Assembly (NCBI GenBank): GCA_004794785.1
Contig: SJOL01006711.1
Location: forward strand, 628,211 to 692,210
From: Opisthorchis felineus
Lineage: Eukaryota; Platyhelminthes; Trematoda; Opisthorchiida; Opisthorchiidae
Direction: 5' to 3'
DNA: 64,000 bases
Shown piece by piece: positions 1-64,000 of the stretch. The position numbers were made by a program, and so were the translations under genes. A model generated the notes under the pieces. It was given only the letters and a program-made list of their open reading frames with translations, was not told where the DNA came from and did not search any database. Each line of letters starts with the position of its first letter. Position 1 is the stretch's first letter.

Positions 1-984
1 CTGGGGACCGAGCAGCATTTGGCGAGATTTAAGATATATACTCGACACGGTTACAACCTAAAAGTTGTTATGGCAACTTTCATGGATGAACAGATTTTCT
101 GGCCTTGCGGATAGTCAAGAGACACTTGACTAAACGTCCAGAGTCTCTGCTCTTACAGGGGTTCATGATATAAGCCTCGTGGAATCTGTTACATAACGAT
201 CTATTCAAAAGTTTTAACGAAATTAATCTTTTCACGTGAGGGTTGGTCATAATTGCACACATATCAGGGCTCCAATAATCCGCCAATTTATGTTTGCTTT
301 CCTGGCTAGTATTCCTCTTCTTCGAGTGACTGATCCCGACACATTGGCTGCACAGCAATATCTTCCTGGCTCCGACACGTCCTCGCGCAGCACGTAAGAA
401 TTGAAAAAGCAGATAATAAAACTCGCCAGGTTAAGCCTATGTGGACGATCTCCATAAATGCTCAACCGTGTTACACTAACGAAAGCATTGTTATACTTTT
501 TGACATACCCTTGCTGATAAAATTGCTAACAAGGACCGATAAATTATATCGGTTCTCCAATTCCCATATCGATTTGTCCGTTTGGCTTTATGGCGGCTTC
601 GTCCTGTAGTCATGAATCGCTCTCTTTAATGATAGTTTCCTTGTGGAAAAGTTTTGCCTACTCTATATTATGTTTAGGCCGACTAACTAGTGATGAAATA
701 AAACGTCCTATCTTAGCATCACTTCAAGCATCTTGTATCTCTCCCAAGTAAAACGCTGAAAAAGCTTAAAAACTCTGCATTTCAAACTGAAATTATTGGA
801 ATTCACTAATTTATTTTGTTAAATCCAAGACAGTGAATGAATACTTTGAGACAGTAGCAAAACATTTCACGAATGAATTTTAAAACAGCAGTCTGATACT
901 TGAGATAATGAAATGTGCGTTGAGACTCTCAGCCTTGGTGATTACTGTGGAGTTTTCATATCTCACAAATTAGGACACTTCAGC
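1..984. other. Non-coding stretch, nothing recognised
   Basis: Only short open frames on both strands, none with a family motif, signal peptide or convincing splice borders. Probably intergenic or intronic. Confidence 0.6.
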
Positions 985-1056
985 ATCGCTCACCTGGATT
1001 GATGAGGAAGCCAGTCACGGAGCTCAGCGAACAAATCGACGATCATCTCACCAACA
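985..1056 (+). repeat. Short dispersed repeat block shared with 14513-14606
   Basis: The block reads cacctggattgatgagg, then gctcagcgaacaaatcgac and gatcatctc. The same ordered words, with substitutions and a longer middle, occur just after the retroelement block near 14.5 kb (gattggtgatgaaat, caggtcagcgaaaaaaccg, acgaccatc). Two independent copies in the same order argue for a shared retroelement untranslated segment. I cannot name the family. No coding potential is seen. Confidence 0.5.
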
Positions 1057-1897
1057 ACGAACAAGCACACTCATGAAACCAATAAATCTATATAATTTCA
1101 ATCCCATCATTTGCTCCAGGTACGTCTTAGCTAGTATCTACTCATTACTGGGAGATGCAAGAATGAAGCTCTGTCAAGCCTAGCAACTTGCCTTATTTAT
1201 ATGGCCAATCTTTCAAAACGAACTCAGACATGACCTTATCGAACTTGCTCATATCGTAACACTATTAAACCTCTGCGTAAATAGGTTACGCTAGGGCCTT
1301 TCACAATAACCTGCATCATTGTCACATAAGGATTATCCTGGTAGACTGAACAAGAATTTCTTCCCATTTGATCAAAGAGCCACAATAATCATTTGTGTAT
1401 TGGTATTTTTTGGTCCTCCATCTCAGGCCCAGGAAGTTTAAACTGAAGGATATTACACACGGTATGTTGCACGCATTTTCTTAAGGTTCTTCGAGTGGAA
1501 ATTTGTTTGATTCTTTCTCAGGACAGCCAGTTATTTGCCGAAACCAATACTTATGGTTCCAGCCAGGTTGTATATCCAGAGCAGTTAGGCTGCAATTCAG
1601 CGTACTTCCTTGTAAGGGCTTTTTTCAGTTGTAGCAAAACGTCGCACTGGGCCAATCTGTCAAGGCCGTTTTTATAGCACAGATCGACCTCACCTGCATG
1701 AAGAAAACTATATGCAACGTTTAACTACATTCAATCTGTTCAGGAAAAAGAACGTTCCATAGTTTAAGTGCACTTCCTGTAGGAAATTGCTATTCCGACA
1801 GCTATTCAGGTCCTAATTGAGCTATTTAAAACTGCGCAGTTGCAGAGTTGTGGCACTATCTCCTGCCTAACTGCAAGTAAATCCTACCGTTGATAGG
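1057..1897. other. Non-coding stretch, nothing recognised
   Basis: A 60-codon plus-strand frame at 1495-1677 shows no recognisable motif and lies within chance expectation. No repeats or RNA genes seen. Confidence 0.55.
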
Positions 1898-1976
1898 TCA
1901 TCTCTGGCCCAGCAGTGTAGCGTTCAGCCTCTAGGTGTACGGTCCTCGGTTTGACCCTTCTCGGAGATCCATTAGA
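1898..1976 (+). repeat. tRNA-derived SINE head (degenerate)
   Basis: A tRNA-like RNA polymerase III promoter can be read. An A-box-like segment, tggcccagcagtgtagcg, lies at 1906-1923, and a B-box-like segment, tcggtttgaccc, follows about 25-30 bases later. The spacing is right for a tRNA-derived head, but the arms do not fold into an intact tRNA, so a SINE fragment is preferred over a functional tRNA gene. On the other strand the same bases give an open frame (1884-2210) that is most simply a shadow of this repeat. Confidence 0.45.
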
Positions 1977-4742
1977 TGAGAATAACTGGTGTTTCTCCGT
2001 GAAAAAATGACGGCTGGTTGTAAGGAGCATAAGATTTACTTGAATATTCGAGTCTGTACTGAAACACAAGTGATTGTTAAAGATTCCATCACCGAGACCT
2101 TGATTACTCTGGTAAGTAATCTGCTGTGACCTCACATATCTAATTTTTCGCTTTTCCAGATCTATGAAGGATTCAGTTGGATAGCCAAAAGACGTTAGTG
2201 TTTGCAGCAACTGGATTTTAATTTCATTTCAGTACTGCTATGGAGGGGTCCAAAACGGTACGAATGGGTAGGTGAATTGTGAGAAATCATTTCCCTACAA
2301 GCGTGAAAAAATGAATCATTTGTAGGCCACAGTTCAAATTTTCGTACATAAAACCACATCTGGCTTCTCATAATCTATGCATATCATGTTGTCTTTATCG
2401 AAATTTCTGATTGCTAACGACGTAGATTAGTTGTCTTGCTGACTTTAGTGATCGTGCATGTACCATAAAGGACAGGGATTATGATTAATCGGCCTCAAAT
2501 AAGACCCGCTCCATCCAGTGCGCTACCAGCAAGCTGGACGATTTTCCCCAAAAACTCGTGAAAATGAGTCTCACCTATATTATCATGGAACATAGCTTTG
2601 TTTGAGGGACAGGTGGAAGTCCGAAATACTCACAGTCGTGCATAAAACAAGTTTGATGAACCATAGTTAACGATTTTGCATAATACTTTCTGAAAATGCT
2701 GGATTTTCTACGGCATTTTTACTTCCTAGAAGAATGGACGGAGTCAAACAGACTGGCTTGCCAAACACCACAGCGACAAAACCCTGCTACGACCTCAGTA
2801 TGAACGGATGCCTAACACAAAGCTCCCATCGTATCTCAAAATCTAGTTTAACTCGTCTCAAGTTTTCCCGAGAAGCTTACCTGATCTAAAATGAATTAGC
2901 GATCCTGAAAGACGAAGTTACCTATTACGTGATGCTTTGTAATTGATATCATCGAACTTTGTGACTATTGGTCACTATGTGTTGCTTCCAGATTATGGTT
3001 GAAAGCTGGATTAATTTCTTTAAATGCCCTTTTATAGCGGTCCAAAGAACTACATTGCGACTACAATTCACAGCTTTTATTTTAGGTTATATTGATTGGA
3101 ATACATGTCCGTATCAAATACAGTTGAATCCAGCAAAGCTTGTTCTCAGTTTCATGTTTTCGATGCTAACTTCTCCTTGGACTACAGTGGCAAAAATTGA
3201 CGCTGCCGTGAACCTTATGGCACTTTCGAATCCTGCACAAACTCGCCACTGTTTTTGTTGGATTTTTGCGTGGACTGGTAACTTATTCAGTGAACTATCC
3301 AGAATCAAATATCGTTGTCTCCCAATTGATTTTTTTTTCATTATATGCTGCAGCTGGAAAACAAAACATACAGACGTTATTCTTCCATAGGTATGCCTCC
3401 ATTAGGGTGAGGCTGGACAGAGCTGTCTCACAATATTTCAAGTAATAATTTAATTACTCAGAACATCTTATTGTGAATTCGAATGGGTGAAACCTAAATG
3501 AAACGAAGCATGTTAATTTGAGGGAAGTGGAAAACCTGGAATTGGAGCAACCTATGTTCACTCAGTTAGATCACAATAATTGCTTTGATCATCTGTCGAT
3601 TGACGGCTGTGGAATCTTCATATTCTATTGAGCTTGTCTAATCATCAGAGTAATCAAAACTTTGTGTTAATTTTCAGAAGTCATTTATTTTCATTAAATC
3701 GTGCAACATAAACATGTGTCCAGGTGACACCACTGTAACATACAGGTCATGGGCTGAATGGAGCCCAAAGATGAAGAGTTACTACCTGCTCACAAAACTT
3801 TCGACCAGCACACGTTGCTTACGATTTGAGTAGCTGTCATATAGTTTTATTCAATTTCTCAATGCGTCTTCAAGGGTACTACGGTGATGGCATTAGTCTG
3901 TTAGTTTTTTCCCGATAGCACGTTTGTTTTGCTTGGTTACTCACGATTCTGTAGAATTCCCCAGAGATTGCATTGTGGGAAGTTTTCTTATTCGATTATC
4001 GAGTATATATCAACGCAGCATAGGTCCCACCAGGTCGTTAGGAAGCACAGGAGAGAGATTGTATCAATGGTCGAACGTTTCATAACAAATATGACGTGAG
4101 ACAACTCACTTCAAGAGTAGAATTCACTGACAGCTAAGCTGTATTAGTGCCTGATTTTCCAGGGATTTTTTTGCAGAGTCAGACAATTTTTTCATTTATC
4201 TATTTTAAAAATATATTGGTTTTGTCTACTATCTGTCCTACTTTGCTAATTCCCAAAATTCAGTAGGAGTAGTTGAATGTTATTCAGTAATGCCATGCGG
4301 AACTTCACGAACGGTATAAGCTGGCATATCAAAACCTCCACACCTTAGGAAGTGTAGAATACTTTGACGTATTCGGGAGAGCCCAATTGAGTGACGCGCA
4401 AAATCACAAGCCAGAAATCGTGGATTCTTGAGATTTATCAATGAAATGCGGTACTATATGTATAAAATACGTAAGGAAAAGGGATACAAACCTTAAATTA
4501 TAAGGGTTTCCATCTACATTGTTGCACGAAGTAGTGCAAGTCCAAAGTAAGCCCTGAGAAGACGGCAAATCGATCTCAATTAGCGACCCACGCTTGCGCG
4601 GTAACGCAAAATGTCAAAAATTGTGCGTAAAAGATGGCCAACCAAATTGGTTCGACATGTCAAGGGAATTCCATAACTAAAGGCTGAGTAGCGCTATATT
4701 CTAAGTGCCAGTTTACCACACCACTGATCAGCGGCTTGTGAA
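1977..4742. other. Non-coding stretch with a rejected 140-codon open frame
   Basis: The longest frame (2968-3390, plus) is phenylalanine- and cysteine-rich with no family motif, and a 75-codon frame overlaps it on the minus strand. Neither has good splice borders or a convincing start. Otherwise AT-rich sequence without visible repeats. Confidence 0.5.
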
Positions 4743-4850
4743 TAAACGGTTCAGTGCTCACCTACTAGCCGGGAGGTTGTGAGTTCAAAATCCCCTAGAA
4801 GTGTGCACTGCTGATAAATTCCAACGCTGCTGCTTGGATTTTCAGCATTA
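4743..4850 (+). repeat. tRNA-derived SINE copy with a ribozyme-like tail remnant
   Basis: The head has an A-box-like stretch (ggttcagtgctcacc) and a strong B box, gtgagttcaaaatcccc, at 4779-4795. It is followed by gtgtgcactgctgataaa at 4801. CTGATAAA after the tRNA-like head resembles a decayed hammerhead CUGANGA core. In schistosome SmAlpha-type SINEs a hammerhead follows a pol III promoter, so this may be a related, heavily decayed copy. No matching GAAA arm survives. The tRNA-like head is well supported; the ribozyme tail is inference. Confidence 0.55.
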
Positions 4851-5703
4851 ACTGAATTCACTTGGGACGAAATGTCCATTGAAGAATAGCGGTAAGGTTG
4901 ATGGCAACTGGATATTCAGCGAACAGCTTTACCGTTAACGCGGCGTACCGTAAAAATTTATTCCTGGCTTATCATACGGCACACGTTTCACCTAAACGGA
5001 TGTTGCGGTGAACATTTATTCGGAAAATTATGTTTTAGTGCAGTACATCCAGTTCAGGGAAGCTGTGAACTAGACACTCGTTTGACCTCCTGCTGAGTTT
5101 CCCGTCAAAACAAACCCAATGTGCCGCATACATGTCCAAGCAAAAAACAATCCTACTAGGGTTTTGGTGATTAGGCGTACATGGTGTACACCATACAGAG
5201 CGTAAAAGGCTGTAAGCGTAGCGCAGCTTAGGATCTTACAATAATGTGGTAGCTATAGAGTTGCACGCAGTTGGTATTTAGTAAGAACTGAGCAACAGGA
5301 ATGGGCGGAAGAAGGTAGCAGATACTGCACTGACAACTGGCTCTATAAATACATCAATTAACCAGCAGTATAAAATAAATAGGACAACAGTATTGCAAAG
5401 CAGTAAGGGTAAGAGAGAGGTAGTCAATATCAAGACTCTTTGGAAATCTCAAGTAATATACAAACGTACTGATACAGGATTTTAGACTGTAAACGGGTTC
5501 AGTCCGCAGAAACATTCAGGGCTTTCGGCCGTCAGATCCGAATAAATGAAGGAACGAGAACTACCTACAATATTTATCTTACAGTGTGAAAAGACAACAC
5601 ATGTGGAAGAATTAAACTAAAACACGCTCTGAGACACGGTTATAATAAAAACGTAAATTTTCTATCAGTTAAGACGAAGCACAACTATACAAATAAACTT
5701 ATG
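4851..5703. other. Non-coding stretch, nothing recognised
   Basis: AT-rich sequence between two SINE heads. No open frame, RNA gene or repeat that I can support. Confidence 0.55.
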
Positions 5704-5950
5704 CCGGGTCGGCTAAGTTGATGCAGTGGATAGCGTTTTCGGCCACTGCGCTTGATTCCAGGTTCGTTCCCCGGTTTGACCTACTGGTCAAGGGTAGGAA
5801 ACTGTGAAAACTGAAGGCGAAGAGTCTGCCAAAACATCGTGTTGGATAGCATCTGAGGATCAGTAAACGTTAAGCAGAGACCGAAATACAGGTGTAACGG
5901 CGGATACTGCTGATGAGGCATACGCGTAGTCTGTGGTATTCTCGAAGCTC
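5704..5950 (+). repeat. tRNA-derived SINE copy
   Basis: This is the clearest tRNA-like head in the window. An A-box region reads ggctaagttgatgcagtgg at 5711-5729 and a B box, caggttcgttccccgg, lies at 5759-5774. The T-arm around it is nearly self-complementary (CCAGG against CCCGG). The body continues to ggatactgctgatgagg at 5902-5918, which again resembles the CTGATGAG of a hammerhead core, and the same position in the 4743 copy reads CTGATAAA. A tRNA pseudogene is the alternative; the shared downstream words favour a SINE. Confidence 0.6.
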
Positions 5951-7164
5951 CGCTCCACGTCTAATGGAAGGTGAGGTTAATTACGGGACTTGTGGGACTG
6001 CTTTGAAGAGTTCGTTTACAATTGCGTGATTGTCAATGAATATCCATGAGAGTTCAAGCAGATGCGTGAGAATGTTCCGTTTTAAAGAATTCTGTGCATA
6101 TGAGACGTTTACTCTCCTGTCCAGTAGTTTGTAACTGCTTAGTTGGTGTTTGCCAATAAACGAATTCGCCAGGAAGGGCTTTCCTGCTTACACAGGTAGC
6201 AAAAACCACCTAGCGAAAAACGCGTTCCGATAAACAGACAAAAACTATGCTGTTGGTGATTATTCAAAAGAAATAAGTTGCCCCTTTTTCATAGGGAAAA
6301 TTATCACATCCCGTAGACTTTCCAAATTTTCAGTCGACCTTAATAGTAGTGCTGCAAATGGACGAAGTTCTCTTAAATCATGAAGATAGAGTGAAAAACA
6401 GTTTGCAGATGGACACAGCTCATTCTCCATTGAAATAGCAAAACGCCACTAGAACAACTTTAGCGCTAGCTTCTCCATGTAGGCATCTGCACTGTTCCGG
6501 GTGATTCAAACTGTGACTTAGAAGAACAGGTCGTATGACTCAAAAGTTTCCAAACGCATACGTAGTTACCTACTCTTATAGTCCATAACCCTGAACATGA
6601 CTTGTACACCTTTCGAAAAAGAGAATTTCCCAAACAACCATGGAGTGAGGACTCATATACTCGGAAGAAAATGCTCTGTGTGGAAAGACATGTGCTTAAT
6701 AGAACCTTTAGGCAAACAATACCCGGAGTTCATAGTCACCTTAGGTGTGCCTTATAAAGAGAAAATACTATTGCAGCTCGTCACGAGTGTTACAGCGATA
6801 TCCAGGTAACACTCAGGTTCACGCTAAAGGGGATTGCAAACAAGTCTCCGTACAGTTTGCAGGAAGCATCCAGATCCGGATTTACTCGGTTACTGCCAAC
6901 AAGGATAGAATTTGCAATGGGATCTCAGGAAGTTTTCAACCATGTCGGTCGTAGTAAGCGAAAGGCCCTGGGTGAAAATGTTTTCGCTTAACCTACTTGT
7001 CAGTTTATAGTAGTCTGAAACTGGTGGTAAATGATTTCGTCAAACTTATGTCAGTGCGAATGCATTGCCATCACAGCTTAACTCCATCTAACGTCGGTCT
7101 AAAAGTTAACTCTACACTCGCGGACTACACTTAATTTCATACTCACTTCATTTTAAAGGGAGGA
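5951..7164. other. Non-coding stretch, nothing recognised
   Basis: Two overlapping plus-strand frames of about 70 codons (6597-6954) have no motif or signal peptide and are treated as chance. No repeats seen. Confidence 0.5.
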
Positions 7165-7405
7165 CCTACTGAATCCCAAATGAAACTATCGCTTATGGCA
7201 CTCTCCAACTGAATGTGCTGCAAAAGACCGCCTCATTTGTTACGATATTCGAGATATCGTGGTATATTTTCTTGAAGGAAGCAACTCGTATGATTACTAT
7301 GACCACTTCGACAGCTAGAAACCGGTTTATCCCTTTTCTTTGATCCCCAGGTAGGCGCAGTTCGAGAGTTCTACTTGTGTTCCGTTAGATCTCAATAGGA
7401 ACCCA
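7165..7405 (-). repeat. Hammerhead-like repeat, unit junction copy
   Basis: Read on the plus strand, this copy holds the tail of one unit (ccaactgaatgtgctg at 7205, gatattcgagatatcg at 7245) followed by the core region of the next (ttcgacagc, accggttta, ggtaggcgcag at 7308-7360). The same word order occurs at 36.95-37.46 kb and, inverted, at 39.35-39.7 kb. The ribozyme sense is the minus strand: cctacctgggg, then taaaccggt, then ctgtcgaag. The CTGATGAG box is damaged here (CTGGGGAT). Tail and core in one stretch show that units are arranged head to tail. Confidence 0.6.
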
Positions 7406-9089
7406 ACTGATTTTTGATGGATTTTTTCCTGAACCCATTTGTCAGCTATGCACTTTGCCTTCCGGTCACCCTATCTTCAGCTCTTTTTGCGGATACTATT
7501 ACGTTTTCAGATATAATGCTTGTGGTGAATAGGTTTAACCAAATCGCCTTGTGGTTGTTTCTTAACTTTCCACTTCCTAAAATCCATAGAACAGTTTTGC
7601 ATGCTACACCCGCAAAGCACTCCAGGCTGCATATATCACTGAGGAATATCCGACTATGAATACCTGGCAAGCAAAGATGTAACATTGCTCTAAGTATAAC
7701 AATCGGTCTGAAAAATTTTCACTAGAAACTGATACACTGTGCCCAAGATTTTGTGCCAAAATATCTTGATAAGAGACCTAGATTTCGTTTATTCTTAGTA
7801 TGAGAACGATGATATCATCGCAACTTCGTGACGCCAGGACTTCACAGTGAACATTTTTACCCGTATGTCAACCCAGTCAGAGACATTTGCCCTGGTATGC
7901 AACATGCAAGAATGGATATTTTCTACCATACATCTTCTATCACTCAGTGTGGGCATGAAAGAGGATTGTTGCGCACTGTGCATCAACCTAGCTGGAATAA
8001 AATTACCCCGTAAGCGTCAAATTCTGTTACCTATCCATCACTGTACCTGGTTTTCATATCCAAGTTGCTTCTCCAAAACTAGAGACCAACTTCTATGGAA
8101 AGTAGTTAAGTGGGCTATTTGACTGAAGATAGCATGATCACTTTGATAGGTTCGTTGTAATTGCTGGTTTGAACTTACCTCAAACATCTAGCTGTTCTAC
8201 CTTTTTACCTCTTCCTTCAGGTGCAAGCAAAATACTGGTCCAACAAGACCACACAATACCTAATATACTGTTGGGTAAAATTCGTGCCGTGGTACATTTT
8301 CTTTGCTCTTTCTCAGTCCTGGATTTCTGAAAAGCTTGCTAATTAGAAGAGGTTCCCAAGGGAACCAAATGAAATGAAACCAAATCATTTCCAATAACAA
8401 CCTGGTCGCCAGAGAAAGCCTGGATTCAACAGCTTTCTCTACGAGTACATTTGCTGACACCGGAGTTAACGTAGTATATTAGGGAAACCTATATGCTGGA
8501 TATACACAATAAAAAACATGTCGACCCTCAATACATGGAGTGGAAACTACTCATATTCTCAACGACAACAAGAGTGCCAAATATTTATTCGAACTTCAAC
8601 GGAGCAAACCCGTTTGAATTCCATTCCCATCCAAAACCAAAAACCAAAATAGTAATAGGCCGTCTGTTGGCATAACCGTTTCGGATAGAACGAAGACGAA
8701 CTATTTTTTTCGGCTTTTGAAATCCTGAAAATTGTGTTGGCCACGAGGGCATTGTGGTGGGTGAGAAAAATTATAGTGCAGGAAGGACCCAACTGCATCC
8801 GATAAAATACCAGCTGCGACCACACAAGGGAGTTTTATGTGAACAACGCGTCACACTGATTAACACAGCACAACTAGTGTACCCAAGGAAATTGTCCGGC
8901 AGAATAGCTCCCTGATCCAACAGATAGGTACTCAGCACCAAATGAATTAGATATTATTGTCACAACAGCTTCATCAAGATAAGTTATAGAGGCCCAACAC
9001 CTTGTAAGCATGGCAAGTCCTGGAAACCTTAGAAGGATGAGCTGTTTGTAGCGTCAGAAATAAACTGATCATCTACTATTATAGGAGGA
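7406..9089. other. Non-coding stretch, nothing recognised
   Basis: Several overlapping 60-90 codon frames on both strands (7414-8122, 8260-8825) cancel each other out as evidence. None shows a family motif. Confidence 0.5.
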
Positions 9090-9165
9090 TATATGTGAGC
9101 TGAAATCCGTACGCTGGCTCATCAGGGGATGACAAGCAATCTCCAAGTTTTGTTTTGTTTTGTTA
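9090..9165 (-). repeat. Probable decayed hammerhead-like repeat fragment plus TTTTG tract
   Basis: The plus strand reads ggctcatcagg at 9115-9125 and, after a substituted stretch, aatctccaagtttt. These match the ggctcatcagg and agtctccgagttt words of the better copies in the right order. The fragment runs into a short (TTTTG)n tract near 9147-9163. No flanking unit sequence is recognisable, so the assignment is weak. Confidence 0.35.
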
Positions 9166-12100
9166 ACATGCACCTCTGGCACGATACGTATTTCATGCAA
9201 TTGCAGGTTTACCATAGCAGATTTATATGACAATTCTAGAGTAATCAAAGAAGGTACTGTGAAAATGAACAAGAGCTTGCCCTTAAAACATCTGTCTGTA
9301 ATGATCTTCTGGTATCCTGTCCTAACGCATCCAACTTACTTTAAGTGATAAGCGATCAGTACCTGAGTAGTATTCTGGAGCGAATTTTAACCACGGAGAA
9401 ATAATCTTTCGGCCAGAAGTATGCGAACAAACAATTAAGTCGCCCACTTCTACGTCCGTGGCCCTAATACAAACAAGTTGAGGAATTAGTATTCCTGTTG
9501 TTAAACAATACTCCTATGTATCTGCCTATGTTATCACCTCTTACCTAACATTTGGTCTCATCCTCTGATGCCTGTGTCCACGATCCAAACCAATCGTTTG
9601 TTTATTCATCATTATGCTACCGGTTTTGACTTGGCATCCACACGTACAAAAAGTGGGTAAAAACTATCAAACGCACTTTTGGAAAGTGCTTATGCAACTG
9701 CTTTGGATACCTACTTATATGCTTTTGGTCCTCGCTGGTTTCTACGGCACATTTATCTATAAAATGCATAACCGTTATCACTAAATAACCATTTTTTCCT
9801 AAGTAATAACGCTTATTTGCTGTGTCAAATCCTGTCCGTTTTCTCACTTAACAGCCGCGCACGTCATGGTGCAAAAATTAATATTTCGCGCGCAGTCCAG
9901 GGGAACCAAATCATCAGAAAATGCATGATAATAAAAGAATTTATTACCGTATCATCCACGGCTAACATTAGAAGCGTTACGTTCCACATAGCATGTGGTT
10001 GACAAATGGAAAGTGCCTTTGAGACCTAAACAACCATAGATAAAATAAATACAGAATTCCTGACAACTAGATTCTTCTGTTAAGGTTGGATGGCTCACTA
10101 GGGTCACACACTGGGTTTATTCAAAAAACGCACTTAATATCAAATTATTCCGTCACATCCTAGCACCTTTGGTTCTGACTACAGGAAACGTTTTTAAAAA
10201 TAAAATGGCTGTAATGAGTATTGTCCTTGAGAGGGCGAACTGCATTTAAGCTGCTAAACAGATGTGATCCAACCAATCACTCACACCAAAAAAGGCAATC
10301 GATACGACTTCACTTTTATGTAACGGAGGATACGCCCTCTGACAGCAGAAAAACTACACCGTCCTTCTTGGCCTAAGTCGATTTTTGTACGAAAGCACAT
10401 CCAAAATCACTGCCAGAATCCACAAAAATGTTCCCAATTTGTCAGTGTTTTCACGAAACACTGTATTCTTATATCCTATCGTTTATCTAGGTTGGATAGT
10501 TGCGAATAATGCACCTAGCGTCAATCAACCGTGGTCAAAGTTCAGCACAGGCTTTATAGGTTAAAATTGTGATAGCGGACGATAACTTTGAACGTGCGAT
10601 CTTCGCGAGCATTGGATCATGTCGTGTAAAGCCAATGATGTCTGATTCTAACCTGATAATCCATAATGCTAACGAACTTGAAAATTCGCTTTGTACCAAA
10701 CAGGTACATTCCCATGCAGCTGTATGAGTCAGTCTGGTCGCGTGTGCTTTCTGTTATAGGAATTTCCTGATCATCTGAACCTGCGCAATAAATTCTGGTT
10801 TCAGAAGGATGAAAGGCTCCCATTTGCAACCAGACGAAGATAAGCCACAAAGACAGCCTATATTCCACCACGCATTATAGCCGCCGCCTAGGAACCCCAA
10901 ACTAGAACCGATCCGATCACGGTTTTTTTTCGTAGGCTGTAGAAGGGAGTCAGATTTTGCAAACAAGTTAAAAATTCACAAAAGGTGTTATGCAGTTTGA
11001 ATTTTACTGTTAATTTTACCCTGTTAAGTTGCAACGAGCGAACGGTTTCATTGAAATTTTCAGCTCACACTTCTGATTCAGGTTTGAGACACAAGTATGA
11101 TTCTTGTTGCATCAGCCTCACTGGAAAGTAACAGAACTCAGTGGCTCAGTTCCAAACGCAAAGACTGCCATCTGTATGCGAATTACACAGGCTCACATGT
11201 AAGACACGAATAACAATTGCCAAAATTATTGGTTTTCCTGTACGTGAACTATTCTCAGCATATTTCATCATGGCCTCTGTGAATGCACAAGCTGTCTGTC
11301 TAGTTAAGCTGAAATATGTCGAAAAATAAACTTTTTCGACAACACCGGAAACATTTTCAGGTACCTCCTAGTTGTGAAAATAGCTTTGGTCCATCGAAAA
11401 ACTGCGGGAGATTTGCACGCTGTGCCATTTGACTCCATTATGCAGAAGTGGTCCCAAGATTCCTCGTTAATTTATTTTTGCTGCATTATGCGCATATGCG
11501 CATTCGATATTTTCTGCTCAAACTTCATTCATTACTGCATACGAAAACATTCCGAATGGCAGTATAGAAACCTGTTTCTGTAAAGTCACTTGAGTCGGCT
11601 TTTGTGTCCATCTTTCTTCTAACAAACGTTTTACTTGCAATAGTTGGTGATATGTTATCCTCTTACATTGGCCAACAGCCCGTCGAGTAAACTACCGTCG
11701 ATACCGTCAAGTTTTGTACCTTATTTTCTTTCGAATGCCACTGGTTTTACACTATTTCAACTGTTCCCATCAGAGCTACTATTGTAGCTGTCGCACGTGG
11801 CCATCGGTGGAATGTCCTTTTCGTGCTTCAACTATCGGCCATTTTAATGAAAATGACTTGCTCCAATTCCATAGAATAAACAAAGCAAACTTATGAGCTT
11901 TTATAGCTTTATAATCAAGATGTGACCAAATCTCAAAGATCTTAGCCGGAGGAGATTTTTTCCACCAAATTCTATATGGTAAGCTTTAGTGCAACCGCTC
12001 AATAACAAATGGCCTCGCGTTGCTGTGCCCTTAAACATCAGGCCGCAGCTTCTCTATAAACATTTACACGTAATGTGTTAAGTCCTTAGTTAGGATGGAC

Positions 12101-12849
12101 TAATTTGATGGTCACAAACAATCAGACTGCTTCGGGTACTTCAAGAGCTGGCTGAGGCAGAACTTGATTCTATTCCCGAATCTTCAGGAACTTTCGCTCA
12201 TTAGTTGCCAGTGAGACTTCAATGAAGCGCTCATCTCTATTTAAAACTCTGCGCTTATCACTGCAAGACTAAACCATGATAGTTATGCCACCTTACACAA
12301 TTTGTCGTTATTCTTAGCAGGCTGGCCTTGCCTAATAAAAGATGACAACTTAATTTACCTTTTCCACAATATTGACCCGTCAATCCAGCTATCAAATTCA
12401 GAAGTTGGTGGTGGAAAGAATGTTTCAGAACTCCAACTCTTAGCAGGTCGTAGCGCTACGGTGGTTCTTAACAATGATCATAAAGATGACGTTTTACGTT
12501 GTTATCTAATGTAGGACGCATCGTTCGCCATTGTGCTAGAAATCTCGTTTTACTGACTGGCAGAGGCTCTCAAGTTGCCCTCATTAATCCAAGTCAACCA
12601 TATAAACCTAGGCATAGAAGCAGCTTCAGAAGAAAGATAATATTTGCAATAGGATACCCAGTAATTCTACTTGAGGCTGCTGTTCTTGTGACAGAATGTG
12701 ACACAAGTGGGAGCATTCCGACTCACTTAACTCGCCATAAAATGCAAAGCAATCTTTAACCTGGGTTCTTCATATATTGTACCTAGAACATGCAAAGAAA
12801 AAATCTGGAAACAACAAAACCCATCGGAAGACGTCAGACAAGCAGGGTT
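9166..12849. other. Non-coding stretch, nothing recognised
   Basis: Open frames are all below 90 codons and have no recognisable domain. Plus-strand frames at 12302-12759 sit close to the retroelement block and could be part of it, but I see no diagnostic motif. Confidence 0.5.
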
Positions 12850-14512
12850 GACGCTTAGACGGATACTGCGGAGGAGGATTTTGATCGAAATTTTATTTAA
12901 AAGCTAATCAGTGTTTCGGGTGTTATTTCCAGGGTCTTAAAATTTACCAGAGGCTCAAAGGAGCCGTCCACAGTGATCGTAACTGGTCTTGTACAGGTCA
13001 CTCCATAGATTGGTTCTCATAGACCAGTACGGACCAGAGGACGAGTTCAGAGGAGGCCAACAAACTGTCCGGCTCACTAAACACACTAACGACCACCCAA
13101 GCCTCCAAGGTTACATTCTCCTCGATACCAGATCGATTGTGGAATACAACGCTCAAAAAAGCTCGTCATTGGAAGAACTTCGCCTGCCGACAACCCTTTA
13201 CACGCGAACAACTGTACTTCCTCTACGAATACCTACGTAGGAACGTTCGGCCACCTAGCTCCAACCAGAGATCGGCATTAGACCATTCACTTACCTAGGC
13301 CCTAGCAAGGCAAAACAGCAGACGACTGGAGAAGTTATTGAGAACTGTCGTTATGAACAGACTGGAGTCCGTCACGAAGAGACTGGACCTTACCGTGGTG
13401 TGACGGTTTGCGCACCTCAGCGACCCACTGTGCTATACTGGGAGGGTGCCCCCGCGACACTCACAGGGTCTCTCATACCAGATTGGTTAATGTTTAGAGG
13501 TCTGACAAACATAGTCTCCTGGTCCTCCAGGTTGGGTGTTGGAACAGGCGGCGACTTGTCCCGTAGAAATGATAATGCATTTGCATTTCCCACCAAACAC
13601 CGCTGCCTTGAGGTTAGGCTTTTGAGTCAAGGCTTTGAGTGAGGACCCCAGTCGTCCTCTTGTCTAGGTGTGGGCGCCCTGACAGTATCCCAGCCCATAC
13701 AAAACCATGACACCTAAGTCAAACAATGAACTCATTCCACTCCAATCGTTTCACTTGCGGAACTCCATCTTACAGATTAGCAAAGAACGTATGGAGCAGA
13801 CCGGAACATTTAATTTCTGGATCGGAACACACGATCAACAATGCTGGCTAGTTACTAAGCAAAATAAGGAACGCCAATATAGAATATGACGGAATAATGC
13901 TTTCCATTGATGTCACCTCACTGCTCAATTCAGTCTACTGCAACCTCCTCAAAGAAACCTTAACGGAGTTGCCGTCAGGAGACATGACCCTCTATCTTTG
14001 ATATTCCTACAGATCAAAAAGTCACTGTGAGGAACGTAAAAATCCTGGCATTCAGAGACAAGAGACACTGAGGGGAAGTTCTGGGAACATGGTACACCAC
14101 GACGTATTTGATCAACCGACGCATTGAAATTGCTCCAATTTACAAACCACTACGAACCGAAAAATTCAAAGAGAGACGATTATCGACTTAACGGACTAAG
14201 AAACAAGAAACTCCTTGGAATCAAACCAGCAGAGGTCACAAAGTGGAACACACAAAGGTCAAGGACACAGTTCACTCCATCACTAACCAGAGTACGAGAG
14301 CAGGGGAGGCCAATCTCAAACGTCACGTGATCACCGGCCAGTCAGGACACAGTGTAACAGATCAACTAATGGAACCGCCCGACAGAACAACCAATCCTGC
14401 CCGTAGGTCAGCACCTCCTAGCAGCACGTACATTACCACACACGTGCCACTACTAACCGCACAACCAGTGGCCCATCGCTACTCTCCACTACGCTCCCTA
14501 ACAACGCACTAG
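12850..14512 (+). mobile_element. Decayed retroelement block (Penelope-like relic inside)
   Basis: The block differs from its surroundings: the plus strand is rich in C and A, GC is near 50%, and there are several plus-strand frames of 60-90 codons (12989-13240, 13400-13642, 13707-13889, 14124-14512). Only one segment, at 13870-14001, gives a family signal, matching the N-terminal part of a Penelope-type RT. The motif block that follows at 14513-14606 also occurs at 985-1056, which supports a repeated element. A retroelement is likely; the extents and the family of the outer parts are inference. Confidence 0.45.
13870..14001 (+). pseudogene. Reverse transcriptase relic, Penelope type
   Basis: Reading from the ATG at 13897, the translation is 34 residues long and begins MLSIDVTSLLNSV, followed by a spaced LLKETLTEL, then a stop at 13999-14001. 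Penelope-type RTs have an early motif of the form S-F-D-V-x-S-L-F-T-x-V, then a helix ending with a -ETL-like segment. The match covers I-D-V-T-S-L and the spaced L-K-E-T-L. No GxxMGSxxSP or YVDD box follows in frame, so this is a truncated relic. The minus-strand element at 17.2-18.9 kb is a second, much better copy of the same class. Confidence 0.4.
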
Positions 14513-14606
14513 TGAGGTCACATCGATTGGTGATGAAATGTTTGTAGTCGGATTGCCCAGGTCAGCGAAAAAACCGACGACCATCAAAGTTAGCTTAGCT
14601 ACCAAG
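14513..14606 (+). repeat. Second copy of the repeat block at 985-1056
   Basis: The ordered words gattggtgatgaaat, caggtcagcgaaaaaaccg and acgaccatc match the copy near 1 kb. It lies directly after the C/A-rich retroelement block and may be its 3' untranslated part. Confidence 0.5.
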
Positions 14607-16670
14607 ATTCTCCTCAACAGCGGATTGGTCGTTAATTTCACCTCTACACTTTAGACACCAAGTGGAAATCTAGTGATCCGTTAAAACCCACTAAATTACC
14701 CACTTAGAATTTTGCCAAGCAATGATTATAACCATTGAATGCCTCATCTGGCGCAGCATGCCGCTTCTAAAATCTAACAAAAAACGAAGTACCATTTAGT
14801 AAGGAACCAACTGGTTTTACCTGTAATTTGTGTTGCAAATTAGGTCGTTTGCTTGAACCAGCATATTGTAGGCTTCTGCCATCGGTGTTGCTCTGTTCTT
14901 CAGAATTCAGATGCATTTCTTCTGAATCTGTGGAATCCCCTGAAGGGACAGGCCAGACATACTTATTTTGTCTGACTTTCAGAATACTGTCAAACAGAGT
15001 AGCCGGTCTCCGATGGATACTTAGATCACCCGCTCCGTTGGTATTCCAATTCCTTTTTAAAGCTCACCAGGGCTTCGTTTTGGAAGCCTTCGCTTCTGCC
15101 AGAATAGCATTCTCAACTCGCAAGAGCTTGTTCATTCGCTGACCTGATGAACAGCCTAACATGTGTGTCTTCCACAAAGTGGTCAAAGCCCTTGGTCAGT
15201 CCCTCTCTAGTACTACGAGCGCTGAAGTGGAGCTCCATGCTGCAAGTATTAAGTGGAGTTTGAGTAAGTTTGCGTAACTTCAGTGTCTAGTTAGCACGAC
15301 GTTTGTCATAGCGTAATAAATTTAATTGATTTGGGTTGCCTATCTTCATAGAATAAAATATCTTTACAACAGTTGACACAAGTTGAACCATAGCCTTAAG
15401 TTCGTGAAAACGAAAGTCAAAGAAATCTATGCGTCTCGGAGCTTAACCCTCTGCGTCCATCATATTGAGCTTTACGTGACATTCCTGAATTTAAATACTG
15501 GCACTGGTAGGTCTACACCTAACACTGCAAATCCAACAATAATTGACCAGCTTGTCAAAAACCAATATTTAAAACTGAATTATTTTCATAGACTGAGAGT
15601 TGATCAACTTTCCTTTCATTGCTTTTGCTAACGTGAATACGCCAGATCCAATTGCAAAATAGTTTATATTTCTCTCACCACTTTATGAAATCCAAGAAAG
15701 TGTTGGACGTTACTTCTGTGGTATTTCAAGAGAATGACCAGATCGTCATCTGTATTATACATTGTATGTATATAAACCGACGAGTTTTTCTTGCTGCACA
15801 TGCTTTTAGCATTTTTACTGTTTCAAGACCACACCCAGAAGCATTTTTATGTAGTTTACGATTACTTTGTGACGTACATGGATAAAGTCCCCTTCAACGA
15901 AACACACATGAATCATTTGAGATTTAACCATATTTTCTTTACTTGCCACAAAAACACTTACCAGGAATGTTGAGAATGATATAAAGGCAACTCTAAAATG
16001 TAACATTGACGTCAAGAAGGATAGTATACATCTCTGGAATACTGTACACCCTTGCATTGCTCCTTCTTAACGATCCCATAATTTGCTCTGTTACAGGTAA
16101 CTGAACAAAAGCAAAGCCTTCTAGGATTTTTGGTCTTGCCGTCAAAACTGCGCAAAAATTTAAGCCGCCGTTATCACAAAAGAATAGAACCATAATTTAA
16201 GCAGATTTACCATGAATTAGTAGTATCCGTCCATGTGCATTTGAGAATGCCAAAGTAGTCTCAACCCAAAGTGTCACTGACAAAAATAGTCTTTTTTTCT
16301 CCTACAAAATACTTGGATCAGTTAAACTAATGGATTTTTCAGGATTGCTAACAACAGTCTTTTTCTTGAGGAATTTATTGCAACACATTCTCACTGATAC
16401 TACGTAAGTAATAACAGAATTCCACCGTAAATGGTGATCGACATTTCGTGAAGCGGAACTTGATTTTATTATTATCATTATATTTGCGCTCCCTTCATTT
16501 TGGTCGCAGGACAAAACTAAGCCAACCTAATATTTTCGTGCAAAACAGGCCCAGTGGTGACAAGTAATCCTCACTATGTCAATCGTTGTTATCTAACCTA
16601 TGATGCAAAAGTAGCGCAGTTTTGCTCACAATTTTCTGAGCTGCTTTCTTTCAATAAAACCTGTAAATTG
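14607..16670. other. Non-coding stretch with unassigned GC-richer patch
   Basis: A patch at 14830-15240 is less AT-rich and has a 104-codon plus frame. Its minus-strand reading is interrupted and no family is recognised. The rest is AT-rich with overlapping chance frames around 15.4-16.5 kb. Confidence 0.45.
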
Positions 16671-16673
16671 TGC

Positions 16674-16765
16674 TCTAGCTAAGTGAGATGGTAAAAGCAC
16701 AATGTTTTAGACTCTACATTTCATCATGCCAATAAAGCATGCGGTGTGAAACCAGAATCGGAGCG
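16674..16765 (+). repeat. Possible tRNA-derived SINE head
   Basis: An A-box-like tagctaagtgagatggtaa lies at 16677-16695. A weak B-box-like gtgtgaaaccagaatcgg at 16744-16761 follows after roughly 50 bases. The B box is poor, so this could be coincidence. Confidence 0.25.
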
Positions 16766-17189
16766 CATGTGAAGAAGCAGTAGGATGAAGTTGCAAGTGA
16801 CCAAAAAAATGATGGTTTGAGCAATCATCTGGATCGCTCAGTGTATTGCTGAGGTTAGTTTTACCCTTAAAAACTTGTATTTTATCACATTTTTCATTTT
16901 ATTGTCGTTTCCCTATCACGATCCATGTGCATTCGCGTGTGCCTGGATTTGGGAAACCACTGGGATCTTCGGGTTTATGATCTTAATGTGATCATATAGA
17001 TTACTACGCAAATTTTTTCACCATAAGACCAGTTGGATAACATAGTATAGAATTTTTGAAGCTTCCGTCCCATTTAAAAAGAGTTCGTTACTTTCAGAAG
17101 GTCTTGGTAAATAATCGACGGTTTTATAACTGGGCAACGTTTCACTTTTAACACAAAAACCAGTCAGCACGTTAACCAGGTTTTAAGGC
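16766..17189. other. Non-coding stretch, nothing recognised
   Basis: AT-rich sequence leading up to the 3' end of the minus-strand Penelope-like element. Confidence 0.5.
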
Positions 17190-17559
17190 ATACGAAGAAC
17201 TAGTCAGTAAGACTTCTTCAGATTAGCACGCTAGATTAGTGGTGACTGTCTGTTAAAGGGTCTTTTTGGTGGGTGTGGTTGCCTAACTTTCACGGTTGAT
17301 GGGTTGGGGGAATTTCAAATTATTTTTTATCAGGTTTGATTCCTTAATCTTCCCGTTCAAGATGCTTCAACCGACGGTTCACCTTGGACGCCACTGATAA
17401 ACTTTGTTAGACTGCGTGGATTTGTAAGAGCTACGACAATTTAGTTGAGGGGAAGGGTGGGTGAGATTAAGCCTACTTCTGTTAGTGCCTCCTATTTCTG
17501 ATACTCGTAGACCACCACGCGCAAGCTCGACTGATCTAAAAACCGTTCTCCAAAAGCTT

Positions 17560-17860
17560 GCCGGTCCCACGCCTTCCATTTCTGTTTACACTGGGATGCG
17601 TGGCGATTTCCACCGCCTCGGCCTCTAGTCTCTGTGACTTGGACCGTAGTCCCCGCCTCAAAACGTCAACATTTTCTGAATCTATTTAGTGTCCCGTGTT
17701 CCGTGTTTCTTCCACCGTTGTTGAGTTTTTCAGTAGTGCTCGATAGTCATCTGAGATCCTCGGCGGCCTGTCACTTTTCCCTTCTGCTCTCCGATTCTGG
17801 TGTAATGTTCCATGGCCATCTGTCCTATATAGACCTTAGTGCAGCCGTTACGCCTAATAT
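17560..17860 (-). pseudogene. GIY-YIG endonuclease domain of the Penelope-like element, decayed
   Basis: This domain nicks the insertion target. On the minus strand, CTKVYIGQ is encoded around 17846-17823 and supplies the YIG half of the GIY-YIG pair. In the same frame downstream come GRRGSQMTIEHY, matching the family's conserved arginine and the histidine segment, then a stop. Another frame further down gives SQRLEAEAVEIATHPSVNRN (about 17640-17580), containing the conserved glutamate and the terminal asparagine segment. At least one frameshift and several stops separate the parts. A GIY-YIG domain following an RT is diagnostic of endonuclease-bearing Penelope-like elements. Confidence 0.8.
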
Positions 17861-17899
17861 TGTACACAGTCCTGCTTCGCCGGGAGGCGATCCTTTAAA

Positions 17900-18175
17900 T
17901 GCATTGGTGCAAAAGGTAGAGTGTCTACCCTTAGAAAATCTACTCTTATGTTGGCCGTGTTTAGAATCCTTCAAATGACTTCGGATGTCCCTAGTTTATA
18001 TGGAATAACAGCAGTCCCAATCCATTCCAAGTTGGATTTCGCCACCGGTACCAGCACCCTTCTTAATTGACACCTAATCAAAGTATCTAGATACCCACTA
18101 CCCCGAAGTTTGTTCTTCACTTCATTTGCAGCCACTGTCTGATCAACTTTTTCTGTACACAAGGCCCTCACTCGG
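17900..18175 (-). pseudogene. Penelope-like C-terminal RT extension
   Basis: A minus-strand frame from 18171 to 17971 reads RALCTEKVDQ, then NKLRGSGYLD, then IPYKLGTSEVI. It is followed in another reading by RILNTANIRVDF. The pattern of an arginine-rich start, a short helix with a G-Y pair and an I-P-Y-x-x-G-x-S-E element before the endonuclease is what I expect between RT and GIY-YIG in this class. The region has one internal frame change after the isoleucine at about 17975. It is decayed in step with the RT. Confidence 0.75.
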
Positions 18176-18239
18176 CTAAAAATTAACTAAGCAATACTAG
18201 GTATTATGGACTTAGGATGGGCAGAAGAATGGTTCAAAA

Positions 18240-18916
18240 TCTCCCCAGTGTCAGTTGGTTTCTCACACAGTAGTTTTTAGTTTTCTTTCCATCTTATGGG
18301 TCATGCATTCTAAGAAGGGTAGAGTATCCGAAGTTGACTCTATCTCCATACTCAATCTGATGTGTGGATTCCGGTCATTCAGGTGGGTGTAAAACTTACT
18401 GATCTTGTCTCGTTTCTTAAGGACAAAAGTATCTTCTACTTAACGCCAGAATATCTCAGGTAGGTATGGGAATCCGGCTAAAGGTTTCTGTTCAAATCCT
18501 TCGTGAAAATATTTGAAAAAACCTGGGATATTGAAGATCCCACTGCTTGACCATGTTCATGATTGTAAACCACGGAGCCAAAAACAAAGTGAGTGAGACT
18601 AAGGCATGCTTTTATACTCCCTACTTTTTCATCTACAGCAAGCTGTGTCTGTTCTGAAAGGGTGGTATCTGCTAGAAGCAATCGCCTGGCTGTATCTAAA
18701 GAGCCTCCTTTTGGCCCATTTGTATACAACAAATTGACATTGAAAATTACAAGGATTTCATGTGGTCCCACGTTGACACCCGCTACATTATTGGTAAAAT
18801 CATATGAATTCTTACTTAAAGTACCGAATTCTCCGGTGAGGGGTTTTTATAATGCCTGCCAAGAATCTGGCCTGCGCATGAGGTGGGGAACCTATTCTGT
18901 CTACTATCGGTTTCAT
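18240..18916 (-). pseudogene. Penelope-like reverse transcriptase, inactivated
   Basis: The RT would copy element RNA into DNA at a nicked target. In order on the minus strand I read: MKPIVDRIGSPPHA near 18916; then, after a frameshift, TGEFGTLSKNSYDF near 18840-18800; then a 97-codon open stretch (18771-18478). That stretch contains VIFNVNLLYTN, matching the FDV-SLFTN box, and the box GQAVGSSISQVFSNIF at its residues 74-89, matching the G-x-x-MGSSISP box. The next segment reads FWR, a stop at 18440-18442, then VEDTFVL. The family has YVDD here, so the catalytic tyrosine codon is now a stop and the first aspartate is glutamate. It ends near LPFLECMTHK at about 18290. Confidence 0.9.
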
Positions 18917-18945
18917 ACTAGTTCTCGCGATAGTTCATGCATTCT

Positions 18946-21339
18946 TTTAAAACGTCCCGCAAGTGTATGCCGAAGACATTGGAGGCTGAATCGAGGCCTC
19001 ATGCGGACATACTGACGGACATTAACTATTCCGACAAATTCATTCAGCACGACGGTAGCACTCTTACCATAAGCAACCTGGTGAAAACAGTGAAAGTTAA
19101 ACGCGTCTTTTTGTGTCTTACGAGGCTAAAAGCATCAGATTTTGAACTTGACCGAATAGTTCAGATCCTCAAATACAAACATGATTCGGCAGCAGATCAG
19201 GCGCTCTCGATGACATTATTTGCACCAATATTCATTTACTGTTCCAACTAAAGCTGCGTTGCAATAAATGGCAATGGTACCATACAAAGAATCGTTGTGC
19301 ATGTAGAAATGCTTGTCCCAAACTGCCTCACTCATAAACTAAGCCAGAATGCCCAGAAACTCTTGGTCAGACGCCCGCCTTATTCATTGCTGAACTAACT
19401 GCATCCAAGTTATTCGGCAGGATTTTACTTTCCTTTCAGATTATCATGTGTTGTCATACTCCATCGCTAACTATTCTTGAGATGTTATCGTTCTCCGTGA
19501 GCCTAGCTCATTAACTCGGAAAGGCATTATGACTTTCAGCTTGCCGGGTTCACTCATAACAATGTTCCTCTGTCGTTCCGACAAACAGGTCTAATTTTTA
19601 CACTAATCAGACTTGTCTCATTGTCTTTCCTATATGGGTAAGATGGAAGGGTTCCGCAATGGCCATCCTAAATTTCTTTGGATTCTTCTCGAACAAAGCA
19701 ATAAGTAGGGCGCTATTAGTGGCAGCAATTTAACAAAGATTGTTTGTTTATGTATTTCAGGGTAAATTTATTGATGCTAATAGTTGCAAAGTGCGTGCAT
19801 TTTTTACCACACTTTATTCCTAATAGTTTACAAGTTAACTGTCAAAAACTAACTTATTACTTTGGAATAGCGATTTCTGAGATTCCTTTTAGAGATGAGT
19901 TATCAGGCCTTCACACAGTTGTCTTATCCTTCGAAAAGCGACAACTTCAATTCGGTCTCTTGAGATTTGGCTTCATCGTCGTTGGTTTGTCTGCCAAGCT
20001 AGGCAGTTTTATTTTGAACATTTCATAAACGATCGAGAAGAGATCATTAAAGCATTGTTAAGGAGGGGAGCTCAGAGGTTCGTCAGCGGTTGGTACAATC
20101 ACTGCCGTAGAACTACGCTCCTTACCAACGCACTGATGTTGTCAACACTATTGGCATTAAAAGTTGCCACGTAAATTGTTCAGCTAAGTGAAAAAGCCTT
20201 CTACAGCACCCAACGTAACAATGTTCACCTCACTGGCAAATTTAGCTTGATATAAATTTCCACCACCCACCAATCTTATGTTACCCGTCCTACCACAGCC
20301 AAGTTCCTTCTAACAAAAGAAGTCCTGTGAACTGCGTGAAATTTGGCTTGGTTTGCTCCAAATTTAGTCGAGTATTTTACTAATAGCCGCAAGCTATGTC
20401 TCTCCTCAGGGGGTTAGAAGGTCCTGCGATCGTACAACAAAAGCCATATTTTGTTTCCTACTTCGAATTGCTTGGGTTATTTCGGTGCATGGTTTTCGCC
20501 CCTGAATAAACCAACTAAAGCAATTAGTATTTTTCTAGTGGACACCATTTAGGTTGTAATAATATTAGTCCGGAAACCGGGAGAGTGTATTAGGCAACAG
20601 TGACCTCGATAGATCAAGGTTAATGGGGTTCAACAGTGTATTCAAACAGTTCTGAGAAAATTCCATTCAAATGCGACGTATGTCCAGGAATATCTGGACT
20701 ACCTTGCAGTGTGGGATATCTTATTACTGCTGAAGATATCAATTTTATTTTAATCAATCGATGCTTCACTTGCAGGACCAGTCTTGATGGAAGCAAAACG
20801 CCATAGGTTATTGTAGATTCCTATGGAAGCCAATAAAACTGCGGACTTGATGAGCATTGCTTGTGCCCGTGGCTTTCAGCGTGCTAAATCGTTACCAGTT
20901 TATGCAGCTAAACGGAAGCCACTTATTTTGATACTGTCATTTGGTCACTTGTTTTCTGTGATCGACACAGAGTCTTGTTTCTGAATAACACAAAAATATA
21001 CCCAAAACGGATTAGGTCGATATCAATTTGGCGAATATTGCTGGACTGTTCGCTGGTCAACAGAAATACGAATATTTTATCACATGTTTTTGAAAACATT
21101 GTTGAGTATTCCGTAACCGCATTGCAGCCGCCAACAGAAGTCGTAGATAGTCATAATATTACTACCCGTGGTAGATTTGAACCGTCCGGTATAGGACAAA
21201 AAATTTACTTCCATTATCTGTAAAATGGTTAATTCCACCCAAATCTGATGCATGATTCATGAAGAGCAACTATCCCAAATCTGGAAACTAGAAAAAAATG
21301 ATACGGTAAAGCAAAGATCCCCGAGACAAAGCACAAAGA
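18946..21339. other. Non-coding stretch, nothing recognised
   Basis: The 104- and 140-codon plus frames at 18593-19251 overlap the minus-strand retroelement or its edge and are shadows of it. The 94-codon frame at 19744-20028 has hydrophobic stretches but no start context, splice borders or family motif. Nothing else is seen. Confidence 0.5.
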
Positions 21340-21500
21340 ACGGACAAGCCCACTGCGATCTCTGAAATTTGACTGTGCCTGACTGCTGAAAATCCCTTCT
21401 TGGTGGCTAGCAGGCAGGTGCATTCTCAGAGATTTGTCAGACTTATGTTCCAAATGACTTCAAAGTGGACGCGATATGTAAAATCTGGAACATAAAGCGG
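21340..21500 (-). repeat. Hammerhead-like repeat, decayed copy
   Basis: The plus strand reads cttcttggtggctagcagg, then caggtgcattctcagag, then gacttatgttcc (21398-21450). This follows the order and spacing of the better copies (ctttcttggggcgcatcagg, gcgcagtctccgag, cttatgtt). The CTGATGAG box reads CTGCTAGC on the minus strand, so the ribozyme core is destroyed. Confidence 0.45.
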
Positions 21501-23455
21501 ATGTTGAGCATCACATTCAGTCGAAAAGTACCATAAACGAGAGGCTTATCTTGGATTTATTTGAGTCTCACCGCCATGACCAAATAAATTTAGAAATAAG
21601 CGTTTGTTGGGATGAAGTAGTATTTTACTTCGTGGTGTTCTAGTTCAAGTATGACTACCTAAACAATATGAATTTATGTGGAAGTCTTTGGTGATGATGA
21701 TGACGGCGACATGTATAGGTTGGTATTTCTTATGAACAGAATTATATAATTTGTCTTAAACAATTGCAAGCACCCTCTGATTCGTACGCATGGGTCGGTT
21801 AGTGATTATGGCACACTTGTGTATGCTTCCTGTAAAACTGTATTTGACAACGCAATAGATCCTTACTTCAACAGAAATACAGCGAAATGGAAATCATTTT
21901 GTGTTTGGATATCCACTTAAAAATGTCTAACCTGAGCATTAATATTTGAAAAATTTAGCGCATTCCGTTAGACTTTCAGTCCGTGGTGCGCTAGGCTTCT
22001 GATAGTCTATTATTAACCCTCACTACCGACTACGTAAGTAGCAGTCCTAAACGGTGATGTTCAAAGCTTTTGCACTGGCATCCTCGTTATATCGTAATAT
22101 GATAGAAATAATGCTTCGGTCGGTAAAAGGCACTCTTGCAAAAGAGGGTTATCATCTTAAACAGCAAGAAATAACGTAATTTCTGCTCGGAATGTTGCTG
22201 CTTTGGAGGGTATCCGCAGATTGTTGAATGTCAAGTAACTGGCCGAATATTATAAATACCACCACTCTATTCTCAGATGCTTAGATCCTTGGACATTTAG
22301 ATTCGCAGATACGAATATGCTTTCATATTTCCCCGGTAGTCATTTTAAAAACTTGTAGAAGATTGCGTCATAATATGTACATAGTGAAATTCAGCGTGCT
22401 GTTAACTTAGACTTTATTGCTACCAGTGCCAATACAAAATAAAAGGTTACACAAGTGTTGTTACTCCGCGGTTTATCACCATCGGTCCCGCTCATCGAGC
22501 ATCATTTTGCAGCGTGTCAGTTGAAAAACGAAAGCCAAAAACTAAACCAACCATCACACACCCTGTTGGTGGACTTCACGGAAGCCTACGGCTTTTTCAA
22601 AATACAGATATCTTAATGCATTATCTAAATGCGTTCGGTCATGTACAAGGGTTCCAGTTAGTTTGAAACTGGAACGTAAGTAGATGATTGTGTTTTAGTC
22701 ACAACTCTGTTAGTTCTGTGTCCGGCCGCGATTTCTGAGGAAGCGTTTCGTGGTTCTCAAGTTTGCTGACTGATCCACCACCGTCTACATTGTCACCTGA
22801 TCGACCAAAAGAGCTTCCTAACTAAAACGGCTGCACCAGTCAAAGATCGTTCTTGCACGTCCTTTATTTGCACATTCAAATTGCACCAAATCGTAGTGAA
22901 CAACCGGAGCATGCGCCTCAAGAGAATCTTGCTGTGGTCACGATATAACTGCTTCAGGAACATGCATTTTGCCAACATATCCGGGGTACCAATGACAGAC
23001 ACCTTTTATTCAAATTAGTGGCCGCTGCAGAGTGTGATGTGAAATATCCGCTCCCTCGGTAGCACCTTACCCGGCTACTTTCTATATCTAACATAGATAC
23101 TTTTGCAGCCATCACAACTGGTGTGTATACCGAGGTTTAGGCGCATTTAGATGTTTTACTGTGTCCACCCCTGCATAACAACCGGCGGCGCATACGGCTG
23201 CTAGAAAAATTTCACTTAATTTCATGAACTACCAGCTACGCTGATTAGGTTAAGTGAAACGAATGGCGGTGCATGCACTCATAGGTAGCTGATATACGAT
23301 CATTTGAAGAAAGCAGTTCAAATATGAGGCAACCAAAATTCTTCTACTATGACAATAAGCGTTAAAAACTGTAATCTCGGTTTCAGACCTTTGGAAAGCT
23401 GACGTTTGACCGAGCGGCGTGGCCAACCACCGTCTGCACAATTCTGAGCAAACAT
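21501..23455. other. Non-coding stretch, nothing recognised
   Basis: Only short overlapping frames; includes a short (GAT)n run at about 21692-21703. No repeats or RNA genes I can support. Confidence 0.5.
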
Positions 23456-23459
23456 GTGG

Positions 23460-23522
23460 CACAACGTAGCTCAGTGATCTAACGCAATCAGGTCTTTCAA
23501 GACTGTGGTACAATGCCGCAAC
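23460..23522 (+). repeat. Possible tRNA-derived SINE head
   Basis: The segment cgtagctcagtgatctaacg (from about 23465) is a good A-box and D-arm-like segment. The matching B box, actgtggtacaatgccgc, is degenerate. The minus-strand 93-codon frame across this site (23250-23531) is probably a shadow of it. Confidence 0.35.
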
Positions 23523-25402
23523 TTGGGACACATGCCTGACCAGAACCAGACTCTCAGTTCATCAGCGTATCAACGCTCAATCACTGTTGACCGGAAGTTG
23601 CAGCTAGTAATAATTTTAAAAAATCCAGCATTGTCATTTAAAATGTATAGCATCACTACTTCACTGTTTATGATAACTCATTCGATATTCAAGCCGGTGT
23701 TTTCGAAAGGCATCTACGAGGAATTTGGGACTGCAAAACCGAAGTGGCGATAACCATTAGTGTATTTCAAAACCGCAACGCATGTAATGACTCTGAAAAG
23801 GAAATAATTTATTCATACCAAAAGCCAGTGAATTACGTAAATGGTTGATATTATTTTAGCAGAACTGTTCTGACAGTGACTATTACAGCCTGGTAAGATG
23901 AATTGCTGGGCGTCCTAAGAAAAGAGGATGCACGTAGGAATACCTCCATGAATGACAATCCTAGCAATCCTGATGAATGTACCGAGTGATGAAAGTTAGT
24001 GCAAATCAAACCCCGAAACAAGCATATTCCCAGGTACTATGCTAACTCAAGGAAAGTACCCGAAGTGAGACAGCTTCATTACGGTAAATACACGTTTCCC
24101 CAAGACCGAAAACATGAACAGCCTTGTCATTCAGATTGAAAAAAACATTCACTGTGCATTTACGATTCCAGACAAAACGAATGAATTTGGCCGTTCCCGT
24201 GGGATAAGACTGCCGAGTATTCGTTCAAAACCCTTGAACGCTGGAAAAAATATCGCAATAATACTTCCAAAATACTTCAAGTACGCAATGGATGCAGATC
24301 CACCAGCCCATGAAAATGACATTCTGAGTCGCTCGGAAGTGTGTCATATTATGTTGGTTATTTTGATCGATAGAACGCTGTACTGCGCATGCATGTTTCA
24401 TGACTGGAAACAACGGACGTATTAGAGATACACCCCGTTTTAAACAGCTTTGATAGGCTGGTCCCATCAGCAGTATATTTTGAAAAGTGCTGCTCTCTTC
24501 ACGTCAAGGGTGCACTTGTGAGCACAGTCCAGCAAGATATAATTCAGAAAATTGTGCCCCGTTTTTTGAAACATGAACTACTCAGAAGCCTCTTTGTTTT
24601 GGTGCCTAAGAGGCCTGTGAGTCTAGAGCTAAAACAAACTGCGTAAAATTTAACAAGAGTCTACATTTTTCCACAAAACGGAAAACAGGACCTCCTCTTT
24701 GAATTCTATAGCCTTTTAAGCGGAGTTGAAATCTAATAATCCATTCATTTGGCGCAAAATTCATTAAACTAAACAAGTGTTGTTCGGGCAGATCTATTTA
24801 TTTGTGCTTTGTTCACTGTAAAGAAAGTGTCCATTTTTTGCACAAATTATCAAGTTAGCTCTTATTGCGCTTTCTATTCTAACATTATTTTTTCAAATCG
24901 TTTATGCAGACAGTGCTGCAATAGTACAACAAACATTTTGTGCCCTAAAAGGCAGCTCCAAAGAAAAGCATATTTTCTCTGTTCTCGAAAATGGGTGGAT
25001 AGGAGGCTGTATATCAACTGGGAGTAGGTGAATCGCCCGAGATTTATGGATGGAACTTGTAAATAACCCGTGTTCTATAATGTAACTATGCATATAAATT
25101 TTGAAGCTAGATGAACAAGGTTTCGTCAAGTTTTGCAATACATGGGAAATGGTGAGACCTTCAACTCGGCCAGCACAAGAGGATCCGACTGCGTTTACTC
25201 CAAATGCTTGAAATGTGATCTCAAAGAAAACGAAATTAAAATACAGATTGGCTTGAAAAAACGTATCACAGCAGCTGACTTCAACACCAGACTTTTGGTT
25301 GGGGATTTGGTGCCGAAGCCTATCTAGGGAGATCATCACTGCAATTACAGCTTCAGCTAAGCTGCAAAGTTGAAGCGAAAGCGCTTACAATGTGCTTGAC
25401 CT
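23523..25402. other. Non-coding stretch, nothing firm
   Basis: A 103-codon plus frame (24114-24425) and a 145-codon minus frame (24902-25339) have no recognisable motif. A plus reading at 24835-25027 holds a hydrophobic run ending in Y-A-D but has no methionine after the upstream stop, so I do not call it. Confidence 0.45.
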
Positions 25403-25480
25403 CCTTATATATCTGATCAAATCCTCAGGACTTAAGCAGATATAATATATGCACGTTATATATATCATATATAATATCCT
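25403..25480. repeat. AT island with 13-bp inverted repeat
   Basis: Arms 25439-25451 (gatataatatatg) and 25466-25478 (catatataatatc) pair with a single mismatch around a 14-base loop, inside a purely AT-rich island. It could extrude as a hairpin. No sequence similarity to the hammerhead family. Confidence 0.7.
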
Positions 25481-26789
25481 CTGAAGAAGGAGTGGTAAAT
25501 GAGCCTAAATCACTGCGCCATGCTTGCCGCCTTCATCAATCGAGATATTAATTCAAGGGTTTCTAGGCATAGTTCTGTCCGTGCTTCTGTTTTGGTGTAG
25601 AAAACGAGAGGTTTCGACATTTCACTTTTTAGTGTTCTACATGGTCCAGGGTTCGGTACTATCCCGACCATACAGGCTATAATTTTGTTTCACTACAAGC
25701 AAATGAATACCAAAGAACAAGACTAGGAGATCCGTCTATCAGAGGTTGGAAAATAAAACAACCGGGGCGTGTCCTGCGGAGGCGGTGTGGCCAAAATGTA
25801 TATCAAAAAATTTACAATTGAGTGGCTAGTCAGTAAAGCAAGTACAGAGGGGGGAACACGTTGATGTTGTCACACTATCAAGCAGAACAGCTGGCTTGAC
25901 ATGAACGAATAAACAGAGCGTATACAGTCAATAAAAAACAACGACAAAAATTATCCTCATCTTAAAGGTAAAAGGCCAGCAATCAGGATCATTTGATGAC
26001 TTTGGGTGAATTCATGGAAACTGGTCGACAAAAGGTGAAGATATACAAGCTGATAGATCCGCGTGATCTTCGATCCGTGCCGAGGGTCAGCTTCTAACTT
26101 TCCGGGACACATGGTAATAGCGCACTGCTGAGTTAGCACTCGTTCGCAAAATTATTTCTGTGTTAAATCTCTGATTTAAGTGTCTGTGCATTTGTTGTTA
26201 ATGACTGCATGTTAAAAAATCCAAAATTGCGATAAATGCAACGATCTCGTTGTTGGGAAGATGACATACTTTCATACTGGCTTACATTACATTTGTAAGT
26301 GTTCTCCCGAAAAACATTTCGGAATGTTCTCGGCTACTAGTCTCCTAGACAGATATTATGCTAACTTGTCCAAGTTTATCTTTACCGTCAATCTAGTCAT
26401 CTATAATCGGGAATGATGATGCCCGTATGGGTGAGGAAAGATCTAATAACCAAGAGTCACTCACATATCTTTTTTCCCCAAAAGAGCAGGTTTATCCCAT
26501 CCTACCCTTACTTTATGAAGAATATCACCAGTATTTTCACATCGTGGACCAAAGTAGGAAGTGCCCAAAACTGGCAATGCCAACAGAGACCATTTACATC
26601 TCCTGTACATGTAAATACCTAATATGCACTTGGTTTTGCTAATCACCGAAAAGGAGCAAACTCAAGGGCGTTGAGCTGTGAAGTAATTTTTGATAATTAC
26701 AAACAAGATGAACACCCACAAAAACTCGAACAGATTTTCGCTTATTCGTAAAATGCACCTACCGCAAACTAATTTCCCTTCAGCGAAAG
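25481..26789. other. Non-coding stretch, nothing recognised
   Basis: Overlapping 60-70 codon frames at 26413-26646 occur on both strands with no family motif. Confidence 0.5.
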
Positions 26790-26965
26790 CTTCCACTCTG
26801 ATCCAGCTGAGTCGTCCGTAAAGACCTAATCACTTTAAAAATGAGGTGCTTTGCAATTTGCTAACAATTTGAGTTCAGGCCGGACGTAAGTTTGGTGGAA
26901 ATTCGAGGGCAGCCCATGCCTGATGAGCTCTCAGAATGGTGAAATCGATCCTGGGCATATAAAAG
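26790..26965 (+). repeat. Hammerhead-like repeat copy, ribozyme sense
   Basis: The upstream part has atccagctgagtcg near 26800. The core follows: acgtaagtttggtggaaatt, gcctgatgagctc (CTGATGAG at 26920-26927), then GGTGAAATC at 26938-26946. Both invariant ribozyme boxes, CUGAUGA and GAAA, are intact here, which is rare among the copies. The stem between them is poor and the downstream GTC and closing arm are not evident. Confidence 0.5.
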
Positions 26966-28366
26966 CTCATTTAACTAACCTCAAAAGTGATGTATGGTTC
27001 TGGTTTTAACACACATTGTACCACCACCAAAATTAAATTGTAACAACTAATGAAGAGCCTGAATTCGCCTAGAGGCCTGTTTTATCCCCATTCTTAAATG
27101 TGAATTCGAGCAATAGATAATTTTTTCTTGCACACCCTCTGTGTAAGTATGAAACTACCCCCCAATGGCCTCTATTTCCACATCAGAGCTTACCAAGCTA
27201 CAATTACGCTGATTAGGTATACAGTTGGTACACTAACTGGAAGTGCGCACTTAGGCTGTTTTTGTATGCTTGCTGAGGTAGTGGCTAGTGTTTGGTAGAG
27301 GGACTTAAACGAAAATGACCAAGAAACTCTAATTTATTTTTGGTTTCCGTGCGTAGTTCAACAACGGTTTGTTTTAATTTGAACATGATTGGCAAAATGC
27401 AAGAGGCTGAGAGCATCGTGGAGCAAAACAGATTTGCAAACTCCTTCTATACTGTAGCTTTCTGTTTTTCCTCCAAGTATTTCAAGGATTGCTTTCTTAT
27501 TCATGCTAATCAGGTGCACAATCACAGTCCTTTAACACTGTATTTCAATGGAGGTCAACCTCCATCTAAGCAATCGATTCGAGCAAAATAGCAAGCAGTT
27601 GTTAAATACAAACTGTGTAGGACCTGGACTCACCTGACAATGGAGTTCTATAGTAACATTTCTATGAACATCACCCACTTTAATGCCATTAGAAAGTGAC
27701 AATAAGCTGAACAAATAATTGTCCAACAAGAGGGCGGACACTCCTCTATCTCAATGGCGTGATCATTAAGACCTCAATGCCCTGCCCTTTATATGTATCC
27801 GGAATGTCGACTACCCTGAATGGTACTTCACTCCATTAGCAGTAAGTGGTTGCAAGATTTGTGGAATTCTTGATTCTAAATGATGCACACTTCGCAGGAA
27901 AAGCACACTTTTCGAAATTTTGCTGTTATTAGAGATAATGTGGACCAGTTTCTTGTCCCATTGTCAGATATTTGGGAGCCAAACTCCGCACTGCCATGTA
28001 TTTGCAAGTTACCTACAGCTAACTGGAACGAAACTGGCGCACAATGCATCCGAACTTTGGTAATGACTAATCAAAATGGCCGTCTAAACGCCAGCCACAT
28101 GAATACAAGCTTCTCCTTGCTAAACCAGAGGAGGCCAACTAAAAGGAGCCAAAAAGAAAAGGAAAAAATGAACTGTTGGGATAAAATAAATAATGCTGCA
28201 GGAGATTTCAGTAACGGCAGTGTCATCCATATTTAAGCCGAAATTCACTTGGCTAGCCTTGTGCTTGTTTAAAGGTACTATAATATAGAGCTGTTAAATA
28301 TTGCTATCTGTGCTAATTCAACCAGCTTTCAATGCACATTTTTGTGTGAACTTTTGAAAAAGTAAG
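26966..28366. other. Non-coding stretch with a rejected 118-codon frame
   Basis: The plus frame 27880-28236 is lysine- and asparagine-rich at its end with no recognisable domain. The upstream cttcgcag is a weak acceptor. Nothing else is visible. Confidence 0.4.
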
Positions 28367-28403
28367 CATCTTTCTACAATCTACATCTACATCTTTCTAC
28401 AAT
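28367..28403 (+). repeat. 14-bp direct repeat
   Basis: The word catctttctacaat occurs at 28367-28380 and again at 28390-28403, separated by a short ctacat-rich stretch. Probably replication slippage. Confidence 0.8.
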
Positions 28404-29440
28404 AAGCATGTTCACCCATCACACAGTATCATTCATATAGGTCATGTTTTTTCAGAAATAGTTTCCAACATTTTTGTTGATTTCAGAGGTTACTTTCTTT
28501 GTTTTATTTGTTTAATGCTAAATAGTTACGTGATTCTCAGTGGAGGACTGTGAGCGATTCCATTTCAAATGTTTTCCTGAAGCAACAGTAACAGTAAGTT
28601 CGGATGTGTTCGCGGATCTTTGCTACCCATGCAGTTGAAAAAAAGTATCTTTTTATCAGTGGTGACCTTTACGCCTTGGTCAGCGCGCGCTATTCTGGAG
28701 AACTCCATTAACGTTGCAAAGAGCCATAGAGCAACGGCTAAAACAATTAAGTGGAAGGAACCTGGCATTTTGTAACACACAGTCACAATCCTCAGTTGTT
28801 GTAACATCAACGTGAACCAGCTTTTACATTGTCTTTTACTAAGATCTGTGAGAAGATAAATTTGGAAATGTCGGAGTTATTCTATTCTGGTTTGCTATCT
28901 ACAAACAAACCACGATACAATCACTTCGACTTTTATTTAAAAATTAACACTACAGCTTTTTCACATTTTAAACCCAGTGCTTCCAAGAGTTCTGAACAAA
29001 ATAATCAAGAGACCAAAATTATGTCAGTTCGGTGGATTCTGCTTTCGTGGAGGACCATTGTCAGGTACACCGCTGACCTAACAAATTGCTACGAAGATAT
29101 AACGTTAGATATTTGAAACTCAACACAATCTGGCTCTTGACGGGAAGTCGATCGGTCCCGTCGGACAAGTGAACGGATCGTAAAAAGTCATGCCATTCAC
29201 CTCGAAAAGACTAAAATTACCTCATACGAAAATCTTATGTTCATCTTTTTACTGCATGTCAGGAAACGTTCGGTGGGTTTCGGAAAACTCCCACTGTCCT
29301 ACAAATTTGCATGGTTTGTTTAGTGAACCAACTTTCATCCGGTGGACCTGAGTTGAACATGAATCAGTCGTAGGGTGAAACACTTTTATCAAACTCATAA
29401 TGTTTAGTTGCCGCAAATTATCAACGAAACAACATAGTAA
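28404..29440. other. Mostly non-coding; may hold downstream intron of the 29.4-kb gene
   Basis: If the exon at 29451-29754 is real, this lies in its first intron or beyond. A minus-strand frame starting at 28768 encodes a hydrophobic leader ending in A-R-A but finishes in a low-complexity leucine run, so it is not called. Confidence 0.4.
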
Positions 29441-29450
29441 ATTAACTCAC

Positions 29451-29754
29451 CTCTTTTTGGCGGCCTCGGATCCCAGTTTGTATCAAAAACATTTCCAACA
29501 TTATTTGGGATCCACGAATGATCAAACGGGAGCTGCACCTCTAGATTATTGGCTGTCAGCTCAATTTTTCCAGCGTCTACAGCGGAACCGGACACAGATG
29601 TCGGGTCAGACAGGAGACTATCCAATGTTGGCATTTCTATCGGATCTTCAGGGTCAATGGTAAGTCTTTGGCTCTTTGAACTCGGGACGGAACGCGTGTT
29701 CCGCACAATACATCCCAGCATGACAAGAATGCAGATTACCCAAATTCTGTGCAT
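29451..29754 (-). CDS. First coding exon of a secreted-protein gene (unknown family)
   Basis: I do not recognise the protein. The exon encodes 101 residues plus one base. It starts MHRIWVICILVMLGCIV, a classical signal peptide (short basic start and hydrophobic core, with likely cleavage near T-R-S/V-P). After it comes an acidic, serine-rich linker containing IDPEDPIEMPTLDS, then FDHSWIPNNVGNVFDTNWD and PRPPKR. There are no cysteines after the signal region and no other membrane segment. An in-frame TAG lies just upstream of the ATG, and the -3 base is A. The exon ends at 29451 with GAG followed by GTGAGT (29450-29445), a perfect consensus donor in phase 1. The next exons, at lower coordinates, were not found. 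Plus-strand frames over the same bases lack these signals. Confidence 0.5.
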
Positions 29755-30200
29755 TATCCAAGGGTTCTAATAAAGTACAAGCTACTATATTGGTGATCGT
29801 GTAACGGGACCATTGTTCTGTGCCAAAAGATAAATAACAACCAACACAACTAAATGCTGCTTTAAAAAGCACGACTTTGTCAACAGCGCCGATACACAGT
29901 GGTGTGCCACTGCACAGCCAACGGACGGTAGATCTCGCTGAATATTGGAACCAATCGGATTGTGACGAATGTCTGCTACTGCCTACACCCATACCCACCC
30001 AAACACGCACACGTGGAATAGATGACCACTCGTTAAAAGCGCACGATACCATGTGAACGGGGTGACGGCCGACTATGAATGAACGCAAAACGGCTGTACT
30101 TGGGTGGTGGTGACGATGAATCGACATTGTGATATATCTTCCATATAGTGGCAAAACGATCCCCCTAGTTATAGTTGCATACCGGCCCATGTGGTAGTTG
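29755..30200 (-). promoter_or_regulatory. Probable 5' region of the secreted-protein gene
   Basis: The sequence upstream of the candidate start is richer in GC and CpG than its surroundings. It includes an inverted CCAAT box (tccgattggttcc on the minus strand, near 29950). A 178-codon minus frame spanning 30190-29654 runs in another frame through the exon and has no motif, so it is read as a by-product of the composition. No TATA box or start site can be placed with confidence. Confidence 0.25.
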
Positions 30201-32262
30201 GCTGGTCCAACTTGTCATTACAGGGAGACTTCTGGCATAGAAGTGCGGTTGACCCCATATGTAAGGTGGTGATGCTAGAATGGAAATAACGGGGTATTTG
30301 CATTTAAGTAGTGTTTCAACGTGATTTCAGTTACATCCCCCAGTGTTTGTAACCTCTGATGTGGAATTATTGGAGGCAAAGTGTTAAGTTTTCATGGTCT
30401 CAAATCTTCATGCTGAAGGGCAATTTATTTTGCTTGGAACCATCAATAAAAATTTAAGGGTTTTGCCTATATTAAAGTGGACAATGTCCTAATTTTTACT
30501 TACAGTGTGTTGAATAAATTCTGAGTGGTCAACCGAACTACAAATCAACCATAAGCAGAACACAAAAAGATAATACAAAAATCAGCGGACGTCTAAGCAT
30601 TCACCAACTGTCTGTTTTAAGCAGCATCGTACAGTCCACTAAAATCTAATCGTGCCAACAATGTTGTAAAACCCCATGTTAAGAACTCATGCGATTCAAA
30701 ATGAATATGACAGATTTTCTTGTGCTAATACTTGCCATTGCAGTTCGAATTTTGAGGAAATTAATGGATTGCTAGTCGTTACAGTGCACACCCACTCCAA
30801 AATATACCTTTGATCACGTAATATTAACCCGAGGGTTTTTCACTTACCCAAAATATTAAGTCAACCTGTTAAAGTTGAGCAGCATGGTGTTCTTAGATCA
30901 AGCTCCTCCGGGATTCTTGATGAGCTAAGGGTCTGGGCTATAAACAGTGGTTATGGTTTGTTGGGTGAATGACTGAATCAAAATCCTACAGTGTTAGATT
31001 ATTAGGTCTTTAACTCGTCCGTCAGATTTGTGCTGCAGCATAAGAATTTTGACCGTGGCCCGCTGTTTATCGTCCAGTGTCGCTGTTTCGTTTTGCTGTC
31101 GTGCATTAGCTCTTCCTAGCTAAGTTAAAAACCATCACCATAGCTATATTTCTTTAGGGTTATAGTTACTTGAAACCTTCTTACTCAAAGGACACTAATT
31201 TGTCCGGAGTAGCTGCGTGTGGCAATGTACCAACACCGGGGCTCGTGTTTGTACATTCACAGCCTCTAGTGTCTTGCACTTCCGGCGTAAATTGTCATTC
31301 TGGGGAATCGTTTCATCTTCTTCATCTTCATCATTCAGTATCTCATTTGGGCAAGTGAGCTAGAGAAGCATTCAAATGCAGACTTACTGAACAAATGGCT
31401 GTTTCAGTTTGCGTGCACTTGGAGGTTAAGTGTGAACTGTGGCCCTCTACCATCAATACCCAGAAGTTTCCTTATGATATATCTTCTTCTTGATATCTCA
31501 CATTTTTCAGGAATCACAACCAGGAGATTAGAATTTTGAGACTGGTGGCCTTGGCAAATTCATTTTCCTAAAGACCTTTAACTAGCAAAATCTTACCCCT
31601 TCTCTGTAGGTCAAATCGTTGTGCAATTTCGTAGAACGACAAACCGCTTGCCACCCACTAGCTAGATCGAATTACTTATGAAACCACACGTTTTAGAACA
31701 TATGCAAAGGATGCCCCTCGCCGGCGTACAATCCGTAATCTCTAGTTCACTCGGCTCGCCGCAGGTTATCAACCGCACAAACTGTGATCTACCGTGGAAG
31801 AAGAAAACTCATACGGTTCCATATCTTACTACATATTTCAGTTAAGATAAACTGCCTGGACGAGTGCACGTTTAAGAATCAGCCGATACAAATGGCGCAT
31901 ACCATGAACTGTTTTAGTCACAATTTGGTTAGTTTCGCCTCAGAAGACCGCAAAAAATCTTTTATTCAGTTGATCAGGCAGAAAACACCCTTTAGCCTGC
32001 ACTAGCTATCACCCAGGAGTGAACAAGGAATGAATGAGACATGCGTGCCCGATTTAGTTTTTCGGAGTTATTATTATTATTATTTGATGTGTCCAAATGT
32101 TTGCACTCAGCTCAGTATTCGGCAATAAGTGGGTGCCAAGTGCTGGAAAACGACAGTTGGCAAAGTATCTAATAATAAAGTGAACACCCTTGGACATATA
32201 CTCAAGTGCTTTTGGTTCATTCAAGATAGAAAAACCTGGATTCACTTCGACGAGCGAACGAG
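30201..32262. other. Non-coding stretch, nothing recognised
   Basis: Contains short simple-sequence runs (cttcttcatcttcatcat near 31318 and (ATT)n at about 32068-32084). No frame over 75 codons. Confidence 0.55.
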
Positions 32263-32330
32263 TGTGGTCTAGTGGATAGGGGCTGTCTAAGTATATGCTA
32301 TGAAGGTCAAGCTAACTTCAACAACATTTC
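32263..32330 (+). repeat. tRNA-derived SINE head, 3' part decayed
   Basis: gtggtctagtggatagggctg at 32263-32283 is a textbook tRNA D-arm and A-box segment. The expected B box about 40 bases later is reduced to gaaggtcaagctaacttc. A tRNA pseudogene is the alternative. Confidence 0.4.
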
Positions 32331-33544
32331 TCACCACCAGTTGCATAGTCAATATTTAGGTTTGTATGCAAAATGGACAAAGAGTCTTTGTATGTTCCTG
32401 AATTAATGAGATTAGTTTGTCTCCGGTATTGGTGCTAGGGAAGATAACTGTATTTTATTGTATTCGTAAGGAGTAAAGTCCTGAAGATTCATTGTAAAAA
32501 TAAGCGTCAGCTGTAAGTAAGCTCTATTAAAATGCCATTTCAGGGAAAGGAGTAACCGTGGATTGTTTCACTATTTATTCTTTTGGGCTTGAAATCAAAT
32601 GTTGTCAGCTTTTCATATCACTAGCAGCAGAAATCGGCGTCACCCTGACAGGTCACTTTAGTTGACCCCGGGTTTTTTCTTATTTCTTATGTCAAGAAAC
32701 TTCTGAGAACCCTGACGTGTTCAATTCATTTTTTCCCGTGCTCGGCAGCCGACTGACCAAAAAAGGTGTGATTTTTATTGAACTATTCCGCCTGTGTCTT
32801 CATTAACAAATTCCTGTTTTTTGCTTTAATAAACAGTTTAAAAATGTCCGCCAACCTGTACTTGCAGAGACGCGCACCTAGTGGCCCAAAAGCAGCTGTT
32901 GTGGCTTTTGCTGTGGCTCGCACATTTAAAAAATAAGTAGATCAAATTTTAGCAAAAAACATTGTCGCCAGAAGTGGAAAATTGGTAGCCGATAGTAGAA
33001 AGTGTAAAACTGCTTCCCAACAGGAGCTTGATAATAGGATCAGACGCTTCGCTTTAGAGGAGTAAGCGCTACAAAATGACAATTTCGGAGGGTTCCATCT
33101 CGTACCGTTGGACATCCCGCGTACGCCGGTGATTTCCCTGTCAATGAAAACTTTGATTTCAAATGCCATTTATCCAACCACAAAAACAAAAATATATTTC
33201 AAACCTATATGTTGATCCATGTAGCGGATTTCGTGAAGGGACAGCCAATCATTTCAGGTTAGTTTCCCTTGTGAACACTTTGGAATTCTTCATCCTTGAC
33301 ACCCAGGAATTATAGAAACAGAAACGTAGATAATTCACTGCTGCGTTCTTACCCGAAAATCAGCATGGTTTTATCTCGCTCGTTAGGCGCAAGTCCATGA
33401 CTGGACTAAACGGATCGATGAAACAATAGCCTCATTTTATGGCTGAAATCCCCCCTCGTAAGTTACATTAAGTAATTAGTTTGTGTGCCATTTTATTGTA
33501 CATATCACTGAGTCAAAATTTCACTACCCGACGACGCACAGATT
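32331..33544. other. Non-coding stretch, nothing recognised
   Basis: AT-rich with only short chance frames. Confidence 0.55.
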
Positions 33545-33606
33545 ATCTATGGTGAGTCGAATCCCCATCGAGCAAAACATGCACGAACTGGATACACTGC
33601 TCTCCC
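33545..33606 (+). repeat. Truncated SINE (B box plus tail)
   Basis: A strong B-box-like segment, ggtgagtcgaatccccatcg, is followed by ggatacactgctc at 33590. The SINE copies at 4743 and 5704 have related words at the same place (gtgtgcactgctg and ggatactgctg). No A box is seen, so the head is truncated or decayed. Confidence 0.4.
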
Positions 33607-35689
33607 TATCTGTCTTAGCTTATCTATCACCCAGAGCTTTATGACGTTTGATTGATTGGTTATAAGGTGTTCTGACTCACCAGCTTGTATTGCTTTGCCG
33701 TGCATGCATACACTGTGAACCATGTGCTTCCTGTTCTGACAGTCCGAACGTGGAGTGGCGCCAATCTAACATGGTTCTCATTGTCACACCCAGTGAGAAC
33801 ACTCTACCGACCGACACAAAGCATTGTCTGCACTCCGTGGGGAGAAGGGGTATGCGTCAGGCAGGTGAATTCATCCTAACAGGTGTGTGCAAGGCCTACA
33901 CTATTATAATTCGTACCATTATCATTCAGAAAAATTGTGCTCCGTTTATCGTTTGATGCACGCAGAAGTGTCCATCAATAGTAGAGCCGTTTCATTTTCT
34001 ACTGTTCATGCGACTGGCGAGAAGTTATGGGTAATATAACTGACGGATTAAATAGGCAGTAGTATTTTGTGTCTAACCCGTATCATTTCTTCATGCGCAT
34101 TAATACCATAGTAGAATTGACCGCTCAGATAATTTTATTTCCCTCACATACGCTGAAATAACATTTAATACCGCTTTACTAATACAATAACGATGAAGCT
34201 CGTCATATTATGGGCAATGCCCAGAAGTTTTGGTGGCACGAAACAAAACAGTTTTCCACCCTGTAGCTGAAAGCTTCAATATATTTAGAGGACTGAATAG
34301 TGTGCACCGAAAAGCGGAGGTGGGATAAATCATATTTAACAAAACACAAAGTTGTCAGCAAAATTCCTTCGTATTGCGATTGTGCACCGTTTTTCTCCTT
34401 TATTTTCATATTTCAGCGTCAGCACCCTAAGTAACCGTAATACTTGATGTACACTTACTAATTCTAGATGTGAACGAAGTGCCATTCTTGATTATTTTGT
34501 ACGTTTCCGTTCAAGTGAGCATCTAGTTAAAAGTTCTAGCCAAGCACGTTTTTATGCAATGTAACCACAGACACACTGCTCCAGTAAACTAGGAAATTCT
34601 ACAGTTGAAGCATGTAGAAACTGCTTCATGTTCTACTCATTCCAGGGTGGGAACGAACTCTTAGATCGCTCAGAGCCACAACATTAATCCTGAGCCAATT
34701 GGATATGAACGAGTAGTATTGCTTTAATGCTTTGGAAAAACATTATCCATAAAAACGTGCCACAGTTCCCTGTCAAGACAAATACATCTCAATGATGACG
34801 GCGATAGGTTTTTTTGGACGAAAGAGATAGAAGGCATGCTTCCATGATGTCTCCAAAAAGGAAGTCTGTCTAGGGTGCACAGGTGTACGAATCTCACGTC
34901 ATAAAGCAGCTCTGAGCTGTGCGAATAGACTTGGGATTCATCAAATGTTTTCAAACAATTCTGGATTACGCGGAAAACAAATTTAACCATAAATATTAGT
35001 CATCGTAGGCTTTTGACTGTTTATTGTTTCACAATCCACTGTATATGCTAAGACCTACTAGTTTATTGTTATCTCACGAACCACGGTCCGAATGGCCTGT
35101 AATTCTGCATTGCTACATAAATAAATATATTTGTGCCAGACACTAGGAGACTATATCTGCCTTTCGTCAATCGTCGTCATTAAGGTCAAAAATTATTTTC
35201 ACACAAACAAGCAGAGAGTCATTTTCGTTAAAAATAGCAAACCATCAGAATCAGCTAGAACACAAGGTTCACTGGATACTTTACTAGCTCTTTACTAACT
35301 AAGTGATTTAACGTATTCAGGCACAAGGTAGATCAACGTTCTAGTTGACTCATCAATTTACCGGTTAGTTGAAATTTTTCTAGAAATGATTTCGCAAGGT
35401 TGTTCATTTTGTATCAATGATTTTCAAAGCCAACCACATGATCAGTACCAGGTGCTATGATCACACTTATCAGGTTAGGTTTAGGAGTTTCAGACCACTG
35501 GTAAGCAATTTTTAGAGTTCACACAAACGTAACCATATAACATACATGCTGATTATACGCAGTTTAACGCCCTTGGAAAACGGTGGCTTCATTAGGATTT
35601 AAAGTGGTTTTTATACCAAATGGTAGGCCAGAAATCGCTCCCCAAGCTTAGCCAAATAAGTTACCCTTTCGCAAAACGCATTCACGCGT
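33607..35689. other. Non-coding stretch, little recognised
   Basis: Two overlapping plus frames at 33685-33956 show no family motif. A possible antisense hammerhead-like fragment (cttatcaggttagg near 35470) is too degenerate to call. Confidence 0.45.
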
Positions 35690-35731
35690 ACACTAATGTT
35701 TTTTATAGTTCAAGTGGAACATAAGATTGAC

Positions 35732-35806
35732 GAAAACTCGGAGACTGCGCCTACCTGATGAGCTCCAATTAGATTAAAACTAATCGCGGATTGTCGAAGA
35801 GTTTTC
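35732..35806 (+). ncRNA. Hammerhead-like ribozyme motif, first unit
   Basis: The layout is GAAAACTC (35732-35739), a 15-base stretch, CTGATGAG (35755-35762), then a region where the second stem should be. It continues with AAAAC (35776-35780), a short stem region, GTC (35793-35795), GAA and GAGTTTTC (35799-35806). The outer arms pair perfectly over 8 bp. The CUGAUGA box and the GUC cleavage triplet are intact, but the family's GAAAC reads AAAAC and stem II is lost, so this copy is probably inactive. Confidence 0.45.
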
Positions 35807-36030
35807 TACATCATTAAAGTCATTGTTTCTTCAAGAAAATATACTGCAATTTATCGTATGTCACACGATCTGAAAGATGAGGTGGTTTTTGTGTGTACAT
35901 TCAGTTAAGAATATCATAAACAATCAATTCTGCTGGGATTTAGTTGAATCTTCCATTAAAACCGAATCTGTTTGCAAATGGCTATACTAATCCAAGTGTG
36001 CACATTTTCGGGTTCAAATAGATTGCAAGA

Positions 36031-36109
36031 TTGATGGAAACTCGGAGGATACGTGGACTTAATAAGCCCCGAGCTGGGCGAAACCATTTGTTGGCAGTTG
36101 AAGAGTTCT
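36031..36109 (+). ncRNA. Hammerhead-like ribozyme motif, second unit
   Basis: Here stem II and the second box are kept: AAG, then CCC paired with GGG around CGAGCT, then CGAAAC at 36079-36084. The first box has decayed to TTAATAAG (three transitions from CTGATGAG), and the cleavage triplet reads GTT. The outer arms (GAAACTC at 36037-36043 and GAGTTCT at 36103-36109) still pair over five bases. What is broken here is intact in the first unit and the reverse, so a shared functional ancestor is the simplest reading. Confidence 0.45.
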
Positions 36110-36228
36110 GATCACCTTATTCGTGAGTCGTTTTCCTCCTAGCGGCGTCGGGCGAACTAAACACGTCACCCATGCGTGATGACTTTTGCCTGTTCAGACG
36201 TGATAATTCAGATGCTTCCAGCCTGTGC

Positions 36229-36292
36229 TGGTGGAGTTCTAGAAAAACGCTCGTCTTGTTGTGGAGTGTCCGGAGTTCAAACCATGAATTCA
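36229..36292 (+). repeat. Possible tRNA-derived SINE head
   Basis: A weak A-box-like gctggtggagttctag precedes a good B-box-like ccggagttcaaaccatg at 36270-36286. The spacing is plausible for a tRNA-derived head. Confidence 0.35.
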
Positions 36293-36949
36293 TTCAGTAA
36301 GTCGCCCCTTCATCGTCTAGCCCAGTAGGCTCACCTGTAACCAAATAGACTCTGATAATGAACGTTTACTCCGTAGTCGCCAGGATACATTGTATCCATG
36401 GGTTTCTAGCAGAAAACAAATCTTACTAAAGGCTGTAAAGCCACGAAACGGGTCCCCTTGTCTCCTCCAATATCAGTTCCCATCTTGTAGCGTTCGCTAC
36501 TTCAAAGGCATACTCGGAAGATAATTAGAAACACAAATGATACTGTGCATCAAGGCAGCTTTCCTAGAAGAAGTTAACATACAAAGTGGATTTTTTGGTC
36601 GACTGATGGCTTTAGCATAGTTAGAATGCTGTTGACGGTTTGCGCGAAGTCAAATATTGTCCCGCCTGTGAGTCTATGAAGCCACTATAGTTCCAGGAAA
36701 AGTGACCCGTGGTCAAACGTACGAAGGCCTGTTGGAAACTTTTAGCAGACCTAAACATACCAGCGTAACAATGGGCACCGGTACCAGCTAATTGTCCCGA
36801 CAGCACTCTCCAACTGCTTCAGTTTTCAGTGTAACGCAGCAGTTTACCCAGTATCATAGCGTAACTTGGAGCTGTCCAAAAACGCACTGTCAAGGACAAC
36901 CTCCTTCAACCATACAGCTAAGGATGATATTGTCCCTGGGATAACAATA
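36293..36949. other. Non-coding stretch, nothing recognised
   Basis: A short minus frame at 36621-36806 has no motif. No repeats recognised between the two hammerhead-like arrays. Confidence 0.5.
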
Positions 36950-37456
36950 CCAGTAACAGACGCTGGTCGAAAAATGAAATGAAAAACAGCTCGGTTTCAG
37001 TGGTTTGTGCCCAGCAGAATGCTCTAAGCCTAGGGTAAACAATCAACACTTCTTGGTCTAAGTAAAAAAGAGGCCAAAAAGAAGGCAATAAATATTTTGT
37101 TTTGACAGAACCTGGAACGAAATAGAATCTCTCGCTTATGCTTTTCCTAAGCATCTGAATGTTCTGAACAAGGCAATCTCATGTTTCAGTTGGTAAGATA
37201 TTCTACATATCGCGACACATTGTGTAGACTCAATATACTACTTATGAGGTCGCTGAAAACACTTTGACAGCCCACCACCGGTTTTGTCCTTCCTTAGGCT
37301 CATTAGGTAGACGTAGTCTCCGAGTTTCCGCTAACCTTATGTTTTGTGAACGCAAACTGCACGAAATTCTACTCATACACTCATCTGATTGCCAGTGTTG
37401 CTTTGAATGGAGGCTCACCTGGAACCCAGATGAATCTCTCATGTAGGGTTCTCGTT
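36950..37456 (-). repeat. Second tandem pair of hammerhead-like units, opposite strand
   Basis: On the plus strand (antisense to the ribozyme) two units follow each other. The first is eroded at its core (tttgtgcccagcag near 37005) but has gaatctctcgcttatg at 37125 and catgtttcagttggtaagat at 37180. The second has accggttttgtcc, ggctcattaggtag (ctcattag at 37299-37306), gtctccgagtttcc and gaatctctc at 37432. The core-to-gaatctctc distance of 133 bp matches the copies at 39.1 kb (134) and 55.3 kb (129). The period is about 290 bp. Open frames across it (37242-37446) are shadows. Confidence 0.7.
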
Positions 37457-39114
37457 TAGGATTCGCAACCTACCTAGCAACAATACATCAAAGTGCTCTA
37501 ATGCTTCAGAGTTGTAGTTATCTTGATAAATCAGCAAGTTTTTGTTTAACATTATTAACACCAATTCATGTTTTTTAGGTGAGATCATCGCAGATGCGCA
37601 AGCCGTGTTACGTACATGTATATCAAGCCTTATGTTAAAGATTCACGGTGGATTTGGACGGAGTTTGGTCATAAAAATTAGTAGCATGTACTAAGCACCA
37701 AATAAAAAGCAGACCATTCTTCTCAGTCAGAGTGAACATCTTCAAAGGATGGAAACTAAAATGTGAGGAAATATTTGCAAACTTACCATTGATTTTCGTC
37801 ACGTGCGTGGACAATTTCCGAACTACCGCCTATTTAAATTAATGCGAACCTAGAGGCATGCCCTGCATCAAACACTGATCCATATTGTTGTATGCTTAAA
37901 CACAAATGAGCAAATGGAAGTTTGTGTTTACCTCAGTACAACAGTGATAAATCTTAAACGATTAACGTCACATGTTTTTATGTCAAATAAACAGAATGAA
38001 TGGACCGTTCGATTAACTGAACATCAGTTCATTAAACTCTTACTATTAATAAATGTCAAGCAATGTTCACGACAGGTCCTAGTTGTAATAACGGTCAGAC
38101 GGCTGCATCATTAAGAAGCGATTTATCCGATCAATAACATTATTTGATGGACAGAGAACTACCAAAACGGTAAAGTGAATATCGTGCCCACGTTGCCAGT
38201 ACATCTCAGTAGCATCAAGAACTAGTTAGCTTGCTCATCAAATTACTCATAATATGTTTGTAATTGGCAAGATATTTATTCTCAGACGATCGTTTGTTGC
38301 AAGATAAACCTATCTCATATAAATTGATGTGAATATTTCGCGAAATGTGCAGTCACCACGGATATCAATACAAGCGACATACAGCTCACATGATGCTCTA
38401 TAAATAGGATCTTGGTGTAAGTTTCAAAAAAAAATCGTTTGCTTCATTTTGCCGCCTTTCTTTACGATGAAATCTGTAGGGCCGAAATCAGGTACGCGTG
38501 GTTGCCAGCTAGAATTACCAGAAGACTTTCACTCTGTTTTTCTTTTTATCTATTAATCAACCGTTCTATTTTGTAGCCGGTTCCATATAAAAAGGCACCA
38601 AATTTAACCAGGTGTTTAGAAGTTCACAAAGCTTACTCCCATCTTTAAATGTTCTTGATAAAGAGTGTGGCACAATGATCTCTAAGATCTGCAAACTAGG
38701 AAAAATCTAGTGTGGTAACAAATAGCATTTTATCCTCAGTATTTAATACTGGTGTATTGCTGACGATGATGATGATACTAACTGTGAAAACGCTAGAGCT
38801 CTTGTTTCAGTAACTACAACCTGCATCACCGTTACATAATCCGCATTTTCGTTCAGCGACATCCCCAGTGATTTTAATCCTAGTATGAATGAGTTAATTT
38901 AATGTGAATGAAACCAACGCGGACAGATGCAAAAAAATTTAAATACCCAGGCTCTACGGGTGACGAGTCGGATGGCATAGATGGTGTTATCGTCATCATT
39001 CAAAAAATAAATACTCTATAATGACTGAAGACAAAGCAGGTGGTTAGGTTAGGAAAACCTACTCCAAGCCACAAAATGATGGCCAGTGAGACGTTGGTAG
39101 ATCGTCCCTGGAAA
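37457..39114. other. Non-coding stretch, nothing recognised
   Basis: AT-rich; includes (GAT)n at 38764-38776. No frame above 66 codons. Confidence 0.55.
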
Positions 39115-39342
39115 CATTCAGGATTGATAATAACTGTCCGATATCGCGCGACCAGTTTTGCCTTTCTTTGGCTCATCAGACAGGCGCATCCCCAAAGTTT
39201 TCGTCAAGTTTATGTTTTGCTTGATCCCAAGTTGGACGGACTTTGCGAAATACTCTCCTTTGCAAACTATTATGGTTCTGACGGGGAACTCAAATGAACC
39301 CACCTGAATCTCTCGTCTAGGATGAGCATTTTTCAACGAATC
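39115..39342 (-). repeat. Hammerhead-like unit, left half of an inverted pair
   Basis: The plus strand reads gaccagttttgcctttcttt, ggctcatcag (ctcatcag at 39172-39179), aagttttcgtcaa, gttttgcttgatccc and gaatctctcgtctagg at 39306. On the minus strand the core is CTGATGAG, a CC..GG hairpin, then CAAAAC, so the first box is intact and the GAAA box is changed. It ends at 39342 where the opposite-strand copy begins. Confidence 0.65.
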
Positions 39343-39344
39343 TG

Positions 39345-39700
39345 CTGCCAAAACCACAGCGTGTAAATAAGCGCACTTGTCAAATTTTGTGCAATTTGGG
39401 GTCAAGTAGAACGCAGGGTTGAGAGAAGTATGAGGACCGCCCAATGAATCACAAGAACGGCAAAAACTTTAGTGAGCTGTCGAATATTGCTGAACCTTAT
39501 GAATATTGTCCTTCATGGAACCGTACTGCAATGTCTCGAATATCATGGCTATTGAAACAAGACAGGTTTGTGTAGCACATATTCAGTTGAATAAGACTAT
39601 CGTAAACCAGAGATTCAGCTGGATTCAATGGAGCTCCCTGTGGAAACCACATTCCAACATAATCTGTTTCGTCACAAGTTCCAGAACAAGCTTTCAAAGG
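39345..39700 (+). repeat. Hammerhead-like unit junction, right half of an inverted pair
   Basis: On the minus strand (antisense to the ribozyme) the order is: tccagctgaatctctggttt near 39620, ttattcaactgaatatgtgc, gatattcgagacattgcag near 39530, ttcgacagctcactaaag near 39480, then a decayed core and ttctacttgaccccaaattg near 39410. This is the tail of one unit running into the core of the next, in the opposite orientation to the 39115-39342 copy. The 108- and 77-codon minus frames across this region (39118-39444, 39497-39730) come from the repeat. Confidence 0.6.
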
Positions 39701-42204
39701 GGTATAATATCTACCCAATAACTTGTCCATGTGAATGACTGGTATTCACTATTCAAACGTCCACAGTTTCGCCTAACGAGGTACTCATTTGGGTAATTAA
39801 TTTACGCTAAGCAAAGTATCTTTTCCCAAAGAGGACCATGTGTAAATACTTGTCACTTTATCTCCCCTTTGGTAATTTTTATTGGGCGAAAGAAATGGCC
39901 AAGCTTCCAGGTTCGTGTGAAGTGAACTTGGTACTGTATATTATTAGAAAAAACTCGTTACCCTCGTGTGCGTCCCGAAGAACGTTACCTTTATCTGAGG
40001 CCAATTTAAACAACCCCTCGTTTAAAATTCAAAATAAGTACGCCATCCACGTTCAAGCCAAAATATCCAAATTTCCAGAAAGATTCTTAATTCATTTGGA
40101 CTTGGGACCCAACCCCTGTTCATGGTCATTTTTCGTTCCATTCTTCCTGAGATTATTGTGCCAGCTTTTTAAAGATTTACCCGTCACACGAATATTATAG
40201 CCTACAGCATCGTGGTGAAAATGGAAACCTTGATATGCGTCCTGTGGGATTCAACTAGAGCAGACTTAATTCAGGTACAATCTCACATCTCTCGAAGCTG
40301 CATTATCAACCCAGCAGACAAAGAGAGTATATCTGACTAAATTGTCTTCACAAAAGTTGGTTATCAAAGCTCTAGGACTTACGATTTGATGTTTTGGCTC
40401 CTGCTTCTGATGGCTTGCAGCATCTGGAAATCAGTCGGGGTTATTGAACTAAGCCCAAGTGGTTGCTAACTGTGAACACAAAACTAGGTTTGTTACCCCC
40501 GTCATCTACAGACGTACCCTATATTTGTAAACTTTGAGACTTCACCCTGTAGAACAAACACTGTCGCATGTATAGCATGAGCAAGAGCTCACATATGAAT
40601 TTTGTTATAGATATCGTTTTCCTAAGAGGCGAGCTTCAAAAGTTCTAAGGCTAGGGTAGTCCAATGTAGAATATGTTCCGAACGGCAACTAACATAACAC
40701 ATTTAATCTTACTGAGGATTGGATTACCTTTTCCGACCTTAACCTAAGCTCTCAAAGTGGACATTTTTAGAAAGCGTATAAATCCGACGAAAATTCTCCT
40801 GAACTATGGTATGTGGGCTCAGTGGATATCGAATAAAATTAGTTGGGAATACCCACCTTGTTAACTTAGAAACTAATTGGTGTTCTAATCAGAATCCTAT
40901 TTGTCGTGTGCTGCAGGCTAAAATTTTGCAGCTGGAAAGCTGAAATTTATTGTTCCATTGGTTCACTTTAAATACTGACCGTTGAATGATCTGCATTTTC
41001 CTTTGTCTTTTGTGTACAAAAGGTTCACCTAATAATCTCTTTATTCTCGTCTGAACATGACAGGACGATCTGTCTCGATCTGATATCAGGTGACTGAATA
41101 AAGGCGTTGAAATGGCAATGCCACTGTAACAGTCGTTACCTTCAGTCTTGGTCTTTTTTGGAGAGTAAAAACTATCAAATCTGACGGACGCACTTTGCTT
41201 ATTCAACAGTATCTGGCAGCTTAATTCTGATTGACAAAACGCATGCGATTTTTTTCAAAAACACAAATCCTTAACAGTATCTATTGTATTTCTACGTAGC
41301 TGTTTACTACAAAGATAAGACCATTCATGATGTAGAATGACAGAAATTTGCCGTGGGCATATAAATAGTTTCAAACCAAACGGCAACTCAGTAAGATAAT
41401 CAAAATCAACAATAAACTGTTAGTCCGATACATATTTAGTGAGCACTTCGTACTCCAGTTTGGGTGGATATTTTGCGACCATTCCTGATCTTCGGGCCCC
41501 CAGCCGCAGTTCAAACAGGTCATTTAACTAATTCACCGATTTAAAAAATTCGTGAGCGTGGAAAATGTTATCTAAGCCGCACATCGGATAGCTTCATGCA
41601 TGGAATTCAGCCAGGAAATGAAAGCAGACTAAAGAGTTTCATAGCGCCATAAGCCAACTAAACTCCGGAATTCAAAAGTAAACTATCCAAACCTATTTAC
41701 ATATAGTAACAGTAGCCTACTTTCACCCAGGTATCTGGAATAGAAAGTGGATCAAGTGTCATGCGCAATGAAATCAAACAAGAGTGCAAAGAGCCTGCTA
41801 TGTTTTACTTTAAAAGACTTGCGAAGGGTATAAGACTATAACGTATCCAATCTTGGCCATTCGTACATTTGGCATCGCCTACCGCTGTGATATCATCGCT
41901 TTTCCTCCCGGGAGGCCGCAAAACCCTGACTTCATCATATTTGTTTTGAGCTCTTTGCATAACCAAGTGGGAGTTTATTGTAAAACCCAATAGCCCAATA
42001 TATGGTTTTCACGAACACTTATTGACAACTAAATGTCTCTAATTTTAACGAATTTTTAGCTTTTTAAACAAATTATAATTACTAAGCCACCATGTTATAT
42101 ATGTAGGACAGCTTGATTTGACATGTTTACAACAAAGCTTTGATGCCACTCCAAACCACCAGTATGAGTCCGGAATTTACGGGCCAGTCTAGCAGCCAGG
42201 ACCA
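39701..42204. other. Non-coding stretch, nothing recognised
   Basis: Frames at 39838-40200 (plus, 120 codons) and 40889-41206 (minus, 105 codons) have no recognisable domain, start context or splice borders. Confidence 0.45.
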
Positions 42205-42266
42205 ACAGTTCTGGTCTTGTCTAACGCACAACTAACATGCTCAACATTACGAGTTCAAAGTCGAGG
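42205..42266 (+). repeat. tRNA-derived SINE head
   Basis: The segment tctggtcttgtctaacgc (A-box-like, 42210-42227) and attacgagttcaaagtc (B-box-like, 42246-42262) are spaced as in tRNA-derived heads. No intact cloverleaf. Confidence 0.4.
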
Positions 42267-45174
42267 TGGAGAATTTGGAGCGTGGTATCCCCAAGAGCTC
42301 TCCTTTCCCTAAAAGAGGTCAGACAAGAATTATCTAACACGTCTAACCTAGTCTAATGTTGCATGCGTACAACCTATATTCGCCTAAAGTTTTATGAATT
42401 GGAACAGGCCATGTGTGAATCAAAGAGGAAAAACTATTACTTCGAGTTAGCATCACGAAAGCTGTTCGACCTTTTTGTCTTTTGCATTAACTCCAGATGG
42501 ATGTGGGAACATCAGCGCTGTTTGAATCAGAGCACCAATTCTAAGTCATGTTAGGAAAATATGTTAGATCTTTGATTATAACGTGCTTACCGAGATTCAA
42601 GACGGATAGTTGAAAACTATAATAAACGGGAGTTTTGGCCGGTATTCAGTTGTCCTCCATTAATTCCAACTTACTTTACCCTCGAGTGTATTGCCTAAAT
42701 TGTCAAATGCTTAGTGTTCAAGTAAAACATGCTTTTGAAGAAAACTCGCGAGCTACAATTATCGATGATTCCCACAAAGGCAAAACTGCTACTTGGTTGT
42801 CAGCGTTTTCAGAAACCTTATAAGGTGAGCGTCACGTCTAGCAATTTACAATCAGTCCGCCTCCGAATACGAATCCTAACTGAACCAGCTTGCCTTAGCT
42901 CATTTTTACCTTCATCGCAGATTGCTCTAGCACAGCTCTAGCGAAACCCAACCACGCGTATCAATCATGATATGTTTAGACTGCAAGTCGGATGGGTAGG
43001 CTCAACCCAGCTGTAGTTGAAGGCGCAGCGGACGTAAGCACACACAATCACAATCGGCAGACTGACAATGACATGAATGGGTAGCCTGACCGGAGAGGCA
43101 AACTTGTGTTAACAGGCCCATTAGCACACACCGTCACTTCAACCTCATCCTCATTTGGGCTTGACTTGTTGCCCATGTAATTCGGGTTTTTCTCGAATTG
43201 ACGCCAGAGTGAGAGGCTGTGCACAATAGATTCATATGTCTGATATGATCACTAGGACTATGTTAGCATTGCTATCACCGTGTTTACTTCGGTACACTGA
43301 GAAACTCTAGTCTCCTTGCAGTGCGTTGGTGTGGAACACCATCCTAGTGATGTAGATGAAACATGGAACTTCAAGTAGTCGTCAATGGAATACCGCGTCG
43401 CTGTGAACTCGAGATGAACAAAATTGGAAATATGTCCTAAATGTACGGCTTCCGTTGCAAACTTCTAAGGAACCCGTTGAGTCGACAATGACCCTTATCC
43501 AACACCTTCGCCGAAAACGCAAATGGTGCAATGCGAACAAGAAAACGCTTAATGTAGAACCTCAGGAATCTAAACGAGACATTATCTAGGGCACGCATCA
43601 CCTGAGTAATAGGACTACGTTTTCGTCAAGATGCTCGGAATTTTTCACCTGGTAATGCCAAGACTAGAAAAGTGAGACTTCCACATCTGCCCGCAGCATG
43701 TTGATCAAAATTATATGATGTCTGGTCCATCTATTCTATCTGACACATCACTCATAACATGCATAAGTAACAATAATTTGATATTTTACTTGTCGCCGAG
43801 GACAAGCAAATTGTCAAAGAAGCCACCCTACTTCTTTCGAGATTTCCTTGTTCATCCATTCTTAAGCATCTGAGAAGCAAATGTTGGTCTGTACACTTCT
43901 AAGGATCTTGTCACATTTGACCAATATTTGTGGGAGACAGCGAGTGTGCACCTGGCGAATACTATGATAAATCCCAATTTTTGTTACCCTCTGTCTAGGC
44001 TGGAGGAATAAATTCGACCTTATTAGGTGTTCACGTATGACTTGATTCTTCCGACTGGAACTTCGAAAGCAAAAGTAATGTTTGCATTCAACCAACATCG
44101 ACATACCCCATAAAGGTGCATTTTTGAGTTTCTAAGGATAATAAAATTGATCCATTTCGGGAATTAATCACTTACATTACCGCCTTACTACAGCTCTCCA
44201 ATAAGAAGCAATCTTCTCAACGGCACCACGTCAGTTCGCGTTTCCTGCCATCGGATTCATGGGCGAAACAAACTATTGATTATAGGCTCTATGAGCTCAT
44301 CAGTCTGTCTTATTCCTTCCCATCATTAAATTTAAAATTAGCCACCATTCATTGTGGCACATGATGCCTCCATATGGCGAAGCGGGATACTTTTGTGTTC
44401 AAATTAGCATCAGTGGTTATAGCCGGAAGGCATTGTTAATGTTAACTAACGTGTTTGACAGCCGAACGCGCCAAAGGCGAGTATGTTCCTTGGCTTGCTT
44501 GTGTTGTGATAAACCATATGACCCATAACGGAGAGGAGATTAGACTTTTCCTAGGTTTTCCTACCTCACTTTCAGAATAAGTCAAGACCGGGGTGATTAA
44601 TCACTCCAAAGGAGCTCAGTTTCACGAGTATCAAGTGATTCGCGCTAAATCGCACAGCAAGGTACAAGTATCTTCTGCTGGACGGAAAATGAGACTTCTC
44701 ATTTGAACTGTAGTCAATCGGTCACAAATACATAGAACGTAGGGAGTGACTTTGGGAGAAAAAGTAATTAGTCTGTGCCTGCAGAAAATGGCCATGTCCC
44801 TAAAACTTTATCCGCGCTTTTTGACAGAGGATGTAAATAAGTCGTTAACCATTGGTATGAATATGGAGTTGGGTGGAATATTTTTGTCACCAGTTGACCC
44901 TCTATCTAACTGTTTACTGATCACTTCACAGGAGGTTTACTGCTCTCTCACCACACCAGACAACTGGCACATTTAGTAAGTGGTTTGTGATTCATACCGA
45001 AGTTGGTCGGTCATTCCTTTACAGGATATTGTATGAACCCACAACTGTCAGCCCAACTGTACCTTTCTCTTTCAGGTCACATGGTAGCATGGTGAGGTAA
45101 AAGTGGCTAATCAACTACAGCAACCGTGTGAATCACAATTTCTGACCTCTCAAGCAACGCCATCAAGTGATCTG

Positions 45175-45175
<1 letters not shown>
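42267..45175. other. Non-coding stretch, nothing recognised
   Basis: A somewhat GC-richer patch at 42960-43240 has no readable frame. Other frames are under 81 codons without motifs. Confidence 0.5.

Positions 45176-45216
<41 letters not shown>
45176..45216. repeat. (TA)n microsatellite
   Basis: Uninterrupted alternating TA of 41 bases, self-complementary throughout. Confidence 0.98.
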
Positions 45217-45218
<2 letters not shown>

Positions 45219-46394
45219 CTGCTAGCAGAACCAAGAAGTATAGTTGTTAGGTTCGGTTATTTTAATGGTCCACGGCAGTTTGGTTTCTAGCCACCAAATA
45301 GGGGAATGCATTTAGTCATCACCTTGAGAAGGTATACAGTGATCAAGGTTGAAGCCGTCGAATAAAGTGTATGCTGGATGTGTGCATCACGGACTGCAAG
45401 TGAAACGCACCGGCCGTTCGGCATAAAAACTGATGACTGGTTTTTAGCGGAAAGGCCACGTGACTTGTTAAAAGGTATCTGCCTTTTACATGGAAAATTG
45501 GAAGCATAAAATCCTTGATCACATAGCTCTCGAGAACAGCGATAAACCAGAGATGAACCATTTGCACTTTGGATCAACCTCTCAGTGTCTGTTGTGTTCA
45601 TTCAGCAACTCAGCATGCTTTTACAAGCCTTACGTGAACTTTGACAACATGTAACTCCAAGCCCGCGTCTCCTTCATTCCCGCAATGTGACTTAGGGTCA
45701 ACAGACACTTTTGCCATGCTGATCACGTCGAAGTAGGTACGCCTGTCATTGTAGAGCTGCGTACCCCACAGAATGGGTACAGTGGGCTTACGTAGTCCCA
45801 ATGCCTGCGTGGGCGGTAAGAAGAATCCCCATACCAACTAACTCTTTATTCAGACGATTCAGATTAAAATTTATGCATTATTGTTTAATATACAGATATG
45901 TTGTTATTCATAGTGGGTGATTCATGTGGTAAACACTCACTGAAACTTTCTAGCAGAAGATCAGCACTGCGTCGTAGTACAGCGATGTAATAAGTAACGA
46001 ACGAAGAAAAGTAGGGATTTTTGAAATCTTGGGATGAAGCGGCGTCTTTTTCCAACTACGTCTGGTGAAACAATGCCGCCCAACGGAAGCAATGTTAAAC
46101 CGCAGAGAGCCTAGTGCAGGTTTCCATTTGTTTGAGTCGGCTAAACAGCACTTTGACCAAAAACATTCACCTATGAGTTCCTTTGCATGCTGAAATTGTA
46201 CATACTGCTTATTTCGTACAGAAGACACTTTACTGAACACATTTTCAACGGTATTCCGAAGTAGTCTATGCGCTGCACAGTATACCGAAGAATAACAATA
46301 TGCCATTGACTACGAGGAAAACGATCGAAATTTAAGTTCCAGCGGTTTCACTGTACATATGAGCTCACAAGCAAACACTCAAACAAACTGCTGT
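45217..46394. other. Non-coding stretch with unassigned minus-strand frames
   Basis: Minus frames of 75-118 codons occur at 45287-45601, 45610-45837 and 45950-46306. The patch is less AT-rich than average, so it may be an old repeat, but no motif is recognised. Confidence 0.4.
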
Positions 46395-46456
46395 TTAGAC
46401 CAGAGATTGGTTTGCCTACCTGATGTATTCAAGTCTTGATCCCAAACCACTTATAT
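46395..46456 (+). repeat. Weak hammerhead-like repeat fragment
   Basis: cagagattggtttgcctacctgatg (46401-46425) aligns with the cggagactgcgcctacctgatg word of the family, and CAAACC follows at about the right distance. No flanking unit words are seen, so this could be chance. Confidence 0.25.
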
Positions 46457-49400
46457 CAAGCATGAGTAAACTTTTCTACACAAATTAGCCTAGGTTTGAA
46501 GATTTGCGACTGATCCGCCCCAAACTTTTTGACGCTCTTTTTCAATCCAGCCAATTTTAGATTCTAGGCCTTCACAAAATTATAGTTTCCTGTCTCTTTG
46601 AATAGCATTAACCCAGCTCCATGTGCGCACTAGCGGCAAGCGGCCCAGCTGACGCAAAAGATTGACCGTAAATCCGGTAAAAGTTTTAGTGTCAGTAACA
46701 GCTGGCTGGTCAAATAAAAAGCTGGTAAAAGATTGGTTTTTTCCTACCGCATGATTAAGCAGGTGAACGTTGTTGCCAACACAAATGCGCCTTTTGCCGG
46801 GGTATTATATGTGCATTATTTAAACAACTTCAACAGTGACAAAGCCGGTTTACCATGTAGTAGAGATCAATCGAATGGACATCGCAGATTTATGGTTCGG
46901 CGAAACCTAAGAGGATCCACCTGCGCTAGTTCCTCGACTGTCGTGATGCCACGTCACTTTGAGAAACCATCGAACCGCTAACTACCGATCAGGATGTTTT
47001 GAATGCCTGGAAAAATACTGACAGATCTAACTTATCGTAAAGGAGCCTTAGGTGAAACTACACTTATTTTTACTCAGATAATATGAACTTTAGTTCGGCA
47101 CTGATTGACCTGGGTATTTTATTCTGCTAATGAACGAAACATCAAACGTTTACCGTTTGGAACTAGTGAGTCTAATAGGTCGAGATCTACTCAACAATAT
47201 ATGGTCAGATAAGTTTGGTTTTCATGACATAAAAAGAGCCCTTCAACTACGCCACCGTTTAAACTGAGTTTGGTAGCTTATTTTCAGGTCATACTATTTT
47301 GTACCAACCTTTCTCAGCGTTAATGCATCATTAAAGATGCTTCCATGGTAGAGGAATCTAAGGACAACTGTAGAAACCGTGATCTCAGATGACAAAGTTT
47401 AGAAACCACGGGTTTCACAGCACATTAGAAATTCCTCATCGCAATGTGTCCTGGTAAATTTATTTCAAAAAAGTAATCCTTATTAAAAGAAGAATTGTTC
47501 TTTGAAACTTCACCATATATCCGTATTTCTTCCCAAAGTAATCTGTTGGACGTATTGATTATTCCTATGCAAGTAAAAACCAACAATGGGATTGATTCGC
47601 TTAATTTAGGTCTATCTGGGATTACTACCTCCGCGGCCATGCGTTTCCTGTAGGCGGAGGACGGAGATAATAATATGCATTGAATCTGAGTGCACCCTAA
47701 ATAAACATCTGCAAAGTTTTACGCGTTGTATCGGTTTCTGCGTCTCCACAATGCGAGGAACGTAAGTTGTTTGCTTTTTCGATTAAAGTCTTCGTTATTT
47801 TCAAAAGGTGGTAGGAAGTGATACTAACGGCAATGTTTACTTTTGAGCGGAAGTCAACAGTTCATTTCATGCTTGCTGCTAAATAGTTGTGCTCTAAGTT
47901 TCACACGCCATACGTGCTCTGATGGTCTCTTTTGTCTGTACCGAAAAATTGCTCTTTGTCGCCGTTGCATAAAATAAGTCAATACCTCCGAGCTATCATA
48001 AACCTTTGCATGAGGACAAGCTGCACCCTTAAGTGAAATTCCACAGTGTCTTGCCAAATGAAAAACTAGGAGTATTGACGGAATTATTAAAATGCATCCG
48101 ATCACCTTCAGACGGAACCTATTGGTCATAGGCGAATTGTCAGTGGTTTAGTGATCAAAGTGTATGCATCAACCTAGTGGAGATCCAGCGTCAAAGAAAC
48201 AATGTAAAAACTCTCTCGATAACAACTTAGATCAATATGACATTGTACCAAATCATAACAGGTGGAAAACAAAACTAACGCCTGTTCAAATCAGGATCTC
48301 TTGGATTAAAGCACTCGCGTTTTCCCCAAAATCTGTCCAAAAATGCGTATTATTGAATCCAAAGGGCAGTTTCTACATTGTTTCTACCGACTTGGACCGT
48401 CTGATATGCGGTAAGCTAAAATATTTCCTACTCTTACTCACCGCTTAAGTGTAAACGGTAAGTGAACCTCAGGTTCACTAGCCATATTCTAATGGAATAC
48501 TCTAAAATTTTGTAAATTTACTGCTTCAACTTCTTTTTACTCGGAAGTTCAGCTCTGACTTCTATTGCCTTTTATTTCACCTATACGCATTCTGTGCATT
48601 ATCCATTCCTTATTGTTTTGGACACCATGCTTCCTGTAGCTTCTGTAGGTGTGCTTTTTAGTATTATCAGCTCTTCACCCGAAAAATAATAATAAGTTTT
48701 TGTTATATGCACCTATTCGGTCATCACAATCTACTTTTTTCACCCCGTACATTTCAAGCAATGTGCAAAGTTTTGTTGCGCAAAGGCGCCCGTTTGTCCC
48801 CACAATGCGACAAAGGCCGGTTGACCACATGTTCCAGTGTCTCATCAGCACACAGCTGCATGTCGTAAATGCTCGCAATGACGACGCTGAACACTATTCA
48901 TCCATATGTCTCCCTTGAATGCGAAGTTCCTCTAATAGACCTGTCTCCCATCACAGAGTTAACGGTTGCTGGTGCACATAAGTGAGTCCGCAAACAAAAC
49001 CACACATGGAGAGCGTTTACCAGCCAGATGTATTTTAGATGGACAATATCCTCCATCAACTTAGCTTTCAAGTAGCGTAACTTACCTTACTAAAAGTTCG
49101 TAGAACAAATGTGCAGCAGTTTGCCCACTTGAGCGATTGTGGATAAATTTCCGGAGGACAAATAATTTATTCTTTCCAAAAAATTTACTTCCAAATGCCA
49201 CTGGGGAAATATGCATTTTTTAAATTTTCATTGTGGAGGAGAATTCTGCTGTTGAGTGTGCAGTCCGCTCTGCACCCAACTGGGTTAATTAGAATCGTAG
49301 GGACGAATGTGGGCAGCAATTTGATAAACAGATCTTTGCGTGCTTTGTGTAGTAATCGGGCTCTCTGAAGCCGCGAAAGAAGGAAAAGTGTGCTTCAAGA

Positions 49401-49550
49401 GTGCGGTCACAGACATTTGGTGCAGGTCAGACGGTTTACCACAGGTGGTTTTATTCAACTCAATAATTTTGTCCGCAACTCAAGTAGGCTTGATTTATTC
49501 ACACATTACTGTCACAGCGGAAACAGCCGTATCAAGACCGAGTCGCTCAA
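46457..49550. other. Non-coding stretch, nothing firm
   Basis: A 94-codon plus frame at 48164-48448 contains a donor-like CGGTAAGC at 48409-48416 but no good acceptor and no family match. Other frames are shorter. Confidence 0.45.
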
Positions 49551-49589
49551 TAATATATTATATATATATATCATATATATAATATATTA
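49551..49589. repeat. Perfect 17-bp AT palindrome
   Basis: Arms 49551-49567 and 49573-49589 are perfectly complementary around a 5-base loop (atatc). It can form a stable cruciform or hairpin and might cause breakage, deletion or misassembly. Confidence 0.9.
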
Positions 49590-52500
49590 GGCTGTCATGA
49601 GGAACATTGATACGATATTTTGACGGGAGAAATGTGGCTTTATTCTGAAAATCAAATAAATGGGGGAACGATGCTAACCGATATCTGGAGAATACGCACA
49701 CCATAAAACATTATGTACACGCCAACTAAGGATAAGACGAAACCTCCATCCGGTCTGCAACAGCAATAGAATATTTCATGTAACGCCACGTTTAGCTCCA
49801 AGAAAGTGATTGTGCTACCAGTGCGCCTTTGTAAAGTACGTAAAATGTGGTTGACTGACAAATAGGGTCTGGATACTAAAATCCCGTGCACAGGCCGCTT
49901 CCATCTGCTGACCCATTTAGACCAGGTATCCATAGCCTCTTGAATAATGATGTATCCAAATTAATGAGCAGCGTAGATTCAAACGATAGAAACGATTGCA
50001 TGAAGTTCCCGTTAAGCATCTTCGATTTGCAGGCACTTAATCCTCAATGTTTCCTAAAGAGGTTACGAGTAAACACCACCACAAAGAGCCACAATAAATG
50101 GTATAAGACCTTTTCATCGCAAAAGTACTTGGACTCGGAACGACTGCAACTCTAAGGAACAGGAGTTGGCAACAGCAAGCACTATATAATCAGCCACAGC
50201 ATTCCTGACATAACGAGAAAATTCTTATTTAATGTCCACAAAACCCCCGCTTTCAAGAATATCCTTCAGATGGGCCTCCCTCAAGATGGACTATACTTCT
50301 TAGTGGTTCAGTTCTCGATGGTCCAATGAAACCCTCATCAACGGCTATGACCTAAGTGGGTCTTTGTTGGGAGAGGGATTTTGTCGGGTAACCGTAGTTT
50401 GCTCCTTTTAAGAGATAGGGGTGATCCATGAGAAAGCATTGGTACCAAGAGACACTTCACCGGACCGCAGCAAGTTTGCCTTACTTGATTGAAGGTGATT
50501 TTACTTAAACATGTTCTAGACTCATTAAGTCACGGTCGTCGTGCACCGTCTCTAAACATATTTTTCACACATGGCGATACCATGGGACCTTAGTTGTCTC
50601 AAACGTAGCAAGATTATTTGGAATATCCAGAATCTGAGATGAAGACATGGTATGAGCTTCAGCCTCCTGTTTGATGACGGTTCGTTCAAATAAGTTTTGT
50701 GGCCATCTGACGCAATTGTTCTGTTGACGTGAAATCCCTCGACTCCTCCGGAAGCAATGTTTTCCCTAATCGTGAGACAGTATGCTCAATGCGTAATCAG
50801 TTTTAGACGATCTTATCGAAGTCACTGGAATATACTTTCAGGTATCTGTGCACAGCAAACCGAACCCTACCTGTCAACATTTAACTTTTCGTTTGTCCCC
50901 TGCGGCGTGAAAACTGTTGTGGTGTACGCACGTATAAAAGATAACATCAATTATTCCCATGGCGGCTCCATGTCTGGTCAGCTCAATACAACTTATTAAA
51001 TTAGAAGAATAGTCAGCCACTAATTTATGTGGCCTGTCAGAATAAGATAAAATACTTCTGATTGGACGAAAATCATCGAAATGCCTACTACTAAAATGGA
51101 AAAAATATTTTTTTCTGTGTCCTTTTTCATTTACACACAATGCAGACGCTTATATCGTAAAGGTAGACTGTCTATCAATTGCATTACTGAGGGTTATGAA
51201 CAGAAACAGAAACAACCACGGGTGCAACAGCATCAGCCTGGACCCACATTGCACATACTCAGACCAGTTTTTCATGCTGAATCTCCGAAAGTGAAGCTAA
51301 GTCTGTATGTTTAAAAAATTCACTTAAATTAAATCGTTCAACTCCAGACTAGGACCATTCGTAATGGTCGATTTTTTGGAACCTTCCTTCCTAGGTTGCT
51401 AATCCTTTAGCACTTCGCCTGGCAAATCATCCACGTCGCGCTTGCACGGTCAGCAAGTATGGTTGTCCTTCGAGATATTCTGGGTTCTCTAGAGTATCGC
51501 TGGGTTCTTCCTCCTGATTATTCTTATTTCGAAAAACTACTGTATCAATAACTTTAGATACAGTAAACGCTTATTTTACAGACGATAGAAACGAGTGTTC
51601 AGCCGACTTGAAATGATTTGCAATTAAAGTTCTTATATTTTATTTTTGCGACAATTCAAATTCAGTGAATAAGTGTCGCGTTACTGCACAACCCTATAAA
51701 ACAATTTAGCAAATGGAAATTAAAGCGCTCCACAACAACTTACGTTGCGTCTTTAAGAAATAGTAGTTTTAATTTTTAATTCATTTTTATCGCTTTTATC
51801 ATTTCTTTGTGGAGGTATTTTCTCTCATATGACGTTCCGCAACGTGCATCTTAGCTGCTGTCTACATTGCCTTCAGCGATTAAAACGCAAGTGACATCCA
51901 GTAATCAGTGGATCTCCCAAAAAATATCCATAGAATAGCTTAGATTCGGCTAACCATATCTCAGGCATCTGTGAGTGTTTTCAGCAGCCCTAGTCAAAAT
52001 CTGAAGATATCTCTCATGCGGTTTACAGCCGCAAATGGTGCATCATCATGGTAAAACTTTTCAGAGGTCACCTGATCTTTTCATCCAAACAATCATCAAC
52101 AGAAAGTTGACTCTTTGGCTCAACGGTGGAGAACGGTTGAACAGCAAAACTCTTCAAAGCTTCCCTCCTTAGAGTGGCTGTCCGTCTATAATGACCCATT
52201 TTCTTAAATATTTGTCACAGTCCGGAAAGATTTTGTTTTTGCCAAACCTATTCCAAAAATTGGAGACATTATGCCCCAATCCGTCCTTGTAATTTTCTAC
52301 ATTCACTGTTTTCAAACTGTCCCCTGAATAGTCACGTGATGAAATTTTGCATTAATTTTTAGCATCCACTAACTATAGGGCCATAATGTGTTACGTCGTT
52401 GTAATTTAAACTCTATTATAGTTGAGGGACATTATAACAACAAACTACCTGTAATCCGAGCTAACTTTTCATTCAGAAAAATTAAGTCAGATTGCCTGAT

Positions 52501-55098
52501 AGTGTAATAATATAATATACCAATGATACCCGTGACCTCCACCATATACACTAATATGAGTAGTAAGTTTCCAATAGGGAGCCCTATCAATGAGATGCTT
52601 TTTTTCTTGAGTAACCAGGATTTGATCCGGAAATCGCTTGTTCTTAACATTTTGGTACTCGGGATAAATGATGAACTACTGATTGAGAGGAAAAAAATTA
52701 TTCTTTTGTAGGTGCAATAGCTCTGAAGTTTTAGTAGCTCTGTTTAAATCTGAAGCGCTTGTACTTACGTGGAAGGTTAATATTGCGAGAGTTCTTCAAC
52801 GCTGTCTGAACAAACTTAAGCAGTTTCCAAAACCTACTGTGTTGATATGAAACCTATTCGCATGTACGAATCTATCGCAAGATTCTATCTTGCAGCTGGC
52901 TGAACGGTTCTGCATGCACCGTTGTTTGAAAAATTGAAATGAAGGTTATTGAAGATAAAATTCACTCTAGACAAAGACAACACGAATTTACATAGTATAG
53001 ACCATTTGAAAAAAGATGAGTGGCATCATATCGTGCTATTTAAGGTGCAGATCGCAGCTGATTAGTAGAGCTCAAGTATTTACACCATAGGTCACAGTTT
53101 AATTCCTTCAAGCGGCTTACGGAAAACGCATTTCCGATTCATCTCAACATCACCGCACTTTTTTACTTTTGAGCATAAGCTTACCTACCTGATGTGGTGA
53201 AGTACAAATCGGGTGCCCCAGAATTTCACCTCTGATTACCACATTTATTTGTATTGAAAAGCTGTTTGGTGTGTAATGAATTTCACTATTTGCAGTCGCT
53301 CTTCGGTACACTGAACATCCATAGGTATCATGTGGCTTGGTCTTAGAAAGTGTAAGCAAGTTGTGGTGAAAGCTCTTCCACAAGATAGATGTTCACAATA
53401 AGCTCACAATATGTTCATCAATAAAGAGAGAATCCTCACACCATGCAACCACTAAAACAGTTTATTAATTTTTTCGCAAATTATCAACGACAATATGCAT
53501 TAAAAAAATGGAGGCATAACCTACTTCTTTGAAAATATGAACTCGGACTGGTGCAGAACAATCATCAAAAGACCTATCGTTGATCGTTTCGCTTTTATGC
53601 AATCAAGTGCAAACATTACTTCGATTTCTGAATGGTAAGAAGGCTTGCTGGACAAACTGCTCTGCCTGTCTCACTAGTACCCATAGGTGCAAGTTGTACC
53701 TTTGGTTAAAGGGTCGCATACCACAAGCAACTTTTTAGAGCACAAGACCCAATGAGTTCGGCTGGATGATCCTCAAATATATCTCGACAGTCGAGCCTAT
53801 CAACTATGCTCATAATGGCATAAAAACCTAGCAACTTACAAGGCACTTGTTCCGGCTATATTGAACTTTTTAAGCAGATTGAAAAGTTTCATCCGCAACG
53901 TCAATCAGACAGCTACCAAAATAATAAGAAACAAGAAAGTGTGTGAAAATTTGATTCCTGGATGAACGACCACCCGTGAACAGCAGGCAGACAGAGATAG
54001 AATTGTCAGTGTGTCTGTCGGTCAGCTTGTGTCTCACAGTCTATTGTTCCACAGGATCTTGCAGTTCCAATGTCAATCTGATTGGCGCCACTTGTCAACT
54101 GGATGTGTATAGTGCCTGTTCATCCGTCCGCAGAGTCCAAGGGTAAAAGATGGATGTTGATTTTTGAATAGTGGTGACTGTCAGCTGTGGGAGTCAGCAT
54201 AAGTGGACGGTGATCTTGTACGCACTAGTAACAGCCGTTTCGTTTTTCTCATTTCTTGTCATTAACATTCATGTAGTCATGGTGTTCCAGATTTTTGCTA
54301 CGCTTTCTAATGAATTCAGCTATAAACCCCCGGGCGGACACGACGCCGGCGGCCAGTGCAGTAGACCAAAACGACGTCATGGGTGACATCGTCCGTTCGT
54401 CATGCACAACCGACCATACGTTTTATTTTCATTTCAACTAATAGGACATTCGAACCTTACGAAAGTACATTGCATTACTTTATTGTTATTTCCTGGGTTG
54501 AGCTTGCTTTAGTTTCCGAAGCCTAAATACCTCGCGAACGATTGCTCCCTTCCCAATCGTATGTTGATTTTTATGATGGCATTAGCAGAAGTGGTATAAT
54601 TCGGCGTTTCTTCAACGATATCCAAGAGGTTTGATGTTATTTTTTAGTGCTACTGTGGAAAAACTGCACCTCTTATCTACTCCTACATCCAGAGCACGGA
54701 GTTTTTACCTTTGTATATAAATCATCGCACATTTTCTGAAGATGAGAGAATCAAAGTCCACTGCCATGGATTGGTGAACTGATTGTCACTGGTGATTAGA
54801 ACACAGCCGCATTTAAATCTGTCATTTTCGTTGAAGTGACGACTAACCCATATGCCCACAAATTAGAATTTCCGCTAGTGGAGCTAAAAAGCATATATTT
54901 AGTTGACTCTTGGTGAATAATGCTAGCTTACCATCAAAATGGCCCATGGTCTCACCCCATTTGGGCCACCAGGTAAACAAAACCCCATCTAACTAGATTT
55001 TTGCTTGAACTGTGTCCAACCCGATCTGAACGTTAAATCCATGACACCATATTTATCTTTGTGTTATTTCTCTCGATACTTCTTCATTGCGATCATGT
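49590..55098. other. Non-coding stretch, nothing firm
   Basis: The frame at 54171-54386 has one hydrophobic segment and an acceptor-like ttgatttttgaatag before it, but no family match. A cctacctgatg word at 53184-53194 is too short to assign to the hammerhead family. Other frames lack motifs. Confidence 0.45.
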
Positions 55099-55121
55099 TA
55101 GATAGATAGATTAGATAGATG
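55099..55121 (+). repeat. Imperfect (GATA)n tract
   Basis: Two GATA runs, tagatagatagat and tagatagatg, joined by one interruption. Confidence 0.9.
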
Positions 55122-55261
55122 AAAATACCTTGACATGCAACGGCATAATTTAAGGTTCGCCACATAGGCATTTTCTTTGATCGCGTCAATCCTCTCGCTT
55201 ACCTGAATAACAACTTAGAACAAAACACAAGTTTAGATGTAATACATTACTCATAACTTTG

Positions 55262-55480
55262 CTGAAAAATCTTCGATAGTCCATGATCGGTTTTACCTTT
55301 CTTGGGGCGCATCAGGTAGGCACAGTCCCCCTGTTTCCGTCAACCTAAAGTTCTACCTGAGCCCATTTTGGACAGATAAATACACTCCTTTGCATATCAA
55401 TCTGGTTTTGACGGGTGACTCACCTGAAACCCAGCTGAATCTCTCTCTTATGATTTTCTTAAGCATCTTCTTAAGCAACT
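55262..55480 (-). repeat. Hammerhead-like repeat unit
   Basis: The plus strand reads atcttcgatagtcc, gatcggttttacc, cttggggcgcatcaggtagg (cgcatcag at 55308-55315), cagtccccctgtttccgtc and gaatctctctcttatg at 55437. On the minus strand the core is CTGATGCG, then CCCC paired with the GG of AAAGG, then TAAAAC, then a changed cleavage site (CTATCG). The 129-bp distance from core to gaatctctc matches the 37.3- and 39.2-kb copies. An 89-codon plus frame and an 80-codon minus frame over it are shadows. Confidence 0.65.
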
Positions 55481-56490
55481 TCTTTCTCAGTCGCTTATTA
55501 CCCAATAAACTATTAGTCCTACATGGAGAACGTAATTTCCTCAATGTGAGCGGGCATCCATCAAGATACCTGGTCAGTGTTGTCAAACTCACGCTTTTGT
55601 CAAATTCAACAGCGAGTCGCAGGCATTATGTGGACAGAAAGATAGTTGAATCTCTTTAGACCTAAAAGAGCATCTTCCCTATTTCCGTTCCATTCATCAG
55701 ACAATCCTAAACCCCGTTCCTTCCAATGAACCAATTTCCAATCACTTGAACTCTTACCTAACAATTGACTGTTTCTCGTCTCACGCCAAGCAGTACAATG
55801 GTCCTCCTCCACTATTTTCCATCACTAAAAAGCTTGACGAACATGCCGTCATATTTCAGCAGAATATCACTTATAATGACCGCGCCAGGCCTCCTCACGC
55901 GTTTATGTTGCACGCTATTGATTTGAGTTCTTCTGGCCTGACCCCTACTATTGCTTGTATGGTAAGTTCAGACACGCAAAACAAGCTGACTAGGTGGACG
56001 TTGTATCTGTCATGTCGTGGGTTGCTTACTACTGCACCTACGGCTGAAAACCGATGGCACCTCTTGTTTTTGCATATTTCAAGCACTTTGAATGTCACAA
56101 ATAAGTCTTGACTGCACTCTTAACCACTTCACTGGTCCTGTGACGTGCACAGCTTATCGGCTAATCTGACCTTCTTTAACCCAGGCTTGACGGCCGTTGA
56201 TGGAGCAGTTGGCGGACAGGTTCACAGTTGTGATTCCTACTGTCTTCGGGCCTATCCATCTCCAGTGCCGCGTCGAACAGAAACGAATGCTCACGCACAA
56301 ATCACATGAGACACAAGCGCGATTTCTTCTTCAAGCGCCCAGGCAGTGGTAACTAGTCTGTTTTCTGATTTTGTGTCTTCGAACTGATGCGCTGATAACC
56401 TGATGCCTTGACAAAACGTGGTACTTGGCGGCCCATTGTTCACTGGCCGAACCGCGGCGTAAAATGGTGTACAGTCTTCAGTCACCGCAC
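55481..56490. other. GC-richer unassigned block
   Basis: From about 55740 to 56490 the sequence is less AT-rich and has the longest plus frame of the last 10 kb (121 codons, 55746-56111), with competing minus frames at 55895-56098 and 56291-56485. No family motif is found in any frame. It may be an old retroelement 3' end. Confidence 0.35.
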
Positions 56491-59400
56491 TAACCGTAAG
56501 AAATAACGTAGGTTAAGCTAAATTTGCGGTAATTTTTCCTCTGTGTACTCATTCATCCCAACTTATTGGAAATTTACTTTGATTTCGTTTGAAGAACCTT
56601 ACTCCTTCTTCTAATTTTCTCTCAGCATTCGCACGATTTTTACAACTGACTGATATTTCAGTCGCGATATGCGATGAATCTCCGGAGTGTGTTTCTCAAC
56701 TTCATGGATTTCGCGGTCGATTGTACGCCCTGAGATCTGATAACATGAATAAAATCTGCTGTCATTTCCAACATGAAAACGTTTTTTTTGTTTATGGACT
56801 CGGCATTTGATTTAGAGAAAATCTGCGACGCTCACAAGATAGGAATGCAATTTGGATTTTCAGGTTTGAGGGTTACTCACAAACACTGCTCTTAGTTATG
56901 GTTGTAACAGCCGACTGTTTTTTCTCAGAATACCATGCATGCGTATATAGTCCGAATTCATAATACTATGATCACAACTTCAGTTACTATGTAATCGGGA
57001 CATCTACGTGGTCACAAACCTGGGTCAAAACATTCGAAATGTCTACCTCCATTATAAAGATGTTCATTCCATTTGCTCGTTAAAATCACCCATAAGTGAC
57101 AAGGTTCTGTTTTATTAAAATTTATTAACGCACATTTCAACTCTTTCTATAAGGTTATGAAAACAATTTCGGCGTACTACACGATATTTTAAATATGGCA
57201 AAATCGTTTTAGTAGTCTTCCACTCCTCCCAATGAAAAGCTTTTAGTTTTTTCTTCGATGTTCACACCTAGTGAATTTCTGAGTTCCCAACAAAAGTGCC
57301 AACATCCTAAAGGTTTCTCCTTAAAAAGTTGCACAAGCCTACGTTTTAGCCTCGGTAACTCAAGAACAATTAATAACTACCTTACTTTGACCATAGGAGC
57401 CTGAAAATAATGATAACCTCTGGAAACGCTCGGATGCGTAAAGTTACCCTTTGAACTCAACTCCAAGAATAACCTACATGACTAATTTTTGATTCATTGT
57501 AACTCGCCAACCTACGAAATTATATTATCTTATTATCCTCCTTTTCTTCAAAGTAACAAATGGCATACAAACCATGCTTTGAAGATTATTTTTATCGTTA
57601 ACTGCGAACCATCCTAAGGTTTGTCTTGATTGATGTTAATCTCGTAAATGCATGTCAATAAAACATGGTAGTAAAGTGCATTGGTCACATGAAAGTTACG
57701 GTAGAGCAACATTCCTTCAAAACTTGTTTGTAGGGTCCTCTCTAAAACGCGGTATGAAAGAAGAAAAATCTCTGCAGTTATTGTTACTGTGTGGCGTGCA
57801 GTTACATTTGCGTGTAAATTTCCTAGAGTATTTTTTATCCGTGATGATTTCCTTTATTCTATCTAACTCTTTGTCTTTGGAGTAAAAACATTCAGAGAAC
57901 TATCTTGGAAATTCCGATAGAGTGGAAAAGGAAAGAAATGAAAACCCACACAGCCCAGCGTACTCTTTTGGAGTAAGGATGTAAAAAACTTGCAGCAAAT
58001 AAACAATAAGTTTGGTTTCGTATATTACACTTGCGCAGTTGATGTTTCTCTGAATCCACGTCTATGAACTACGGTCTCTTCACAGGTTTTTTATCTATAT
58101 TCACGCTGAGGTTTGTAAGAGTCTTGAACCAGGCAAAATATTTTGAATAAATGACTAAGGTTGTGCGTAAATCACTTGAACCTTCGAAAGGACCTTGAAG
58201 GATCTCTTTGTCGGTGATTTTATTTAACCGCGCGTCCAGCGCCAAGCATTTAGCTATTTTCAGCATTTTGCTTACTACTGCTCAAGAGGTCAAATATTTT
58301 TTCCGGCAAAACAGGAAGGAAGAAACTGCAGTTAGTCTTTACTGCAAAACTTCAGAAATTTACTCAAGAGTAGTTAAAACTGACTTTGGGACCTAATATA
58401 CCAGGAAAAACTTGCCCCTTATAGACATCAATACAGTGCGCCTTACACAGTGCCGAAGATATCAGTGTTTCATTCAAGGGCAATAATTCGCAAGTCGAAG
58501 CTAAATTCGGGTCGTTTACTACTTAGAAAAACATTGACAAAATCATCCATCTGTGGTTTTTTAACGCTGCTCTTAGTTACCGACAAACATTTCTAATTGA
58601 AAGGCCAATGCTGTTGTAACAACGGCCTATTTATTGAACTTAGGTTCATTACTGTTAAGCAACTTCAGGTTTTATTCAACGAGCATAATGCATTCACAAT
58701 TGTTTACCACCTGTTGTTAAATAGGACACCGAAAAATGACCGGTAGCTGGAAAAGATCGATCTTCCATTCTTCAACGATATGACGGCTTCCCTCATCAGC
58801 TGTTTGACAAGCGTGCTCATAGCTGTGTGTGAATACTCTCCAAAATGATCTGACTTGGTCTGTCTTTTCCGAATTGTTTGCGATGAGAAAAAATGCGACG
58901 AAGCAAGCAGGGAAACAATTCACGCATCGCTGAACCTAAATGGAATTTTGGCTTGCATAAAGCCTCGTACAAAATGCGAGTAGCAAAACAACTCAGGTTT
59001 AACGACAGCTCCAACTAAGATATTCTTATGCAAACCGATGAATAGATATGATACGCATCAGTGTGCTCAAGCTCGTGACAAGTCAGCGAAGCAAAGTTTG
59101 ATAATAAAAGAAAGCACACAGGAAAACCTGCATCTAGCCAAGGAAGAAAGCGAGATCCACAAGATTTGGTGACAGTCCAGCCGAAAAAATACTGCCTTCA
59201 AAAAATCTGAGCATCTTCTTTATTAGGACCATTACGTTTTCACCTCTTTCTTCCCTTTCGTTTTTCAAATCTTGTTCAAGAACTGTGGCTTCACGTGGGC
59301 TACATTTATTTCAAATACCAACTTGATCACAGACCTGTTTGCTCAAAACGGTTAATCGAAAGAGCAAACCAAACAACGTGAATTCTGAGAACACTTCGTT

Positions 59401-62400
59401 ATTTGCAGTGCATAATTTGGTCCTACTACCTGTTTAACAAAAGGCAGCAATCAGCAAGCAAGTAGATAACCCATGTTCGCTTGAGTAGTCTCTCCATTCC
59501 TTAAAATACTCGAATTTACCAAACCTAACCGATTTAGTGTAATTTTTGTTATATTTAATTTAGGATAGTTCAAATATAAAACTGCTTATTGCTCCAATGC
59601 AGCCAAATAACAGACAATCTCGACAATTAAAATTTGTTTCTATTTTCCAGGGTTGTTTTGCGGTGTAAATTGCAGACCTGATTATGTGGTAAGTTGTAAC
59701 AAGTGGAGACTCAAGTGAAGACTCTACCTTAACAGCTAATGTGTGATTCGCCTGGATAATAATTCTGAATCATCGTCAAATGTATAAACTGAATATTCAG
59801 TGGCGGTTGGTTTTACGTTGCTCCACTTGGCAGAATTTAATTTAAGTATATCTTTTGCTTCTTTGTCAAGAGGTGTATTTTAATATTGTCAAGTTCTTGA
59901 GTTAAGAATCTATTAGTAAATTGTATTTATTCAGACTGGACTCAGCTGAAGCCATCTCAGCCTCGAAAGTTGGTTTTTCCATTTACGATGGTCTCCTTAA
60001 AATAACTTACAAGGTCTCGGATGAACCTCGTAATATGCATCGCGTCTACAGGCCGTAAACGTGCTTTGCTGCTGCTCCTAGTTAAACGACTCCAAAGTAC
60101 TCGGGTCGGATTATTACATCCAGTTCACTTTGGTGCAAACTGACCAGAATACTGATGCCAGAGTAAGAGGGTGGTTGTTCAAACAGTAGTCATAATGCTG
60201 ACGTAAATTTAACCGTGTCAACAACCACTTATAAGCACACAACAGTTTAATGGGAAACTGTCTTCGTGTGTTCCAACCGATTTGTCATATACAAGCTTTC
60301 TCTATGCCGTTTAGTTAAGGAACTGTCGCCTTCAAATATTCATGAAGCAATAATAGTCACAAGTTTGGATGAATTTTGGCAGCGGGTAATTTTTCCTATG
60401 CATTCCACAGTCGAAGAAACGGACAATTCAGGACCTGGGCGGAGCAATTTTTGGTCTCCCGAATAACCGAATAGGTAGAAAAACTTCAACAAAGTGAAAC
60501 TGTATTGACCCGAATTGTCCAGTAGATTATCAAGCTAAACATTTGAATCCATAAGCGCTGAGGGATAATTCCGCCAGAACTTGGCTTGACGAAGCACAAG
60601 CACAAAGCCTTATGGGCCAAAATATGTCATGTCGGCAATGTACACTGACAGTAATGAATCTGAGAAATAAAATCAAACAACTCATATAGATCGATATTTA
60701 CTGATTACCTTTCAATGCTAAACACTGGTTTTTCGTCCTGTGAAAAACATCTTTTAAACGAGTTGCCCAGTTTCATAGATATTTTTGGGCTCAGGCAAAA
60801 AACACATGATCTTCCATAATAAACTTGGTGCTGTTCTAATATACCTCAGCTAAAAGAGTAATAGATGTCTGGTTTACTTGCCACAGACGAGGTAAATAGT
60901 TCATCATACTCGAGAACACCGGTGAAGACACGGTGGTGTAACTGAACTTTTTTATTCCGGTTTGCATTAGTCACTTCATCCTGTTCATGTAGTAAGTTTG
61001 GTGCTATTTCTCAAAATATATTACAAGTTTGTACACTACACGTAGAGATCTTCTTCAGCTTATGTACCCAAAGTGTGTGAGTATTTGTCACCTGCTGTCC
61101 GGGAATTTCCATGTGGTAAACATATGTCTTTCATCTGTCCCTACTTTGGGTTCCATTATAATCCACTGCAACAATTTAACCACCATTACACGCGTGCTTC
61201 TGACAGTTAAACGGTCACGCGCATTGCACGTCTGGCCAAATGCGTCCAAGAAAATTGAACGCTCTGTTAAACAGCAGTCGCAGTAGGGTGGATTTCATCA
61301 GCAACTGGAATATGAATGCTACGTAACAAGTATAAAATATGCGCCCTAACTAATTGGTCAGTTCCTGGATTCAAGCGACAGTCCCGTGCAATTAGTAATG
61401 GTTCTGCTCAACCTTCTGGGGAAAATGGCATCTTGTGAGACAAAATTCTACCCGGTTTCCCGGTTTACACAACTGTTAAGTAAGCAAAGTGATGCAGACT
61501 GATATCCTTCGGTTTTTGTGAATATCAAGACAACCAAAAAGGAAAAGCCCTAGTTACCACAATAATGAAACATCAGAAAAAAATTTGTACGGAAATCAGT
61601 TGCTCATAGGGAGTAACTTTTGGCTTGTGGATAAAATGCAAATCTTGGCTGCTGAAATCCATCATGAGATGTGTTAGAGGATCGCTAACAGGCTCGGTTT
61701 TCGGACAATTTTCATGTTATACATGCTTTGTTTAGAACTCTTCCTAAGTTTTTACCTTAAAATGGGCTGCAATTGACCGTTGCCTCCCAGGAAGGCCATA
61801 AATATAAACACTCGATTTAATGGTTTAAAATTATGTGATCCACCCCTGCGTTACCTAGATTGTTTTAGTGGAGTTCGGGTGTGAAGCACCAGATGATCCT
61901 TTTGCGCTAAGCCTGCTTTGTTGGCTGCGATTATGAACGCCATCTAAAAGAAATTGGGGTAAGTACGATTTTGGCCCGTACGCATACATTTTGGAAATTT
62001 AATGATCCGTCGAGTGGTTTTTTCTGGACCTTCTACCGAATCCAGTAACTAAAAGTTCTAATGGCTCAGCCACTCATGGGAGCGACTCTAGTGAGGACAA
62101 ATTCCTTAAAAGCGATAACATTTTTAGTTGATCTAAACAACAATCTGGTGACATGCGAAAAGTCTTGCTTATGTGAACAAATATTTCACGGTCAGTGAGA
62201 CTTCCTCGGAGAAGCCTTCAATCCAATAGTCTTTGGCTAGTCTGCATGAGTACATTTTTACGCCGAATTGAGTCAGTTACAACTTTAGTTAGACAACTCT
62301 ATTCCAGAGCCTAAATTTCACTCGCTACTCATGAGTTTCTAGCTCGTCACCCGCGATAAAACCATATTTTACTCCTTAACAAAAGAACTTCGCAACATCA

Positions 62401-62729
62401 TGTTTGTGAGCAAACAACCTTAGGTGAAATTAAAATTGTTTCTTTCCGTGTTCATTCTTCATCCTTCATTCTTCCGTGTTCATGCTTACTGGTATAATTT
62501 GTTTGTGTGTACTTGCATGTCATATGTTTGCACGCAATCAATAGGTTTATTTTTAGAGTGGCTACTGACAGATTCACCGAAATTGGATGACAGGTATTGG
62601 TACGCTAAAACAGTGCTCCTCAAAGGCTACATGAAGTGGGACGGGCTCGTCACACGCTGCAGATTTGCGCATACCTATTCTGAGCGGACCTGACAGATCC
62701 AGAGATGGGCAGCTCATTTTCACCCATGT
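56491..62729. other. Non-coding stretch, nothing recognised
   Basis: Only short frames without motifs. A short duplicated word, cttccgtgttcat, occurs as ctttccgtgttcat near 62442 and as cttccgtgttcat at 62470. Confidence 0.5.
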
Positions 62730-62759
62730 GAAATTGCCCGGTCAGAAATTGCCCGGCCA
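62730..62759 (+). repeat. 15-bp tandem duplication
   Basis: gaaattgcccggtca is followed directly by gaaattgcccggcca, one substitution apart. Confidence 0.9.
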
Positions 62760-64000
62760 ATAAGTGAGATGGAGGTACTGTTTTCTGATCACCACAGTCT
62801 TCAAATACTTCTGCAACATATTACCCTGCCTAATTTTACGGGAGTAGCAATCGGTTTATTTGCGAAATATTTGCAAATGGTAACTAGATTTTTGCAATTT
62901 GTGAAGTCACCAGCTATAAATTCAATGGACCAATTATAGACAGGTTTTATTTCTTACGTTGCACAAAAATGGAAGATAACGCGACCTTATATAATGCAAA
63001 TCGTTGATAAAGGGCCCGGCAAAAAGTCTTCAGTTTGCTAATGCCTAAATGGTCAATCGTGGCCACGATCGAAAATTTAGAACAAAACACCGGTTCTCAG
63101 ACTTCAAACTCTGTAGTACCGGTGGATTTGCCGATCACACATGTGTGCGTGGCTTTGCACGGAAGCACGGATGCAACGTTTGACCACAAGTGAGGTTAAG
63201 TTAGGTTGCTTTTTGAATTGTGACTAGTGTGCTATGGCAAACCCTCCCTGACCACAAGAAACCTTCGGGGTCGAAAAAATGCAGTGGCCACTCCAATATG
63301 CTGCCCAAGAGACGTCTGCCTTCAATTAAAACCGCCTTATCTCAGACGCATAGAATTTGCCTTTCAGTTGATAGATTTCGAGAGACCACCCCTTTACTAC
63401 CGACAAAGGCTATGATAGGTCTTCACGAGGAGTGACGTTCCCACAAAAACAGACCAGGATGAGAAATTCCCGTTTTGGTCCTCCCCTTATCAAGACACGA
63501 ATTAAGCACGTGACTACTTGCAATACATACAAGTTTGTTTCAAACATGGTTTCCGGCAATATGAACTATATGAACACCTACTTCATATAGCCCACACAAT
63601 ACTGACGACATTGTGGCGATCCTTACATCATTCTAATTTTTGCAAAATAAGGATTTGGAGTTTTCGATATTTTCCGTTGCTCAGCAAGTGCTAGAAACGT
63701 TCCTGGTATTAGCATAAAACGGGTTTACTCCGCAGTGAGCGTGCAAATGTATGACGTGGATAGAACAGCACCCTGACCAGTGGGGGGTTGACTACACACC
63801 AGTATACGCGTTTGGATAATCTGAGGCAATAATATGATAAGCATGCTTTGTCAGCGCATCACAAATTGGGTCAGCTGCTGCCAACTGCTTTCTCCTGAAG
63901 CAATGTGCAATCATGGGGTTCTTATCCAAACCTACCCCGGCACAAGTTAGCACTATACGAAGAGAACGACTACATACAAGTGAATACGTCTGACTGAGAG
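62760..64000. other. Non-coding stretch, nothing recognised
   Basis: Two overlapping plus frames at 63220-63435 lie in a slightly GC-richer patch with no motif. Nothing else is seen up to the window end. Confidence 0.5.

Follow-up and report, generated by a model that had tools for sequence, protein, structure and literature searches.

Retrozymes without LTRs have been described in metazoans such as coral, mussel and axolotl (Cervera and de la Pena 2020). According to the accessible text of that account (PMC7229834), each unit of ~170-400 bp carries a type I hammerhead ribozyme, the units occur as anything from dimers to long tandem arrays, their G+C content is under 50%, and their target duplications are longer than 4 bp. 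The machinery and the template that spread animal retrozymes are still treated as a hypothesis in the Discussion of the same paper, and Penelope-like elements have been proposed there as strong candidate carriers. Amphibian hammerheads have a short stem III on a palindromic tetraloop and do best as dimers (PMC7229834 and PMC6155905, in their accessible parts). A Penelope-like protein from Anolis offers a further point of comparison: in the available portions of PMC11167929, the protein begins reverse transcription at two adjacent positions within its RNA, in vitro it cuts and extends both strands of the target with a preference for A+T-rich DNA, and insertion in vitro is independent of hammerhead cleavage.

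The window analyzed here is a 64,000-nucleotide stretch of the Opisthorchis felineus assembly GCA_004794785.1 (contig SJOL01006711.1, positions 628,211 to 692,210 of the forward strand). Within it, positions 35707-36140 represent, with a probability of about 0.93, an old copy, now inactive, of a hammerhead retrozyme of the metazoan (non-LTR) type; this figure covers the identity of the element and not its copying route. A BLAST search of the window with the intact master unit of the family aligned 35708-36133 at 72% identity. The element amounts to ~1.4 units and runs from unit coordinate ~215 to ~48, where coordinate 1 is the base directly 3' of the ribozyme cut, and its two hammerhead modules flank one full spacer. 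A sequence-only reading had drawn a tandem dimer at 35700..36112; the dimeric arrangement stands, but the repeated unit extends to 36140. The cores that it described are borne out at every position: CTGATGAG (35755-35762) and TTAATAAG (36059-36066) lie exactly 304 bases apart, with AAAAC in the first core and CGAAAC in the second, then GTC (35793-35795) or GTT (36097-36099), and the arms GAAAACTC (35732-35739) and GAGTTTTC (35799-35806) pair perfectly in the first module. When the first module (35705-35812, 108 nt) was used as a probe, the copy 304 bp further on matched it without gaps at 65/108 positions, where the mean over the window is 27.9 (sd 4.6), and at least 60/108 matches were reached at five places besides the probe, namely this copy and four others (60 to 76). 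The proposed unit of ~304 bp holds for the local spacing, which is the family period in a decayed copy, whereas the intact master unit is 293 bp.

Both local ribozymes are damaged. In hammerhead 1 the two arms form the outer stem I, the core CTGATGA occupies 35755-35761, stem II (35762-35765/35772-35775) has decayed, and AAAA at 35776-35779 reflects a change of G12 to A; loop III (35780-35783), U16.1 (35784) and C17 (35785) follow, and the predicted cut would fall between 35785 and 35786. Hammerhead 2 retains an intact stem II (36066-36069/36076-36079) and an intact GAAA (36080-36083), and its core, TTAATAA (36059-36065), has three lesions, C3 to U, G5 to A and G8 to A; here the cut would be expected between 36089 and 36090. 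The full core of CUGANGA, GAAA and UH is present in the master and incomplete in both of these units. Since G12 of the hammerhead is described as the general base (PMC6155905, accessible part) and both units carry core lesions, neither local unit at 35707-36140 should cleave, and both should be dead.

Further copies are dispersed in the window (Table 1). An iterated profile recovered ten copies of a module of ~100 bp, with E values from 3e-25 to 2e-12 in the last round, and larger profiles showed that the flanks also belong to the repeat, with a unit of about 300 bp. Core lesions mark 5/6 of the window modules in the alignment, all 12 scored core bases being found only in copy 26872, and the consensus of the ten copies has A at position 12. 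In this copy the module lies at 26885-26972, and its minimum-energy fold is not a hammerhead. Elsewhere in the window, pieces of open reading frame at 17730-18846 (-) resemble what we take to be the degraded coding sequence of a Penelope-like element, with its reverse transcriptase and GIY-YIG nuclease; these pieces gave no match in Pfam, PDB or protein-database searches.

Table 1. Retrozyme copies and hammerhead modules in the 64,000-nucleotide window
Feature	Positions	Strand	Evidence
Weak, partial copy	5036..5210	+	profile, nhmmer
Copy, probably what is left of a longer (dimeric) insertion	7117..7499	-	profiles, nhmmer
Copy; module part 21380-21459 inverted relative to the remainder	21371..21607	+	profiles, nhmmer
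Copy; module 26885-26972	26800..27002	+	profile, covariance model, nhmmer
Decayed retrozyme copy	35707..36140	+	nhmmer with two master units, two overlapping matches
Hammerhead 1	35732..35806	+	alignment to intact copies; family covariance model, 86.9 bits, E 2e-20 (model alignment contains hammerheads 1 and 2 themselves)
Hammerhead 2	36036..36110	+	family covariance model, 57.9 bits, E 8.8e-13 (model alignment contains hammerheads 1 and 2 themselves)
Copy, second unit partly present; lesions G5A, G12A, H17G	37094..37453	-	profile, covariance model 88.0 bits
Left arm of head-to-head pair; lesion G12A	39116..39352	-	alignment, covariance model, nhmmer
Right arm of head-to-head pair whose left arm is 39116..39352	39338..39653	+	covariance model, nhmmer
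Copy, unit ~109 to 37	42599..42826	+	profile, covariance model, nhmmer
Copy, unit ~119 to 53; core lesions A9C, G12A	55232..55464	-	profile, covariance model 81.5 bits

Young copies in the 630,098,494-base assembly contain an intact type I hammerhead in which every core base is present. They read GGAAACTC-GGG-GAC-TGC-GCCTAC-CTGATGA-GCCC-CAAGAA-GGGC-GAAA-CCGG-TC/GTGGGC-T-GTC-GAA-GAGTTTTC, with the slash at the predicted cut. Stem I of this master is made up of GCCTAC/GTGGGC (6 bp), an asymmetric internal loop, GAC/GTC (3 bp), an internal loop, and GGAAACTC/GAGTTTTC (8 bp); stem II has 4 bp, and stem III is a single A-U pair closing the CCGG loop, in a three-helix layout with stem I open. With a full type I core and stems I and II, the intact copies uphold the hammerhead layout that had been proposed from the letters alone, and they correct it in two respects. 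Stem I, thought not to pair neatly by the core, does so in the master, and the GTC or GTT taken for the cut site lies instead on the 3' side of outer stem I, the cut being predicted 10 bases further 5', after A[CCGG]U-C. A cut at GTC had also been derived from the ten-copy window consensus, and was ruled out by the intact genome copies; a stem I formed by an upstream GTAG/CTAC (stem III open), based on covariation judged by eye, was dropped after these copies had been seen. A plant LTR retrozyme was likewise rejected, as this would have a type III hammerhead with stem III open, and the master is type I with stem I open.

The retrozyme-like character proposed for the element is upheld by the intact genome copies. 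In unit size, tandem layout, G+C content (45%), lack of coding capacity on the sense strand, and target duplications, the family is like the metazoan retrozymes, a likeness in described features (PMC7229834, accessible text). The satellite hammerheads of newt and axolotl are, again by description in the text available, type I with a weak stem III, as in the master, although their units are ~330-350 bp compared with 293 bp here. Within the accessible part of PMC8490949, the SMalpha SINE-like elements of Schistosoma are also small non-coding repeats with a type I hammerhead. Penelope-like elements that carry minimal hammerheads resemble this family in their partial tandem copies, and their two adjacent internal priming sites, their use of both target strands in vitro and their A+T-rich targets match what the copy ends suggest here (PMC11167929, available portions). 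Unlike the 293-bp unit, in which no sense-strand frame reaches 40 codons over two tandem units, they code for a reverse transcriptase and a GIY-YIG nuclease of their own. On the antisense strand, a stop-to-stop frame of 125 codons runs through the tandem units at L003:1120-1497 (+). The published crystal construct of Schistosoma SMalpha reportedly has a longer stem III than the master and a stem I of different sequence.

A first search of the assembly returned at least 48 matches (4218 candidates, best 40 scored) and a second, with two master units, at least 184 (2173 candidates, best 40 scored); not all matches are listed, so the copy number of the family is bounded from below only. In the assembly the 293-bp units form tandem arrays, the longest with ~12 units. 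At many loci the array interior shows 100% identity to the master, and terminal stretches are often 80-99% identical, the lowest 79-80% (e.g. L062:1051-2796, L073:1020-4302, L066:993-2527). Such homogeneity suggests assembly or polishing effects, or else very strong homogenization, and because such effects are possible nothing is drawn here from array length or identity. Neighboring units of one copy share a mean of 1.61 changes (18 pairs) compared with 0.52 between copies, the highest of 5000 permutations being 1.21; such sharing within a copy would follow from repeated copying around a single monomer.

The ends of copies were analyzed in two sets of loci. Set 1 consists of the 29 loci of the first search and the window (70 merged segments), with L001, which is the window, dropped; set 2 consists of the 20 array loci of the second search, in which L074 is the same place as L003. 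The loci were chosen as top matches to two queries and do not form a random sample, the set 1 query itself spans 215 to 48, and BLAST ends are fuzzy by several bases. Read within these bounds, 28/66 of the 3' ends in set 1 and 22/52 in set 2 lie in unit 30-62, where a uniform distribution would place 11%, and 18/66 and 17/52, respectively, lie in 190-210, where it would place 7%. Copies ending at 36-42 (e.g. L007, L009, L012, L024) often continue with a variant sequence, GTATTACGTCTA, that is absent from the master; this tail, which starts from unit ~39, may mark a subfamily with another spacer or a natural 3' end. Given this frequent continuation, the sub-clusters at 36-42 and 47-57 appear, by eye, to be two sequence versions of a single site. 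The 3' ends bear no visible trace of ribozyme processing, with 2/66 (set 1) and 0/52 (set 2) lying within 8 nt of the cut. Beyond the 3' end, both sets have a run of T at ~11-13 bp (30/46 at +11), and T accounts for 93/222 of the bases at +9 to +14 compared with 28% (p 1e-5).

The 5' ends are more scattered than the 3' ends. At 288-293/1-12 there are 15/125 ends where 7.7 are expected, and the largest bin of 5' ends has a p of 0.0012; with four alignments that appear to be split inside arrays removed, the count is 11/121 against about 7.4. Ends 1-12 nt downstream of the predicted cut are seen at L062:2795, L029:2017, L080:4022, L063:1043 and others. The 5' ends near the cut resemble reverse transcription run-off from cleaved RNA, and, the excess being small, they are a lead only.

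Neighboring copies within 60 bp of each other have a marked orientation. In set 1 there are 19 head-to-head, no tail-to-tail and 7 same-strand neighbors, the last including alignments split inside arrays, and in set 2 there are 18, 3 and 1, which gives 37 head-to-head pairs compared with 3 tail-to-tail. Both arms could be assigned to a site in 22/37 head-to-head pairs, and 17/22 have one arm of each site. A clear target duplication surrounds the whole pair in 7/30 testable cases: L005, L018, L028 and L029 in set 1 (of 17 testable) and L065, L072 and L077 in set 2 (of 13 testable), where L076 is out of register; none is clear in 23/30. Where clear, the duplications are about 7-13 bp long, in keeping with the lengths above 4 bp described for retrozymes, an approximate length because some matched bases belong to the end of the element, and most copies have no clear duplication. 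The mean flank match nevertheless lies above all 500 permutations (44 insertions) and all 400 permutations (26 insertions), whether the insertions are head-to-head or not. Furthermore, the identities of the arms to the master correlate within pairs (r 0.55, 19 pairs, permutation p 0.008). Neither head-to-head pairs nor clustered priming sites are described in the accessible text of PMC7229834, the main text of which does not contain the word 'inverted', and a literature search found no accessible paper with both 'retrozyme' and 'head-to-head'.

A possible copying route can be outlined from these features. Tandem transcripts would cut themselves at the hammerhead, the monomers would be closed into circles, and a reverse transcriptase from another element would copy the circles into new places. 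Two internal sites, at unit ~37-57 and ~194-205, would be preferred as starting points, and copying would often proceed from both strands of a broken target, leaving a head-to-head pair inside one target-site duplication. The ends and pairs fit a process in which priming is internal and both strands of the target are extended, as occurs for the Penelope-like enzyme in vitro. We suggest, tentatively and at slightly less than even odds, that a Penelope-like enzyme inserts metazoan retrozymes: priming would take place at two fixed positions within an RNA that derives from the ribozyme and is probably circular, and extension would follow at both ends of a staggered break in A+T-rich target DNA. 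A single event would then give a head-to-head pair, one arm often running to several laps round the template, and the copies in the genome would be a fossil record of the priming sites. Internal 3' sites, which this route entails, are seen in the copy ends, and the pairs suggest the extension from both strands that it also entails; these ends are what the proposal of Penelope-like carriers predicts (PMC7229834, accessible text).

Head-to-head pairs are also predicted by twin priming of LINEs, and a LINE may have mobilized the retrozyme in place of a Penelope-like enzyme, the pairs then being ordinary 5' inversions. The junctions between head-to-head arms have little or no intervening sequence, and twin priming also yields tight head-to-head junctions and target duplications of 7-13 bp, the lengths found here. 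This is a serious possibility, which we nonetheless rather doubt: the 3' ends lie at fixed internal unit sites, no poly(A) or simple-repeat tail is present in the copies inspected by eye, and the arms of a pair tend toward different sites in the assignable cases. Internal initiation with extension of both strands is, in addition, known for a Penelope-like enzyme (PMC11167929, available portions). It appears unlikely that the pairs formed only once the copies were in place, through recombination or the formation of palindromes among separate copies. Such an origin could draw on the three tail-to-tail neighbors in set 2, the majority of pairs without a clear target duplication and the suspiciously homogeneous array interiors, but a single duplication encloses the whole pair in seven testable cases, the identities of the arms to the master are correlated, and tail-to-tail neighbors are rare. 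For internally primed copying from both target strands, the family provides a readable insertion record, with fixed 3' ends, head-to-head pairs (some in one duplication) and multi-unit runs; this record makes the priming sites and the two-strand model directly testable, in vitro and in other genomes.

Several analyses bear on the hammerhead fold itself. A perfect type I motif, defined as all core bases with a stem II of 4 or more and a stem I of 5 or more, occurs once in the unit and, for comparison, once in 20 Mb of random sequence from a Markov model. None of 200 shuffles folds as well as the unit (z -3.5), in which the hammerhead arm forms a separate domain; the minimum-energy fold contains stems I and II, and three core bases are mispaired (CUG with CGG). 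All 12 scored core positions are intact in 27/67 distinct modules (the 69 found in all, with three gapped copies of the window removed and the 26872 copy added). Across these 67 modules, conservation of the core did not differ significantly from that of other columns (0.910 vs 0.894, p 0.15), a result that replaces an earlier p of 0.0034 that had rested on the wrong GTC-cut register. Covariation within the family was not significant, with 11 doubly changed cells compared with 8.3 in shuffled data and 96/500 shuffles as high. Weak core conservation and absent covariation are both expected under neutral decay from one master, so the case for the fold lies in the sequence of the master. A first descriptor scan was discarded as too permissive, since 1.2% of shuffles and of window stretches equaled the score of the consensus.

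In Rfam searches of nine loci, the best matches were to Hammerhead_HH9 (RF02275; gathering score 52), with a highest score of 35.8 bits (E 1.1e-5), and one copy matched Hammerhead_1 (RF00163) at 33.0 bits (E 1.1e-4; gathering score 34); a search of 19 further loci gave 23 HH9 matches at E <= 0.1. No match reached a gathering score in any locus searched, that is, in the window, the nine loci, 19 array loci or the 19 further loci. No hammerhead was found in the window at gathering scores or in 35650-36200 at E <= 10, because the local copies are too decayed. HH9, presumably the human and amniote hammerhead, is a conserved single copy, whereas the hammerhead described here belongs to a repeat family and scores below the HH9 gathering score. 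Pattern searches of viral contigs gave no matches.

The sequence-only reading had stated in advance that the likeness would be accidental if the genome-wide consensus failed the hammerhead models and its boxes were no better conserved than the rest of the unit. This applies by half, with gathering scores unreached and core conservation at p 0.15, but neutral decay from an intact master would produce the same outcome, and the master fits every core position. That an ordinary SINE or satellite unit resembles the hammerhead core by chance is very improbable: the lesions in most aligned window modules, the A at position 12 of a ten-copy consensus that 1.2% of shuffles equal, the Rfam scores below gathering and the non-significant covariation would suit it, but the genome-wide master has G12, a motif found once per 20 Mb of random sequence and Rfam E values of ~1e-5, and its hammerhead sits in ~300-bp tandem units like those of published metazoan retrozymes (PMC7229834, accessible text).

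Two other structured elements were observed near copies of the family. A second hammerhead-like motif, with CTGACGA and GAAA, is present at L011:2361-2405 (-), outside the retrozyme copies of that locus (RF00163, 27.5 bits, E 0.015), and a full selenocysteine tRNA (Rfam 81.5 bits) lies at L006:2316-2401 (-), about 400 bp from a retrozyme copy.
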